This document shows, in pieces, positions 1 to 64,000 of a stretch of DNA of 64,000 nucleotides (within the stretch, counting starts at the first letter, position 1; every line of letters begins with the position of its first letter). The notes beneath the pieces are model-generated. The model was not told the DNA's origin. It was given only the letters and a program-made list of their open reading frames with translations, and made no database searches. Both the position numbers and the translations under genes were made by a program. The stretch is from positions 1-64,000 of the forward strand of contig JARQZL010000038.1 of NCBI GenBank assembly GCA_029984855.1, read 5' to 3'. This DNA comes from Archaeoglobales archaeon. GTDB taxonomy: Archaea > Halobacteriota > Archaeoglobi > Archaeoglobales > Archaeoglobaceae.

Positions 1-156
1 TGGATAAAAATAAAAGGAAGGAAAGGGACCAGGCTCGTTCCGGGAAAGAAGCAGAACTACAAGAGTCCAGGGCCAAACCAGAAGTACACGTCAAACGGAA
101 AGAGAAGAAGGAAGCTACCGAGATCGCAGAAGTCCATAGTTGGTGTAAAGCAGTAG
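1..156 (+). CDS. C-terminal end of an unidentified basic protein (5' partial)
   Basis: Frame 1 is open from the first base of the window to a TAG at 154-156 and encodes about 51 residues. They are very rich in Lys, Arg, Gly, Pro and Ser (for example GKRRRKLPRSQKS), as in a disordered nucleic-acid-binding tail. Only the C-terminus is visible and I do not recognise the family. The next gene starts 34 bases downstream behind its own TATA-like sequence, so the two need not be co-transcribed. The upstream sequence would be needed to identify it. Confidence 0.45.
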   Translation, partial: WIKIKGRKGTRLVPGKKQNYKSPGPNQKYTSNGKRRRKLPRSQKSIVGVKQ

Positions 157-190
157 TTAGGTTTTTATAAAGTTCCCTCAAGCACTTTTG

Positions 191-820
191 ATGATTCAAC
201 CCCTCTTACTTGTTGTTGTCATCCTCGCTCTCGCAACAGCTCTGAGGTATATCTTCTCTGCATTTGAGAACGCTGGTTTTGACAGATTTGATGCTTTTGC
301 CATTCTCATTCTCCCACCCATTCTTGAGACGCTTGTTCATCCTCTTTATATAGCAAGCTACGCTGGTATGAAGATTTATGCTGATCCGGCGGGATTCTTT
401 ATACCCCTCGTTGTATCGGCAAGACTTGTTGCATCGGGAAGAGTGCACCCACTCAAAGTAATTGTTGGCATTGCCATTCTGACATACGTTTGCAATAAAA
501 ATGCGGTTGTGGGACACCTCGGTGTGGGTATTACTGACATAATAACGCCGATAGTTGTAACTTCATTTTATTCCCTCTATGCCTCTCATAAACCCGCACC
601 CCTTGCGTACGTCTCCGGAACCCTTGGCATGATTATTGGAGCTGATATACTCAATATCTTTGGATTAAGCAGATTATTCAATGGGAAGGTAATCATCATA
701 GGAGGAGCAGGTGTTTTCGATGCAATTTATCTTGTTGGAGTGTTCGCCGCATTTCTCGATATTCTGGTGTCACATGCTGGAAGACTGAGAATTAAAGAAA
801 GCTTTAAAAAGCCCACATGA
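191..820 (+). CDS. DUF1614 family multi-pass membrane protein
   Basis: This is a protein of about 209 residues made almost entirely of hydrophobic segments. I count five or six likely membrane helices. Small-residue and Asp motifs such as GVGITDIITP and GADILNIFGL lie between them, a pattern typical of the DUF1614 family of archaeal and bacterial membrane proteins, whose function is unknown. The track starts at TTG 188. ATG 191 is preferred because the TATA-like tttttataaag at about 162-172 lies 24 bases upstream, which implies a leaderless mRNA. It is followed by hemA on the same strand, but nothing in the protein links it to tetrapyrroles. The family call is from memory of the pattern; the membrane nature is clear. 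Confidence 0.65.
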   Translation: MIQPLLLVVVILALATALRYIFSAFENAGFDRFDAFAILILPPILETLVHPLYIASYAGMKIYADPAGFFIPLVVSARLVASGRVHPLKVIVGIAILTYVCNKNAVVGHLGVGITDIITPIVVTSFYSLYASHKPAPLAYVSGTLGMIIGADILNIFGLSRLFNGKVIIIGGAGVFDAIYLVGVFAAFLDILVSHAGRLRIKESFKKPT

Positions 821-890
821 TGGCTAAAAAGTTAATGTTATATCTCATGTGAATGGCATTTTAATAATTCTGCATCGGGCAGGTGGAAAA

Positions 891-2195
891 ATGGAGATAG
901 CAAACCTCGTAGTATCCCACAAAAAAGCAAGTCTGGAGGAGATAGAAAGGGCATGGCATGGCGATTGCCGTTCTCTTATTGAACGTGTCCTCTCTTATCC
1001 CAATATCTCCGAATGTGCTATTCTCATGACCTGTAACCGGGTTGAAGTCTATGTTGTTGGCAATGACACTGAAAAAACGCTGAAGGAGTTTGCGAAACTC
1101 ATGCATGTCTCCAAAAGAGTGATTGAGATACACAGAAACGATGCTTGCCTTGAACATCTGCTCAGAGTAGCCTCTGGCCTCGAGTCTATGATGGTCGGCG
1201 AAGACCAGATTCTCGGTCAGGTCAAGGACTTTTACAATATATCCAAGGAGTACGGTGGTGTCGGGAACATCCTTGATATAGCTTTCTCCAAGGCCATTCA
1301 GGTCGGAAAGAAAGTCAGGAAGCTTACGGGCATAAATAGGGGCTCGGTCTCCATAGGCTCTGCAGCGGTTGAACTTGCAGAGAATCGTCTTGGCACTCTA
1401 ACAGGAAAGGAGGTTCTGGTTGTTGGGGCAGGGGAGATGGGGAGTCTGGTTGTGAAGGCTTTAGCGCATAAGGACTGCAAAATTCTGATTGCAAACAGGA
1501 CTTTTTCAAAAGCTGAAAAGCTTGCATCTGAGGTTGGTGGAAAAGCCATCCCTTTCGATAAACTGGAAAGGTACATGGTTGAGAGTGATGTGATTATAAC
1601 GGCAACGTCATCGAAAGGCCATATAATCACAAATGAAATGCTGAAAGATGTTATGGCCGTCAGGCAGGACAGGCTGCTCATCATAGACATAGCCCTTCCA
1701 CGGGATGTGGAAGATGTGGACATTCCGGATGTGGAGCTGTATACCATCGACCATCTTAAAGAGATAAGTGAGGAAAATCTCAGAAGGAGGCTTAAAGAAG
1801 CGAAAAAAGCTGAAAAGATTATTGCCGGGGAACTCGAGCACCTAAAGATAATGCTTGATGAGATGAAAGCAGATTCGGCTATTTCTGCAATGTACAGCAG
1901 AGCGGAGCGGGTAAAGAAGGAAGAGGTTCTTGAACTTTACAACAAGCTTGCTGCGAGATACGGTATTGATGAAAGTGTTTTGCCAATTCTGGAGAAATTT
2001 GTTAATTCTTTTCTGAAGAAGTACCTGAGAACTCCAACCATCCGGCTCAGGATGGCTGCAAGGAGCGGTAACGAGTCACTGGTGGAAGCATCGGAGTACC
2101 TTTTTGGAGGTGAGGAACTTGGAGTTTCCAGAGCTGAGGATGAGGAGACTGAGAAGGGACTTGTTAAGACCACTTGTCAGAGAAAACAGGCTTAG
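891..2195 (+). CDS. hemA: glutamyl-tRNA reductase
   Basis: The enzyme reduces glutamyl-tRNA(Glu) to glutamate-1-semialdehyde with NADPH, the first committed step of C5-pathway tetrapyrrole synthesis in the cytoplasm. The N-terminal catalytic domain carries the nucleophile Cys48 in [11 protein letters not shown] Rossmann domain follows with [11 protein letters not shown] at about 180-190, then a helical dimerisation region. The track begins at GTG 849, but ATG 891 has an aggtgg ribosome site just upstream and gives the normal N-terminus [10 protein letters not shown]. The last 56 bases overlap the start of hemB in another frame, so the end of the dimerisation tail is encoded within the next gene. 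hemB, hemL, hemC and a uroporphyrinogen methyltransferase follow in order. Confidence 0.95.
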
Positions 2196-3087
2196 CATCG
2201 ATGAACTCATTATGCCCATTTTCGTTGATGAAAATATATCTGTTAAGAAAGAAATCCCCTCGATGCCTGCTTACTACCGCTTTCCCGTCAATGAAGTTGC
2301 GGATGAAGTTGGCAGGGCAATGGAGAAGGGGATTAAGGCGTTCATTCTCTTCGGAATACCAGCGTACAAGGATGAGGTGGCATCTTCAGCCTTTGATAAA
2401 AATGGAGTTGTTCAGAAGGCTGTTGGGAAAATAAAGGCTGAACACGATGATGCAGTTGTTATTACCGATGTGTGCCTCTGTGAATACACCACACACGGCC
2501 ACTGCGGGATTGTTAGAGACGGAATCATCCTGAACGATGAAACACTGCCAGTTCTTGGAAAAATTGCCGTAAGTCATGCTGAAGCTGGAGCAGACATTGT
2601 AGCTCCTTCAGGCATGATGGACGGGATGGTTAAGGCAATACGCAGCTCACTTGACAGCAACGGCTTTCAGAATGTTGCCATTATGAGCTATTCAGCCAAA
2701 TACGCTTCAAACTTCTACGGGCCATTCAGAGATGCTGCGGAAAGCGGTTATGCTTTTGGCGATAGAAGAAGCTACCAGATGGACTTTCATAACGGAAGAG
2801 AAGCGTTGAGAGAGGTGGAGCTTGATTTGAATGAAGGAGCGGATATAGTCATGGTCAAGCCTGCTCTTGCATACCTTGATATTCTCAAGGCTGTAAAAGA
2901 TAAATTTGGCGCTCCTACGGCAGCTTACAATGTCAGCGGGGAATATGCGATGGTCAAGGCTGCGGGCAAGATGGGCTGGCTCGATGAAAGGCAAATAGCT
3001 TACGAAATCCTTGTGGCGATAAAAAGGGCAGGAGCAGATTTGATAATAACCTATCATGCAATAGAGATAGCAGAGTTTCTCGGCTAA
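2140..3087 (+). CDS. hemB: porphobilinogen synthase (delta-aminolevulinic acid dehydratase)
   Basis: HemB condenses two 5-aminolevulinate molecules to porphobilinogen. The TIM-barrel protein has the two Schiff-base lysines at Lys187 ([15 protein letters not shown]) and Lys240 ([11 protein letters not shown]). It also has the zinc-type cysteine triad Cys112, Cys114 and Cys122 in [14 protein letters not shown], so it should be a Zn enzyme rather than the Mg-only type. ATG 2140 ([19 protein letters not shown]) fits the family N-terminus; the track's earlier TTG at 2104 would add 12 unlikely residues. The start lies inside hemA, which suggests translational coupling. Length is 315 residues, normal for the family. 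Confidence 0.96.
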
Positions 3088-3116
3088 TAACTTCTGATTA
3101 CCTCTTAATTCTTAAC

Positions 3117-3126
3117 CTTTAAAAAC
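3117..3126 (+). promoter_or_regulatory. TATA-like element for hemL
   Basis: The sequence ctttaaaaac lies 25 bases (centre to start) before the hemL ATG, in the 59-base gap after hemB. This is the spacing expected for a TATA box driving a leaderless archaeal transcript, so hemL may have its own promoter within the hem cluster. Confidence 0.5.
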
Positions 3127-3146
3127 AGCATACGATCAATCCTTTT

Positions 3147-4412
3147 ATGAACTTTGGCAAATCGAAATCCCTCTACAGCGAAGCTTTAAATCTGATGCCG
3201 GGTGGTGTGAGCAGCCCTGTAAGGGCAGTGAAACCCCATCCATTCTATACAGCGTTCGGAAAAGGCTCTAAAATTGCAGATGTTGATGGGAATGAGTATA
3301 TAGACTACTGCATGGGTTACGGCCCTCTAATTCTTGGCCATGCGCATCCAGCAGTTAAGAAAGCCATCGAGGAACAGCTCGAAAAAGGATGGCTGTATGG
3401 TACGCCAATAGAACTTGAGGTTAAGTATGCAAAACTTATAACGAAACTGTTTCCAGGCATCGAAATGCTTCGCTTCGTCAACACTGGAAGTGAGGCAACA
3501 ATGGCAGCTTTGAGGGTTGCAAGAGGATTTACAGGCAGAAATAAGATAATAAAAGTTGAGGGCAGCTTCCACGGAGCACACGATGCGGTCTTAGTTAAAG
3601 CAGGCAGTGGTGCAACAACCCACGGCATTCCGAATTCTGCCGGAATTCCGGCAGATTTTGTGAAGCACACGCTGCAAGTCCCTTACAACGACATCGAAGC
3701 TCTTGCAGACGTCATCGAGAAAAATAATGACATTGCAGCATTCATTCTCGAGCCGGTAATGGGCAACTCAGCACTCATTCTTCCAGAAAAAGACTACCTG
3801 AAGGAGGTCAGGAATGTAACTGAAGAGAACGATGTTCTGCTGATATTCGATGAAGTGATTACTGGCTTTAGAGTTTCCCCTGGAGGAGCGCAGGAATACT
3901 ACGGTATTAAGCCCGATCTAACAACCCTCGGAAAGATAGCCGGAGGAGGATTGCCAATAGGCATATTTGGTGGAAAGAAGGAGATAATGGAGAATGTAGC
4001 CCCATCAGGCAACGTTTATCAGGCCGGAACCTTCAGCGGCAATCCCTTAAGCTTAACGGCTGGTTACACCACGGTTAAATTTCTGATGGAGAATGGTTAT
4101 GACTACATTAACTCCATAACAAAGGAGCTTGCAGATGGCATCAGGGATCAGATAGCTGGCTCAAACCTTGGCAATGAAGTTGGGAGTATAGCTTCGATGT
4201 TCTGCATATACTTTGGAAAAACACCAAAGAACTACAGCGATTCTCTAAAACTTGATGGAAAGAAGTTCATCGAGTTCTTCTGGAAGTTGCTTGAAGAGGG
4301 AGTCTTCTTCCCACCCTCCCAGTACGAAACCTGTTTCGTCAGCTTTGCACACAGCAGAGAAGACATTGAAAAGACTATTGAGGCAGTCGGGACATGTCTG
4401 AGAAAGTTGTAG
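3147..4412 (+). CDS. hemL: glutamate-1-semialdehyde 2,1-aminomutase
   Basis: This PLP enzyme converts glutamate-1-semialdehyde to 5-aminolevulinate, completing the C5 route that HemA begins. Class III aminotransferase features are clear: [15 protein letters not shown] for phosphate binding, FDEVITGFR containing the PLP-pairing Asp, and the Schiff-base lysine Lys263 in [11 protein letters not shown]. The N-terminus [13 protein letters not shown] is typical of GSA aminomutase and separates it from ordinary omega-transaminases. Length is 421 residues, normal. Its 3' end overlaps the hemC start by 19 bases, so the two are probably co-translated. Confidence 0.96.
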
Positions 4413-5284
4413 TCGGGACGAGGGGAAGCAAGCTCGCTTTAGCCCAGACTGAGAAGGTTCTCTCCTTTCTCAAGGCGGAGGGTTACGGGGTTGAGATCAG
4501 GGTAATAAAGACTCCCGGCGACATAATGAAAAACAGACCTCTGCATGAATTCAAGGGCATGGGGGCTTTCGTTAGGGTGATAGATGAGGCTCTCGTTGAT
4601 GGAGATATAGATATTGCTGTACACAGCTACAAGGATGTACCATCGAAGATAAGTGGGGTAATTGCTGCCGTTCTTGAGAGAGAAAGTCCATGTGATGCGT
4701 TTGTAACGAGAGAAGGATTAACGATAGACGATCTCGAAAGTCATGCTGTTGTTGGAACATCGAGCCTGAGAAGAAGAGCTCAAATAAAGCGCTATCGCCA
4801 GGATTTCAGAATAAAGAATCTGAGGGGCAACGTGGACACAAGATTGAGAAAGCTGAGAGAAAAACAGTATGATGCGATTCTGCTGGCTGAAGCCGGGCTC
4901 ATGAGGCTTGGTCTGGACAGGAAAGTAAGATATCACCCTTTAAATCCGGAAATCTTCATTCCTTCTGCAAATCAGGGCATAATAGCTGTGGAAACAAGAA
5001 GAGGTGAAGAAGATATTGTCTCCTTTATGAATCATAAAAAGACAGCTATGGAGGCGGAAGTCGAGAGAGTGGTGCTGAAAGAACTTGGAATTGGATGTGC
5101 TGTACCTGCAGGTATTTATGCGAAGTTCGATGGAAAGATAAAGCTTTTCTGCGAAATTCTTTCACACGACGGTAAAGAGGCTGTGAGAGTTGAAGAAAAG
5201 TTGAGTCCGAAGACGGCAATTGAAGAAGCCATAATTATTGCAAGAGAACTTAAAGAGAGATGCGGAGGTATGCTCGTTGGCTGA
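4394..5284 (+). CDS. hemC: hydroxymethylbilane synthase (porphobilinogen deaminase)
   Basis: HemC polymerises four porphobilinogens into hydroxymethylbilane on a covalent dipyrromethane cofactor. Family motifs are [13 protein letters not shown] at the N-terminus, [22 protein letters not shown] with the substrate-binding arginines, and the cofactor-anchoring Cys235 in [11 protein letters not shown]. Length is 296 residues, complete. ATG 4394 overlaps the end of hemL. Uroporphyrinogen-III synthase (hemD) is not next to it: the following gene is the methyltransferase that acts after HemD, so hemD must lie elsewhere or have diverged. Confidence 0.96.
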
Positions 5285-5288
5285 GGGC

Positions 5289-8736
<3,448 letters not shown>

Positions 8737-8862
8737 CGGCTATGCGGATAAAATTAAGTAGATTCAATAGATGTTCACTAAAATTAGTTCGGCCAGCCTG
8801 CATCTGTTAGGCTCAAACCAAGAAAGCAAAATTTTCTTATTCTCACCCATCAAGCGAGGCGC

Positions 8863-9675
8863 ATGAAGAAGATAGTTGTGATGAGTGGGAAGGGTGGCGT
8901 TGGAAAGTCCACTGTGGCAGCAAACCTTGCGTTCATGTTGAGCCAGAAAGGCAATAAAACGGGGTTGCTGGATTGTGACATTCATGGCCCCTCCATTCCA
9001 AAACTGCTTGGTCTTGAAGATGTAAGAGGATTAGACTCCAAGGAAGGAAAACTGGAGCCTATCAAGCTTAATGGAGTTAAAGTATTCTCTATGGGATTTA
9101 TGCTTCCAAGCCGTGACACACCGGTCGTATGGAGGGGGCCAATAAAACACAAGTTCATTCAGGAAGCCATTGAGAAGGTTGACTGGGGCGAGCTTGATTT
9201 TCTTGTTATAGACCTTCCACCTGGTACGGGAGATGAAGTGATAAGTATAGTTCAGCTTGCAAAACCAGACGGATCCGTTGTGGTTACCACTCCGCAGAGC
9301 GTTGCGCTTGAAGACGTCAGAAAGGCCGTGAATTTCTCCATTCATGTAGGTGTGCCTGTGATAGGCGTCATTGAGAACATGAGCGGAATGCTCTGCCCGC
9401 ACTGTAGAAAGCCCATCGAGGTTTTTGGCAGCGGTGGAGGGAGGAAGCTGGCTGAGGAAATGGCCGTTCCTTTTGTGGGCAGTATACCTGTTGATGCAAG
9501 CATATTCCGAAGTGGTGAGGAGGGAAAACCCTTTGTTAAACAGAACTCCGAATCAACACGAATTTTTGGTAAAATAGTTGACGAGCTGCTGGAAAACTTG
9601 GAGACAATAGGAGAGGAGATGAAGAAGCTGAAGGAGAAAGCTGAGAAAGAAAAGAAGGAGAAGGGAGAAGGATAA
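8863..9675 (+). CDS. Mrp/NBP35-type iron-sulfur cluster carrier ATPase
   Basis: This is a deviant-Walker P-loop NTPase that binds and transfers [4Fe-4S] clusters to apoproteins in the cytoplasm. It shows the MinD/Mrp P-loop MSGKGGVGKSTVAANLA at the N-terminus, the switch motif LDCDIHGPSIPKLLG, Walker B DFLVIDLPPGTGDE, and the cluster-bridging CxxC in MLCPHCRKPIEVFGSGGG near residue 180. The Lys/Glu-rich tail (KKLKEKAEKEKKEKGEG) is probably disordered. ATG 8863 has a gcgagg ribosome site. The NifX-like gene starts 14 bases after its stop, so the two are very likely one Fe-S/metal-cofactor unit. Confidence 0.92.
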   Translation: MKKIVVMSGKGGVGKSTVAANLAFMLSQKGNKTGLLDCDIHGPSIPKLLGLEDVRGLDSKEGKLEPIKLNGVKVFSMGFMLPSRDTPVVWRGPIKHKFIQEAIEKVDWGELDFLVIDLPPGTGDEVISIVQLAKPDGSVVVTTPQSVALEDVRKAVNFSIHVGVPVIGVIENMSGMLCPHCRKPIEVFGSGGGRKLAEEMAVPFVGSIPVDASIFRSGEEGKPFVKQNSESTRIFGKIVDELLENLETIGEEMKKLKEKAEKEKKEKGEG

Positions 9676-9689
9676 AAGGAGGTGAGTAG

Positions 9690-10055
9690 ATGAGAGTTTG
9701 TATTCCCACTGAAGGAAATGGAGGGCTTGATGACTACGTTTGTCAGCACTTTGGAAGGGCTGCAAGCTTTACAGTTTACGACACCAAGAGTGGAGCCATA
9801 GAAGTTATACCAAACACTTCGGAGCACTTTGGTGGCATGGGCAAGCCACCTGAGATAATTGCGAAGGTTGGAGCGGATGCGGTAATATGTGGAAATCTCG
9901 GGCCAAAGGCCATTATGATGCTCCAGCAGTTCGGGATTAAGGTCTACTCGGGAGCGAGCGGTACGGTAAGAGATGCCATAAAGCTCTTTAGAGAGGGCAG
10001 GCTCGAAGAGGCAAGCATGGATTCGGCCTGTAAAGATCACAGACACCCTGTTTAG
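9690..10055 (+). CDS. NifX/NifB-family dinitrogenase iron-molybdenum cofactor binding-domain protein
   Basis: This is a single-domain, 121-residue member of the family that includes NifX, NafY and the C-terminus of NifB, proteins that carry Fe-S or FeMo-cofactor precursors. Characteristic segments are MRVCIPTEGNGGLDDYVCQHFGRAASFTVYD at the N-terminus, and GADAVICGNLGPKAIMMLQQFGIKVY. It has a strong aggaggtgag ribosome site before ATG 9690 and directly follows the Mrp ATPase. No nitrogenase gene is visible, so a general role as a small Fe-S or metal carrier beside Mrp is the likelier reading, by inference. Confidence 0.88.
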   Translation: MRVCIPTEGNGGLDDYVCQHFGRAASFTVYDTKSGAIEVIPNTSEHFGGMGKPPEIIAKVGADAVICGNLGPKAIMMLQQFGIKVYSGASGTVRDAIKLFREGRLEEASMDSACKDHRHPV

Positions 10056-10094
10056 GCTTGAATTAACTTTTTACTTCTTTTCGGGAACTAAAAG

Positions 10095-10688
10095 TTAAAA
10101 GTCAGCCATTTTCAGGAAGTACTCGTGAATCCTTGTGTCATTCGTGAGTTCTGGATGGAAAGCTAAGCCAAGAACATTGTTCTGCTTTGCGGCAACCACG
10201 TAGTTCTCGAACGTGGCGAGGATATCAACCTCCTTGCCTGCATCTACTATTGCCGGAGCCCGGATAAAAACAGCATCAACCTCTCCAATCCCTTTAAAGT
10301 GGAGGACTGTCTGGAAACTCTCCCTCTGCCTCCCAAATGCGTTCCTTTTCACCCTGACATCAAGCAATTCAAGCAATCTTGTGTCTGTCTTTCTGACCTG
10401 CTCGTCTCCATACTTTGACAGCAGTATCAGGCCAGCACATGTTCCCATCACTGGCTTTCCCTCGTTTGCAAGCTGTAGAATTTCGCTGGCTACCGTATCT
10501 CTGAATATAAGCCTGCTTATTGTCGTGCTCTCCCCTCCAGGAATTATAACCCCGTCACTTTTTGAAACAACACCGCTCCTCCGGGTAGCAACGACCTCTC
10601 CTCCCATTCCAAGTTTTTTCATCGCCTTCTTTGTTATGAGAACATGCTCCTCAACATCACCCTGAACTCCAACTACAGCGATTTTCAT
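10095..10688 (-). CDS. pdxT: pyridoxal 5'-phosphate synthase, glutaminase subunit
   Basis: PdxT releases ammonia from glutamine and channels it to PdxS for direct synthesis of pyridoxal 5'-phosphate. The class I glutaminase triad is visible: Cys in [14 protein letters not shown] and His/Glu in [29 protein letters not shown] is the oxyanion-strand motif. Length is 197 residues, normal. Its start overlaps the end of pdxS by four bases (ATGA), so synthesis of the two subunits is translationally coupled. Confidence 0.96.
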
Positions 10689-11689
10689 AGGCCCCTGTAC
10701 TGCAGTTTCTCCTCTTCGCCGAGCTGAAAAACATCGAGCCCTTTCATAGCCTCACCTATCCCCTTTGAAACCTCTGCGACAACATCTGGTTCATCATAAT
10801 GCTGTACAGCCTCTACTATTGTCTTTGCGTATTCAGGCGGGTTGGATGACTTGAATATGCCAGAGCCAACGAACACTCCATCAGCACCAAGCTGCATCAT
10901 GAACGCTGCATCTGCGGGAGTCGCTATTCCACCTGCGGCGAAGTTAACAACGGGTAACCTGCCCATCTTCCTGACCTCAAGCAAGACTTCATACAGTCCA
11001 TCAGCAACATCACAGAGTGTGTAATCTTCATAGACAACGTCACTTGTGTTTATCCCGCTCAGACCCATCTCCTCTTTAATGGCGTTTGCAAGCTTGCAGT
11101 ATGCCTGAGCGTACTTCTCAGCGATGCTGAACACTCTTGTTTCCTCCATCTGCTGTAACTCCGCTATGGCTCTGTTTATCAGCCTCATGTGCCTCACAGC
11201 CTCGACAACGTTGCCTGTTCCGGCCTCTCCCTTCGTTCTTATCATCGCTGCCCCCTCCCATATCCTTCTTACAGCCTCTCCAAGATTTCTTGCACCGCAT
11301 ACAAATGGAATGACAAACTTTCGCTTGTCAACGTGGAAGAAGACGTCTGCTGGAGTTAAAACCTCGCTTTCATCTATCATGTCAACACCCAGAGCCTCAA
11401 GAGCTCTTGCCTCCGCAACGTGCCCTATTCTGATCTTGGCCATTACGGGGATGGTAACAGCATCCATGATCTCCTTGATGATCTTCGGATCGGCCATTCT
11501 GGCAACGCCACCACTTGCTCTGATATCTGCCGGAACCTTGTGCAGAGCCATTACGGCAACAGCTCCTGCATCTTCAGCGATTCCCGCCTGCTCTGCGTTT
11601 GTGACATCCATTATGACTCCACCCTTCTGCATCTTCGCAAATCCCCTCTTTATGAGTTCCGTCCCGAATCTGAGCTTTTCGAGTTCCAT
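10685..11689 (-). CDS. pdxS: pyridoxal 5'-phosphate synthase, synthase subunit
   Basis: PdxS is the (beta/alpha)8 lyase that builds PLP from ribose 5-phosphate, glyceraldehyde 3-phosphate and ammonia supplied by PdxT. Family motifs are [35 protein letters not shown] with the active-site lysine, [20 protein letters not shown] and [31 protein letters not shown]. The track begins at GTG 11698. ATG 11689 ([16 protein letters not shown]) is better because the gggtga ribosome site lies six bases before it. A TATA-like gttaaatag lies upstream at about 11722-11732. The length, about 334 residues, is typical for archaea. Confidence 0.95.
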
Positions 11690-11754
11690 AAGCGTCACCC
11701 CTTTGAGTTGATTGGCCCTGCTATTTAACAGCTTTGCTGGATATGCTTGGGCTA

Positions 11755-12999
11755 CTATAAAAACTCCCTCGGATCGGCTATTTCTCCTTTTATCGCTGTA
11801 GCTGCTGCGGTTGCAGGAGATGCAAGATATATCTCTGCATCGGGGTTACCCATTCTCCCCCTGAAGTTTCTGTTCTGGGTGGAAACGCAAACTTCGTTGT
11901 CTGCAAGCACACCCATATGTATGCCGACGCAGCATGCGCAGCCTGGAGGGGCTATTAACCCTCCCCCCTCTACGATGGTTCTCAGGTAGCCTTTTTCAAT
12001 CGCTTTGACGTATATGCTCCTGCTCGCCGGAGCGACTATAAGCCTGACATCCCTCTTTATCTTCCTGCCTTTCAGCATCCTTGCAACTGTTTCTATGTCT
12101 GATAGCCTTCCGTTGGTGCATGTGCCCACAAAAACCTGGTCAACCTTTATTCCTTCAACTTCTGAAACTGGAGCGATGTTATCGACGTTGTGAGGTTTTG
12201 CCACGACAGGCTCAACATCCGCATCCATGTGTATTTCCTTTTCGTATTCCGCATCTTTGTCAGGCTTTATTTCTCTGAAAGAGTTTCCTCTTCCCATCTC
12301 CGCAAGAAATGCCTTTGTTACTTCGTCAGATTTAAACAGCCCGGCCTTTGCTCCACACTCTATCGCCATGTTGGCCATTGTAAGTCTGCCATCCATGTGC
12401 ATTGTATTGATGGTTTCGCCATGGAACTCCAGTGCTTTATATGTTGCACCATCAGCCCCGAGCTTGCCTATAACCGTAAGAATGATGTCTTTCGGATAAA
12501 CTCCTTCTGGTAGCTTGCCATTTATCTCGATTCTGAACGTCTCAGGAACTTTGAACCAGTTTTTACCCAGTACAACAGCAATTGCTATGTCAGTTGAACC
12601 CATACCGGTTGCGAAAGCTCCAAGAGCGCCATATGTGCACGTATGGCTGTCGGCTCCAACGGCCAGATCTCCTGGGTTAACGAACTTTTCAACCATCAGC
12701 TGGTGAATTATGCCCTCACCTGGAGGACTGAAGTCCGCTTTGATTTTTTCTGCAAACTCCCTTATGAACTTCTGGTCGTTGCTGAGCTCTTTACGAGGCG
12801 AGGGGGCGGCATGGTCAACGAAGAAGTGAGTTCTGTCCGCTGCTCTGACTTCACCCAGCTCCATGATTCTTCTGATCGCAAGTGGGGCTGTACCGTCCTG
12901 CAGTGCGATTGCATCAATTTCTGCAACGACGATATCGCCAGCATAAGTATCGCTGCCACTTTTCTCGCTGAATATCTTTTCTGCAATCGTTTTGCCCAT
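11755..12999 (-). CDS. leuC: 3-isopropylmalate dehydratase / homoaconitase-type large subunit
   Basis: This is the catalytic [4Fe-4S] subunit of an aconitase-superfamily hydro-lyase, as used in leucine synthesis or a related 2-oxoacid chain extension. Cluster ligands appear as [13 protein letters not shown] and [13 protein letters not shown], and the substrate region includes [24 protein letters not shown]. The length of 414 residues fits the archaeal two-subunit class, which needs a small (LeuD) swivelling subunit. No leuD lies on either side, which is unusual, so the partner must be elsewhere. Leucine, methylmalate and homoaconitate substrates cannot be told apart by eye. pdxS lies downstream on the same strand, about 66 bases away. 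Confidence 0.85.
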
Positions 13000-13019
13000 G
13001 CGCCATCGCAGAGCGATGA

Positions 13020-13038
13020 AACAGATAAACTTTTCCTT
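13020..13038. promoter_or_regulatory. shared TATA-like element between divergent leuC and the CxxC-cluster gene
   Basis: Only 59 bases separate the leuC start (minus) from the GTG start of the next gene (plus). The single AT-rich block, around agataaactttt, lies about 29 bases from both start codons, so the two core promoters would have to overlap here. This is an inference from spacing. Confidence 0.35.
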
Positions 13039-13058
13039 CTTGGATTTTTCTTCTTTTT

Positions 13059-13589
13059 GTGAGCTTCGAACCGGACACAGTACTGTTTGCGAGAGTTGAT
13101 ACCGGAGAAGGCTTAGCCAACGTCCCCCTCGTTTGCCGGAGATGCGGAATGTGCTGCGAAAGGCTGAGCCATGTCATCTACGATCCACTAAATGGTGAAA
13201 TCATTGTTGAAAACATCGAGGAAATCAAAGAGTTTCTTGGCATCCGGTACTACGAATTCCTTGAAGAGGTTGGGAGTAAGGTTAAAGGCATCAACCCTGT
13301 GCTCGTTAATCCATGCCCTTTCCTGCGAAACAAAAGGTGCGAGGTTTATCCTGTAAGGCCACGATCCTGTAGACCTTTTCCACTCTTCGGAGATCATAAC
13401 ATAGAGTGTCCTGCGCTGAGGAGGTTTGAGTTGACTCTAAAGGTGCTGGAGTGCGAGAATGCTGAAAGAGTATGCACATACATTAACAGTGTTAAAAAAG
13501 GAAAACCAAGCGGGGATTTTGTTGAGAAATATCTGAGTATAGCGGATAGTGAGGAAATTAAGCACTTCTTTGCTCTGAACGATTGGTAG
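13059..13589 (+). CDS. YkgJ/UPF0153-family cysteine-cluster (putative metal-binding) protein
   Basis: This is a 176-residue protein of the Zn/Fe-chelating CxxC family. The cysteines are arranged as CRRCGMCCERLSH near the N-terminus, NPCPFLRNKRCEVYPVRPRSCRPFP in the middle, and a further C before the end. This is the family's usual [metal]-coordinating set, although the function is unknown. GTG 13059 is used; no ATG lies nearby and the divergent TATA-like element sits about 29 bases upstream. It is isolated, with 145 bases to the HtpX gene. Confidence 0.8.
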   Translation: MSFEPDTVLFARVDTGEGLANVPLVCRRCGMCCERLSHVIYDPLNGEIIVENIEEIKEFLGIRYYEFLEEVGSKVKGINPVLVNPCPFLRNKRCEVYPVRPRSCRPFPLFGDHNIECPALRRFELTLKVLECENAERVCTYINSVKKGKPSGDFVEKYLSIADSEEIKHFFALNDW

Positions 13590-13697
13590 CTAAGGGATGT
13601 TGTGAGTGAAGGGAAAGCAATAGGGAATAGCTAACAGCGGCATCATAAATTACAGACGAAAGGAGAGGATTATAAAGCACCTTCTCGCTATAAGGGA

Positions 13698-13717
13698 CAG
13701 CTAATTTTATATAGCTG
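13698..13717. promoter_or_regulatory. 20-bp palindrome overlapping the htpX TATA box
   Basis: The perfect inverted repeat cagcta-N8-tagctg contains the TATA-like attttata in its spacer, and its centre lies about 27 bases before the htpX ATG. A protein bound here would block TBP, so this is a candidate repressor operator for a leaderless htpX transcript. The regulator is unknown. Confidence 0.5.
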
Positions 13718-13734
13718 GAGAGCCAAGGCAGACC

Positions 13735-14622
13735 ATGGCATGGATAAGGGATACTGGTCTATCAATAAGGATGTTCACAACAATGGCGTTGCTCGCCTTA
13801 GTCTACCTTGCGTTCCTCAGCATACTCTACGCCTACGGAATCGACATAACGTTCATAGCACTCTTTGCAGGCTTTTTCCTCTTCATGCAGTATTACTACT
13901 CCGATAGACTCGTACTGATGGCAAGCAGAGCACGTATTGTGAGTGAAAGTGAAGCTCCCGAGTTGCACGCAATCGTTCGCAGGCTCGCAACGAACGCAGG
14001 CCTGCCGATGCCAAGGGTTGCAATCGTCGATACACCCATCCCAAACGCCTTCGCTACAGGTAGAAATCCGAAAAATGCGGTTGTTGCAGTAACCACCGGC
14101 CTGCTAAGAACGCTCAACAGTGAGGAGATCGAGGCAGTGCTCGGTCATGAGATGAGCCATGTAAAGAACCGTGATATGATGGTACTAACAGTTGCGAGCT
14201 TCATATCCACTATAGCCTGGTTCATAATGCGGTGGGCAATGTTTATGGGAATGTGGGGATACGGAGATAGAAGAGAAAATAGTTTGGGCCCAGTGGCAAT
14301 ATTTGTAGTTTCAGCTATAGTCTGGTTTGTAAGCTTCCTTCTCATAAGAGCTCTGAGCAGGTATAGAGAATTTGCTGCCGATGCTGGTAGTGCTTTACTT
14401 ACAAGAAATCCCAAGGCATTGATCTCTGCCTTGCTGAAGATCAGCGGCAGAATGGAGAGAGCAAGTCCAGACACAAAGAAAGAAGTGGAGGGCCTCAATG
14501 CCTTCTTCATAGTCCCTGCAATAAGTGGAAAGAGCCTGCTCTCTCTCTTCTCAACCCATCCGCCGGTGGAGAAGCGTATAGAAAGGCTGGAGAAGCTGTC
14601 AAGGGAACTCGGTCTTTATTAA
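13735..14622 (+). CDS. htpX: HtpX-type membrane zinc metalloprotease (M48 family)
   Basis: HtpX degrades damaged membrane proteins, with its active site facing the cytoplasm. The zinc motif HEMSH is in AVLGHEMSHVKNRDM, and the third ligand Glu is in RYREFAADAGSALLT. Two hydrophobic helices near the N-terminus (about 15-60) and two in the middle (about 155-210) are the usual HtpX topology. The C-terminal FSTHPPVEKRIERL is also conserved. Length is 295 residues, normal. The start is ATG 13735, with a TATA-containing palindrome at the spacing of a leaderless promoter, suggesting stress-dependent repression. Confidence 0.94.
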   Translation: MAWIRDTGLSIRMFTTMALLALVYLAFLSILYAYGIDITFIALFAGFFLFMQYYYSDRLVLMASRARIVSESEAPELHAIVRRLATNAGLPMPRVAIVDTPIPNAFATGRNPKNAVVAVTTGLLRTLNSEEIEAVLGHEMSHVKNRDMMVLTVASFISTIAWFIMRWAMFMGMWGYGDRRENSLGPVAIFVVSAIVWFVSFLLIRALSRYREFAADAGSALLTRNPKALISALLKISGRMERASPDTKKEVEGLNAFFIVPAISGKSLLSLFSTHPPVEKRIERLEKLSRELGLY

Positions 14623-14665
14623 TCCAATCAGCAACATTTATCTCCACCTCTTTTTTAGCCTCTCT

Positions 14666-15715
14666 ATGCCAAAGCTCATGGTTGCTGAACTTCCCCTAAT
14701 TGTTGAAATCAGCGAGAGTGCAAGGAAAGTTGCCGGAAACGTCCTTAAAGAGCTTGAAGTCTCCAGTGCTGTTCTTCTTACTGGCAGGAAAAGCTATGAA
14801 CTGGTCGGGGCAAAGATTGAGGAAAGAATATCTGACTTCATCTCAAGTCGTTTTTTCATAGAAAAGTCCGGGATGGAGGAAGTACGGAGGATAGAAATGG
14901 GGATAACCTATACTGACATTGACTGCGTTGTTGGGATAGGTGGTGGAAAGGTTCTTGATGTCGCAAAGGTTCTTGCGTCTGAAATGAACATAGCACTCAT
15001 TAACATACCTACAGTAGCGTCTCACGATGGCATTGCTTCTCCGGTTGCAAGCTTCAAGGAGAATGGCAAGCCCGTATCGATATCCACAAAACCACCGACA
15101 GCTGTACTTGCAGACCTCGTAATTCTGAGACATAGCCCTGTCAGACTTCTCCGTTCTGGTTTTGGAGATCTTATCTCGAACATTACTGCGGTTAAAGACT
15201 GGAAACTTGCAAAGGAGAAGAAAAATGAAGTCTTCAATGAAGTTGCCGCAAGTATGGCTGTTATGCCCGCAAACCTGATGCTGAGCAGTGAAGGACTCAA
15301 TCTCAAGGAGAACGTGGAGATGCTCGTTAGAGGCTTAATCCTCAGTGGGGTTGCAATAGCCATTGCAGGAAGCAGCAGACCTGCAAGTGGAGCGGAACAC
15401 AAGTTCAGTCATGCCCTGGATTATCTGGGTTATGGGAATGGCACACATGGGGAGCAGGTTGGAATTGGAACAATTATTATGGAGTATCTACACGAAAAGC
15501 AGTATGGCGTCGGTGATTGGGAGAAAGTTAGGCAATCACTTGAGAAAATCCAGGCTCCAACAATGGCGAAGGAAATAGGGCTGACAAGAGAAGAGGTAAT
15601 TGAAGCACTGATGTACGCTAAGAACATAAGAAAGAAGAGATATACCATTCTTGAGGACGCCAATCCGGACAGAGAAGAATTCGAAGTAATTCTCTCCAAG
15701 ACGGGTGTGGCATGA
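14666..15715 (+). CDS. egsA: sn-glycerol-1-phosphate dehydrogenase
   Basis: The enzyme reduces dihydroxyacetone phosphate to sn-glycerol 1-phosphate with NAD(P)H, setting the archaeal stereochemistry of membrane lipids. It has the iron-containing dehydrogenase fold: VVGIGGGKVLDVAK for nucleotide binding, IPTVASHDGIASPVAS, and Zn ligands from SGAEHKFSHALDYL and GNGTHGEQVGIG. Length is 349 residues, normal. A TATA-like catttatct lies about 26 bases before ATG 14666. Its stop overlaps the next gene by four bases, so a small HhH-fold protein is co-transcribed with this lipid gene. Confidence 0.96.
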   Translation: MPKLMVAELPLIVEISESARKVAGNVLKELEVSSAVLLTGRKSYELVGAKIEERISDFISSRFFIEKSGMEEVRRIEMGITYTDIDCVVGIGGGKVLDVAKVLASEMNIALINIPTVASHDGIASPVASFKENGKPVSISTKPPTAVLADLVILRHSPVRLLRSGFGDLISNITAVKDWKLAKEKKNEVFNEVAASMAVMPANLMLSSEGLNLKENVEMLVRGLILSGVAIAIAGSSRPASGAEHKFSHALDYLGYGNGTHGEQVGIGTIIMEYLHEKQYGVGDWEKVRQSLEKIQAPTMAKEIGLTREEVIEALMYAKNIRKKRYTILEDANPDREEFEVILSKTGVA

Positions 15716-16377
15716 AGCTTAAAGAAATTGTTAATACCTACATGTCTGCCGTTAACATCTCGAAATACTGTGATAGATGCCTTGATACAAGGAGATGGGG
15801 TGGTAACGTAGCCCTGATGGTTGTGGATGCAGCATTTACTTCAATCGGTCTCAACTACTTTACCGCTGTTGTGCCGAAGGTAAAAGAGTTCAGGGAAAGA
15901 TACGGGATCTCGAGCCTTTCAGAGCTTTCAGAATCTGAAAAAGAACTTCTTTCAGTCTGGAGAAACAGGAGGTCTGTAAAGGTGGCAGTAGACATAGCGA
16001 AGGTGTTGCTCGAATTCGATAGCAATGACAGAACAGCTCTTCGCATGTGGGCGAGAGAAGCGAGGCTTGAAGACTGGAAAGACGATGCAGTCGGAAGTAT
16101 TAAAGGTGTGGGGATAAACACTTTCCAGTATCTTCGAATGATGGGGGGCATTGATACTGTAATGCCGGACAGGATAGTTAAGAGGGTTATAAATGGGATT
16201 CTGGAAAAAGCTGGAGAGGAGCCCGTTGAGAAGGATATACCCTTCATAAGCAGAGTCCATGAGATTGCAAAGCTTACCGGTTACAGGCCAATAGAACTGT
16301 GCTGGATGACGTGGCTTGTTGAGGAGAAAGATGGAATAAAGCCGAAAAAGTATGTTGCTTTGCTTGAAGAAATTTAG
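15712..16377 (+). CDS. HhH-GPD-like helix-hairpin-helix protein, function unknown
   Basis: The 221-residue, mostly helical protein is not a family I can name. Residues about 128-162 read GSIKGVGINTFQYLRMMGGI, then DTVMPDRIVKRVI. This matches a helix-hairpin-helix followed by the Asp-containing segment of the HhH-GPD DNA glycosylase superfamily; Asp153 would be the catalytic acid. No C-terminal FeS cysteines follow, unlike EndoIII or MutY. The N-terminus has CDRC. It overlaps egsA by four bases (ATGA), so they are co-translated, though no functional link is obvious. Glycosylase activity is a guess; HhH nucleic-acid or protein binding without catalysis is equally possible. Confidence 0.7.
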   Translation: MKLKEIVNTYMSAVNISKYCDRCLDTRRWGGNVALMVVDAAFTSIGLNYFTAVVPKVKEFRERYGISSLSELSESEKELLSVWRNRRSVKVAVDIAKVLLEFDSNDRTALRMWAREARLEDWKDDAVGSIKGVGINTFQYLRMMGGIDTVMPDRIVKRVINGILEKAGEEPVEKDIPFISRVHEIAKLTGYRPIELCWMTWLVEEKDGIKPKKYVALLEEI

Positions 16378-16452
16378 GATTCTCTGCAATCCTGAGAGTA
16401 TAAGGGAAGATAAAGAGTGGTGGGATTTAGGGAGAGGGTAAAAATAGTAAGA

Positions 16453-16467
16453 TTTATTAATTTAAAT
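16453..16467 (+). promoter_or_regulatory. TATA-like element for the fqo operon
   Basis: The block tttattaatttaaat lies about 25 bases before the first fqo start codon, with no ribosome site in between. This is the arrangement of a leaderless archaeal promoter. No other comparable element occurs within the 10.7-kb operon, where genes overlap or nearly abut. Confidence 0.6.
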
Positions 16468-16483
16468 CTTTAGATGCAAGCGC

Positions 16484-16954
16484 ATGGACTTGGTGACATC
16501 ATCTCTGCTGGTAATGTGTGCTTTTGCCGTGCTAACCTCATTTGCAGCACTGCTATCAAAAGACAACTTCTACTCGGCGCTTTATATGTCTATCACTCTG
16601 CTCGTTATAGCGGGGGTTTATGCACTGTACAACGTACAGCCTGTCTTTGTCCTCATAGCTTTCGTCTTTGTTGGAGCTGTTGGAGCCGTAACTGTTGTGC
16701 TTGCTGCGAGCTACCGGTATGTAAGGCCGCAGCTAAATCTTAATTTTGTATGGGCTATCCCTGTGGCGATTACAATGGCCGTTCTTGCGTACACCTTGTA
16801 TAGCTATGTCAGGTATGGTGTAAACATAGCGTATTCCGAAACAGTCATGCTGAACTTTGCCAGGCACTACACGGTTCTTGCACTTCTGTTCATTTCTCTG
16901 TCAATTCTGCTCATGATGTCTGTTGTGAAGTTCATCAGGAGGGAAAGCGTATGA
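16484..16954 (+). CDS. fqoJ: F420H2:quinone oxidoreductase membrane subunit J
   Basis: FqoJ is the NuoJ-like membrane subunit of the complex I-related F420H2 dehydrogenase. It has 156 residues with five predicted membrane helices, including the family stretch AFVFVGAVGAVTVVLAASY, which contains the pi-bulge helix typical of NuoJ. It opens the operon behind a TATA-like element 25 bases away. Its stop overlaps fqoK by four bases. Confidence 0.9.
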   Translation: MDLVTSSLLVMCAFAVLTSFAALLSKDNFYSALYMSITLLVIAGVYALYNVQPVFVLIAFVFVGAVGAVTVVLAASYRYVRPQLNLNFVWAIPVAITMAVLAYTLYSYVRYGVNIAYSETVMLNFARHYTVLALLFISLSILLMMSVVKFIRRESV

Positions 16955-17256
16955 TAGCAGTGGTTCTTGTTGCTTCCGCACTGATATTGCTTGTGGGATA
17001 TCTGATGGCTATATCAAGTAAAGACCTGGTCAGGTTACTGATCTCGCTTGAACTGATGTTTGGGGCAGTATTTCTGGCCCTATTTCCTTTGTTCTCGATT
17101 CCAGAGATTACAGCGACAGCTTTTGGAATAGCAGTTCTGGCAATATTTACAAGTGGGGGAGAGCTGATGATACTGATTACTTCTCTTATAGTGCTCGACA
17201 AGCAGATAAGGAGCATCTCTACCGATGAGATTACTGCTGGAGGTGACGAGGCATGA
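16951..17256 (+). CDS. fqoK: F420H2:quinone oxidoreductase membrane subunit K
   Basis: FqoK is a NuoK/MrpC-like subunit of 101 residues with three membrane helices. It contains LIGYLMAISSKDLVRLLISLELMF-type sequence with the proton-path Glu (SLELMFGAV) and a second acidic residue in TSGGELMILITSL. Overlaps at both ends (four bases each with fqoJ and fqoM) show tight translational coupling. Length is normal for the family. Confidence 0.9.
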   Translation: MIAVVLVASALILLVGYLMAISSKDLVRLLISLELMFGAVFLALFPLFSIPEITATAFGIAVLAIFTSGGELMILITSLIVLDKQIRSISTDEITAGGDEA

Positions 17257-18680
17257 TTCTTGAATTTTTGCTTGTACCCCTTATAGCAGTCTTTATAGCG
17301 CCATTCTTCAGGCCAAAGGCAGCTACGGGCATCTCTGCAGCAGCTTTTCTTGTTCCTTTCGTACTTACGGTATACGGGCTTGCAGCGAACAGGGTTTTTG
17401 AGGAGCCCCTCATAGACATAGTAAAGCCTGTTGGTACATTCTATCTGCTGGGCGATCAGATTTCCTTTGCGTTTGGCTTCGCTATATGTATCGTTTCTGC
17501 AATGGTGGCCCTCTATTCTCTTCCGTATATGGTTCACAGATTCGAGGAGATGAGCTACGATATCGAGCATGAGTACAGGCGGTTCATATTCCTCTTCAAT
17601 CTGTATGCAACCTCGATGCTCTGGCTTGTCTTCAGTGGAAACTTCATTCTTCTTTACATCTTTCTTGAAATATCACTTCTTTCTTCATTCCTTTTGATTT
17701 ATATGTATGGCTATGGAAACAGGCGATGGGTTGCAACTCTCTACTTTGTCTGGACCCATATAGCAGGAATGCTCGCTCTGATAGGTTTTCTGATAACAGG
17801 GTTCGACAACGGCAGTCTTGCATTTAACGGAATTGCTAAGATAGGGTTTGCGGCTTGGCTTCTGATATTCCTCGGGATGGTTATCAAACTCCCCGGCCTT
17901 GGTCCCCATATATGGCTCCCGTGGGCTCATGCAGAAGCGCCAACGCCTGTTAGCGCATTGCTAAGTCCGTTAACAGTTGGTCTTGGAGCGTACGTTATAC
18001 TCAGGGTTTACCAGATTGATCCCTGGTTCATAAAGGAGTACATGGTGCCCATATTCGTGTATGGCGTTATTTCAAGTGCGTATGCGGGCTTTGCCGTGCT
18101 CAAGCAAAATGACTACAAGCGATTGCTTGCATACTCTACAGTTTCACAGATGGGTTACTGCTTAATCGCTATATGCCTCGGAAGCTACGGTGCAATGGCA
18201 GTTGTAATCCAGTACATATCACATGCTTTTGGGAAGTCAATCCTCTTCATGACCGCAGGCGGCATAATAGCTGTGTATCATGGCCTGAGGGATATAACAA
18301 AGATGGGCGGAATGCATGAACAGGTTCCAACAATATCAAATGCTGCCCTCATCGGATTCATGAATCTGGGTGGCGTGCTTACGGTTGGAATGTTCGGTGA
18401 GTTCTTCATTCTGAAGGGAGTTGTGGATACATTTGGTTTTAATATTCCAGCAATTCTGTCTGTTGTCTTTGTATTCATTCTCTCAGGCTTCTACGGATTC
18501 TACACTCTGAAGAGGATATACTATGGAACGCCGAAGGATTACAAAAAGGCCAGAGTTCCAAGGCTTCTCGATACGCCGCTTTACATCATTGGTGTAATAT
18601 CCATATTATTCATACTTCCCCCGCTTGCACCGCTGCTGCTCAATGCAATTAAGCTTGGGATTGGAGGTGTCATCCCATGA
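17253..18680 (+). CDS. fqoM: F420H2:quinone oxidoreductase antiporter-like subunit M
   Basis: FqoM is a NuoM-type, Mrp-antiporter-like proton-pumping subunit of 475 residues with about 13-14 helices. The conserved half-channel sequence is GMVIKLPGLGPHIWLPWAHAEAPTPVSALL, followed by AYSTVSQMGYCLIA. The length separates it from the longer L subunit that follows. It overlaps fqoK and fqoL by four bases. The order J-K-M-L-N is that of the archaeal fqo cluster. Confidence 0.92.
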   Translation: MILEFLLVPLIAVFIAPFFRPKAATGISAAAFLVPFVLTVYGLAANRVFEEPLIDIVKPVGTFYLLGDQISFAFGFAICIVSAMVALYSLPYMVHRFEEMSYDIEHEYRRFIFLFNLYATSMLWLVFSGNFILLYIFLEISLLSSFLLIYMYGYGNRRWVATLYFVWTHIAGMLALIGFLITGFDNGSLAFNGIAKIGFAAWLLIFLGMVIKLPGLGPHIWLPWAHAEAPTPVSALLSPLTVGLGAYVILRVYQIDPWFIKEYMVPIFVYGVISSAYAGFAVLKQNDYKRLLAYSTVSQMGYCLIAICLGSYGAMAVVIQYISHAFGKSILFMTAGGIIAVYHGLRDITKMGGMHEQVPTISNAALIGFMNLGGVLTVGMFGEFFILKGVVDTFGFNIPAILSVVFVFILSGFYGFYTLKRIYYGTPKDYKKARVPRLLDTPLYIIGVISILFILPPLAPLLLNAIKLGIGGVIP

Positions 18681-20584
18681 TGGAGTATGAGATACCATTA
18701 CTGTTTATTGCCCCTGTAATCTGCAGTTTGCCGATAGCGTTTGCCTGGGTTCGCAGTCCCGGAGCAAAGTGGGCTGAAAAACTGGCGTACCTTTCGGTCT
18801 TTGGACTTTTCATCTCACTGGTGATAGCCCTTCATATTCTCTTTACGTATCAGGAAGGGCGTTACACAATTCAATGGCTGCCGGAATACAATATCAACTT
18901 TGTCTTCATATTTGATTATCTGAGCAAGTATATGGGCGCTCTAACGGGGATTATAGCATTCCTCATTGGCGTTTATGGCCTTGAATACATGAAGGGCGAT
19001 TACAGGCTTGGCTGGTACTGGTTCTTCTTCAACATGTTTACCGCTTCAATGCTCCTTGTTGTCTACAGCGACAATCTGCTTATGCTTCTCATTGGATGGG
19101 AAGGCCTTGGCCTTGCATCCTGGGGTTTAATCGGTCACTGGTTCAGGGATGATGATGAAATCTCGTATGTCGGCACTGTTGGCAGGAAAGTTGGGCCCTT
19201 GAACATGTTCTGGCCACCGAGTATGGGCGGCTGGAGGGCAATCTCAACAATAAGGACTGGAGATATGCCGATGTTCTTTGCAGTGGCAGCTATTTACGCT
19301 CTGACGGGAACGCTTGATATATCTCAGATACACTGGGGCGGACTTTTCCACATGATTGGATACGGAGGGACAGTTCTGCTGTGCGTGCTGTTTTTGATGG
19401 GACCGTTCACAAAGTCTGCCCAGTTGCCATTCAGCGAATGGCTTATGACTGCTATGACTGGCCCGACAACAGTTAGTGCTTTACTCCATTCTGCAACAAT
19501 GGTTGCTGCTGGAACTTATGTGTTTATGAGAATGAGCTGGTACATACAGCCCTGGAATCTACATTCAATGCCGGGCGTCGAGGTTGTATACATTTTTGTC
19601 CTCTTTGTTGGTCTCATTTCAGCATTATATGGTGCGAGTGTTGCCACCGGATGCAGGGAAAGAAAAGTCCTGCTCGCAGCCTCAACAATGTCAAGCCTTG
19701 GTCTGATGTTTGGATGTGCTGCAGCGAGTTACTGGTTTGGAAAGTTTGCAATCCTCGTTGCGTTCTGGTATCTGATCACCCATGCATTTGCAAAGGCGAC
19801 ACTCTTCCTTGTAGCCGGTCATCTGATACATGCAACTCACGACAGGTTCAGCTGTGGAGACTTAGCTCTTGCAAAAAGAATGAAAGTTGCATTTGCAGCA
19901 ACGATTGTTGCAACAGTGTTTTTGGTGGGCATTCCTCCATTCACAGCTTACTGGGTCAAGTCAGGTATGGATGAGGTCATCCATCACATCGCTCATGAGG
20001 TTGGTATGGCACCGCTTACTCTGCTCATACTGACATCTTTACTTTATTCAGCCGCTCTTGCCAAATTCATGAGTCAGAACTTCATTAAAGGCCCGGGTTA
20101 CCATCTCCATCTGCATGGTGAGAAGCTGATGCCTCTTGCCTATGCAACGATGGTTTCGATGCTTGTTGTATTGCTATATGAGATCCTTACGGGTACTGAA
20201 CACGTTGCCGGACACTTTGTTGAGATGGGTTATGTCAGTTCATCGTTCATTGTGGGACTTGGAGTTACGGCAGCGTACGTCATAGGAACGTATAAACCGA
20301 GCATTTCAGCATTATCGAAGCTCGGGACGTTTCTGAGTGACAGGATGGAAATGCCGTTTCTCAACGATTACATAGTTCCGGGGGTAGGATGGGTTATTGC
20401 CTGGCTCGTTGGATTGGGTAACTCGGCAATAGACTGGTTCTGCCACAGAGGTATCCCGTCTGCATTCAACAGGTTCTCGAGGAGCATCAGAAGCATTCAG
20501 GTTGGATATCTCAGAGTTTATTTGAAGATAGCTCTTGGATTCGTTATGCTGGTGATAGTTGTCTCCGCGATGGGGTGGTGGTGA
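18677..20584 (+). CDS. fqoL: F420H2:quinone oxidoreductase antiporter-like subunit L
   Basis: FqoL is the largest membrane subunit (635 residues), NuoL-like, with the long C-terminal extension that forms the lateral helix of complex I. Typical motifs are LLIGWEGLGLASWGLIGHW, GPFTKSAQLPFSEWLMTAMTGPTTVSALLHSATMVAAG and a late helix FLVGIPPFTAYWVK. It overlaps fqoM by four bases, and fqoN begins three bases after its stop. It is predicted to pump protons. Confidence 0.93.
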   Translation: MMEYEIPLLFIAPVICSLPIAFAWVRSPGAKWAEKLAYLSVFGLFISLVIALHILFTYQEGRYTIQWLPEYNINFVFIFDYLSKYMGALTGIIAFLIGVYGLEYMKGDYRLGWYWFFFNMFTASMLLVVYSDNLLMLLIGWEGLGLASWGLIGHWFRDDDEISYVGTVGRKVGPLNMFWPPSMGGWRAISTIRTGDMPMFFAVAAIYALTGTLDISQIHWGGLFHMIGYGGTVLLCVLFLMGPFTKSAQLPFSEWLMTAMTGPTTVSALLHSATMVAAGTYVFMRMSWYIQPWNLHSMPGVEVVYIFVLFVGLISALYGASVATGCRERKVLLAASTMSSLGLMFGCAAASYWFGKFAILVAFWYLITHAFAKATLFLVAGHLIHATHDRFSCGDLALAKRMKVAFAATIVATVFLVGIPPFTAYWVKSGMDEVIHHIAHEVGMAPLTLLILTSLLYSAALAKFMSQNFIKGPGYHLHLHGEKLMPLAYATMVSMLVVLLYEILTGTEHVAGHFVEMGYVSSSFIVGLGVTAAYVIGTYKPSISALSKLGTFLSDRMEMPFLNDYIVPGVGWVIAWLVGLGNSAIDWFCHRGIPSAFNRFSRSIRSIQVGYLRVYLKIALGFVMLVIVVSAMGWW

Positions 20585-20587
20585 AAA

Positions 20588-21808
20588 ATGGAAGCAGTTG
20601 TAGCGTCAATACTTCTACTTACTGTTGCTGCTGCGGTATCGCTGAAGAGCGAGAGAGGGGCAATATGGCTCAGTGTTGCGGCTCTCGCTCTTCTGTTGGT
20701 AGTGCCGAGAATCGAACTTCTGATGTATTCAATGCTGATTGTTGCAATAGCACTGATAAATACCGCAAGCCTGACCGTAAAGCGAAATCAGATAACTGGA
20801 GTGGATTATTCTCTCGTTGCGCTGATAGCCGTTGCCACGATGTATATAGCATATACAAACAATCCAGCATTCATACTCGCAGCATTTGTTCTTGCATCCG
20901 TTCCAACGTATATTCTTGTGATGGTTGGTGATAGGGCAAACGTCAATGTTGCAATAAAATATATTACTTTCATGGTTCTCGCAACTGTTCTATTCCTCAT
21001 CGGGGCATTTCTGCTGTTTTACACGGAGTATTATCCGAGTGAAATACTGTATACTCTTGGTTTTGTAATGCTAATTCTCGGTCTTGGTATGGAGGTTGGT
21101 TGCGCTCCGATGCACGAATGGGTTCCTGACGTGTTTACCGCTGCAGACCCCCTGCCTGTCTCTGTTATAGCGTCTATAACAAAAATAGTTCCGTTTGTTG
21201 CAGCTTATAAGATATTGATTCTAACATCGAGCCCGCTAACTGCTCACCTTACACTGTTTGTGGCGTTTATTGCAGTGGTCTCAATGTTTACAGGCAATAT
21301 TGGAGCATTAACAGCAAGAGAGACAAGCAGGATACTTGCATATTCAACTGTTGCAAATATGGGTTACATAATGACAACTCTGGTCGTACTTTCAAGTCAG
21401 AACTACCTGTACCTCGCATTTGCAGGAGCGCTTCTGCAGCTCATAGTTAATGCTGTGGGCAAAGCATCGTTCTTCACGTCGATAAAGGTTGATGGCACAT
21501 CAACACCACTCATGTATCTTATTGCAATGTCGTTCATTGGCTTGCCACCATTCATGGGATTCTACTCAAAGCTCTTTATTCTCATGTCACTCGTTGGTGC
21601 AGGCTTTGTGTGGCTTGCATTCCTCCTCATAGTTAACTCTGCAATATCGATTCCATATTACGTAAGAATTGCAAGAAGCCTTGCAAGACCAACGATTCCC
21701 GGAAGAGCCACAGCTATAGCCTTTGTGGCGAGTATAATAATGCTTATAACTGTAATTCCTCCCAACTGGTTTGTTGATGTTGCGACTTATCTCATAGGAG
21801 GTGTCTGA
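20588..21808 (+). CDS. fqoN: F420H2:quinone oxidoreductase antiporter-like subunit N
   Basis: FqoN is the third antiporter-like subunit (NuoN type), 406 residues. It keeps the central motif LGMEVGCAPMHEWVPDVFTAADPLPVS and AYSTVANMGYIM. It is shorter than typical bacterial NuoN (about 480), mostly because the N-terminus seems to lack one or two helices. No upstream in-frame start is available because fqoL ends three bases earlier, so the short form is probably real. fqoA starts two bases after it. Confidence 0.88.
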   Translation: MEAVVASILLLTVAAAVSLKSERGAIWLSVAALALLLVVPRIELLMYSMLIVAIALINTASLTVKRNQITGVDYSLVALIAVATMYIAYTNNPAFILAAFVLASVPTYILVMVGDRANVNVAIKYITFMVLATVLFLIGAFLLFYTEYYPSEILYTLGFVMLILGLGMEVGCAPMHEWVPDVFTAADPLPVSVIASITKIVPFVAAYKILILTSSPLTAHLTLFVAFIAVVSMFTGNIGALTARETSRILAYSTVANMGYIMTTLVVLSSQNYLYLAFAGALLQLIVNAVGKASFFTSIKVDGTSTPLMYLIAMSFIGLPPFMGFYSKLFILMSLVGAGFVWLAFLLIVNSAISIPYYVRIARSLARPTIPGRATAIAFVASIIMLITVIPPNWFVDVATYLIGGV

Positions 21809-21810
21809 AA

Positions 21811-22170
21811 GTGATCGAAGACAACATTGTATTGGTGGGGATTGTAATCGGGCTGTGTATACTCATTGATGCTGTAATAGTCCTGCTGGCTAAAATTGTC
21901 ACTCCGAATAGGCCCAATCCGGTGAAGAACCAGCGGTTCGAGTCAGGGAACCCGCCTCTTGGTGCACCGAAGTATACCATGCCAATGCAGTATGTTGGTT
22001 TTATGATGATGTTTCTCGGTTGTGAGCCGGTGGTTGTGCTGCTGTTCGTCCTTTCGCCACTCAAACAGGCAATTCCTCTGATTCTTCTTGCATTTCTTAT
22101 GCTGATTCCCGGAGTGTACTACTCCTACAGATTTGCCTGCGAGACAGCCTACGGGGGTGAATGTATATGA
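21811..22170 (+). CDS. fqoA: F420H2:quinone oxidoreductase membrane subunit A
   Basis: FqoA is NuoA-like, 119 residues, with three membrane helices. The hallmark loop after helix 1 reads NPVKNQRFESGNPPLGAPK, equivalent to the KYECGxxP loop of NuoA near the quinone site. It begins with GTG 21811, two bases after the fqoN stop and preceded by aggaggtgtc. The stop overlaps the fqoBC start as ATGA. Confidence 0.88.
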   Translation: MIEDNIVLVGIVIGLCILIDAVIVLLAKIVTPNRPNPVKNQRFESGNPPLGAPKYTMPMQYVGFMMMFLGCEPVVVLLFVLSPLKQAIPLILLAFLMLIPGVYYSYRFACETAYGGECI

Positions 22171-23255
22171 ACGACCCGAACATTAAAAACATTAAGTTCC
22201 TTCATTCTGGCCTGCTGTCGCCTGTGAAGAAGTGGGGTGCTAAGTGGAGCCTCTGGGCAGTCCACCTCGTTACTTCGTGCTGTGGTGTTGAACTTGCCCA
22301 CACCTACGCAAGCGGTTATGATGCAGAACGCTGGGGAACACTCAACTTCGGAATGATGAGACAGACGAACCTGATAATTGTTGAGGGTACGATATCCAAG
22401 AAAATGGCAAAAGCTCTGCGTATGACCTGGGAACAGATGCCAGATCCGAAGTTTGTTATAGTTATGGGTGCCTGTGGTCTGGAAGGAGGACTCTTCTGGA
22501 ACAGTTATCACATCGTCAAACCATCGGAAATTGTTCCGGTTGATTACTTTGTTCCCGGTTGCCCTCCAACACCGGAGGGATTGATGAGAGGAATTCTTGC
22601 GCTTCAGAAGAAAATTGAGAGTGGAGAGGCAAAAGCAACAGCAAAGTATCAGCCTGTCAGGCTGGAAGAGGTACTGGAGATAAAAGAAGTTAAAGAGAGA
22701 AAACCTCCAAAGTCACCGGTGAAAATAGCTGAGAAGCCTGAAATAAAGATAGAACCCAGAGATGTTGAGTGGGAATTCGGCAAGAGCTTTGTCGATGAAT
22801 TAAACCAGAAGCTTGCCGGAGCCGGAGAAGCATTCATTACTGATGTCAACAGAGTATATATCAGAACGACGAAGGAGAGGTTTTTGGAGGTTGCTGAGAA
22901 GTTAAGCGAGGACTTTGATCATGTTAAGTCTGTGAATGTAATCGATGTGATTCACGAAGATAAGTTCATAGTTGAGTATACGGTATCAAGCTACAGCAGT
23001 AAGGAGCTGATGCCCGTACTTGTTACAATCTCTGCTGAAATACCCCGCAGTAATCCGAGATTTCCGAGTGTGATAGATATATGGCCATCTGCTGACTATC
23101 AGGAAAGAGAGATGTACGACTTTTTTGGTGTATGGTTTGAGAACAATCCGGCAATGGGAGAGAAGTTCCTGATAGCTCCTGAAGTTGAAACACCGCTGAG
23201 AAAGGACTTCAAAATTCCGCAGCCGAACTACGTTCTGGGAGGTGAGTCGGAATGA
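22167..23255 (+). CDS. fqoBC: F420H2:quinone oxidoreductase fused subunit B-C
   Basis: This is a fusion of the NuoB-like cluster-N2 subunit (about residues 1-150) and the NuoC-like 30-kDa subunit (about 205-362). They are joined by a Lys/Glu/Pro-rich linker (about 155-200, for example KEVKERKPPKSPVKIAEKPE). N2 [4Fe-4S] ligands are Cys38, Cys39 (VTSCCGVE), Cys103 (MGACGLEGG) and Cys132 (VPGCPPTPE). The C part has SADYQEREMYDFFGV. ATG 22167 overlaps the fqoA stop; the track's ATG 22161 is two codons earlier. The B-C fusion is, to my knowledge, characteristic of Archaeoglobus-type Fqo and not of Methanosarcina Fpo. Confidence 0.93.
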   Translation: MNDPNIKNIKFLHSGLLSPVKKWGAKWSLWAVHLVTSCCGVELAHTYASGYDAERWGTLNFGMMRQTNLIIVEGTISKKMAKALRMTWEQMPDPKFVIVMGACGLEGGLFWNSYHIVKPSEIVPVDYFVPGCPPTPEGLMRGILALQKKIESGEAKATAKYQPVRLEEVLEIKEVKERKPPKSPVKIAEKPEIKIEPRDVEWEFGKSFVDELNQKLAGAGEAFITDVNRVYIRTTKERFLEVAEKLSEDFDHVKSVNVIDVIHEDKFIVEYTVSSYSSKELMPVLVTISAEIPRSNPRFPSVIDIWPSADYQEREMYDFFGVWFENNPAMGEKFLIAPEVETPLRKDFKIPQPNYVLGGESE

Positions 23256-24547
23256 AAGAGATAAGCGTTGAACTACCAGTTGAACCACCTGTTGAAGTAA
23301 AAAGCCTCTTCCTTCCTGTTCCTCCAGGGCTTATGGAGGAATCTTATAAAAAGGACGAACTCGTGATATTTGTCGGCCCGCAGCACGGTGGGAGCGGACA
23401 TATGAGAATAATCGTCAGACTGAAGGGGGACGTGATAACCGAGGCAATTCCTGATCCGGGATACGTTCATAGGGGGATGGAGAAGCTTGCGGAGAATAGG
23501 CTCTACCTTCAGAACATTCCCCTCCTCGAGAGGCCGGCAATAATGGACTGTGCAAACTTCAATCTCGGATACGTTAGAGCCATTGAGAAAGCCTTGGATA
23601 TTGAAGTTCCTGAGAGGGCGGAATACATAAGGACGATTCTTGCGGAGTTATGCAGAATAGGGACGCATCTATATGATGCGGGGATACTTTCAGTTTTTCT
23701 GGGTCATACCACCGGGTTCATGTGGCCATTTGCAATGAGAGAGATGATATGTGAGGCGTTGATGAGAGTTAGCGGAGCCCGGATTACGGCATCCTACATA
23801 GTTCCGGGAGGCGTGAGAAGGGATGTTGGCAGAGACGTGCTTGAATACATAAAAGAAGTAACGTTTTTCATTGAAAGAAAGACGAAGGACTTTGAGAAGA
23901 TATTCATAATGAACCCGGTAACAGCTGCAAGGTTAAAGGATGTTGCCACAATTTCGAAAAAGGATGCAATAAAATACGGTCTTGTGGGTCCTTTCTTGAG
24001 GGCATGCGGAGTTGAATACGATACAAGGGCTGTTGAACCATACGGGGCGTATGATCAGCTTTCATGGGATGTTGTGGTCGCAGATGAGGGCGACTCGTAT
24101 GCAAGATTCCTCGTCAGGGTTAATGAGATAGCCCAGAGTATCAGCATAATAAGGCAGGCTGTGAGCATACTGCGAAGTATGCCTGAAGGCAATGTGATAA
24201 GTCCCGATATAGCCGGGAAGAAAAAGAAGGCCAAGAAAAAGGAAGAAGAGGGGGAAGAAGAGGAAGTTAAGGGCCCATCTGATGTCAGAGGGAAGCTCTA
24301 CAGGTACTATGGCAGGCTCACTCTGCCGCCCGGAGAGTATACAACTGTTACTGAGGCTGCAAGGGGAACAGTTCTGTATACTATTGTCAGCGATGGCCAG
24401 TCGACAGTACCGTACAGGCTTCGCGTGGTAACGCCAGGATGGCTTTACCTGAAAGGATTCATGGAATCGCTTAAGGGCTGCAGGCTTGCTGATCTGCAGG
24501 CAGTTTACGGAAGCTTCGGATACTTTCCGCCGGAGGCGGACAGGTGA
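23252..24547 (+). CDS. fqoD: F420H2:quinone oxidoreductase subunit D, with a charged insertion
   Basis: FqoD is the NuoD-like 49-kDa subunit (431 residues) that, with FqoB, forms the quinone pocket. It descends from the [NiFe]-hydrogenase large subunit but has lost the nickel cysteines. Conserved pieces are GPQHGGSGHMRI (the quinone His), PGYVHRGMEKLAE, VPGGVRRDVGRD and EPYGAYDQLSWDV. Residues about 322-341 form a low-complexity run (GKKKKAKKKEEEGEEEEVKG) between two conserved blocks, not usual in NuoD. The reading frame is intact across it. It overlaps fqoBC by four bases; fqoH starts nine bases after its stop. Confidence 0.92.
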   Translation: MKEISVELPVEPPVEVKSLFLPVPPGLMEESYKKDELVIFVGPQHGGSGHMRIIVRLKGDVITEAIPDPGYVHRGMEKLAENRLYLQNIPLLERPAIMDCANFNLGYVRAIEKALDIEVPERAEYIRTILAELCRIGTHLYDAGILSVFLGHTTGFMWPFAMREMICEALMRVSGARITASYIVPGGVRRDVGRDVLEYIKEVTFFIERKTKDFEKIFIMNPVTAARLKDVATISKKDAIKYGLVGPFLRACGVEYDTRAVEPYGAYDQLSWDVVVADEGDSYARFLVRVNEIAQSISIIRQAVSILRSMPEGNVISPDIAGKKKKAKKKEEEGEEEEVKGPSDVRGKLYRYYGRLTLPPGEYTTVTEAARGTVLYTIVSDGQSTVPYRLRVVTPGWLYLKGFMESLKGCRLADLQAVYGSFGYFPPEADR

Positions 24548-24556
24548 GGTGAGAAT

Positions 24557-25699
24557 ATGTGCTACAATGAGCTTTTGAGCATGTTTAGGGAAAACCTGGT
24601 GCACATACCTTTTCTGACCGATAAGATCCTGCTCTTCCAGTATGGGGGTAGCGCAGTCTATGGAAATCCGCTTGTCAACGTGTTTGCAAATGTTCCAATT
24701 CTTAACTTCATACTTGCGGCCATATTCTGGAGGCCCCTGTTTGCCATGCTGTTCATTCCGGGGCTTGTCGCAATAATGCTTGTGCTCGGTATAATAATAT
24801 GGCTTGAGAGAAAGATGACGGCAAAAGTTCAGTGGAGATATGGCCCGCTTGAAGTCTCCCGTCCGATAGGAGGCATAATCCAGCCACTTGCAGATGGTAT
24901 GAGATACCTCTTTCAGGAAGTAATCGTCCACGGAGAAGCTCACCGCCCATATTTCTTGCAGTTTCCGCTGATATCCTTCCTGCCAGTACTTTTGCCAATT
25001 CTTGTCATTCCTGCAGGGGCAATATATGCCATCAGGACTCCCTATGCAATTCCAATTGCTATAGCACTGGTGGCGCTGATACCCATCGTACTGATTGCAA
25101 TAGGCTGGGCATCCAACAGCAAGTATGCCTACATAGGCTCAATGAGAGAGGTCTTCATGTACTTTGCGTATGAAATAGCAATGATAATTGCAGCAATGGC
25201 GATGGTGGTAGCGTATGGGAGTGGAGATGCATTTGTTATAGTTCAGAAGCAGTCACTAATTCCTGGAATTCTGATCAATCCATTTGCCTGTCTTGTGTTT
25301 TTTGTGGCGACAGCTATGGCAACCGCTCGATTTCCATTTGAAATTCCAGATGCTGATAGTGAAGTTGTATTTGGGCCTTTTGTGGAATACACAGGAATCA
25401 TATTCGGTGTTGTTATGACACTTGCATATGAAAAGCTTTACATTCTGAGCCTTCTACTAAGTATTCTCTTTCTCGGAGGGTGGAATGGGCCTTACATCGT
25501 CTGGCTCGGCGATCTCTCTCCAGCAATCTGGCTTTTCATCAAAGCTTTCGTCTTGGTAGTGATCTTCGTATTCTTCAGGACTGTTTACGGCAGATACAGG
25601 CTTGATCAGGCGGTAAGAGCCGGCTGGAGTTCACTGCTTGCACTATCATTTGTAAGTCTTGGTGTTGGGGTGTGCATTGCTTCTGCGGGGTGGTTTTAA
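24557..25699 (+). CDS. fqoH: F420H2:quinone oxidoreductase membrane subunit H
   Basis: FqoH (NuoH-like, 380 residues, eight or nine helices) anchors the peripheral arm and lines the quinone tunnel. Conserved loops are RKMTAKVQWRYGPLEVSRPIGGIIQPLADG, GWASNSKYAYIGSMREV and RFPFEIPDADSEVVFGPFVEYTG. The N-terminal 45 residues before the first helix are longer than in bacterial NuoH. The stop overlaps the fqoI start as TAATG. Confidence 0.92.
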   Translation: MCYNELLSMFRENLVHIPFLTDKILLFQYGGSAVYGNPLVNVFANVPILNFILAAIFWRPLFAMLFIPGLVAIMLVLGIIIWLERKMTAKVQWRYGPLEVSRPIGGIIQPLADGMRYLFQEVIVHGEAHRPYFLQFPLISFLPVLLPILVIPAGAIYAIRTPYAIPIAIALVALIPIVLIAIGWASNSKYAYIGSMREVFMYFAYEIAMIIAAMAMVVAYGSGDAFVIVQKQSLIPGILINPFACLVFFVATAMATARFPFEIPDADSEVVFGPFVEYTGIIFGVVMTLAYEKLYILSLLLSILFLGGWNGPYIVWLGDLSPAIWLFIKAFVLVVIFVFFRTVYGRYRLDQAVRAGWSSLLALSFVSLGVGVCIASAGWF

Positions 25700-26226
25700 T
25701 GCCTGGGATATACAGAATAAAGGTTCCGTCTCCTGATTTTCCAAGGAGAGTCAAGGGGCATCTTGAGGCGATTGGTACCGGGCTCAAGGAACTGATAGTA
25801 CCAAACAGAGTGACCACTCAGTATCCAAGAGAACGCAGGAAGCTGTCAGATAACTTCAGAGGAATGCTGCAGTATGATATTGATAAATGTATAAGCTGCT
25901 TTCAGTGTGCATTTGCCTGCCCTGCGAATGCGATAGTCATGAAGAAAGCTCCGAACGGTAAGTACTACCCATGTGTGAATTATGCAAAGTGCATATTCTG
26001 TCACTTCTGTGTCGATGTATGCTCTAAGGGGGCTTGGAAGGCATCTAAGTTTATGGATGTGGCATTTCCAGATATGGAAGAGATGCTTTTGACTACTGAG
26101 AAACTCTTAAGACCACCTGAGGTTGAGAGAGAGGACGAGAGAAGTGTGGAATATGAGTTCAGGGCAGGAAAGCTTATAATGAAGAAACATCCGTTTGAGG
26201 ATATTACTCAGGCAGGGAAGGATTAG
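25699..26226 (+). CDS. fqoI: F420H2:quinone oxidoreductase iron-sulfur subunit I
   Basis: FqoI (NuoI-like, 175 residues) is an 8Fe ferredoxin that carries electrons from FqoF to cluster N2. Two [4Fe-4S] motifs are seen, CISCFQCAFACPANA and CIFCHFCVDVCSKGA. The second has Ser where Pro usually follows the last Cys. ATG 25699 (MPGIYRIKVPSPDF) overlaps the fqoH stop; the track's GTG 25672 would run inside fqoH. The fqoF start comes immediately after the stop. Confidence 0.92.
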   Translation: MPGIYRIKVPSPDFPRRVKGHLEAIGTGLKELIVPNRVTTQYPRERRKLSDNFRGMLQYDIDKCISCFQCAFACPANAIVMKKAPNGKYYPCVNYAKCIFCHFCVDVCSKGAWKASKFMDVAFPDMEEMLLTTEKLLRPPEVEREDERSVEYEFRAGKLIMKKHPFEDITQAGKD

Positions 26227-26227
26227 T

Positions 26228-27214
26228 GTGGCCGGGGATAAGGCTAAGAAAAAGCCACCAAAGATAGTAGATACAAAGTATTTTGGAAACCTGAAAGCAG
26301 GGGTAATCGATAGAGAAATCTGCAGCCACTGCTCAACCTGTGTTGCAGCTTGTCCTGCAAAGGGCATCCAGCCAACAAGGATTATAGATTTCCCTAACTG
26401 GGAGGAAGACTGTACTGACTGTGGTTTTTGCATAAGAGTGTGCCCGAGGTGGGAGTACAAACCGCTTAACGGTATAGGGGCGTACATAGAAGCATTTGCT
26501 GCGAGGTCTACCAGATTTTCCGGACAGGACGGGGGAATGGTTACTGAAATCCTCGCTTCAGCAATGGAAATGGGCATCATAGATTCTGCCATCGTTACTG
26601 GGAGGGATGACGAATGGAAGCCAGAAGCTTTTGTTGCAAAAAGTGTTGAAGAAGTATCAGAGGCAAGCGGTACAAAGTACAGCTATTCAAACGTGATGCC
26701 TGCTTTGAGAAAGGCCGGAAAGGCAAAGATTGGGCTTGTCGGAACTCCATGCATCGTCAGTGGTGCGAGGAAATTGCAGGAGAATATGATAAAGTATAGA
26801 AAGAATATAAAGCTTGTAATAGGCCTCTTCTGCACCGAAAACTTTCACTATGATGACCTGCGGAAGTTTCTTGAGTTGAAGGGTGTGGACATTTCCGCTG
26901 TTGAGAAAATGGATATAATTAAGGGAAAGTTTACCGTTAAACCACAGGACATAAGCTTTCCAGTTAAGGAAATGGACGAAATAGTTCCTTCAGGCTGTAA
27001 AGTCTGTCAGGATTTTGCAGCAGTTCAGAGTGACATCAGCGTGGGCTGTATTGGAGCGAAGGAGGGTTATTCGGCGGTAATTGTGAGAACTGAGACTGGA
27101 AAGCGGATAATTGATTATATAAGGGAGAATGGCCATGCTGAGTTCGATAGCGTCAACATTAAGGTTATAGAGAAACTCGTTAATTTTAAGATTAAGATTC
27201 ACCCGTATCCATAG
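26228..27214 (+). CDS. fqoF: F420H2 dehydrogenase electron-input subunit F
   Basis: FqoF (FrhB/FpoF family, 328 residues) oxidises reduced F420 with FAD and passes electrons to FqoI, replacing the NuoEFG module of NADH-type complex I. Two N-terminal [4Fe-4S] motifs are CSHCSTCVAACPAKG and CTDCGFCIRVCPRWE. The FrhB-like domain includes GLVGTPCIVSGARKLQ and FCTENFHYDDLRKFL. The true start is GTG 26228, one base after the fqoI stop; the track's upstream extension lies within fqoI. The gene being inside the operon agrees with the Archaeoglobus arrangement, whereas fpoF of Methanosarcina is separate. Confidence 0.93.
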   Translation: MAGDKAKKKPPKIVDTKYFGNLKAGVIDREICSHCSTCVAACPAKGIQPTRIIDFPNWEEDCTDCGFCIRVCPRWEYKPLNGIGAYIEAFAARSTRFSGQDGGMVTEILASAMEMGIIDSAIVTGRDDEWKPEAFVAKSVEEVSEASGTKYSYSNVMPALRKAGKAKIGLVGTPCIVSGARKLQENMIKYRKNIKLVIGLFCTENFHYDDLRKFLELKGVDISAVEKMDIIKGKFTVKPQDISFPVKEMDEIVPSGCKVCQDFAAVQSDISVGCIGAKEGYSAVIVRTETGKRIIDYIRENGHAEFDSVNIKVIEKLVNFKIKIHPYP

Positions 27215-27230
27215 CATTTCTGAATAGCCA

Positions 27231-27242
27231 AACTCTTTTATC
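27231..27242 (+). promoter_or_regulatory. TATA-like element for rfcL
   Basis: The sequence ctcttttatctc lies about 26 bases before the GTG start of rfcL in the 49-base gap after fqoF. This fits a separate leaderless promoter rather than read-through from fqo. Confidence 0.45.
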
Positions 27243-27263
27243 TCTCTTGCACAAATAGGAACT

Positions 27264-28691
27264 GTGCTCTGGGTTGAGAAGTACAGACCAAAGACAGTAA
27301 AGGATGTTGTTGCAGATAAGAAAGTAATAGAAAAGGTTCTCACGTGGGCAAAAAGCTGGGAGAAGGGAACTCTGCAAAAACCCCTTCTGTTTGCAGGCCC
27401 ACCGGGAACCGGCAAAACCTCTCTTGCCCTTGCAATAGCAAACACATTTGGCTGGGAGGTTGTAGAGTTAAATGCCAGCGACCAGAGAAACTGGAAGATA
27501 ATATATCACATTGTGGGGGAGGGAGCTTTCAGTGAGACTATAAGCGATGAAGGTGAATTTCTATCCGCAAAACAGGGAAAGTTGAAGTTAATAATTCTTG
27601 ATGAAGTTGATAATATACACAGGAAAGAGGATGCAGGTGGGGAAGGAGCACTTGTAAAAATCCTGAAAAGAAAGCCTGCACAGCCCATGATTTTAACAGC
27701 AAATGAGCCCTATAATCTGTCAGCAGAGCTCAGGGGGCTTTGTGAGATGATCAGGTTCAAACGCCTCGATGTCAGGCGAATCACTGCAGTTTTGAAAAAA
27801 ATCTGTTCTCAGGAGGGAATAAAGGCAGACAGAAAGGCCCTTGAGGCGATAGCCAGAAATGCTGGTGGAGATTTAAGAGCTGCGATAAACGATTTGCAGG
27901 CAGTAGCCGGGGGAAGGAGGGAGATAAGGGAAGATGACGTAGTAATAGCAAAGCGCACACAGGAGACGGATGTTTTTAAGGTGATGCAGAAGATCTTCAA
28001 GACAACAACTCCGGTTTACGGGGAAGCGATGCTTCTCGATGAATCGCCCGAAGATTTCATAAACTGGATAGATGAGAATCTTCCACTCGAGTATCAGGGA
28101 GAAGATCTGGTCAAGGGATATTTAGTTCTGTCGAGAGCAGATATGTTCCTCGGCAGGGTGAGATCAAGGCAGTTCTACAGGCTCTGGAGGTACGCAACAT
28201 ACCTCATGACCGCTGGAGTGCAGCAGGTTAAAAGAGAACCGAAAAAAGGATTCACTCGCTATCAGAGGCCGAGGGTATGGAAGCTCCTTGCAATGAGCAG
28301 ACAGAGAAGGGGGAAGATTAAGGATATACTGGAAAAAATAGGAAAATACTCACACCTGTCAGCAAAGAAGGCATCAAGCGAGATGTTTTTCTACATAAAG
28401 CTGCTGCTGACAGATGCAGACATCCATACTGCGGCAAGCATTGCAGCATTCTACGATTTCAGCGAGAGTGAGATGAAATTCATTGCTGGCGAGGCAAGGG
28501 CGAAGAAGATAGCGAAGTACGTGAGTGAGCACAAACTGCATAGAATTGAGGACGAAACTCTCCTTTCAGCCTTCGAGGCTTTTGATGCTAAAGTCAGTGG
28601 AGAGGAAGAAAAAAAGGAGGAGGCGAAGGAAGAGGGGGCAAAGAAGAGAAAGAAGAAGGGGAAGGAGGTACCACTCGACTTCTTCTCTTGA
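27264..28691 (+). CDS. rfcL: replication factor C large subunit
   Basis: RfcL is the large subunit of the clamp loader that opens PCNA and places it on primed DNA. The AAA+ motifs are FAGPPGTGKTSLALA (Walker A) and LIILDEVDNIH (Walker B), followed by sensor and collar regions. The C-terminal tail is Lys/Glu-rich and ends in EVPLDFFS, whose LDFF core looks like a PCNA-interacting (PIP) peptide at the extreme C-terminus. Start is GTG 27264 (MLWVEKYRPK, the usual N-terminus). The neighbour on the other side converges from aconitase X. The small subunit gene is not in the window. Confidence 0.95.
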   Translation: MLWVEKYRPKTVKDVVADKKVIEKVLTWAKSWEKGTLQKPLLFAGPPGTGKTSLALAIANTFGWEVVELNASDQRNWKIIYHIVGEGAFSETISDEGEFLSAKQGKLKLIILDEVDNIHRKEDAGGEGALVKILKRKPAQPMILTANEPYNLSAELRGLCEMIRFKRLDVRRITAVLKKICSQEGIKADRKALEAIARNAGGDLRAAINDLQAVAGGRREIREDDVVIAKRTQETDVFKVMQKIFKTTTPVYGEAMLLDESPEDFINWIDENLPLEYQGEDLVKGYLVLSRADMFLGRVRSRQFYRLWRYATYLMTAGVQQVKREPKKGFTRYQRPRVWKLLAMSRQRRGKIKDILEKIGKYSHLSAKKASSEMFFYIKLLLTDADIHTAASIAAFYDFSESEMKFIAGEARAKKIAKYVSEHKLHRIEDETLLSAFEAFDAKVSGEEEKKEEAKEEGAKKRKKKGKEVPLDFFS

Positions 28692-28692
28692 A

Positions 28693-29826
28693 CTATGAAA
28701 GAGCGGCATTTATACACTCTTCCATACTGCCGAAAACGGCTCTCACTTTTCTGAGCTTTGGGAGGTATTCGAGAGCTTTCCCTGAGTTCACCATCACGCA
28801 CTCAAAGTTTTCAGTTGCTGGCGAAACAACCATGCATGTGTCGCAGAAAACCTTCGCACTACTCCTCTCTATGCTTTCTACAAGCTTTTTCTGCTTTTCT
28901 GCAAGTGCTCTTGACGTGAATAACCATAACTCTTTTTTAACTTTCTTCCCCTGAAGCATTTTCCCTATTGCCAAAAGCTCTTCGGCAGACAGATGAGGGC
29001 AGCCGAGGGCTATCAAATCTGGCTCACATGACTCTTTATCTTCCACACTGACCTCAATCTTTTTCCCTGGAATTTCGAATTCATTCCATTCGGGTGTCTG
29101 ATCTTTTACGTGGAAAATTGCTTTGTTGCCCGTTGCTGCCATTGCAGCACCCATCAGTTTCAGCTCATCACTGCTAAACTTCCTTGGCAGCTCTACAAGC
29201 GGTATCTCGTCGTAGTCAAGCTTTCTTCCAAGTTCGTAGCCTATAAGGGCTGCATCATCTCTCTCCCCATCTCTAACCTTCACAAGAACGTTTGGAGCCC
29301 TGTTCTCCTTCACGTGCATTCCATAACGGGGGGTTTTTCCTATGATTCCTGCTGCTATTGCACTTATCCCGCTTTCCCTGTTCGTTCTTGCTCCCAGAAC
29401 AGAATTCGCGTAAATTACTGCGTTGCTCTCTGCCCACGCGAGGTGATCACCTTTTTTCACCTTCTGAAAGTAGTAAGGTGTGCACGTCAGGCTCATCTCT
29501 GCCCCCATATTCTCAAGGGCTTTGATAATTCTGATCTGCTTCCTGTAAAAGCCTTCATCGATCCCCATCTCCTTCCATCTGATTACATCCATGCCCGCAG
29601 GATTTACTGTCGTTCGCACTCTAAGCTTCGCATTTAAGCTTTCGAGCCACTCCAGGCCAGCATCGCCTATGTTCTGGTATGAAATGCCGGAAATATGGGC
29701 TGACTTCACTTCCACAAGTCTATCTGCCCCATAAATCTCGCCAAGGGCAACGAGTATTTCCATTGCTTTTGCAACTGTTGGATTATCACTCTCGAGCAGT
29801 CTTTCCTCCTCTTTGCTGAGGTACAT
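28693..29826 (-). CDS. phosphomevalonate dehydratase large subunit (aconitase X family)
   Basis: Aconitase X proteins of this archaeal class dehydrate mevalonate 5-phosphate to trans-anhydromevalonate 5-phosphate using a [4Fe-4S] cluster. Likely ligands are in SLTCTPYYF, IALGCPHLS and VFCDTCMVVSP. Family sequences include KSAHISGISYQNIGDAGLEWL and GHVKEN-like GMHVKENRAPN. The length of 377 residues is the large subunit alone; the small swivelling subunit (about 130 residues) is not adjacent, unlike in many archaea. The gene starts 11 bases after the UbiD-family decarboxylase, with an aggtgat ribosome site, so the two consecutive steps form an operon. Confidence 0.88.
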   Translation of the reverse strand: MYLSKEEERLLESDNPTVAKAMEILVALGEIYGADRLVEVKSAHISGISYQNIGDAGLEWLESLNAKLRVRTTVNPAGMDVIRWKEMGIDEGFYRKQIRIIKALENMGAEMSLTCTPYYFQKVKKGDHLAWAESNAVIYANSVLGARTNRESGISAIAAGIIGKTPRYGMHVKENRAPNVLVKVRDGERDDAALIGYELGRKLDYDEIPLVELPRKFSSDELKLMGAAMAATGNKAIFHVKDQTPEWNEFEIPGKKIEVSVEDKESCEPDLIALGCPHLSAEELLAIGKMLQGKKVKKELWLFTSRALAEKQKKLVESIERSSAKVFCDTCMVVSPATENFECVMVNSGKALEYLPKLRKVRAVFGSMEECINAALS

Positions 29827-29837
29827 CGGATCACCTA

Positions 29838-31070
29838 TCAGACCACCCGTTCAAAATCAGGAAGCCTTGAAAGCTCCTTTGTTGCGTCAATTCCCCATTT
29901 TGCCGTCAAACCGTTTGTTGAGGAGGGATCGAGGCTGCTACCTCTTGCGTTTGGTATTACTACGAGGTCCTTATCTGCCTGGAAGCGTGTAGCAATAGCA
30001 TACTCAACATCCTCGCTGCTGTATATGTCTATGTCTTCATCCACAATAACCACATGTTTCAGGCTGTGGTGGGCTGCAAATGCTGCAAGTATCGCATTTT
30101 TCCCATCCCCCTCACTGTGCTTTTCTATCTGCACAACCGCATGGAAGTAATGCATTCCACCTGGAGACATTACGACATTCTTCACCTTGCAAACCTTTGA
30201 AACACTCCTGTATATCTCCGGTTCGTAGGGAATGCCCATTAAAACCTGATGTTCACAGCTTGCCGGTGTTATGGAGTAGTAAATGGGATCGTCCATCGCG
30301 TAGATTGCATCGATCTCTACAACTGGCTGCCTCCTCACAACATCGTATGTTCCGGTTATATCAACGAAAGGCCCTTCATCGACGAGTTCTTTTGTTATCC
30401 TTCCCACGAGGACGATTTCAGCTTTTGGAACAAGCATATCCTCGATTATGTTCATGTCGAGCCCTTTCATAAGTGAGGCAGCATATCCGAACTCCTTTCC
30501 TTCCGGCACTCTTGTGGCTGAAGCGAACAGGACTAAGGGATGCACTCCTATGGCTATCGCAATGGGCAAATCTTCTCCTCTTTCTACAGCCTTTTTCCAG
30601 AGCAGATAGGTGTGGCGAGGCTTTACAAGCCTTGCAGCAAGCCTGTTTTCATCCATAAGCATCAGGCGGTGTATACAGGCGTTGTAAGAGTCAGCATCCT
30701 CGGTTTTTCCCCACCTTGTTATGACAACTCCTGCAGTGACGTATCTTCCACCATCTTTTGGATAGTACTTGAGAATTGGGAGGTCGTAAAGATTCCAGTT
30801 TCTCCTCTTCAACTTTGCCTCCTTAATCCTTATAGAGCCATCGTAGCCGAGGGATGCGAGGTAAGCAGCAAGCTCATCCTTTTTTATCCCGAGATACTTA
30901 CAAAGCCTTTCTCTTGTGGATATGAAGTTCATTGCAACTCTCTTTCCCTCAACGTTGAGAATCAGGGGTGTTTTTTCATACCCGTTCTCCTTTACGAATT
31001 TCGTAACCTCCTCATGCTTGAGCTCATCTTTACTGATAACGATATCGGGTGGTAAGCACTCCCTCAGCAT
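29838..31070 (-). CDS. UbiD-family decarboxylase, probable anhydromevalonate phosphate decarboxylase
   Basis: UbiD enzymes use prenylated FMN to decarboxylate unsaturated acids. Beside aconitase X the expected reaction is decarboxylation of trans-anhydromevalonate 5-phosphate to isopentenyl phosphate. Family features are RYVTAGVVITRWGKTEDADSYN (prFMN/Mn site), PSGMH-like SPGGMHYFHAVVQIEKH, and EDIDIYSSEDVEYAIATRFQADKDLVV. The track starts at GTG 31103, but the TATA-like sequence at 31107-31118 lies too close to it. ATG 31070 (MLRECLPPDIV) is 42 bases from the TATA centre, so a short leader is implied. A ubiX-type gene for the cofactor is not in the window. Confidence 0.85.
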   Translation of the reverse strand: MLRECLPPDIVISKDELKHEEVTKFVKENGYEKTPLILNVEGKRVAMNFISTRERLCKYLGIKKDELAAYLASLGYDGSIRIKEAKLKRRNWNLYDLPILKYYPKDGGRYVTAGVVITRWGKTEDADSYNACIHRLMLMDENRLAARLVKPRHTYLLWKKAVERGEDLPIAIAIGVHPLVLFASATRVPEGKEFGYAASLMKGLDMNIIEDMLVPKAEIVLVGRITKELVDEGPFVDITGTYDVVRRQPVVEIDAIYAMDDPIYYSITPASCEHQVLMGIPYEPEIYRSVSKVCKVKNVVMSPGGMHYFHAVVQIEKHSEGDGKNAILAAFAAHHSLKHVVIVDEDIDIYSSEDVEYAIATRFQADKDLVVIPNARGSSLDPSSTNGLTAKWGIDATKELSRLPDFERVV

Positions 31071-31106
31071 GTCTTTTTTCCTCGTACATTCTCTATTTAA
31101 CACTAT

Positions 31107-31118
31107 GTTTAAATTTAA
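31107..31118 (-). promoter_or_regulatory. TATA-like element for the decarboxylase-aconitase X operon
   Basis: On the minus strand the sequence ttaaatttaaac is the strongest AT block in the 236-base gap before the divergent apgM. It drives the UbiD/AcnX pair and argues for a start downstream of the GTG at 31103. Confidence 0.5.
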
Positions 31119-31306
31119 CCCTCAGTTTTAATGTCCGTGTGGTGTGGATTTGCGACATCTTTAGCTGCTGGAACAGAACCACAGAAAAGCATGAGAAATA
31201 CGGAATTAAAAATGGAATTATTTAGTTTCTATGTAATTTAAAATAACATGCCCGTTCAACTGTTTAACGCCGGAATAGTTATCTACCTCTGTACAGTTGC
31301 AAAGCC

Positions 31307-32437
31307 ATGAAACGACTTCTTCTCATCCCGGACGGAATGGCGGACTGGAAAGATGAAAGGCTTAATGCTACGCCCCTTGAGTATGCTGAAACTCCAAACA
31401 TGGATTTTATTGCCAAGGAGGGGGCGTGTGGAATGGTAAAAACCGTCCCCGATGGCTTTGAGCCGGGAAGCGACATAGCCAATCTTACGATTCTGGGTGT
31501 TGATGTGAGAAAGTACTACACGGGTAGGGGGCCGATAGAAGCCCTTGCAAAGGGACTGAAGGCGAAAATGGCATTCAGATGCAACCTCGTTTACGTTGAG
31601 AACGGGATAATGGCGGACTACAGCGGGCACAGAATAGGTGATACAGAAGCCAGGAAGGTTATCAACGAGCTTAACAGGCAATTATCAAACGAGTGGCTTC
31701 GCTTTTATGCTGGAAGAAGCTATAGAAACCTTCTTTTGCTCGATAAGGAATTCGGGCAGGTTAGGACAACGCCCCCTCACGATATAACTGGAAAGGCCAT
31801 AGAAGGCTACATGCCTGAGGATGGGGAGCTTGCTGAAGTACTCAGGGATTTGATGGAGAAATCGCTGGAAGTGATTCCTGCTGTAACTGAGAAGGCAAAC
31901 ATGATATGGCCCTGGAGCGGTGGAAAGATGCCTTCTTTTCCCGATTTCTCCAAAAAATGGGGTGTGAAGGCGGTGATGATATCTGAGGTTGATTTACTTC
32001 AGGGCATAGGCAGGGGACTGGGGATGGAGGTAATAGAGGTTGAAGGAATAACAGGCTACGTTGACACGAACTACAAGGGTCTGGCAAAAGCTGCCATCAG
32101 GGCTTTGAAAGGGAATGATTTTGTTGTACTTCATACGGAGGGAATAGACGAAGTTAGCCATGAAGGAGATTTGGAAAAGAAAATAGAGGCGATAGAGCTC
32201 TACGATGAGAAGATAGTCGGATACATCCTCGATAGACTCGATATTGAAGAGACGAAAATAATGCTTTTGCCCGACCATCCCACACCGGTAAAGCTGAAAA
32301 CGCATGTTGCTGAACCCGTCCCATTTGCCGTGACGTGCAAAAAGGATGACGTGAAGAAGTTCTCTGAAAAAGCGTGCAGGAAAGGGATGCATGGTTTTGT
32401 TGATGGTCTTAGGCTTATGGATATTTTCTTTTGTTGA
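31307..32437 (+). CDS. apgM: 2,3-bisphosphoglycerate-independent phosphoglycerate mutase, archaeal type
   Basis: The enzyme interconverts 3- and 2-phosphoglycerate in glycolysis and gluconeogenesis. It belongs to the alkaline-phosphatase superfamily: metal and nucleophile motifs are [10 protein letters not shown] and [27 protein letters not shown], with later metal ligands in [13 protein letters not shown] and [11 protein letters not shown]. Length is 376 residues, slightly short of the usual 400-410. The ATG lies about 27 bases after a weak TATA-like tagttatct. A 7-bp inverted repeat (caactgt/acagttg) at 31257-31299 encloses this element. Confidence 0.93.
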
Positions 32438-32498
32438 TGATTATTTTGAAGAAATTTGAAACAACCCATATTTAACTACAGCAGAGATTTGGGAGTCT

Positions 32499-32624
32499 GT
32501 GAGACATACAGGCGAGTTTAGAGATATTGAAGATCTACAGAAACTTCTCGACTGGCTGCACCGAAGAGGATACGTGATTGTTACCAGAGATAAAAGATAC
32601 TTTTGGGTAGGTCTGCGGAAATAA
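32499..32624 (+). CDS. small putative winged-helix-like protein of 41 residues
   Basis: The ORF is below the track's length cutoff. GTG 32499 to TAA 32624 encodes 41 residues with FRDIEDLQKLLDWLHRRGYV followed by IVTRDKRYFWVGL, a helix-turn-beta-hairpin pattern like the recognition helix and wing of a small DNA-binding domain. A TATA-like catatttaact is centred about 27 bases before the GTG, fitting a leaderless mRNA. The frame stays open for 13 codons further upstream (TTAEIWESVRHTG...) with no start codon, so it could instead be the tail of a decayed longer gene: an ATG at 32437, overlapping the apgM stop, would join it with a one-base frameshift. Real gene or remnant is unresolved. Confidence 0.45.
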   Translation: MRHTGEFRDIEDLQKLLDWLHRRGYVIVTRDKRYFWVGLRK

Positions 32625-32690
32625 TAATCTCTAAAAATAAACGTTGAAAGCATAACAAACTAAGCCTGCTTCAGGAATCAGGAATCATCA

Positions 32691-32702
32691 AGTTTTAATA
32701 CT
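32691..32702 (+). promoter_or_regulatory. TATA-like element for purP
   Basis: The sequence agttttaatact is centred about 26 bases before the purP ATG, consistent with a leaderless transcript. Confidence 0.45.
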
Positions 32703-32721
32703 TCTCCATCGCAGCCCGAAT

Positions 32722-33795
32722 ATGGACAGAAGCAAGATTCTCGAAGTAATCAGGCAATACGATAGAAATTCCATCACAATCGCAACTCTTGGCAGCCATT
32801 CTGCCCTGAACATCCTGAGAGGGGCTAAGGATGAAGGATTTAAGACGATCTGTCTTTGCAGAGAAAAAGAGCGTATAATTTACGAGTCCTTCGGCGTTGC
32901 GGATGAAATCCTTGGCCTGAGAGATTATCCTGACTTGCTGAAAAAAAGCATGCAGGAAGAACTTGTTGAGAAAAATGCTATATTAATTCCTCATGGCTCT
33001 TTTAACGCCTACATCGGCAACCTCGACGAACTGATTGTACCGGTTTTTGGAAACAGAATGCTGATGGCGTGGGAAGTTGACAGGGAAAAGCAGCGTAAGT
33101 GGTTGCTTGATGCTGGCCTAACATTGCCAAAAACGTTCGAAAGGCCAGAAGATATAGACGGGCTTGCAATCGTGAAGTATCCAGGAGCGAAGGGAGGGAT
33201 GGGTTATTTCCTCGCCTCAAACTCCGGAGAATTCTACGAGAAAGCAAAGCAGATGGTTGAGAATGGGCTTATAGGGGCAGAAGAAATAGAAAATGCTCAC
33301 ATCCAGGAGTATATCGTGGGGGCGAACGTCTACTTCTCATTCTTCTACTCTCCTATGCTTGGCAGGGTTGAACTCATAGCTGTTGACAGGCGGTATGAGG
33401 CAAGCGTTGATGGGCTTGGCAGGATTCCGGCTGAGCAGCAGCTCAAAGTGGACATTATGCCAACATATACCGTCATCGGGAACTTTCCGGTTGTGCTGAG
33501 GGAAAGCCTTCTTGCTCAGGCGATAAAAGCTGCGAGAAGTGTTGTTGATGTGTCGAAGCAAATCGCACATCCTGGAATGGTCGGGCCTTTCTGCTTGGAA
33601 GCTGTATTTGACGAGAATGCCCGCATGGTGGTATTTGAGATATCTGCAAGGATAGTTGCGGGAAGCAACGTTGGCATTCCAGCATCGCCATACTCCTACG
33701 TTCTTTTTGGCGAACCAATGTACATGGGGAGGAGGATAGCGAGAGAAATCAGGATTGCTTCCGAAAAGGATATGCTGGAAGAGGTTGTTTACTGA
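32722..33795 (+). CDS. purP: 5-formaminoimidazole-4-carboxamide ribonucleotide synthetase (formate-dependent)
   Basis: PurP uses formate and ATP to formylate AICAR in archaeal purine synthesis, replacing folate-dependent PurH transformylase. The ATP-grasp protein has the N-terminal SITIATLGSHSALNILRGAKDEGFKT and IPHGSFNAYIG, with the ATP-binding loop IVKYPGAKGGMGYF and metal ligands near FCLEAVFDE and FEISARIVAGSN. Length is 357 residues, normal. It appears to be a single-gene unit. purA, the AMP branch enzyme, is further along the window. Confidence 0.93.
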   Translation: MDRSKILEVIRQYDRNSITIATLGSHSALNILRGAKDEGFKTICLCREKERIIYESFGVADEILGLRDYPDLLKKSMQEELVEKNAILIPHGSFNAYIGNLDELIVPVFGNRMLMAWEVDREKQRKWLLDAGLTLPKTFERPEDIDGLAIVKYPGAKGGMGYFLASNSGEFYEKAKQMVENGLIGAEEIENAHIQEYIVGANVYFSFFYSPMLGRVELIAVDRRYEASVDGLGRIPAEQQLKVDIMPTYTVIGNFPVVLRESLLAQAIKAARSVVDVSKQIAHPGMVGPFCLEAVFDENARMVVFEISARIVAGSNVGIPASPYSYVLFGEPMYMGRRIAREIRIASEKDMLEEVVY

Positions 33796-33819
33796 AGATT
33801 GCTGACGGTTTGCTGATTA

Positions 33820-34563
33820 CTACTGCCGGATCCATCTACAAAGTCTTCTTTCAATCACCTCGAGAGCCATGTACAGGCTGAAACCGAGCAAGGCCATTGC
33901 AACTATGCCTGCATAGAGCGAAACGTAGTCAGCTTTACTCCATGCCGCCATTATCAGATAGCCCAGTCCAGTTGTTGTAGCGAATGATTCTGCAAAGAAG
34001 AGAACTGCTATTGCCGTGCCGACGCTTATGCGTAAGGCCGTAAGTATCTTTGGCAGGCATGCCGGAAGAATGACGTGTCTGTAAACGTCCTTCCTGCTTG
34101 CTCCGAGCGAGAGCAGGGAATAGACATAGTAGGCGTCAATGTTTCTCGCAGCATCCCTTGTAGCCATAAGAATCTGGAAGAAGACTATCATTCCTATGAG
34201 GAAAATCTTGGATAGGTCTCCTATCCCAAACAGCAGGATTATGAGCGGAAGCAGAACTATATGCGGGATAGGATACAGCAGGTATAGAAATGGAGCAACA
34301 AATCTGTCAATTCTCCCTTCGTAGCAGAACAACCCTGCCGGAACTGCGAGCGATAGGGCGAGGAGTATCGAGTAAACAACCCGGTATGCACTTATGAGCA
34401 TGTGCACAGCAATTTTATCGAGCTGGTTGATAAAAGAGAGTAGAACAACACAGGGCGATGGGAGGGCTGGAGAGTCCACGAAGTAAGCAAGAATCTGCCA
34501 TGTTGTGATGATTACTGCTCCAGCGGCTATATAGCTCCAACGCTTTTCCTCACTTCTCTGCAT
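33820..34563 (-). CDS. ABC transporter permease (TauC/SsuC type)
   Basis: This is a 247-residue integral membrane protein with about six helices and the EAA-loop sequence SLGASRKDVYRHVILPACLPKILTALRISVG, which docks on the ATPase. It is the family of nitrate, sulfonate, taurine and pyrimidine-precursor permeases. It is last in a three-gene operon transcribed as binding protein, ATPase, permease. Its start overlaps the ATPase by 37 bases, so translation is coupled. The substrate is not evident from the sequence. Confidence 0.9.
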   Translation of the reverse strand: MQRSEEKRWSYIAAGAVIITTWQILAYFVDSPALPSPCVVLLSFINQLDKIAVHMLISAYRVVYSILLALSLAVPAGLFCYEGRIDRFVAPFLYLLYPIPHIVLLPLIILLFGIGDLSKIFLIGMIVFFQILMATRDAARNIDAYYVYSLLSLGASRKDVYRHVILPACLPKILTALRISVGTAIAVLFFAESFATTTGLGYLIMAAWSKADYVSLYAGIVAMALLGFSLYMALEVIERRLCRWIRQ

Positions 34564-35267
34564 TTTTCGAAGAACTCCTCCATGCTTCTGTATTCTTTGC
34601 GGCCTGCCATGGGATTTTCTATAACTCTGATTACTCTTCCGGGTCTTGGCGATAGAACAACAATTTTTTTACTCAGAAAAACAGCCTCTTCTACGCTGTG
34701 GGTGACAAGGAGCATTGTAAGCCTTTCTTTCATCCATAGCTCAAGCAGGAAGTTTTGAAGTTTTTCTCTTGAAAGGGCATCGAGAGAAGAGAATGGCTCA
34801 TCCATCAGCATTATCCTCGGTTTTATTGCGAGAGCTCTTGCAAAGGCGACTCTCTGCTGCATTCCACCTGAAAGTTGCTTTGGATAGTAATTCTCGAAGC
34901 CTTCAAGCCCCAGTCTTTCAAGTATCTGTCTTGCAGCATTTCTTGCTCTCCCTTTTTTCATGCCCCTTATCTCAAGCCCTAAGGCTACGTTCTCCATCAC
35001 GGTTTTCCACGGGAAAAGCCCGTAGTTTTGAAGGATTAAAGCAGCATTTTTCGGTGGAGAGGTAACTTCTTTCCCCTCAATTATCGCTTTTCCTTCCGTA
35101 CTCTTAAGTAAACCTGAAAAAATGAAGAGCAGAGTTGTTTTTCCGCAGCCTGATGGGCCTATTATTGTACAGCTCCCACCTTTCTCCACGCTGAAGCTAA
35201 CGTCTTTTATGGCCCTCGTTCCATTGGGATAAATCATTCCGAGCCTTACAGCCTCTAAGACAGCCAT
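34527..35267 (-). CDS. ABC transporter ATP-binding protein (TauB/SsuB type)
   Basis: This nucleotide-binding subunit of 246 residues has Walker A GPSGCGKTTLLFIFSGLL, Q-loop QNYGLFPWKTV, signature YPKQLSGGMQQRVAFARALA, Walker B IMLMDEPFSSLD and H-loop LLVTHSVEEAVFLSKKIVVL. All catalytic motifs are intact. It overlaps the upstream substrate-binding gene by 13 bases and the permease by 37. Similarity to the nitrate/sulfonate/taurine class does not fix the substrate. Confidence 0.92.
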   Translation of the reverse strand: MAVLEAVRLGMIYPNGTRAIKDVSFSVEKGGSCTIIGPSGCGKTTLLFIFSGLLKSTEGKAIIEGKEVTSPPKNAALILQNYGLFPWKTVMENVALGLEIRGMKKGRARNAARQILERLGLEGFENYYPKQLSGGMQQRVAFARALAIKPRIMLMDEPFSSLDALSREKLQNFLLELWMKERLTMLLVTHSVEEAVFLSKKIVVLSPRPGRVIRVIENPMAGRKEYRSMEEFFEKCREVRKSVGAI

Positions 35268-36199
35268 ACAACCGCTTTTTCATAGGGTATCTCTTTTTTC
35301 AGCAATCCCTTCTCCATCGCCCACTCGTGCACTTCTTTGTAGAATTCTTCTGGATATGGCTGTGGTTGTGGATATACAGGCATCCTGTAGGTCTTGGTTA
35401 CATCAGCCGGAATTCTCGCCCTCTCTATGAACTTCTGCCTGTAGTTAGCGGGATTTGCGTTTATTCTTTTAACAGCCTCTCCGTACGCTTTCAGAAAGGC
35501 TTTTACTGCATCTGGCTTTGAATCGATAATGGCACCTCTGAACACTATTACCGTCTGGCTTATACTCCTGTTCATCATCGCATCACTTAAAATGAGCCTC
35601 GCACCCTTGGAGACTGCGAGACTCGCAAGAGGCTCTGGTAAGGTGGCAGCATCAACCTTACCTGCAAGCAGAGTTTGCATCCTTACGGGAATCTGCTTTA
35701 TAGGCACCTTTTCAACGTTTTTAACTCCATAGCTTTTGAGCATGATATCGGTGACGTACTCTATTATAGTGTTGCTCGATATTGCAATCTTTTTGCCCTC
35801 AAGATCTCCTACGCTGTTTATGCCCGAATTGGGGGCTGCAAGGATTGCAAAGACACCCTCTTCTGGTGTAGCGCCAAGGCAGAGAGAGACGATGCGCACA
35901 TCATAGCCAGCGTTGCGGAGCAGGATTACAGCGAGAGGATCAGCGATGCATGCGTCAATATCTCCCGACTCCAGAGCAGCATCTCTCTCGAGTGCACTCT
36001 GGAATGGAACTACTTCGACATCGATGCCGTACTTTGCAAATATTCCCTCATCTTTAGCAACGTAAACTGGAAATGTGTCCTCGATTGGCAGCAATCCTAC
36101 TCTTATTTTTGCTTTTTCACTTGGCTTCTCGGCAGGTTTCTCAGCACAGCCAGCAAAAAGCAGGACGATAGCAATCAGAACAAAGACTAACTTCCGCAT
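35255..36199 (-). CDS. ABC transporter substrate-binding lipoprotein (NMT1/THI5-like)
   Basis: The 314-residue protein begins with a lipoprotein signal, KLVFVLIAIVLLFAGCAEKP, with the lipobox Cys near residue 18. A short charged tether precedes the mature type II binding-protein fold: IRVGLLPIEDTFPVYVAKDEGIFAKYGI, and DGDLEGKKIAI-like VGDLEGKKIAISSN. It would capture a small solute outside the membrane for the ATPase/permease encoded downstream. NMT1-like proteins bind sulfonates, nitrate, thiamine precursors or riboflavin; no riboswitch or neighbouring pathway gene decides between them. A TATA-like agtattatag is centred 27 bases upstream of ATG 36199, so the mRNA is probably leaderless. Confidence 0.88.
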   Translation of the reverse strand: MRKLVFVLIAIVLLFAGCAEKPAEKPSEKAKIRVGLLPIEDTFPVYVAKDEGIFAKYGIDVEVVPFQSALERDAALESGDIDACIADPLAVILLRNAGYDVRIVSLCLGATPEEGVFAILAAPNSGINSVGDLEGKKIAISSNTIIEYVTDIMLKSYGVKNVEKVPIKQIPVRMQTLLAGKVDAATLPEPLASLAVSKGARLILSDAMMNRSISQTVIVFRGAIIDSKPDAVKAFLKAYGEAVKRINANPANYRQKFIERARIPADVTKTYRMPVYPQPQPYPEEFYKEVHEWAMEKGLLKKEIPYEKAVVWLS

Positions 36200-36220
36200 A
36201 GAGTATGCTCGCCTGCATGG

Positions 36221-36270
36221 CTATAATACTTACGCAATTAAGGGCTTTCGAAATTGTCAGGTTAAAACCT
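36221..36270. promoter_or_regulatory. ABC-operon TATA element and upstream short palindrome
   Basis: The minus-strand TATA-like agtattatag (36221-36230) is the core promoter of the ABC operon. A short inverted repeat AGGTT-AA-AACCT lies at 36259-36270, about 35 bases further upstream in the region shared with the divergent HTH regulator gene. The palindrome is a candidate operator; five-base arms are weak evidence. Confidence 0.35.
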
Positions 36271-36438
36271 AACGTTTTCGCTGGCTTTAAGTTTGGCTTT
36301 GTAATTCATACATCAAAACGGCGGGAAGGTGAAAGTTTGAAAAAGGCGTTGGATGATTATTCGAGTAGAGTAACCGCAGATGTTTTTTATTTGTAGATTG
36401 TCTTGAAAATTACAGGCGCTCGGTTACAGGTGCTCGGC

Positions 36439-37032
36439 ATGGATAAGGTGAAAATTGACAGGAAAGCTTTGTTTGCTTTAGCCTCAGAAACGAGAATTGA
36501 AATACTCAAAAAGCTCAACGAGAGGCGAATGACCTTAACCGAACTATCAAAGGAGCTGAATATATCAAAAACAGCCGTTAAAGAGCACCTCGACAAACTC
36601 GTGCAGGCTGGATTGATAAAAAAGATGGATGAGGGAAGGAAGTGGTTATACTACGAGCTTACAGGGGAAGGAAGGAGAATCCTGCACCCTGAGGATAAAA
36701 CAAAGATTATTTTGCTGCTATCCTCTGCCATAGCAAGCATAACCGGTGGTTTGTTCGAACTGTACAGGTACTTTTCATTCCAGTTGTATGCTCCCCCTGC
36801 TCTCCCGGTTCCAACCCCAACGCCTACTCCTATACCAACAACCCCGGCTCCAACCCCTACAGCACCCAAGGGGGGTACACCAGCCATACCGGCACCAACA
36901 CAGCCTATGCCAGTAACACCAAGAGTAACTCCAGCAGCTCAAATTGCACCAGAAGTGCATTTACTTGCTTGTATAGCTTTAATTGCACTCGGAATAGTCA
37001 TTCTGATCTATCTCAGAAAATCAGCCCAGTAG
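36439..37032 (+). CDS. membrane-anchored winged-HTH (ArsR-like) transcriptional regulator
   Basis: Residues 1-85 form an ArsR/MarR-like winged helix (ASETRIEILKKLNERRMTLTELSKELNISKTAVKEHLDKLVQAGLI). A hydrophobic segment at about 89-113 and a second at about 174-191 flank a Pro/Thr-rich run (PTPTPTPIPTTPAPTPTAP), so the likely topology is a cytoplasmic DNA-binding domain, a membrane hairpin and an outside PT-rich loop. ATG 36439 is chosen over TTG 36403 because of the aggtg ribosome site seven bases before it and a TATA-like element at about 36382. It is divergent from the NMT1-type ABC operon, a possible target. The 3' end overlaps the convergent radical SAM gene by 12 bases. Confidence 0.8.
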   Translation: MDKVKIDRKALFALASETRIEILKKLNERRMTLTELSKELNISKTAVKEHLDKLVQAGLIKKMDEGRKWLYYELTGEGRRILHPEDKTKIILLLSSAIASITGGLFELYRYFSFQLYAPPALPVPTPTPTPIPTTPAPTPTAPKGGTPAIPAPTQPMPVTPRVTPAAQIAPEVHLLACIALIALGIVILIYLRKSAQ

Positions 37033-37857
37033 ATGCTGCCCATCACAGCTTTTGGCCTTAAATTTAAAGCCTTCTCTGCAGAACGCACAGCTTATGCCCA
37101 ATTCATCGCATATGCTTTCTACTTTTCTCAGAATCTTCGAGCGCATTGATTCGGGCAGATACCAGGAGTTCTGGATCTTCTCACCCATTTCGAAGTAGAG
37201 CCTTCTGTATTGCTCCTCAAGCCACGGAAGTGCCGATACTATCCTCCTGAAGGAGTCACCCCTGAGCTTCAGCGTTGATGTTACAACGTGATCAACAAAG
37301 TCGCACCTCCTCAACACCTCTTCAACCTCGCTCTCATTAATGAAGGGCAGAACGGGGTCAAGGCGAAGCACAACGGGAATTCCAGCATCTTTTAATTTCT
37401 CCATTGCCTCAATCCTTTTCTCTGGCATGGGGGCCTGAGGCTCAATTATCTTTGCATACTTGAACCCGGTAACCGTAACGCTGACACAGCAGTTCATCTC
37501 CGAAAGGATGTCTGCATCTCTTGCAACGATGTCGCTCTTCGTTACAACGAGAAGTTTGACTCCGTAATCCTTCATCAACTCGATGCATTTCCTCGTTATT
37601 TTATATTCCCTCTCAACGGGTGGATAAGGATCGGAGCTGTTTGACATCGAGATAGGCTTTTTTAAATCTAACCTCTTCAAGTCCTTTTCCAGCCTTATAA
37701 GCAGTTTCTCCTTCAGGCGCACATTACCGAAGTGAGGGATATACGTTGCGTAGCAGTAAAGACAGCCGTGCATGCACCCTGTGTAGGGGTTGAACGAGTA
37801 CTTCTTTCCGCACGTACACAGCTTCGACTTCCAGGGGTCAAACGGATTTATAACCAT
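37021..37857 (-). CDS. radical SAM protein, SplB-like family
   Basis: The 278-residue protein has an N-terminal radical SAM motif CMHGCLYC preceded by NPYTGCM, the arrangement of the spore-photoproduct-lyase-like (SplB/Rv2578c) group. Further family pieces are SMSNSSDPYPPVEREYKITR and VVLRLDPVLPFINE. Four more cysteines (KLCTCGKK at the N-terminus, ISCAFCREGF at the C-terminus) may hold another metal. Function is unknown; true SplB activity cannot be assumed for archaeal members. It starts one base after the stop of, or right beside, the NTPase gene, so it is probably part of the same minus-strand operon. Confidence 0.82.
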   Translation of the reverse strand: MVINPFDPWKSKLCTCGKKYSFNPYTGCMHGCLYCYATYIPHFGNVRLKEKLLIRLEKDLKRLDLKKPISMSNSSDPYPPVEREYKITRKCIELMKDYGVKLLVVTKSDIVARDADILSEMNCCVSVTVTGFKYAKIIEPQAPMPEKRIEAMEKLKDAGIPVVLRLDPVLPFINESEVEEVLRRCDFVDHVVTSTLKLRGDSFRRIVSALPWLEEQYRRLYFEMGEKIQNSWYLPESMRSKILRKVESICDELGISCAFCREGFKFKAKSCDGQHLLG

Positions 37858-37858
37858 A

Positions 37859-38380
37859 TTAGAAGTACAAATCAGGGTTTATCCAGGGGATGAGAGCCAT
37901 TGTAACCGCTATGCTTGTAAGCCAGCTCCTAGTTATCAACCCCTTCGTCAGGTAGCCTATTGCTCCCTGCTTTTCACCAAGCCTCTCGATGCCCGTAAGT
38001 TGAGACATGACATCTCCAACTTCCTTGCCCCTCAGCACCTCCTTAATTACGGTTGAGGGATATTCGAATCCGGGCCCGAAGCCAATCGTTGTGCAGGAGC
38101 CATTGTATATGGCGGCAACCTGAATATCGAGGTAGCCGGTTATCGCATCTTTCAGACTGAACAGACCCGCTTCAATTCCAACGCTGAAGTCAAGGTCTTC
38201 GCTGTAGGCATTAAAAGCCCTGTTCATTGCTCCTTTAACTGTTTCAGCATTGAAGGGCTGGTCAGAAACACCAGAGTTAACGCTCCTCGCTTCAACTACA
38301 ACATCTTCAAAAAACTGCTGGAATGCAATTTTAACTCCTTCAACCTTCACCGGATTTGAGGAACCAACAGCAACTTTCAC
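37859..38380 (-). CDS. inosine/xanthosine triphosphatase (YjjX/DUF84 family)
   Basis: This house-cleaning NTPase hydrolyses ITP and XTP to keep deaminated purines out of nucleic acids. The 173-residue sequence has the family start MKVAVGSSNPVKVEGVKIAFQQFF, then SVNSGVSDQPFNAETVKGAMNRA and DFSVGIEAGLF. It overlaps coaD by four bases upstream. The pairing with coaD and a radical SAM gene looks operonic but has no obvious shared pathway. Confidence 0.88.
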   Translation of the reverse strand: MKVAVGSSNPVKVEGVKIAFQQFFEDVVVEARSVNSGVSDQPFNAETVKGAMNRAFNAYSEDLDFSVGIEAGLFSLKDAITGYLDIQVAAIYNGSCTTIGFGPGFEYPSTVIKEVLRGKEVGDVMSQLTGIERLGEKQGAIGYLTKGLITRSWLTSIAVTMALIPWINPDLYF

Positions 38381-38823
38381 CTTATCAGCCTTCCATAGCG
38401 GTCTATTTCTCCCCTTTTTATTCTTGTTGCAGAAATGGGATTGCCGTCTTCAGATTTAACCCATTCAACCCGTACTATCTCTATCTCTTTTTTTCCCAGC
38501 TCTTTCCTCTTTTTGTTTATCATCTCCGCAACGCCGTAAGTTTCCGGCGACACAACAATGCAGTCAAAATCAACTTCAAGAGTTTTGCCGTACGCATCCT
38601 CTATCCTTACTATTTCTGGCTCAAAGCCATAGCTCCTGAGCATGTACTGTCTAAGGTTTTCAGCACGTATCTCATAAGGTAGAACGGAGCGCAATCTCTT
38701 CCTTGCAAGCTCATCGCTGGTAACACCTATGGTTACTTCTCCAAGGTTTACAGCAACATCTATGAGTTTCTTGTGCCCCTCATGGAGGGGCTCGAATGTT
38801 CCACCGAGGGCGACCTTCTTCAT
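38377..38823 (-). CDS. coaD: phosphopantetheine adenylyltransferase, archaeal type
   Basis: This enzyme forms dephospho-CoA from 4'-phosphopantetheine and ATP. It is a small (148-residue) nucleotidyltransferase with the HxGH-type site GGTFEPLHEGHKKLI and the late ISATRIKRGEID motif. The archaeal enzyme is distinct from bacterial CoaD in sequence, which matches here (TIGVTSDELARKRLR). It is first after a small membrane-protein gene, with six bases between them. Confidence 0.92.
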   Translation of the reverse strand: MKKVALGGTFEPLHEGHKKLIDVAVNLGEVTIGVTSDELARKRLRSVLPYEIRAENLRQYMLRSYGFEPEIVRIEDAYGKTLEVDFDCIVVSPETYGVAEMINKKRKELGKKEIEIVRVEWVKSEDGNPISATRIKRGEIDRYGRLIR

Positions 38824-38829
38824 CTGCTT

Positions 38830-39138
38830 TCACTTCACAGCATTCAGAATTATTGAGTATATCTCATTAGTGAGGTGTATGCCGTTAAGCTCCAGAAGAA
38901 GGTTTATTACTGCACCGATTATTGCACCGACGATCAACGAGGAGATAGCTCTTATCTTGATTATCAGTATTACTGCAGCTACCAGCAGCACGAGCGTTGA
39001 TGCAGCATTTATCTGTGAAAGCTGCGTGGCAGCCTCACTAATCGCAGCATTCATGGTACTGAAAAGCGTTGCTATTCCGCTCATTCCAAAAAGAAAACCT
39101 ATCACCACGCCAATCAGTGTTGGAACAGTGTCTCCCAT
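38830..39138 (-). CDS. small conserved membrane protein of unknown function
   Basis: The 102-residue protein has three hydrophobic segments (about 7-25, 46-62 and 65-85) separated by a polar stretch rich in Ala, Ser, Gln and Asn (MNAAISEAATQLSQINAAS). It has no motif I recognise. It is the first gene of a minus-strand run leading to coaD, the NTPase and the radical SAM gene, and diverges from the CoA-disulfide reductase gene. It is probably a real gene because it sits in phase with the operon (six-base gap) and keeps amphipathic membrane patterning. Confidence 0.7.
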   Translation of the reverse strand: MGDTVPTLIGVVIGFLFGMSGIATLFSTMNAAISEAATQLSQINAASTLVLLVAAVILIIKIRAISSLIVGAIIGAVINLLLELNGIHLTNEIYSIILNAVK

Positions 39139-39226
39139 GTTAGTGGAGACAGAACAGGTAATAAAAAATTTCCGTCTATGACATGATCGAGTGGCTTACA
39201 GGGATACAACCCTAAATCGATAATTT

Positions 39227-39241
39227 AATCAGGTCCTGATT
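39227..39241. promoter_or_regulatory. 15-bp palindrome upstream of the disulfide reductase gene
   Basis: The perfect inverted repeat AATCAGG-T-CCTGATT lies in the 172-base divergent gap, about 30 bases upstream of the TATA-like gctttatttg (about 39266-39276) of the plus-strand gene. Placement and symmetry suggest an operator for a dimeric regulator that senses redox state or sulfur; the regulator is not known. Confidence 0.45.
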
Positions 39242-39310
39242 TTCTGCTTGGCTCACAATCCAGAAGCTTTATTTGCCTTCTCTCGATAAAACGATGGGGG
39301 TGATGTTTTA

Positions 39311-40981
39311 ATGAAAATAGTTGTCATAGGTGGAGGGGCTGCTGGACTTAAAGCGGCTGCAAGGGCGAGAAGGAGAGATGAAGAGGCAGAAATAACTGTT
39401 ATTGAAGCAGGAGAGTACGCTTCACTCTCTCGGTGTGGTCTGCCGTACTATGTTGAGGGCTTCGTTCATGAAATAGAGAACCTCTTGGAGACTACATATG
39501 GAGCAACGAGAACTCCAGAATTCTTCAAAGAGACAAAGAACATAGATCTATTCACAAATACTAAAGCAAATCGGATTGACCGCGTTAAAAAAGTAGTTGA
39601 AATTGAAAGAGATGGAAAAACTGACGAAATTCCGTACGACTACCTTGTTATAGCAACAGGTTCGAGTCCGACGAAGCCGCCAATTCCTGGAATCGATGCA
39701 GAAGGCGTCGTTAACCTCCATTCTGTAGAAGATGCTGAAAAAATCATCGAGTTATGGGAAGAAGAGGCTGAGGATGCAGTGGTAATCGGTGGTGGGCTTG
39801 TTGGGATGGAGAGCGCAGAAGCACTTTCAAGGCTGGACATTAATGTTACGCTGGTTGAGATGATGCCTCATGTGCTTCCAGCGTGTCTGGATGCTGAAGT
39901 TGCGGCCCTCGTCGAAGCACATCTGAGGGAAAATGACGTTAAAGTCCTCGTAGACTCAAGAGTTGAAGAAATTATTGCCAATGACGGAGCGGTTTCTGGA
40001 GTAAAGGTTAACGGCAGCATCATACCTGCACAGCTTGTTCTCGTCGCTACTGGAGTTAAGCCCGATGTAAAACTTGCGAGAGATTGTGGTATTGAAATTG
40101 GAGAAACGGGAGCAATAAAGGTTAACGAGTATCTACAAACGAGCGATAAGAGCGTATATGCCGGCGGAGATTGTGTTGAGAACAGGCATCTCCTTACCGG
40201 GAAGTCTGTGTATATCCCACTCGGCTCGACTGCAAACAAACATGGCAGGGTTATAGGTGACAATGTCACCGGCGGAAAATCTACGTTTCCTGGAGTGCTT
40301 GGGACTGTAATCTTTAAGGTGTTCGATTTCACGGTGGCAAGAACAGGTCTTACGGAGAGAGAAGCAAAACAGCTTGGCTATGATGTAATAACTGCTGTAG
40401 CTCCTACTCCAGATAGATTCCATTACTATCCCGGTCAGAAGCCCATAAGGGTGAAAATAGTTGCCGACAAAAGTGGAAAACTGCTGGGCGCTCAGGCTGT
40501 TGGACTGGGTGTTGTTGATAAGAGAATTGATGTGCTTGCAACGGCAATACAGATGAACGCTACAATAGACGACGTTGCAAACCTTGATCTTGCATACGCT
40601 CCGCCATTCTCGATGGCTCTCGATACCGTTATAGCTGCTGCAAACATAGCGAGAAACAAGAGAGATCGTCTGATTGAAAGCATATCTCCTGAAGAGCTTA
40701 AAAAGAAAATTGAAAGCAACGAGGACTTTGCAATTCTTGATGTGAGAACTGAGAAGGAAGCAGCGGGAAATCCCCTCAGTGATGACAGGGTCATCCATAT
40801 CCCTCTTGACAGATTGCGCAGGTCGATAAATGAGCTGCCTATGGATAAGGAGATATACACAGTATGCCAAGTTGGAGGGAGAGGTTACGAAGCTGCAAGA
40901 TTCCTCAGGCAGAAGGGCTTTAACACAAGAATGGTCGATGGAGGAATGGCAATTCTTTCAGTTCTGCTTAAGAAGCCTTAA
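39311..40981 (+). CDS. FAD/NAD(P)H CoA-disulfide or sulfur reductase with C-terminal rhodanese domain
   Basis: The 556-residue protein joins a CoA-disulfide-reductase/NADH-oxidase-type flavoprotein (about 1-445) to a rhodanese domain (about 460-556). It has the FAD motif VVIGGGAAGLKAAARA, the single redox Cys in SLSRCGLPYY, an NAD(P)H motif VIGGGLVGMESAEAL, and the FAD-closing SVYAGGDCVE. The rhodanese Cys is in VCQVGGRGYEAARFL. Such fusions reduce CoA disulfides, CoA persulfides or polysulfide. The start is ATG 39311 with a ggtgat ribosome site. Malate dehydrogenase follows 25 bases later. The exact substrate is not decided. Confidence 0.9.
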   Translation: MKIVVIGGGAAGLKAAARARRRDEEAEITVIEAGEYASLSRCGLPYYVEGFVHEIENLLETTYGATRTPEFFKETKNIDLFTNTKANRIDRVKKVVEIERDGKTDEIPYDYLVIATGSSPTKPPIPGIDAEGVVNLHSVEDAEKIIELWEEEAEDAVVIGGGLVGMESAEALSRLDINVTLVEMMPHVLPACLDAEVAALVEAHLRENDVKVLVDSRVEEIIANDGAVSGVKVNGSIIPAQLVLVATGVKPDVKLARDCGIEIGETGAIKVNEYLQTSDKSVYAGGDCVENRHLLTGKSVYIPLGSTANKHGRVIGDNVTGGKSTFPGVLGTVIFKVFDFTVARTGLTEREAKQLGYDVITAVAPTPDRFHYYPGQKPIRVKIVADKSGKLLGAQAVGLGVVDKRIDVLATAIQMNATIDDVANLDLAYAPPFSMALDTVIAAANIARNKRDRLIESISPEELKKKIESNEDFAILDVRTEKEAAGNPLSDDRVIHIPLDRLRRSINELPMDKEIYTVCQVGGRGYEAARFLRQKGFNTRMVDGGMAILSVLLKKP

Positions 40982-41006
40982 TCAGCCTTTTGGGAAAGGT
41001 GAAAGC

Positions 41007-41882
41007 ATGAAGGTTGGATTCATTGGTGCTGGGAGAATTGGCTCAACCTCGGCATTCACGTGCCTGCTCAATATGGACACTGACATTGCCCTGGTTGATC
41101 TCATCGAGGATCTTGCTGTTGGGGAAGCAATGGATTTAAGTCATGCTGCATCAGCATTTGGAAAATTTCCCGAAATTAAAGGGGGTTCAGACTACTCACT
41201 GCTGAAAGGAAGTGAAGTTGTTGTTGTTTCTGCGGGTCTTGCAAGAAAGCCGGGAATGACGAGGTTAGACCTTGCAGCGAAGAATGCAGGAATAATAAAA
41301 GAAATAGCAAAGAAGATTACCACTCATGCACCAGAAAGTAAAATCATCGTTGTAACAAATCCCATGGACGTTATGACCTATATAATGTGGAGGGAGAGCG
41401 GAAAGGCAAGAAACGAAGTGGTCGGGATGGGAGGATTGCTCGACTCCTCTCGTTTAAGGAACACGCTGAATGAGAGAGGTGTGAAGGCTGAGAAGGTATT
41501 CATCTTGGGGGAGCATGGTGACAGCATGTTTGTTGCGAAAAGCATTGCTAACATAAGAGTTAACTGGGATGACGTTCTTCAGGAAACGAGAAATGTAGCT
41601 GCAGAAGTGATAAGGAGGAAGGGGGCAACGTTTTTCGGGCCTGCAGTATGCATTTACAGAATGGTGAAAGCAATTGTTGAGGATACAAAGGAGGAGATAC
41701 CTGCAAGCACGGTTCTGCATGGTGAATACGGAATAAGCGATGTGGCTGTAGGAGTCCCGCTCATTCTCGGTAAAAATGGGGTGGAGAGGATAGTTGAGTA
41801 CGAGCTCTCTAACGAAGAACTTAAAGCGCTTCGAAACTGTGCAGAGATCCTCAGAGAGAGACTTGTTGAGCTTGGATATTAG
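41007..41882 (+). CDS. mdh: malate dehydrogenase, LDH-like type
   Basis: The enzyme interconverts malate and oxaloacetate with NAD(P). The Rossmann N-terminus is MKVGFIGAGRIGSTSAF. The specificity loop LARKPGMTRLDL carries Arg where lactate dehydrogenases have Gln, which points to malate. The catalytic His is in ILGEHGDSM and the Asp-containing NPMDVMTY precedes it. Length is 291 residues, like the A. fulgidus enzyme. The track's start at 40830 lies inside the previous gene; ATG 41007 has an aaggtga site. It is probably co-transcribed with the flavoprotein upstream. Confidence 0.93.
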   Translation: MKVGFIGAGRIGSTSAFTCLLNMDTDIALVDLIEDLAVGEAMDLSHAASAFGKFPEIKGGSDYSLLKGSEVVVVSAGLARKPGMTRLDLAAKNAGIIKEIAKKITTHAPESKIIVVTNPMDVMTYIMWRESGKARNEVVGMGGLLDSSRLRNTLNERGVKAEKVFILGEHGDSMFVAKSIANIRVNWDDVLQETRNVAAEVIRRKGATFFGPAVCIYRMVKAIVEDTKEEIPASTVLHGEYGISDVAVGVPLILGKNGVERIVEYELSNEELKALRNCAEILRERLVELGY

Positions 41883-41917
41883 AATGGACGATTTACTGCT
41901 ACGAGCTGCAAACACAA

Positions 41918-41929
41918 AGTTTAATAATT
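41918..41929 (+). promoter_or_regulatory. TATA-like element for SRP RNA
   Basis: The sequence gtttaataattc is centred about 25 bases before the inferred 5' end of the SRP RNA. Confidence 0.5.
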
Positions 41930-41948
41930 CTTAACTGTACAGAGAAAT

Positions 41949-42258
41949 GGTGGGCTAGGCTGGGGGGTTCGGCGTCCCCTGTAACCCGAAACCGTCGGAA
42001 TGCGGGAGCCGAAGCTGAGGGGAGGTCCGTTTAGCTGGGACGCAAGTCTCCTTCAGTCTCGTAGAGTCCCCGTCCTGGAGGGTCGTCGGTTACAGCTGGG
42101 CTGCCCGGAGGGGCTGTTCGCTGTATTTGCCGGGGAACAGGCTCAGGCCCGGAAGGGAGCAGGCCAATCTCGGACGCACGGCGCTTCCAGGGTAGCGGGG
42201 AGGAGAGACGGGAGGGGGCTTATCCCTGCAACGCGGATCGACCTGAGGCGTGCCCACC
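41949..42258 (+). ncRNA. ffs: signal recognition particle 7S RNA
   Basis: A GC-rich 310-base block between genes begins ggtgggctaggctggggggt and ends ggcgtgcccacc, whose ends pair (ggtgggc with gcccacc) as helix 1 of archaeal SRP RNA. The universally conserved helix 8 sequence is present as ggctcaggcccggaagggag followed by cag. The 5' Alu-like domain loops are also visible. It is the scaffold for SRP19/SRP54 in co-translational membrane targeting. Exact ends are inferred from pairing and may be off by a few bases. The ORF called at 42000-42317 is a by-product of this RNA gene. Confidence 0.93.
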
Positions 42259-42285
42259 TCATTATGCTTTCTTTAGGTAAGTCAA

Positions 42286-42298
42286 ATATATATAATTC
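42286..42298 (+). promoter_or_regulatory. TATA-like element for the glycosyltransferase operon
   Basis: The sequence aaatatatataat is centred about 26 bases before ATG 42317, an ideal distance for a leaderless mRNA. It separates the operon from the SRP RNA upstream. Confidence 0.55.
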
Positions 42299-42316
42299 TC
42301 AATCAAGCGCCAGGTA

Positions 42317-43381
42317 ATGAAGGTAGTGATGGCGTCTCCGTATTACCCTCCGCATATAGGAGGTGTTGAAATCCATACCAAGAACCTGGTTGAGGGGTTG
42401 AAACACAGGGGGCACGAGGTAATTACTATCTCGTCCATAGGGTCGGATATAGTCGTTCCATGTGTGGGAATTCCGTATTCTCCCATTCCTCTGAAGTTTC
42501 CGGATGTGAATGCGGATATCTACCATTCTCATGTTCCATCACCTTTTTTTGCAATAAGGCTTGCAGAACTTGCTGCACGCTATAAAAAACCACATGTTGT
42601 GACTTATCACAACGACGTTGTTGTGCCCTCGAGAGTTAATGGCTACCGTCTTCCTGCAGTTTTTGGAAGAAAAATAGAAGGAGCGAACGCCTCTTTTGTA
42701 AAGCCAGTTCTTGAAAAGGCAGACATGATACTTGCAACAACCCGCAGCTACGCCGGAACGTCTTCCATCCTCTTGGAATTTATCCGAAAAATCAGGATAG
42801 TTCCAAACGCCGTGAATCCGGAGAAGTTTGTTCCAGGAGAAATTGCAGGGGAGAGAGAACCAACAGTTCTTTATGTTGGCAGGCTTGTGGAGTACAAGGG
42901 TCTGTCGTTGCTCATAAAGGCCATAGCGGATGTGCAAAAGGAAATTAAGACCAGACTTGTTGTGGTTGGGGATGGAGAAGATAGAAGAACGTTTGAAGAA
43001 CTGGCACTGAAGCTTGGGGTTGATGCAGTGTTCACGGGGAAAATCCCAAAGAAGGAGGTGGTGGAGTGGATGAGGAGAGCAAGAGTACTTGTTCTTCCAT
43101 CCTTCTCAAGGCTGGAGGCTTTTGGTATAGTTCTGCTTGAAGCAATGGCATGTTCGACTCCAGTTATGGCTGCAGACATTCCGGGAGTCTCTGAAGTCGC
43201 ATCTGAAGGGGGAGTTACGTTTTCTGATGATAAAGAACTTGTTAAAAAGCTAAAACTGCTTCTGACGGATGATCGACTTGCAACAAAGCTGGGAAAAATG
43301 GGAAGAACAGCCGTTGAAAGAAAATTCAGCTGGAAAGTGGTTTTAGACAAAATAGAGAAAATCTATGGTGAACTGCTGTGA
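42317..43381 (+). CDS. glycosyltransferase family 4 (GT-B fold)
   Basis: The 354-residue enzyme has N-terminal MASPYYPPHIGGVEIHTKNLVEGL, the phosphate-binding VVTYHNDVV region, and the C-terminal nucleotide-sugar part VLYVGRLVEYKGLSLLIKAI, then the EX7E motif in SRLEAFGIVLLEAMACSTPV. These are hallmarks of GT4 retaining transferases. It would add a sugar to a lipid or glycan at the inner face of the membrane; donor and acceptor are unknown. It overlaps the GT2 gene by four bases. Confidence 0.9.
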   Translation: MKVVMASPYYPPHIGGVEIHTKNLVEGLKHRGHEVITISSIGSDIVVPCVGIPYSPIPLKFPDVNADIYHSHVPSPFFAIRLAELAARYKKPHVVTYHNDVVVPSRVNGYRLPAVFGRKIEGANASFVKPVLEKADMILATTRSYAGTSSILLEFIRKIRIVPNAVNPEKFVPGEIAGEREPTVLYVGRLVEYKGLSLLIKAIADVQKEIKTRLVVVGDGEDRRTFEELALKLGVDAVFTGKIPKKEVVEWMRRARVLVLPSFSRLEAFGIVLLEAMACSTPVMAADIPGVSEVASEGGVTFSDDKELVKKLKLLLTDDRLATKLGKMGRTAVERKFSWKVVLDKIEKIYGELL

Positions 43382-44334
43382 GAGTGGCAGTAATAGTCCC
43401 GGTATCACCCTACGAGCCGGTAGATATTATTGTTGATTCGGCAAGATGTATAAAAAACCTCGACTTCAGAAAGATGAACGTGAGAATAGTCTACGTGATT
43501 GACCTGAATGGAGAAAGCGATAGCAGGGCTGAAATACTAAAAAAAGAAGGTGTGGAAGTCCTTGAAAGAGCGACTACAAGAGGAAAAAGGGCTGGAGCCA
43601 TAAATGATGCCCTCAAACTGCTCAAGAACTTCAGGCCCAAGTACATTGCCATATTTGATGTTGATTCCCGTCCCGTCAGGGACTTCGTCGTCAAATGCAT
43701 AAGCCTGCTTGAAAAAGAACCGAACGCATATATTGCCTCCTCCCCACGCTATATATCAAATGCTGTAAACCTCGTCTCCAGCACTGTGAGTGCAGAGTAT
43801 CTTCTGATAAACTTCTTACTGAAGAAGACGGGATTCAGGCAATTTAACGGACTTATAGGTGTGCTGAGGGCAGATCCTCTTTTCAGATACGGGCTTAAAG
43901 AGGATGCCATTACCGAGGATGCAGACTTCGCAACCAGGATGCATGCAAAACGCTTTACAGCGTTGCTTGTTGATACCGCTGTGTATGAGCAGGCCCCATT
44001 GACATGGCGGGATTTACTTGAACAGCGTAAGAGGTGGTACTATGGAGGGCTTCAACTCTGGAGGTACTGGAAGGATGTGAGAGGGGGAAGTTCTGAATTT
44101 ATTTTCAGCTGGATAATGGCACTAACTCTCACTTATTTTACCGGCTTATTTCTCCCCTTAATTCTACTTTCACCCCCTCTGATAGTCTACAAATTCCGAA
44201 ACGTTAAAAAAATCTCGGTCTCGATTGGTCTGCTGGTGCATGCATTAATTCTACAGTATGCAGCAATTAAAGCGATGTTAAACTTTATCAGAAGAAAAGA
44301 GATATGCTGGGAAGGCCTCCGGAGAAGTTTATAG
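43378..44334 (+). CDS. glycosyltransferase family 2 membrane protein
   Basis: The 318-residue protein has a GT-A domain (about 1-225) with IVPVSPYEP, the metal-binding FDVDSRP (DXD type), acceptor region ITEDADFATRMH and QQRKRW-like LEQRKRWYYGGLQLWRY. Two C-terminal hydrophobic segments (about 238-262 and 280-300) anchor it. This is the pattern of processive or polyprenyl-linked GT2 enzymes. It sits between GT4 and a flippase-like gene, indicating a small glycan or glycolipid pathway. Confidence 0.88.
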   Translation: MRVAVIVPVSPYEPVDIIVDSARCIKNLDFRKMNVRIVYVIDLNGESDSRAEILKKEGVEVLERATTRGKRAGAINDALKLLKNFRPKYIAIFDVDSRPVRDFVVKCISLLEKEPNAYIASSPRYISNAVNLVSSTVSAEYLLINFLLKKTGFRQFNGLIGVLRADPLFRYGLKEDAITEDADFATRMHAKRFTALLVDTAVYEQAPLTWRDLLEQRKRWYYGGLQLWRYWKDVRGGSSEFIFSWIMALTLTYFTGLFLPLILLSPPLIVYKFRNVKKISVSIGLLVHALILQYAAIKAMLNFIRRKEICWEGLRRSL

Positions 44335-44342
44335 GTGGCAGC

Positions 44343-45359
44343 ATGAAAAAAGCGATACTGGGCATTCTGATAAGTTCTCTGACGATTGTGGCTATATTCA
44401 AATTCACTGAGACAAATATAACGTGGAGAGCGATATTTCAGGCAAATCTTCTTTTTCTTTCGATTGCATTCATGCTACATGCAATGTTCTGGTTTTTCTG
44501 GGCTGTAAGGATAAAGCTCCTCTCCTCTTTTCTTGGCCATAAAATAAGTACAGGTTATGCTCTTGAGATAACAATAGCAAGCACGTTTCTTGCAGCTATT
44601 ACACCCTCATCTGCAGGAGGTGAACCTCTGAGGGTTAAGATGCTACACGATGCCGGGACAAGCATCGGCTCTGCAAGTGCAATAGTGCTTGCAGAGAGAC
44701 TCCTTGATGCGATTTTTTTCATTTCAGCTTTACCTGTTTTCATTCTGATGACAGGTTTCTCCACCAGACTTGGAATTGAAGTTGGAGTTGTTTTTTCTGT
44801 CTGTCTTCTTGGATTTTTTGCCTTTCTGTGGGCTATACTAAGGCAGCCATACAGGCTCGACGCGTTTACCACGTGGTTTATCAGGCTTCTTTCGAGGTTT
44901 ACAAAAAAAGCGGAGAAGATAGGAGAAAAAATGAGAAGCGAGCTTGTAATGTTTAGAGAAGCTCTGATAAATCTGACAAAAAACTCCCGCAGAAACATAG
45001 CAGCAGCCATTCTTCTCACAGCGCTAATCTGGTTTTCAGAATTTCTTGTCCCCTCGATGATACTCATGGCATTTGGTTGTGCCCCATCTTTCCTGCTCTC
45101 CCTTACATCACAGTTTATACTGGTCGTGATATCGCTCGCTCCCCTCACGCCGGGAGCAAGCGGGATAGCCGAGGTTGGGATGGGATATCTGTACTCAACG
45201 TTCGTACCACACCATGTTATAGGGATTCTTACAGGAACTTGGAGATTTATAACCTACTTCCTGAACCTGATAGTGGGATTTATTGTCAACGTGAAGGTGC
45301 TAAAGTCAAGATACATTGGTCAGAAAACAGAAGGCCAAGATAGCAAAAGTTATAGATAG
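44343..45359 (+). CDS. UPF0104/lysylphosphatidylglycerol-synthase TM-type membrane protein (AglD-like)
   Basis: This is a 338-residue protein with about eight membrane helices. Family motifs are TPSSAGGEPLRVKMLHDAG and APLTPGASGIAEVGMGYLY, typical of the LPG-synthase transmembrane superfamily. In archaea these often accompany dolichol-linked glycan genes and may flip or transfer lipid-linked substrates. ATG 44343 (MKKAILGILISS) is chosen with its aggtgg site, eight bases after the GT2 stop; the track's 44304 lies inside GT2. It converges with the next gene, overlapping by 10 bases. Confidence 0.85.
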   Translation: MKKAILGILISSLTIVAIFKFTETNITWRAIFQANLLFLSIAFMLHAMFWFFWAVRIKLLSSFLGHKISTGYALEITIASTFLAAITPSSAGGEPLRVKMLHDAGTSIGSASAIVLAERLLDAIFFISALPVFILMTGFSTRLGIEVGVVFSVCLLGFFAFLWAILRQPYRLDAFTTWFIRLLSRFTKKAEKIGEKMRSELVMFREALINLTKNSRRNIAAAILLTALIWFSEFLVPSMILMAFGCAPSFLLSLTSQFILVVISLAPLTPGASGIAEVGMGYLYSTFVPHHVIGILTGTWRFITYFLNLIVGFIVNVKVLKSRYIGQKTEGQDSKSYR

Positions 45360-45763
45360 CCTAAAATTTCATCAAGGGATAAGCCAATTTTTGCAAGCTT
45401 GTTCTTTGCTCTGCTGTAAGCATTGTAGCTGTATTCTTCTCCTCTTGCTCTCGCAATCAATGCTTCGTACTCGGAGGGGCTTAGCAACCTCTTAAGGAAC
45501 GGTTTTATCTGGGTTCTATCAACAACCTCCACTTCGTCTCTGGAGACCAGTGTTTTACTTCCGTTAAATGCCATTGCCTCATTTCTCCAGCATTTTTCAC
45601 ATTCGGAAACTACTATATAGATATTTTTCATATGGAACCATGATTTCTGGTACATTATACCTCCACATACACAAAACCCCCCAAAAAGCTTCTCTTTAGT
45701 TTTCTCACCCTTCACTGCATGGTCATGTATAAGTATTTTTGTTAAAGGTTCTATTAGTATCAT
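45350..45763 (-). CDS. hypothetical zinc-ribbon-like protein
   Basis: I do not recognise this 137-residue protein. It has two cysteine pairs, FCVCGG near residue 30 and SECEKCW near residue 57, that could bind one zinc. A charged C-terminal half follows (RTQIKPFLKRLLSPSEYEALIARARGEEYSYNAYSRAKNKLAKIGLSLDEIL), which looks like a helical DNA- or protein-binding module; the AYSRAKNKLAKIGLS piece resembles a short HTH. A TATA-like gatatatatg at 45785-45794 is 26 bases before ATG 45763, so that start is preferred over ATG 45772. It ends convergently inside the last codons of the flippase-like gene. Confidence 0.6.
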   Translation of the reverse strand: MILIEPLTKILIHDHAVKGEKTKEKLFGGFCVCGGIMYQKSWFHMKNIYIVVSECEKCWRNEAMAFNGSKTLVSRDEVEVVDRTQIKPFLKRLLSPSEYEALIARARGEEYSYNAYSRAKNKLAKIGLSLDEILGYL

Positions 45764-45873
45764 GAGTATCATAATACCTCGGGAGATATATATGTTTTTT
45801 GGTTTGGTTGTTTATAAGCATAAAATAGTACATCTTTCCAAGGCTTTAATAAATTTCAGAAAATCTGGGGGTA

Positions 45874-46107
45874 TTATACAGGCATAACCTTCTTGACCTC
45901 TGGAACTCTCTGCTTTATCCTTTGCTCCACGAACATGGCAAGCGTTACTTGGGACAAGGGACAGCCATAACACGCTCCAAGCAGCTGGACCTTGACCACA
46001 CCGCTTCCCTCATCAACATCAACGACAGCAATGCTTCCACCATCTTGAGCAAGAGCTGGCCTTATTTCCTCGTCAACTACTTTCTCCACTTTTTCTTTTA
46101 ACCCCAT
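45874..46107 (-). CDS. NFU-type iron-sulfur scaffold (NifU C-terminal domain)
   Basis: This single-domain NFU protein of 77-79 residues carries the cluster-binding CxxC motif in LLGACYGCPLSQVTL and the lead-in EIRPALAQDGGSIAVVDVDEG. It transfers [4Fe-4S] clusters to apoproteins. ATG 46107 (MGLKEKVEK) lies 26 bases from the centre of the TATA-like tttaaatatag at about 46128-46138. ATG 46113, used by the track, is also possible. It stands alone but near a radical SAM methylthiotransferase, which needs two clusters. Confidence 0.92.
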   Translation of the reverse strand: MGLKEKVEKVVDEEIRPALAQDGGSIAVVDVDEGSGVVKVQLLGACYGCPLSQVTLAMFVEQRIKQRVPEVKKVMPV

Positions 46108-46172
46108 GTTCATGGGTTTGAGAAGCTATATTTAAAAGTTTCCGTAGATATTTAAAGTTAATTGCATAATTT

Positions 46173-46868
46173 TTAAATTCTAATACTTGTGAGATCAGCA
46201 ACGACTTCTCCGGTACCGATGGACTTGAGTATATCTTCTTTTACTGCATATGCATGAGGGTACATATGAACAAAAAGCAGTCTGTTTGCCCTCAGATACT
46301 TTACGTATTCTCTGAAGTTGTCTGGAGTTGTGTGATACTCTGAAAAACCTGATGGAAGGGACATTTCATGAACCATAACTTCGCACTCTGTTGAGAGCAA
46401 CTCCCGGAATGGTCTTGTGTCGCCACTGACAACGAGAACATCATCAAATACATATGCCCGGCTCTCTATAGAGTGATACGTTGGAACTGTTCTAACCTTC
46501 ATACCTGCCACTCTAAAGCACTTTTCTTCGCTTACGGTAATGTTCAGTTTACCCCTCAGGTAAGGGTATGCTTCGAGTATGCTCTCGATGTAGGCCTTCG
46601 TTCCACTGGGACCGTATATATCAAGTTTTTTTGCATTCTCCAGCCATCTTGCTTTCAGAAGGGGGAGGAGATCTGCATTGTGGTCAAGGTGATTGTGTGT
46701 GAGCAGGACTGCATCAATGTCGGTGACTTTAACTCCAACATCGCCAAGTCTTCTGAAAGCTCCACAGCCAATGTCAACGATAACTTTTGCAGATTTTTCT
46801 ATGAGAATGCAGCTCTGAGCCTTTTTTGTGTCAACAGCGGTTCCGGTACCCAAGAACGTTATCTTCAT
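46173..46868 (-). CDS. MBL-fold metallo-hydrolase
   Basis: The 231-residue metallo-beta-lactamase fold protein has the metal motif LLTHNHLDHNADLLP (HxHxDH), GTGTAVDTKKAQSC at the N-terminus, VVSGDTRPFREL with the bridging Asp, and a final HMYPHAY. It resembles the RNase Z/ElaC-like group but is shorter and lacks the clear flexible-arm sequence, so the substrate is open. The track's start at 46931 would run into mtaB; ATG 46868 (MKITFLGTGTAV) is the family start, 19 bases after the mtaB stop on the same strand. Confidence 0.85.
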   Translation of the reverse strand: MKITFLGTGTAVDTKKAQSCILIEKSAKVIVDIGCGAFRRLGDVGVKVTDIDAVLLTHNHLDHNADLLPLLKARWLENAKKLDIYGPSGTKAYIESILEAYPYLRGKLNITVSEEKCFRVAGMKVRTVPTYHSIESRAYVFDDVLVVSGDTRPFRELLSTECEVMVHEMSLPSGFSEYHTTPDNFREYVKYLRANRLLFVHMYPHAYAVKEDILKSIGTGEVVADLTSIRI

Positions 46869-46887
46869 GCTGGTAAATTGGTACGGT

Positions 46888-48147
46888 CTAAAAAATTCTT
46901 TCGCCAAGGAGGTGTGTCGTGGTGGAACCAACTATTTTTGCTCTATAGAACTCTCCGACTCTACCATGTCTGAGCACTACTGGTCTGTAGGCATTGGTTC
47001 TCGCCAGAAGTTCTCCATCGAACTTGGTAGCAATGACATCAAAGGTTCTGCCCACAAAAGATGCGTTTTTTTTCTCCTGTATTCTGTTCTGCAGCCTCGT
47101 TAGAGCTCTCGATCTCTCCTTCTTTACCCATCCTGGTAAATCCTTCAGTCTGTATGCTGGGGTACCTTTCCTTGGAGAGTAGCGGGTTATGTTGAGTAAA
47201 TCTGGCTTTATTCTCCTTATCAGCTCGAAGGTTCTGTAAAAAGCCTCCTCGCTCTCAGTTGGAAAGCCTGCAATTACATCCGTGGATATAACAACATCAT
47301 CGAACCTCTTTCTGAACGCTGAAACAACCTCCTCAAATTCTTCAACGCTGTGGTCTCTTCCCATATCTCTCAAAACCTTCTCATCTCCGCTCTGGACGGG
47401 TAGATGGAGGAACTTGTATATCTTTTCACTGCCAAAGGCGTTGAGCAGCTCGTCAAGCATTCCATATGCATGATGCGGGTTCATCATTCCAACTCTGACT
47501 CTGAATTTCCCTTCAATGGATGATATTTTTTCGAGGAGTTCTGATAGGTTTGTATCATTGCCATGCCCGTACGCCCCTGTGTCCTGAGATGTCAGCTGGA
47601 TCTCCACGTATCCCTCTGCAACGGCCTTTCTGATCTCCTCAACTATTCCTTCAGGGCTGAAACTTCTCAATCTGCCCCTTGCAAATCTTGTGGCGCAGAA
47701 TGTGCACCTTCCCGTGCAGCCTTCGGCTATGGAAACTGTGGCAATTCCTTTTCTTGTTCTCAGCTTTTTGCATCTCGTTTTATCCATACTCGCCCTCTCG
47801 ATTATGAAAACACTCTTGCCAGAAACTGCAGCATTTACAGCCTCGCAGATTCTGTGGACGTTGTCAGGACTTATAGCCGAATCTGCTACTTCTCTGACTT
47901 TCTTAGGAGCTATTCTGGGTAGACAGCCAGCTATAACTACAGTTTTGCCTGCTTTTTTGAGCTCGGCAGCTCTCTTCAGGATTTTGCGCTCTGTGAATTC
48001 TATGACTCCACATGAGTTCAGGATTACGATGTCTGCACTTTCGGTGGAAGATACCTCAAACTCTCCTGAGATCTCAGCCCTTATTATGTCGCTATCCGCT
48101 TGGTTCATTGTGCAGCCATAAGTCTCTATTGCAACTCTTCTTCTCAC
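46888..48147 (-). CDS. mtaB: tRNA N6-threonylcarbamoyladenosine (t6A37) methylthiotransferase
   Basis: This archaeal MtaB/CDKAL1-type enzyme converts t6A37 to ms2t6A37 in tRNAs that decode ANN codons. It has three parts: an N-terminal UPF0004 domain with IETYGCTMNQADSDI and NSCGVIE, the radical SAM motif GCTGRCTFCATRFARGR, and a C-terminal TRAM domain ending LGERIF. GTG 48147 is chosen: the TATA-like ttttaatatact is centred 27 bases upstream, whereas the track's 48204 lies upstream of that promoter. The MBL hydrolase is downstream in the same unit. Confidence 0.9.
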   Translation of the reverse strand: MRRRVAIETYGCTMNQADSDIIRAEISGEFEVSSTESADIVILNSCGVIEFTERKILKRAAELKKAGKTVVIAGCLPRIAPKKVREVADSAISPDNVHRICEAVNAAVSGKSVFIIERASMDKTRCKKLRTRKGIATVSIAEGCTGRCTFCATRFARGRLRSFSPEGIVEEIRKAVAEGYVEIQLTSQDTGAYGHGNDTNLSELLEKISSIEGKFRVRVGMMNPHHAYGMLDELLNAFGSEKIYKFLHLPVQSGDEKVLRDMGRDHSVEEFEEVVSAFRKRFDDVVISTDVIAGFPTESEEAFYRTFELIRRIKPDLLNITRYSPRKGTPAYRLKDLPGWVKKERSRALTRLQNRIQEKKNASFVGRTFDVIATKFDGELLARTNAYRPVVLRHGRVGEFYRAKIVGSTTTHLLGERIF

Positions 48148-48216
48148 GGCCCGGATAATAGGATTCCAGTATATTAAAAAATTATCGTACGTCCAGCACT
48201 TCATAGCTGCTTCGAG

Positions 48217-48290
<74 letters not shown>

Positions 48291-48423
48291 TTCAAATTCT
48301 TCAAGATACCGGTTTTGGTTTTACCAACTTCCCGGAGTATGGCTTAAAAAAGTTGTCATCATGTTGTGAATTTGAGGGCAACCTCGTTCGCTCGCCTTAA
48401 GAGTGACGTGTCTCTTATAAGGA

Positions 48424-48504
48424 CGCCGGGGGTGGGATTTGAACCCACGCGGGCAGAGCCCACACGCTCTCAAGGCGTGCGCCTTACCTCTCGGCAACCC
48501 CGGC
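48424..48504 (-). tRNA. tRNA-Ser (TGA)
   Basis: This is an 81-base type II tRNA on the minus strand with acceptor GCCGGGG/CCCCGGC, discriminator G, and anticodon stem CACGC/GCGTG around CTTGAGA (anticodon TGA). It has a long variable arm (about TGGGCTCTGCCCGC) and T-arm GTGGGTTCAAATCCCAC. The long arm plus anticodon TGA give serine; leucine (GAG) would shift the loop by one. A TATA-like ctaaaaaac lies about 30 bases upstream. Confidence 0.9.
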
Positions 48505-48579
48505 CCGGTACTTATTCAGCGGCTGGTTTTTTAGTGTTTGTGATGCCAAGTTCCAGATCTGAAGAAGCCATCCGGCTTA

Positions 48580-49749
48580 TCAAATAAACAAATCTTTGAT
48601 GTCCCAGAGCAGCCTCGGATTGTGTTTGATAAGCTCCATAACAATTCTCCGAACACTCATTTCTTTCAAATTGTAGCCTGCTATGCTCTTTGCAAGTTTG
48701 TTAAGCGTTTTATCGTCCATTTTCAGTAATTTCTGCTGGAGTATCTTGTTCCTGTGCAGAGTTTTGCCAAAATCATTCATCCAGAGCTCATCGTACTTTC
48801 TGAGAAACCTTGCAGAATAATCTTTTCTCTCAACTGCCTCTGCTGCGACACTTCCAGCAAAAAATCCCGCTTTCATGGCATTCACTATCCCTCCACCCGT
48901 TATCGGGTCAGCATGCCTTGCAGCATCTCCAACCAGCATAACATTGTCTGCAACGGCAGTCTCTATAGGGCCTTTAACAGGCACACCGCCGGCAACAACC
49001 TCTACAATCTCTCCACTGCCAAAGTTTTTTGCCACAAAGTCGTCGAGGTAATCTTTTGGCTTCTTTTTAGCCATAGATGGCAGAACACCTATACCGAAAT
49101 TGGCCGCATCCTTCCCCTTCGGAAACAGCCAGATGTAGCCACCCGGAGCAATCTCGTTTCCAAGCCAGAAGTAACAGTACTCTGGATCAAACTCAATACC
49201 TGCCATGAGGTACTGGATGCAGCTCTCTATCTCGCCGAGCTTGAGAGTTGTGTCAATTCCTGCCAGCTTACCAATTCTGCTCTCCACACCGTCCGCCCCG
49301 ATGACAATCTTTGCGTCAACGGTGAATTCTTCACCCATTTTACGTAGAAAGACCTCTACTGCTCCGTTCTCCTTCTTCTTCATTCCTGTAGCTGTGGTCT
49401 TAACTATCATGTCAGCTCCAGCCCTTACTGCCAGTCTTGCAAGATGTCTGTCAAAAACCTTCCTTTCAAGGACATATCCAACCTCGTTTCCGGCCATCTC
49501 TTCTGCCATGACTATCTCCGTGCCATCGGGGGCGTATATCTTTGCTCCAGTGACCTCGGCTGCTATCCACTTTCTGTCTATCTCTACAAATTTCTCAATT
49601 GCTTCCTTGCTTACTCCCTCTGCACATCTAACCGGCGTACCAACCTCCTGTCTTTTCTCAACGAGTAAAACGTTGAGCCCTTTTTCAGCAGCTATTCTTG
49701 CGGCAGTACTCCCTCCAGGCCCTGCACCAACAACGACAACATCGTACAT
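48580..49749 (-). CDS. geranylgeranyl reductase family protein (archaeal lipid reductase)
   Basis: This flavoprotein saturates the isoprenoid chains of digeranylgeranylglycerophospholipids to give archaeol lipids. It has the FAD motif [32 protein letters not shown] with the conserved Cys, [26 protein letters not shown] and a final [14 protein letters not shown]. Length is 389 residues, normal. It starts at ATG 49749, overlapping the TGA of a ferredoxin gene (TGATG), which suggests that this ferredoxin supplies the electrons. Confidence 0.92.
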
Positions 49750-49958
49750 CAGGCAACCTCCTTGATTTCCAGCGCATTCATTGGGCAGACCTTAATACAG
49801 GTTTTGCAGAGCGTGCACTTCTCATCATCTATTATAAGAAAGGTCTCTATCAGCTCGTTGGCGTTAAACTTGCAGACTGCAACGCATGCACCACAGTATG
49901 CACACCTGAATCTGTTGATGAAAATTTTTTCTTTCTCTGGCTTCCTTCTGCGAGCCAT
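49749..49958 (-). CDS. 2[4Fe-4S] ferredoxin
   Basis: This 69-residue ferredoxin has two cluster motifs, [15 protein letters not shown] and [15 protein letters not shown], and a basic N-terminus ([11 protein letters not shown]). The first motif has Lys where Pro usually follows the last Cys. The stop overlaps the start of the geranylgeranyl reductase, so a role as its reductant is a reasonable inference from the gene pair. Confidence 0.9.
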
Positions 49959-50004
49959 GACTACTGGTCAAAAAGAAGTTTTTAAAGCTTTGTCATTAAT
50001 GGGA

Positions 50005-50394
50005 TCACTCATCTGGTACAAACTTTGTTCCATAGTATATTATCCCTGCCTCTCCTTCTTCCCCATACTTCCTGAAGGCCTTTTTAACCCTCATCCCTGT
50101 TCTGACATTCTCTGGATCACATACAAGCTGTGATGTTATCACTGGCCCCTCTTCAAGCTTAATCAGAGCTACAACATACGGTTTCTGTGCTTTGAGGTCT
50201 TCGGGAGCCTCATGTACTACTGAGTAGCTGATGACCTCCCCTCTACCACTGAACTTCATCTCAGCAATGTCACTCTTTCTTCTGCATACAGGGCAGAGGT
50301 TGCGGGGGGGATAGTAGCTGTTCCCGCAGTTTTTACATTTTGTTCCGACCAGATCGTATCTGTACTTTATCTTCCGCCAGAAGCGTGGTAGCAT
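50005..50394 (-). CDS. DUF35 zinc-ribbon/OB-fold protein of the HMG-CoA synthase-thiolase complex
   Basis: The 129-residue protein has a rubredoxin-like zinc ribbon CKNCGNSYYPPRNLCPVC followed by an OB fold (GRGEVISYSVVHEAPEDLK). In archaea this protein bridges acetoacetyl-CoA thiolase and HMG-CoA synthase so that the intermediate is channelled. It follows those two genes directly: the start ATG 50394 lies four bases after the thiolase stop, and the track's 50448 lies inside thiolase. The gene order HTH-HMGS-thiolase-DUF35 supports the complex. Confidence 0.92.
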   Translation of the reverse strand: MLPRFWRKIKYRYDLVGTKCKNCGNSYYPPRNLCPVCRRKSDIAEMKFSGRGEVISYSVVHEAPEDLKAQKPYVVALIKLEEGPVITSQLVCDPENVRTGMRVKKAFRKYGEEGEAGIIYYGTKFVPDE

Positions 50395-50398
50395 TTTA

Positions 50399-51556
50399 TC
50401 ACCTCGTGAAGATAGTAACAGTTGCGGTTGCGCCCGTCCCTCCAACATTCAACGCCAGTCCATTCTCAGCATCAACCTGTCTTTTACCAGCTTCTCCCCT
50501 AAGCTGCAGAGTTATTTCAACCGCCTGCCTTATACCGGTAGCACCTACAGCATGCCCGCACGCTTTAAGCCCACCTGACGGGTTAACGGGGATCTCACCA
50601 TCCAGACAGGTTACACCCTCTCTTATCAGTTCCGCTCCTTCCCCTTTCTTTGCAAAGCCCAGATCCTCATATGCAAGGATTTCAGCGATTGTAAACGAGT
50701 CATGGACTTCTGCAACCCCGACGTCTTTTGCCTCAATTCCTGCCTGCTCGTAAGCCTGTCTTGCTGCATGAACAACAGCCTGCATTGTAAGCAAGTCTTT
50801 CCTGCTGTGCAGTGCTATGTAGTCGCTGGCCTGAGAACAGGCTGAGATATAGACAGGCGTGTCGGTGTACTTCTTTGCAATATCCTCACTCGCAAGAATC
50901 ACGGCTGCAGCTCCATCTGAAAGCGGGGCACAGTCGAAGAGGCGAAGGGGTTCAGCGACGTAGGGGGAGTTCAGAGCAACCTCAAGACTGATTTCTCTCC
51001 TGAACTGTGCTTTAGGATTGAGAGTGGCATTCTTGTGGTTCTTAACACTCACCATGGCCAGATCTTCTGGTTTCGTACCAAATTCTCTCATGTGAAGTCT
51101 TGCAATCATTGCATAAAGCGAAGCAAGCGTTGCACCGGTAAAGACCTCCCACTCCCTGTCTGTCGCAGAGGCGAGGATCTCCATTGCCTTACTTCCCACA
51201 TCAGTGACCTTTTCCGCTCCTGCAGCTATAACGATATCGTGCATACCGGAGGCTACTGCCATACAGGCCTGCCTTAATGCAAGCCCCCCGCTTGCATCCG
51301 CAGCCTCTACACGTGTGGATGGGATGTTTAACTCGGCCAGACCTGCATAATCTGCTATTAGTGCAGCAATATGTTCTTGACCCAGATATCTGCCACCACT
51401 CATGTTACCTATGTACATTGCTTCGAGCTCTTTGCCCTCCAAGCCAGCATCCTCAAGAGCCTCAACCCCTGCTGAAAGCACAATATCTCTGAAGCTTGAA
51501 TCCCAGAGCTCGCCAAACTTGCTCTGGCCAACTCCAATAACGGCAACTCTTCTCAC
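50399..51556 (-). CDS. acetyl-CoA C-acetyltransferase-like thiolase
   Basis: Thiolase condenses two acetyl-CoA to acetoacetyl-CoA, the entry to the mevalonate pathway. The 385-residue protein has the family frame: [25 protein letters not shown] and [16 protein letters not shown], with the late catalytic His. Notably the site where archaeal and bacterial thiolases carry the acyl-accepting Cys (usually a CASGG-like stretch) reads [12 protein letters not shown], with Asp87 from codon GAT at 51296-51298. The next Cys is ten residues further on (RQACMAV). Either this subgroup uses another nucleophile, or the protein has lost turnover and serves as a scaffold. It sits four bases from HMGS. Confidence 0.88.
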
Positions 51557-51560
51557 TGAA

Positions 51561-52598
51561 TCACCTCACCTTAATTTTCCTTCTGAACTTCAGGTACAGA
51601 CCGTAATCTATGTAGACTCCACCCTTTATTTTGTCCCAGACTTTTGGATTCCTCTCCAGATCTTCAATTGCTTTGGTAGCCCTTATAACGAAGGCATCAC
51701 TTCCAGCACCAGAACCGAATGAGATGAGCAATATCCGCTCATCTGGTTTTACAACGTCAAGAACCGCCGCAAGCCCAAGAAGTGACGAGCCGGAGTACGT
51801 GTTACCTATGTAGGGCACAATGAGTCCCTGTTTTATCTGTTCGCTGCTGAACCCCAGCATCTTTGCCGCTCTTGCGGGGAACTTCCCGTTAGGCTGGTGG
51901 AATACAGCATACTTAAAATCAGATGCGTTCAGTCCCGTTCTCTCCATTATAAGCTTTGCAGCCGATGTTACATGTCTGAAGTAGGCTGGTGTCCCTGTAA
52001 ATCTTCCACCATGGCTCGGATAGGGCTGTCCTTCTTTTCTCCAGAAGTCCGGTGTGTCTGACGTGAAAGAGTACATCGCCTCCACTTCGGCTATCACGTC
52101 CTTACTGCCAATAAGGTAGGCGGCTCCACCAGCTGAAGCGGAGTATTCAAGAGGGTCACCCGGAGCTCCTTGACTTGTATCGGCTCCTATTGCGAGGCCG
52201 TACTCAATTACACCTGCTTTGGCCATTGCAATGCAGTTCTGCATCCCTGCAGTTCCGGCCTTGCATGCAAATTCAAGATCAGCAGCGAAGTACTCGTTTC
52301 CAATGCCCAGAGCCTCACCGACTATTGTTGCAGTGGGCTTGACTACATACGGGTGGCTTTCCGAGCCAACGTAAACTGCCCCTATCTTCGTGGTATCAAT
52401 TTTAACCCTCTGAACAGCCTCTCTTGCAGCCTCAACAGCTATAGTTGCTGTATCCTCATCCAGACTTGGTACAGATTTCTGAATTATTCCCAATCCTCTG
52501 GAGATAACATCTCCGTCTTCACCCCAGATTCTTGCTATCTCTTCTGCCTTTATTCTGTATCTGGGAATGTACGTTCCGTATGACACAATTCCTATCAC
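51561..52598 (-). CDS. hydroxymethylglutaryl-CoA synthase
   Basis: HMG-CoA synthase joins acetyl-CoA to acetoacetyl-CoA in the mevalonate pathway. The 345-residue archaeal form shows [22 protein letters not shown], the acyl-Cys112 in [14 protein letters not shown], and the catalytic His in [12 protein letters not shown], with the closing [16 protein letters not shown] overlaps the end of the HTH gene by four bases. It pairs with thiolase and DUF35 downstream. All HMGS catalytic residues appear intact, in contrast to the thiolase. Confidence 0.94.
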
Positions 52599-53296
52599 TT
52601 CACATACCTCCTCAAGGCTTTTATCATCTCTCCGACGGGCATTTCCGTGGCAATTAAATGTATCTTCTCTATCTCTGCAATTTTTGCGGCAATCATATCC
52701 ACCTGATTACTTTTGAGACTATGGAGAACAACGACCGCTGGCTTCAGATTTGCAACCCTAACTGCAACCATTGGAGACCTGCCAGCTGAAACTTTTGTGA
52801 ATATAAGTGCTCTCTCAGTTGTGAAGCCATAAAGCCTGTAGAAATCGTAGGAGTTGAGACTCAGGATGGCTTTTATACTGTCAATTATGGTGTGGCCATT
52901 TACAGCCTTCTCATAACCTGTTATATCTTCACCTTCTATAATATCTCTTAACTTTGAAGAGCTTATTGCTTCCCCGTATTCCTTCATATCGAGAATAACA
53001 TCAACCTGAAAGTTGTTGATTAGGTCACGGTACTTGGAGACAGTTTTAAATCCTCTTTCTCTGTCTATGCCAAGCAATCCCTCTATTATCTTTCTCACGA
53101 AGGCTATACCAGGAGATTTTCTGCGATCTCCTTCATAATCACTTATAACTGAAGGCGAAACATTCAATTTCACTGCAAGCTCTTTTTGAGATACTTCAAA
53201 AATCTGTCTCCATTTCTTCAGAGTTTTGCCAGGGTTTTCAGCAAAGACAACTTCTCCGCTTATCTTATCGGCCAGTGCTTTCGCTGCAGAATCCAT
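52595..53296 (-). CDS. XRE-family HTH regulator linked to HMG-CoA synthase
   Basis: The 233-residue protein has an N-terminal Cro/CI-type HTH (about 25-75, [29 protein letters not shown]) and a C-terminal domain of about 130 residues with no motif I can name ([29 protein letters not shown]); COG1709-like. It is the first gene of the HMGS operon, overlapping HMGS by four bases, which suggests it regulates isoprenoid synthesis. A TATA-like ataaatttataaag is centred about 28 bases before ATG 53296. The ligand is unknown. Confidence 0.85.
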
Positions 53297-53426
53297 GCAC
53301 TGCTTGATATCACAGTCTTTATAAATTTATCGGATTATCGAACCTTTATTCGTCAATTGTGCATTAACAGCTTCTTAGATCGTGCCGCTCTATTAAGAGA
53401 TGCGATTTGATCTCTCTCAGATAAAG

Positions 53427-53486
53427 ACAGGAAACTTTTTATGCCCTCTTGTCCAGAAAAGCGTGGAAGGCGTAGAAGTTTCCTGT
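53427..53486. promoter_or_regulatory. 11-bp inverted repeat upstream of inositol-1-phosphate synthase
   Basis: Perfect arms ACAGGAAACTT (53427-53437) and AAGTTTCCTGT (53476-53486) are separated by 38 bases in the 229-base divergent gap. The first arm abuts a TATA-like actttttatg; a second TATA-like ctttataatt (53494-53503) follows the second arm. The arms could be paired operator sites for MIPS or, if transcribed, a leader hairpin. Confidence 0.5.
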
Positions 53487-53525
53487 TAAAATGCTTTATA
53501 ATTGCAACCTCTGGAGGCGATGACT

Positions 53526-54704
53526 GTGAAGATCTGGGTTATTGGAGCGTATGGAATAGTTTCGACTACAGCGACAGTTGGTGGAAAAGCTCTTGAAAAG
53601 GGGCTCATCAGCAAAACAGGACTTGTCTCTGAACTGCCTTTCTTCGATGGAATTGAGAGGTACGCTCCATTAAACTTTGATTTTGGTGGGCATGATGTCA
53701 GGCCCATGGAGAATATGTATGCCGCCACTCTCGATAACTGGGAGCAAAACAGGCATTTTGAATGGCATATTCTTGAAAGAGTAAAGGACTATCTCGAAAG
53801 TGTAAAGGCTGCAAAAGGAACCGCTCTGAACTGTGGCTCCGGTGTAAAAGAACTTGGGAGGATAGAGACCTTAGAGCAGGAAGGGTTAACGCTCAGAGAG
53901 ATAGCTGAGAGAATAGTGGACGACATGAAGAAATTTGCAGACAGCGAAACTGTGGTGATAAACACAGCTTCCACCGAGCCCATGCCGAGATACAGTGGAG
54001 AGTACCACGGGTGTATCGACGGCTTTGAGAGAATGCTTGATGAGGACAAGAAGGAGTATGCGATGGCAAGCATGCTGTATGCGTACGCAGCCTTAAAACT
54101 CGGTCTTCCATATGGAAATTTCACTCCCAGCGCTGGTTCCAACATTCCGGCGTTAAAGCAGCTTGCGATCGAAAATAAAGTTCCACATGCAGGCAACGAT
54201 GGAAAGACGGGAGAAACACTCATCAAGACAACACTTGCCCCGATGTTTCTCTACCGTAATCTTGAGGTCATTGGCTGGATGGGATACAATATTTTGGGCG
54301 ATTTGGACGGCAAGGTGTTGAGCCACAGAGACAACAAGGAGAGCAAAGTTGTGAGCAAGGATAAGGTGCTTGAGAAAGTCCTCGGCTATTCACCATACAG
54401 CATAACAGAAATAAACTTCTTCCCGAGCCTTGTGGACAACAAAACAGCTTTCGACTTCATACACTTCAAAGGCTTTCTGGGAACGAAAATGAAGTTCTAC
54501 TTTATCTGGGATGGCATCGATGCTATAGTTGCTGCACCACTTGTTCTGGATATTGCAAGGTTTCTGCTCTTTGCCAAGAAGAAGGGGGTACACGGGGTCG
54601 TCAAGGAGCTGGGTTTCTTCTTTAAGAGTCCTATGGAAACTGATATTGTTAACACGCACCAGCAGTTTGAGATTCTGAAGGAGTGGTTCTCTAAGCTTGT
54701 CTGA
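53526..54704 (+). CDS. myo-inositol-1-phosphate synthase
   Basis: MIPS isomerises glucose 6-phosphate to L-myo-inositol 1-phosphate for archaetidylinositol and for compatible solutes such as di-myo-inositol phosphate. The sequence shows VIGAYGIVSTTATVGGKAL, ALNCGSGVKELG, NFTPSAGSNIPAL, the catalytic HAGNDGKTGETLIKT and YNILGDLDGKVL. From memory it is very close to the A. fulgidus enzyme, which begins MKVWLVGAYG. GTG 53526 is chosen because it gives that N-terminus (392 residues) and puts the ggagg site eight bases away; ATG 53520 is two codons earlier. Confidence 0.93.
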   Translation: MKIWVIGAYGIVSTTATVGGKALEKGLISKTGLVSELPFFDGIERYAPLNFDFGGHDVRPMENMYAATLDNWEQNRHFEWHILERVKDYLESVKAAKGTALNCGSGVKELGRIETLEQEGLTLREIAERIVDDMKKFADSETVVINTASTEPMPRYSGEYHGCIDGFERMLDEDKKEYAMASMLYAYAALKLGLPYGNFTPSAGSNIPALKQLAIENKVPHAGNDGKTGETLIKTTLAPMFLYRNLEVIGWMGYNILGDLDGKVLSHRDNKESKVVSKDKVLEKVLGYSPYSITEINFFPSLVDNKTAFDFIHFKGFLGTKMKFYFIWDGIDAIVAAPLVLDIARFLLFAKKKGVHGVVKELGFFFKSPMETDIVNTHQQFEILKEWFSKLV

Positions 54705-54782
54705 TTTTTTGTTTTTTATTAAATGCCCTTGATACAACAGCGATTAAATAAGCTGTTGAAGAACTGCAAAACGAGAATACGA

Positions 54783-54877
54783 CGCCGCCGGCAGGATTCG
54801 AACCTACGACCATCGGCTCTCTGCAGGCATACCATACCTTTAACAGGCCGACGCTCTACCAGCTAAGCTACGGCGGC
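54783..54877 (-). tRNA. tRNA-Asn (GTT) with a 22-base intron
   Basis: This minus-strand tRNA has acceptor GCCGCCG/CGGCGGC, discriminator G, anticodon stem TCGGC/GCCGA and loop CTGTTA|A with anticodon GTT. The loop is interrupted after position 37. T-arm is CGTAGGTTCGAATCCTGCC-like. Total is 95 bases, or 73 after splicing. A TATA-like ctttaaattc lies about 29 bases upstream. CCA is not encoded. Confidence 0.9.
54819..54840 (-). other. tRNA-Asn intron (canonical position 37/38)
   Basis: The intron folds into a bulge-helix-bulge with the exon. CTGT (tRNA 32-35) pairs with GCAG to make the 4-bp central helix. Three-base bulges TAA and AGA lie at the two cut sites. Inside, AGGTAT-GGT-ATGCCT makes a 6-bp hairpin. 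Cuts after the second base of each bulge remove exactly 22 bases. This is the standard substrate of the archaeal splicing endonuclease. Confidence 0.85.
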
Positions 54878-54964
54878 TCCCTGCATTTTTACAGCGGGGT
54901 GAATTTAAAGTTTATCCTCCAGGTCTTCTTCAGGCACCTTGGAGTTTACACATTAAAATAAAAA

Positions 54965-56428
54965 TCAGTAAGTCCTTGCTATTGCATTCAGATATCCTTT
55001 CCCGCCACAGACTATACATCCTCCATCCACATCAGCATCGATCCACCCTGGTTTCTCTTCGAACCTTCCAAGGATGCTGCCCCCTACTTCTTCCTCCAAA
55101 GTATCTCCGCATTCAGTGGAAGAGCACAGATGTACGAGAGCCACGCCCCTTCCAGCCCATTTTTTAACTTCGGTAACACTATCAAAGTACCTTATCTTCT
55201 CCCTCATCCTATTTAAAGCGGCTCTTCTCATGCGCTCTTTCATCTCCGCTGCCCATTCTTCAATTTTCTCCTTTGTAAGCTCCTTCATGGATATTTTAAA
55301 CTTCTTCCTCTCGTCCCTGAATGAAACCACGACTGTATTTTCTGCCACTTCTCTCGGCCCTACCTCCATTCTCATTGCCGCCCCTTTCAGCTCCCATTTG
55401 TAGTACTTGGCTCCCGGTCTTTCGTCGCTGTCATCGAGAATGACCCGGTACCCAAATCCTTTCACCCTTCCCAGGATTCGCTTACAGAGTTCAAGAACTT
55501 CGCCCTCTCTTCCCTTGTAGAGCACGGGAATTATGACTATCTGAACCGGCGAAGCCTCGAACGGCAGCACCAAGCCGAGATCGTCGCCGTGAATGCTTAT
55601 GAGTGCAGCAATACACCGCTCGGATATTCCATAGCACGTCTGGTGTACAAACTCGTGTTCCCCATTAGCCGTTTCATACGTTATATCGAAGGTTCTTGCG
55701 AAGTTGTTTGCAAGATGATGGACTGTTCCAATCTGCATGGTTCTGCCATCGGGCATCACCGTGTCGAACGCAACGGTATATGCTGCTCCGGGAAACTTAT
55801 CCCATTCTGGCCGCCTTATAATAAGGTATGGAATTGCAAGAAAGTCGTAGAATTCCTTGTAGTAACCTATCGCCGTCCTTACCTGCTTCTCAGCCTCTTC
55901 AAATGTTGCGTGGACTGTATGGGCTTCTTTGAACGATGTTATCTCCCGCAGTCTTATAAGGGCACGGGTGTGCTTGGTTTCGTAGCGGAAGGTGTTGACA
56001 ATCTGGTAAACTTTCAGCGGCAAATCTGCATGACTTCTCACCCACAGCTTGAACATGGGATATATTGCCGTCTCGCTTGTCGGTCTCAATGCGAGTTTCA
56101 CATCCAAGGGTGTTAGTCCGCCATGTGTCACCCAGTAAACCTCATTCTCGAATCCTTTTATGTGCTCTCCTTCCTTTTCAAGCTCAGTTTCAGGAATCAA
56201 GGCCGGAAAGTAAACCTCATTGTGATCTCTGTCCATTATCTCCCTCAGCTTTCCATAAACAAGCTGTCTTAACCTGAAGCCGAAAGGGTACCAGACATAA
56301 AGCCCCTTTACGGGGTAGCGAATGTCCATTATTTCAGCCTGCTGGATTACTTCGTGATACCATTCGGAGAAATTCTCTTTTGAGGGTAGACTTTCCAGTC
56401 TTTCTGACTTGGCCTCCTGTACGCTCAT
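54965..56428 (-). CDS. proS: prolyl-tRNA synthetase, archaeal/eukaryotic type
   Basis: ProRS charges tRNA-Pro with proline. The 487-residue class II enzyme has [18 protein letters not shown] (motif 2 region), [39 protein letters not shown] and, in the C-terminal anticodon domain, [23 protein letters not shown]-terminal zinc-like domain ([17 protein letters not shown] ... [12 protein letters not shown]) ends with the carboxy-terminal Tyr typical of the archaeal class. No editing insert is present. It lies upstream of tRNA-Asn and divergent from purA. Confidence 0.95.
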
Positions 56429-56598
56429 ACCTAAAGCCCGATGAACAGCCTTTTATTAAGCTTTCGTTCCAAAACGGCATGAAACTACAGGTTAACAGGA
56501 AACAAACTGCTCAACACACCATTCTACTGCAAAGTCAATCCTCTTTTGATGCATTCAGCAAAGTTAAAATATTGAACTACAAAAAGGCATTGATCATT

Positions 56599-57612
56599 AT
56601 GCCAGCTACAATATTGGTTGGAGGTTTCTGGGGCGATGAAGGTAAGGGAAAGATAATCGCCCACATTGCCCACTCGGATAAACCTGCTATAATTGCAAGA
56701 GGTGGTGTTGGACCAAATGCAGGCCACACGGTGAAAACAGGAGAAAAGAAGTTTGGCGTTAGAATGATCCCGTCCGGATTTGTGTACAGAGATGCAGAGC
56801 TTTATATAGGAGCAGGCGTTCTTATTAATCCGGATGTCTTTCTGAAAGAGGTTGAGCTGCTCAACGTTGCTGAGAGAGCAAGAGTTGACTATCGCTGTTC
56901 AATTATTGAAGAAAAGCACATAGAGGAAGATAGAACAAATGAGCATCTCAAGGGGAAAATAGGTTCAACCGGGACAGGATGTGGGCCTGCAAACAGAGAC
57001 CGGGTGATGAGAGTGGCAAAACAGGCCAAAGATATTGAAAAGCTGCGCCCCTTTATTACAGACGTTCCGATGGAGGTAAATGAGGCCATAGACAGGGGAG
57101 ACTTCGTTCTGGTTGAGGGTAGCCAGGGTTTCGGTCTCAGCCTTTTCTATGGAAGCTATCCCTACGTTACCTCCAAAGATACCACCGCGTCGGCAATAGC
57201 TTCAGATGTGGGGGTGGGGCCAACAAAGATAGATGAAGTTGTGGTGGTATTCAAAACCTTTCCGACAAGAGTTGGGGCGGGGCCTTTTCCAACCGAAATG
57301 CCACAGGAAGAAGCAGAGAAGCTCGGAATAATAGAGTACGGAACTGTAACAGGAAGAAGGAGGAGAATAGGCTACTGGGATGGAAAATTTGCTCGCTACT
57401 CCGCCATGGTTAACGGAGCAACGCAGGTTGCAATTACTGGAATAGACAAGCTGGATAAAGAGTGCTATGGTGTCACAGAATGGGAAAAACTCACACCCAA
57501 GGCAAAGCAGTTTATTGAACAGGTTGAGGATGATGTGAGAGTGCCGGTAACTCTGATCTCCACAGGGCCGGAGATTGGGCAGATTATAGACCTGAGAGCT
57601 GAAAAACTTTGA
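56599..57612 (+). CDS. purA: adenylosuccinate synthetase
   Basis: PurA couples IMP and aspartate to adenylosuccinate at the cost of GTP, the first step to AMP. The short archaeal form (337 residues) has [13 protein letters not shown] with the catalytic Asp and P-loop, [25 protein letters not shown] and [13 protein letters not shown]. The track begins at 56380, antisense to proS; the ATG 56599 (MPATILVGG) is the family start, with a TATA-like gttaaaatatt about 31 bases upstream. Confidence 0.94.
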
Positions 57613-57716
57613 CATTCTTATTCAATTTTCCTTTCAAAAAAGAAAGATTATTGCAGTGGAATCAGTGGAAAGCAAGATGGCAAAAGGCTAATATGTTACC
57701 CCTGTAAACGTCACTC

Positions 57717-57896
57717 ATGAAAAGGAGTTTGCTTGACATTCTGGCCTGTCCGGTCTGCAAAGGCGATCTCGAACTTGTAGTTTACGAAGAGAATGAGGAG
57801 GAAATCCTCGAAGGTAAGCTGATCTGTAAGAGGTGCAACATCGACTATCCCATTGAGGAAGGTATTCCAAACATGCTCCCTCCTGAGCTGCGGTGA
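57717..57896 (+). CDS. Trm112-like zinc-ribbon protein
   Basis: This is a 59-residue protein absent from the track because of its length. It has a zinc ribbon from LDILACPVCKGDLEL and LICKRCNIDYPIEEGIPNM, the pattern of Trm112/UPF0434. In archaea, Trm112 activates several tRNA- and protein-modifying methyltransferases. A TATA-like gctaatatgtt is centred about 24 bases before ATG 57717, so it may be leaderless. PyrG starts seven bases after its stop. Confidence 0.85.
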   Translation: MKRSLLDILACPVCKGDLELVVYEENEEEILEGKLICKRCNIDYPIEEGIPNMLPPELR

Positions 57897-57902
57897 AATA
57901 CT

Positions 57903-59492
57903 ATGACGAAGTATATAATGGTTACAGGCGGCGTGATGAGCGGTCTTGGCAAGGGAATAACCGCTGCATCAATAGGCAGGCTTCTCGTTGATATGGGCTA
58001 CAGGGCTGTTCCAATCAAGGTTGATCCCTATATAAACATAGATGCGGGAACAATGAACCCATTCCAGCACGGAGAGGTTTACGTTCTTAAAGATGGCACG
58101 GAAGTTGATCTGGACTTGGGGCACTACGAGCGCTTTATCGGTGTTGAGGTTACTGGAGACCATAACATCACGACAGGCAAGGTATACCGCAATGTCATAG
58201 AAAAGGAGAGAAGAGGTGATTACCTCGGCCAGACAGTACAGATAATTCCCCATGTAACAGATGAAATAAAATCGTGGATAAGAAGGGTTGCAAAAGAGGC
58301 AAATGCTGAGATCTGTCTTGTAGAGATTGGGGGAACTGTAGGAGACATCGAGGGGATGCCTTTCCTTGAAGCGATCAGACAGATGCACAATGAGGAGAAA
58401 GAGGAGGATTTTCTGCTTGTTCACGTGACCCTTGTACCTCTCGACTCAAGCGGGGAGCAGAAGACTAAACCAACGCAGCACAGCGTTAAAGAGCTGAGGA
58501 GCATAGGATTACAGCCGGATGTGATAGTGGGAAGGTGCAAGGAGAAACTCAAAGAAGGCACAAAGAGGAAGATTTCTCTCTTCTGTGATGTGCCAGTGGA
58601 GGCAGTAATCAGTGCGGAGGATGCAAAGGATATCTATGAGGTTCCTCTGATGTTCAAAGATGAGAAGCTCAATGAGTACATAATAAAGAAGCTGAACCTC
58701 GAAAAGAAGGGGGAGAGTAATGAATGGGAGCAGATGGTCAGAAAGCTCAGAAGCCTTGAGAAAGAGGTTACAATTGCTGTTGTTGGGAAGTACATAAACG
58801 TGAAGGACTCATATTTGAGCATTCGTGAAGCTTTAAAGCACGGCGGCATCGCTGCAGGTTGCAACGTGAACGTCCTCTGGATAGACAGTGAGGAGCTTGA
58901 AAGAGCTGATAGTATATCCATAGATGCTGACGGTATACTCGTCCCCGGGGGTTTCGGCCAGAGAGGGGCTGAGGGAAAGATAAATGCAACACGATATGCA
59001 AGGGAGAATGATATACCCTTCCTCGGTATATGCTTTGGCTTTCAGCTTGCAATCATAGAGTTTGCAAGACATGTAATAGGCTGGGAAGACGCAAACAGCA
59101 GCGAGCTTGCAAAAACGGAGCATGCAGTCATTGATTTGCTGCCGGAGCAAAAGAGCATTGATAGACTCGGTGGAACAATGAGACTTGGAGACATAGAAGT
59201 TACAATCAAACCCGGAACGATTGCTTACAGCCTTTACAGAAGAGAAAAAGCGTACGAAAGGCACAGGCATCGCTACGAAGTCAATCCGGAGCTGATACCG
59301 GAGCTTGAAAGACATGGCCTCGTGTTTTCTGGCTACTCTGATGGAGGAAGGAGAATGGAGATAGCTGAATATCCGAAGAACCGTTTCTTCTTCGGTACCC
59401 AGTTCCATCCAGAATTCAAGTCCCGGCCTTATGCTCCTTCCCCACCCTTTGTTGGCTTTGTGAGAGCAGCACTCGAATACTCTGAATCCTGA
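57903..59492 (+). CDS. pyrG: CTP synthase
   Basis: PyrG aminates UTP to CTP with glutamine-derived ammonia. The N-terminal synthase (about 1-275) has [19 protein letters not shown] and [23 protein letters not shown]. The C-terminal class I glutaminase has [16 protein letters not shown] with the nucleophile Cys and [19 protein letters not shown] with His/Glu. Length is 529 residues, normal. It is co-transcribed with the Trm112-like gene. Confidence 0.96.
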
Positions 59493-59510
59493 ACTGATTC
59501 AAAGCGTAAA

Positions 59511-60365
59511 TCAAAAGGCGCCAAACAGAAAGGCCAGAAGTCCTACAGCTAAGGCCATAAGGCTCTGCTTCCTGTAAGTTCTGATCATTTCTTTTTTCAC
59601 CTTGTCCTTTATCAGATTGCGGGCAATTGAGAGCAGTATCGCATCTGTAAAAAGAACAGGCAATATATATTTTATATCAAAGAACTCAGGTAAAAGAACT
59701 GGAGGAAGAAAGCTTAAGAGAATTGCAATCAGGAATAGAAGTGCTGAGGTTCTTGCGGCAGCGCATACACCCTGCACTCTTGCAACAGTTCTTGCATTCC
59801 TCATTGCATCACCCTCAACATCTTCGATGCCTTTCATGATTTCCCTTCCAACACCGGAGAGAAAAGCTATGAAGGCAAGCAGAGCAGAAGAAAGCTGTAT
59901 TCCTCCAGTTGCTACAACACTGCCAAATATGAATGGAGCTGCCATTGAGAAAGCTATGTAGACGTTTCCTGCGGGACCGAACTCCTTTAGCTTTATATCG
60001 TATGCATATCCGGGCAAGGTAATTGCTGCAGCAAGAAGAAAAACCCACCAGTTTATAAAAAAGGCCGCAAGAAAACCGCCCGGAGCAAGAATGGCAAATA
60101 ATACCAGAGCGTGATATTTCTCAAGCTCTCCCCTTACAAGAGGCCTGTCAAGACGCCTGTTTGCAACATCAACCTCGTAATCATAGTAATCGTTGAGTGC
60201 GAAGGCTGAAGCTTGAAGAAAGCATGCAGTAAGCATTCCGAGAACTGCATCACGGAGCGAAAAATCCAGCCCTGAGGAGACAATCATGCCAGCTAAAACT
60301 GCTAGGGCATACATTAAACCATGTTCGAGACGCAGAAGTTCCCAGATGGCTTTAACCTTTCTCAT
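59511..60365 (-). CDS. geranylgeranylglycerol-phosphate geranylgeranyltransferase (DGGGP synthase)
   Basis: This UbiA-family membrane enzyme adds the second geranylgeranyl group to GGGP, giving the diether core of archaeal lipids. It has eight or nine helices, with the first Asp motif in [20 protein letters not shown] and the second in [19 protein letters not shown]. Length is 284 residues, normal. It overlaps GGGP synthase by four bases, so the two ether-forming steps are co-expressed and probably translationally coupled. Confidence 0.94.
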
Positions 60366-61063
60366 AAAACCGTTTCAGCAAAGGCATCAGTGCCCTTCTC
60401 ATATACAACATTTCCAACCACTATCACATCCGCCCACTCCAGTATTTTTTCTGCTTTTTCTCTTGAGTCTATTCCACCCCCATAGATGAGCACCGCATTG
60501 CTAAGGACTTTCTTCACTTCCCTAACAAGCTCCGGCTCTCCGAATGTTCCACTGTACTCCAAATATATTACAGGAAGGTTAAGCATACTTTCCCCCACAA
60601 CCGCGTAGCTTGCAGCCTGCTCTGGTCTTATATCGCAAATGGCCTTGGTAACTCTCGCAACAGCAGAACTGGGGTTGAGGACTATGTATCCCTCAAACAG
60701 TATATTCTCGAGTCTTTTTTTGAAGTTGTCAAGGTTATCGTAGTTCATCTCCACCCATTTCGCATGCTTTCCAGTAATCCACTCTCCATTCTCTGCATTG
60801 AGGACAACAGGGACATAGAGGTAATCTGCATCGTAAAAAACTGCTTCTGGTGATGATGGCTCAAGAATTGTGGGCAGACTGTAGTTTTTAACGGCCCTGA
60901 AGAGCTCCATAGCCTTCTCATAGGTAACATTCTGCGTGCCTGAAATCATAACAGCATCCGTCCCGCTCTCCACAACGGCTTTAATCAACCAGTCCGGGTT
61001 TTTCCTGTCAGGGTCAAGCTTGGTTATATGTCTCCACTTCCTTAACTCTTTGATTGCCTTCAT
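60362..61063 (-). CDS. geranylgeranylglyceryl phosphate synthase
   Basis: GGGPS joins geranylgeranyl diphosphate to sn-glycerol 1-phosphate, the product of the egsA gene in this window. It is a TIM barrel of 233 residues: [34 protein letters not shown] at the N-terminus, the phosphate-binding [17 protein letters not shown] and [17 protein letters not shown]. It belongs to the shorter monofunctional archaeal group. ATG 61063 starts right at the edge of a 7-bp inverted repeat (gaaaatc/gattttc, 61064-61086). Confidence 0.94.
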
Positions 61064-61181
61064 GAAAATCGTGGAAAAAGATTTTCGCAGATTGAAAAGG
61101 ATTTCGGTGATGTTTGTGATTGGTGAAAAAGATTACAAGAATTACGAGAGGTGTAGCACATCCATGATTTTGCAGATTCCT

Positions 61182-61761
61182 TTAAATGCTTCCTCCAGAT
61201 ATCTCTTGCCACTGTTTTTTTATCAGTATTTTAAGGTGCTGTATTCCTTTTTCTTTAAGAAATCTCTTTATTGTCTTGTCATCTGCTTCCACATCTTCAC
61301 TGAATTTTAGTTTTATTAGCCTGCTTATCTCCTCATTTATGCTCTTCTCGTCTCCCTGAATAGAAACAAAGATTTCTATGCCTCTTGAGCCGAGTTCTCC
61401 TTTTATTTGGAGAGCCTTATCCTCGATCAAAGTGATAACTTCAATGACCCGCACTCCTACGCTGTCTTCCAAGTACGTTTTATCTTTATCAAAATTATCG
61501 TAGTACTCTCTATCGTAGAGAACGAGAAACTTACTATATCCTTTTCCAGCATAATATTTTATTGAATTGTAGATAGAGAGTCCCGACAACTTGACGGGCG
61601 TTTTCCTCATTTTTAAGTAAGCTAATTGTTTTAGGAAACCACAGAATCCTTCTTCCATCATATTTTTCTCCAAGAACCTGCAAAACGTCGAATTCTCTTT
61701 TCCCATTCCCGGTTAGAACTATGCAGTCTGGTTTTTGATTTGTCTCTCTGACAACATGCAT
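61182..61761 (-). pseudogene. effector-like partner of the AAA ATPase, frameshifted
   Basis: The protein begins MHVVRETNQKPDCIVLTGNGK at ATG 61761 behind a gaggtgag ribosome site, and that frame fails 60-odd residues on. The sequence continues in a second frame as MRKTPVKLSGLSIYNSIKYY and FLVLYDREYYDNF through to 61182. The two frames meet at a run of five T (61610-61614, plus strand); removing one base restores a single protein of about 192 residues. The acidic core (LVLYDREYYDNFDKDKTYLEDSVGVRVIEV) vaguely recalls TOPRIM-like or RloB-type effectors, but I cannot assign a family. It lies four bases after the ATPase gene stop, so the two form one unit. Confidence 0.7.
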
Positions 61762-61765
61762 AACC

Positions 61766-62783
61766 TCACCTCAATTGTAGAACGTTGGCCACTATTCTTG
61801 GATCTTGATTTGCGATTATTAGATCTTCAAGTTCATCCAAACTAAGTTTTTCATAAATTAAGATGTCATCCTTCATTTTTTCAAGCAGTAAAATTGTCAT
61901 GTCCTCTGAATTGATGTTTTCAGCATCTTTCATATCTACGAGTTCATACAGCACGTCTATGCTATGTGTGGAGATCACAATCTGCCAGTCCTTCTTGCTT
62001 AGCCACCTGAGCAGAATTTTTATAAGGGATGGATGAGCAGAGGCTTCAAAATCATCCCATAAAATAAGCTTTGGTTTTAAAGTCTCCAAAACGAGCATGA
62101 CTTTAATTGCCTTCTCAACACCATCTCCAAGATCAGAGAGCTTTATATAGAGAACACTTCCATCGGGCACTTCTTTTCGCACGCTCAGTGTTTCGGGAAT
62201 CACTTCTGTAAATTTCTCGTGAATGCACTCGCTTATAGTCTTTGCTACACTTACGTTGGCCCCGAGCTTTACTGCTCGATTCCTAATTTCTTCTCGATCT
62301 ATAGACTTCTCAAGATTTTTCACGAACCCAGTACTGTTAGGGATGAACAACACACAATTTTGGATTTCGTCTTTATTTATTTTTATAAGTTTCACAAATT
62401 CATCTACTCGTCCTTTGAATTTCTCCTCTTCAATGAATAAATCTGGAGACCTATCATCATAGATACCTATTCCAATACGTCTCTTGATACGTTTATTATA
62501 AATAACATAATTCAATTTTGCAATTCCTGAATATCCATATATTAATGGTCTACCACTATGAAGACTATCTCTAACAAAATTGTACTTTGTATGTGTTTTT
62601 ACTACTGGTTCACCCATATTCGGATCAGGAAGAAGAGACAAAGCCTCAAGTACAGTTGATTTCCCAGAACAGTTTCTCCCAAACTAAAACTGTAAACTTT
62701 GAAAATTTTATTGGCTCTTTACAGCGTTTTATGCCTCTAAATTCTTCAATATTTAGCTGGACAATGAATACATCATTATTCAT
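61766..62783 (-). pseudogene. AAA/ABC-type ATPase (OLD/RecF-like), frameshifted in the Walker A motif
   Basis: ATG 62783 starts MNNDVFIVQLNIEEFRGIKRCKEPIKFSKFTVLV, then the frame breaks. In the next frame the sequence goes on as GRNCSGKSTVLEALSLLPDP, a textbook Walker A. Dropping one A from the A3 run at 62681-62683 (T on the coding strand) joins them into about 338 residues. Later motifs are the signature-like KLSDLGDGVEKAIK, Walker B LILWDDFEASAHP and the H-loop ISTHSIDVLYEL, so the ATPase core is otherwise complete. This is the AAA_15/AAA_21-type (OLD, RecF) class found in phage-defence and retron-like modules. A TATA-like ctatttatag is centred 26 bases before the ATG. Confidence 0.8.
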
Positions 62784-62804
62784 ACAGATTCGTGTAAAGT
62801 TAGC

Positions 62805-62814
62805 CTATAAATAG
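62805..62814 (-). promoter_or_regulatory. TATA-like element for the ATPase/effector pair
   Basis: The minus-strand ctatttatag is centred 26 bases upstream of ATG 62783, so the promoter of the frameshifted module looks intact and leaderless. Confidence 0.5.
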
Positions 62815-62864
62815 TTTACAGAAGCTATGGAAAAGCATTAAAAGAGAGTCGAAGTCGAAAATCC

Positions 62865-63707
62865 ATGAAGCTCATCGTTTGCAGCAAAGCAGATACTGCT
62901 TCGCAGAACATAAAAGAGAGACTTCTTGAAATGCTCGATGCAGAGAAGGGTAAGGCTGGAGGTTACACATTTTATGATGCAGGCAACATAGGAATAGTTG
63001 AAGTTGAAGAGAGGTTGATATATGCGGACCATCTCGACGAAAAGCTGAAAAAGTTTCTTGACTTCGATGAAATACTCTTTGCTTCAAGGCACAGAAGCAA
63101 GGATAAAAGAAAGCTCCTGTCCGTCCACGTTTCGGGGAATGTGGCAACTGCCGATTTTGGAGGAAAACCGTATTCTCTGGCAAAGCCTTCTCCACAAACC
63201 ATAAAAAACTACGTTCTGGCGTTAAAGGAGAAACTGCACAGAGTACCGGATTTTATATTCAGTCTCGAAGTAACGCACCACGGCCCTTCAGAGATATCAA
63301 CACCTTCAGCGTTCTACGAAATTGGTTCGACAGAGGAGGAATGGAAAGACAGGAGTGCTGCAAGAGTTGTTGCTGAAGCGATACTCGAAGCTTTGAAAAG
63401 CGAAAAAAGAGGTTGGCCTGTTGCAGTCGGTGTTGGAGGGACTCATTATGCTCCAAGGCAGACTGAATTAATCCTCAGGACCTCCTTAACCTTTGGACAC
63501 AACTTCGCCAAGTATACGTTTCAGAGCCTCAACAGCGATTTTCTTACCTTGGCAATAGGGCTCAGCAAGGCAAAAATCCTGCTCATGGATGAGAAATCAG
63601 TAACCTCAGCAGTGAAAAAACTCCTTTCAGAGGTTGCTGAAATGACAGGTGTCAGGCTGATAAAATCAAAAGATGCTAAAAGAGAGTATGCTCTGAAAAA
63701 TGTTTAA
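62865..63707 (+). CDS. dtdA: D-aminoacyl-tRNA deacylase, archaeal type
   Basis: DTD2 hydrolyses D-amino acids mischarged on tRNA, protecting translation. The 280-residue protein has the family blocks FSLEVTHHGPSEISTPSAFYEIGSTEEEW and GVGGTHYAPRQTELIL, and begins MKLIVCSKADTASQNI. A TATA-like gcattaaaag at about 62837-62846 is 24 bases before ATG 62865. It is separated from the divergent ATPase island by about 80 bases. Confidence 0.93.
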   Translation: MKLIVCSKADTASQNIKERLLEMLDAEKGKAGGYTFYDAGNIGIVEVEERLIYADHLDEKLKKFLDFDEILFASRHRSKDKRKLLSVHVSGNVATADFGGKPYSLAKPSPQTIKNYVLALKEKLHRVPDFIFSLEVTHHGPSEISTPSAFYEIGSTEEEWKDRSAARVVAEAILEALKSEKRGWPVAVGVGGTHYAPRQTELILRTSLTFGHNFAKYTFQSLNSDFLTLAIGLSKAKILLMDEKSVTSAVKKLLSEVAEMTGVRLIKSKDAKREYALKNV

Positions 63708-63750
63708 TCACAGAAGCACTTAAGAAACTATTTCCCATGACTTTGGGAAG

Positions 63751-63760
63751 ATTTAAAAAC
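63751..63760 (+). promoter_or_regulatory. TATA-like element for AMP phosphorylase
   Basis: The sequence atttaaaaac is centred about 27 bases before ATG 63783 and favours that start over the in-frame ATG at 63774. Confidence 0.45.
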
Positions 63761-63782
63761 AACCGTTAACAGGATGAAAAAC

Positions 63783-64000
63783 ATGAAGTTCAAGGTAAAG
63801 CCAGTACCAATTAGAACAGACCGTTCATCAGTTATAATGAGTCAGGAGGAAGCACAGGAACTTGGAGTTCTCGTAGGAGACCGGGTAAAGCTTGTTTTCG
63901 GTAAAAAGTCTGTTATTGCTGATGTACAGATAGCTACGGGGCTTATTGAGAGAAACGAGGTGGGCATCGACAGAACAATAGTGGAGTATCTTGAGATTGA
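63783..64000 (+). CDS. AMP phosphorylase / thymidine-phosphorylase-like, N-terminal part (3' partial)
   Basis: The visible 72 residues run off the window end. They begin MKFKVKPVPIRTDRSSVIMS and continue QEEAQELGVLVGDRVKLVFGKKSVIADVQIATGLIERNEVGIDR. This is the N-terminal beta-barrel domain peculiar to archaeal AMP phosphorylase, which releases adenine and ribose 1,5-bisphosphate from AMP in the archaeal nucleotide-salvage route that feeds type III RuBisCO. The catalytic region lies beyond the window. The family name is from this domain alone. Confidence 0.85.
   Translation, partial: MKFKVKPVPIRTDRSSVIMSQEEAQELGVLVGDRVKLVFGKKSVIADVQIATGLIERNEVGIDRTIVEYLEI

Follow-up and report, generated by a model that had tools for sequence, protein, structure and literature searches.

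Does a short, AT-rich pair of genes that stands among housekeeping genes in a genome of the order Archaeoglobales encode an antiviral system, and if so, is it one that has already been described? The initial annotation of the window (the whole stretch of 64,000 nucleotides that was analyzed) had singled out this locus, in which an OLD/RecF-type ATPase gene is followed by a small gene of no nameable family, as a candidate for an undescribed defense system or the remnant of one.

Organization of the two-gene module

The module spans positions 61182-62783 on the minus strand, where two co-directional genes lie within an interval of 1801 bp (61064..62864) between the divergent genes for GGGP synthase and dtdA. 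The surroundings are of the housekeeping kind that had been noticed: dtdA lies on one flank, and the GGGP synthase and UbiA-type genes lie on the opposite flank. Gene 1 (61766..62783, minus strand; ATG at 62783, stop at 61766) encodes an OLD/RecF-type ATPase (AAA_21/AAA_15) of 338 amino acids when read through one frameshift, as judged from its translation, Pfam, and homologue alignment. Gene 2 (61182..61761, minus strand) encodes a putative TOPRIM-like effector, hereafter the partner, of 192 amino acids, likewise read through one frameshift; it starts with an ATG at 61761, four bases past the ATPase stop, and ends at 61182, in agreement with the length and spacing first reported. A Shine-Dalgarno-like GAGGTGA (61766..61772, minus strand) overlaps the ATPase stop and lies directly before the partner ATG. 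The promoter that the initial annotation assigned to the pair was also found, by inspection only, as a TATA-box-like TATTTATA (62806..62813, minus strand) located 23 nt before the ATPase start codon, which makes it a candidate archaeal promoter of the leaderless type. An Rfam search gave no match near the module.

The base composition sets the pair apart from its neighbors, as had been claimed: its GC content is 0.363, about 3.8 standard deviations below the average of the 57 window ORFs with 150 or more amino acids (mean 0.457, sd 0.025). Two other features of the window were observed away from the module. An ORF at 42000-42317, just before a glycosyltransferase-like gene, has a GC content of 0.59 in a window of 0.456 and is possibly not a gene, and a 95-nt tRNA that ARAGORN reports at 54783-54877 (minus strand) as "tRNA-Stop", anticodon tta, probably belongs to type II and has either an intron or a wrongly set anticodon.

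State of the window copy

In the window, both reading frames are interrupted. The single break in the ATPase frame falls near 62677-62682, just before Walker A, so that the first 34 residues, ending in FTVLV, and the sequence from GRNCSGKST on are read in different frames, and the single break in the partner frame falls near 61600-61608. Both could be sequencing or assembly errors in a copy that is in fact intact, as the breaks adjoin short homopolymer runs and the genome is a draft of 154 contigs, but we consider this unlikely since two breaks occur within 1.6 kb while the ORF map, on which this comparison is based, shows no obvious break in the other long window genes. Homologues are also often broken (L006, L013, L014, L016, L017, and L024), although those too come from drafts. 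Decay is therefore favored, and the window copy is probably a decayed remnant, as had been allowed for at the outset, of a module of which intact copies are present in other genomes.

The ATPase

Read through its frameshift, the first gene product matches AAA_21 with 61 bits (cut-off 27; E 2e-16) and AAA_15 with 56 bits (cut-off 32; E 7e-15) in Pfam. It carries an N-terminal EFRGI strand, Walker A (GRNCSGKS), a signature-like loop (DLGDG), Walker B (LILWDDFE), an HP D-loop, and an H-loop (STHS), which together identify an OLD/RecF-like ABC ATPase, and Walker A, DLGDG, LWDDFE, HP, and STHS are kept in an alignment of 14 ATPase homologues. The Walker A, Walker B, and H-loop reported from the first reading are thus all present, but not in one open frame. 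Several PADLOC models match at moderate scores (AriA, AbiLi, NsnB, OLD, and PDC-M38A), and such matches to many OLD-class models place the protein in the OLD/PARIS ATPase class while naming no system; for NsnB and PDC-M38, the top PADLOC models, we found no trace in the literature. The closest solved sequences belong to AAA family ATPases, among them PtuA and other retron ATPases. Intact homologues occur in L007, L009, and other loci.

Conservation of the pair across archaea

The first homologues of the partner were found in two Archaeoglobaceae genomes at 40% and 31% identity, and in both an intact ATPase gene immediately precedes the partner gene. When the ATPase alignment was used for a genome-wide scan, 14 loci were recovered, and the groups with ATPase loci comprise Archaeoglobales, Hydrothermarchaeota, Thermococci, Thermoprotei, Njordarchaeota, Baldrarchaeum, Thermoplasmatota, and an Asgard MAG. 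Subfamily 1 consists of 20 non-redundant ATPase loci, 19 of which could be evaluated as L015 ends at a contig edge, and the partner lies directly downstream in 17 of these 19, which bears out the proposed layout of an ATPase plus a small partner. The two exceptions are L014, with a broken ATPase and no visible partner, and L011, with a different downstream gene. At the latter locus (L011:386-1798, a Thermoprotei MAG), an ATPase of the same clade has a PaREP1/HEPN protein (Pfam PaREP1 1.5e-23, HEPN 4e-6) encoded 3 bp downstream. This single case is possibly an effector swap, and a sensor-effector arrangement would predict replacement by a protein of the RNase-rich HEPN family.

An ATPase-profile search of the phylum recovered a second subfamily of 14 loci, in which the partner is directly downstream in at least 12; ten of the downstream genes match the partner profile (E 1e-4 to 1e-13), and two more were recognized by eye. 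The partners of the two subfamilies match one another by profile with 97% probability. In this second subfamily (L055-L068), which occurs mostly within one family (f7) of the phylum, the ATPase has about 348 amino acids and the partner about 230, usually with a 4-bp overlap between the genes.

Gaps in 17 intact pairs range from -4 to +25 bp, with a 4-bp overlap in 11 of them, and this spacing, together with the GAGGTGA on the ATPase stop, implies translational coupling. The evolutionary distances of ATPase and partner correlate in nine subfamily-1 pairs (r = 0.63, permutation p = 0.001), with the partner diverging faster (17-48% identity, compared to 35-61% for the ATPase). The initial annotation had conceded that the homologues might prove to be ordinary cellular ATPases with no conserved partner, and had advised a search for adjacent homologues; the recurrence of the pair in independent genomes shows that the partner is conserved and excludes chance pairing. 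The pair is a genuine, recurring archaeal unit.

The partner protein

The partner and its homologues gave chance-level matches only against Pfam, NCBIfam, and PADLOC, consistent with the first impression that its family could not be named, and the partner profile found nothing among PDB sequences. The family has conserved motifs, which in the window copy read LTGNG..E, DRE, and G.....NEE. In an alignment of 17 partners drawn from the two subfamilies, G22, D81, E83, and G132 (L010 numbering) are invariant, and G20 and E138 are kept in 16. These GxG(..E), DxE, and G-x5-E motifs would form a likely active site.

In TOPRIM domains, a Glu-Gly follows strand 1 and a DxD follows strand 3. Two AlphaFold models of the partner family (mean pLDDT 81 and 79) start with a beta-alpha-beta-alpha-beta-alpha arrangement, although the second model shows strand 2 weakly. 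Motif I follows strand 1, and DxE follows strand 3, the strand beyond the second helix; after DxE come a beta meander and then a helix carrying the G-x5-E motif. This predicted order of strands and helices equals that of TOPRIM domains. The canonical TOPRIM residues are absent: in 17 of 17 partners, the motif-I Glu position holds T, I, F, or S, and DxD reads DxE. With Foldseek, neither model matched a PDB or viral structure at E < 0.001, and the PDB matches listed contained no TOPRIM entry, which counts against a TOPRIM-like reading. The structural check that had been advised for the partner thus returned a TOPRIM-compatible fold order without a PDB match at that threshold. Foldseek matches to MoeA/gephyrin (TM 0.4, E 1e-3) were judged spurious, as the second model failed to reproduce them with confidence.

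The best profile similarity of the partner is to DUF3226 (PF11536), which one homologue matches co-linearly (E 0.011). The partner profile scores 24.9 against DUF3226, compared to a maximum of 22.7 after column shuffling (0 of 100 shuffles reach the score), but the HH probability is only 2-6%, which also counts against a TOPRIM-like reading, and the best individual score of 16 bits (L010) stays below the curated DUF3226 cut-off of 27 bits, outside that family. Membership in RloB (PF13707) was rejected because no signal rose above shuffles, with a single archaeal RloB sequence making this a weak test. The motifs (GxG, DxE, and G-x5-E), the order of strands and helices, and the above-shuffle similarity to DUF3226 together support, at weak overall similarity, the reading of the partner as a diverged TOPRIM-like effector.

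Distribution, empty site, and gene neighborhood

The module is rare and patchy in its presence, with 3 of 60 relatives and, in the phylum, 11 of 394 (partner profile) and 20 of 394 carrying it. The window genome has one copy, and two other genomes of the genus (G001 and G002) have none. At the corresponding site in G002, GGGP synthase and dtdA are 239 bp apart with no module between them, compared to 1801 bp in the window. An occupied and an empty site thus exist within one genus, and the comparison with a related strain that had been called for argues against a syntenic core gene. The flanks of the two genomes share 74-76% nucleotide identity, and at such divergence no target-site duplication could be claimed. 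The low GC content of the module favors its gain here over a loss in G002.

Most homologous loci stand among unrelated housekeeping genes and not in defense islands, and no relatives were found in phage records, in plasmid records, or, with the ATPase alignment, on viral contigs; both observations count against a defense function. At some loci, the module adjoins HEPN, MNT (nucleotidyltransferase), and PIN genes (L008 and L010) or HEPN/MNT genes (L017).

Relation to known ATPase-effector systems

Like PARIS (AriA/AriB), a class 4 OLD system, the module has an ATPase (AAA_15/21) and a small putative effector encoded by separate adjacent genes. In PARIS, a hexameric ATPase holds a TOPRIM tRNase and frees it as a tRNA-cutting dimer upon a phage trigger (PMC12409363). 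PADLOC AriA models match the ATPase with E 4e-17 here and 1e-26 in the sister subfamily, although they match many other ATPases similarly. The difference lies in the partner, which lacks the canonical TOPRIM glutamate and matches no effector model; neither AriB, the DUF4435-type TOPRIM effector of PARIS, nor DUF4435 itself was detected in the window partner or its homologues with Pfam, PADLOC, or NCBIfam.

Archaeal pairs of an AAA ATPase with DUF3226 or DUF4276 resemble the module in their equal gene order, tight spacing, related ATPases, and co-linear motifs, but the partner has GxG instead of EG in motif I and DxE instead of DxD in motif II, and the similarity is too weak for membership. Nearly all archaeal DUF3226, DUF4276, and RloB genes that were fetched (L069-L097) lie directly after an ATPase gene recognized by our ATPase profile, which indicates that a split arrangement of an ATPase followed by a TOPRIM-like protein is common in archaea. 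Two of these loci (L093 and L094) encode long proteins that begin with an OLD-like ATPase and, in the same frame, show a weak match to DUF3226.

RloA/RloB and AbiL (AbiLi/AbiLii) likewise combine an ATPase with a small partner, and AbiLi models match the ATPase, but the partner differs from that of RloA/RloB in its lack of an RloB signal above shuffles. Class 1 OLD nucleases, Gabija GajA, and Cran1 (class 5) have a RecF/ABC-type ATPase with the same set of Walker and H-loop motifs, but in these the ATPase and TOPRIM domains are fused in one protein, in contrast to the separate genes found here. Gabija in addition needs the UvrD-like GajB, whereas no helicase gene accompanies the module, which has GGGP synthase and dtdA as its neighbors.

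Discussion

We give a probability of about 0.6 to the reading that the window holds a decayed two-gene archaeal conflict module of the split OLD/PARIS type, with the ATPase as sensor and the partner as TOPRIM-like nuclease effector. This reading draws on the OLD class of the ATPase, the conserved tight pairing and co-divergence of the genes, the invariant partner motifs, the patchy presence, and the empty site in G002, and further on the TOPRIM-like fold order, the DUF3226 score, the layout of archaeal DUF3226, DUF4276, and RloB genes, the HEPN protein in L011, and the HEPN, MNT, and PIN neighbors. The pair probably belongs with the PARIS-type and OLD-type antiviral systems, as a relative yet to be described, and not with ordinary housekeeping genes. 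By analogy, we infer antiviral use, sensing, sequestration, and nuclease activity: as in PARIS, the ABC/RecF-like ATPase would probably oligomerize, act as the sensor, and keep the second protein inactive, the partner being a small metal-dependent effector and probably a diverged TOPRIM-like nuclease. In response to a nucleotide signal, a viral protein, or some other trigger, the ATPase would free or activate the effector, which could then cut nucleic acid (tRNA or DNA) and so stop the cell or the invader.

The translational coupling and patchy presence of the genes, the HEPN, MNT, and PIN neighbors at some loci, and the HEPN-family substitution in L011 could also be expected of a toxin-antitoxin-like or plasmid-exclusion module, in which the partner would be the toxin or killer and the ATPase its neutralizer, and which would serve mainly to stabilize or exclude mobile DNA and not to fight viruses. 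Such a role is improbable, as the ATPase gene precedes that of the partner, the ATPase is a large protein of the OLD/PARIS class, and the partner occurs in no plasmid record. A cellular job outside defense, in DNA repair or the cell cycle, deserves consideration because the only archaeal OLD-family protein that has been tested, Cran1, has a cell cycle role and is essential and not antiviral (PMC12796447), which calls for caution with any defense reading. The location of most loci among housekeeping genes and the recurrence of the second subfamily within one family of the phylum would fit such a job as well. We nonetheless judge it quite unlikely, since most relatives, G001 and G002 of the same genus among them, lack the module, which is also broken here and in several other genomes and is therefore dispensable. 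Cran1, in contrast, is essential; it is encoded by one fused gene that is kept throughout Sulfolobales and has a membrane-protein neighbor.

With the conflict-module reading as the preferred one, the claim of an undescribed system holds at the level of the family, where the pair is new, but was generous as to its kind, since the layout of a split ATPase plus a TOPRIM-like protein is already known from PARIS and from AAA pairs with DUF3226, DUF4276, or RloB. A more far-reaching proposal, which we put forward tentatively and hold at less than even odds, is that the partner founds a new archaeal family of effector nucleases with a noncanonical site (GxG, DxE, and G-x5-E) within an archaea-wide split-OLD defense system, the ATPase of which also pairs with a HEPN-family protein.

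Intact pairs derived from thermophiles (L007, L009, and L005) are suited to structure work, and the pair would show how far the site of a TOPRIM-like effector can drift. If the conflict-module reading is true, an ATPase and effector pair that is spread over several archaeal phyla and unnamed in Pfam, NCBIfam, and PADLOC would constitute a new and testable archaeal system.
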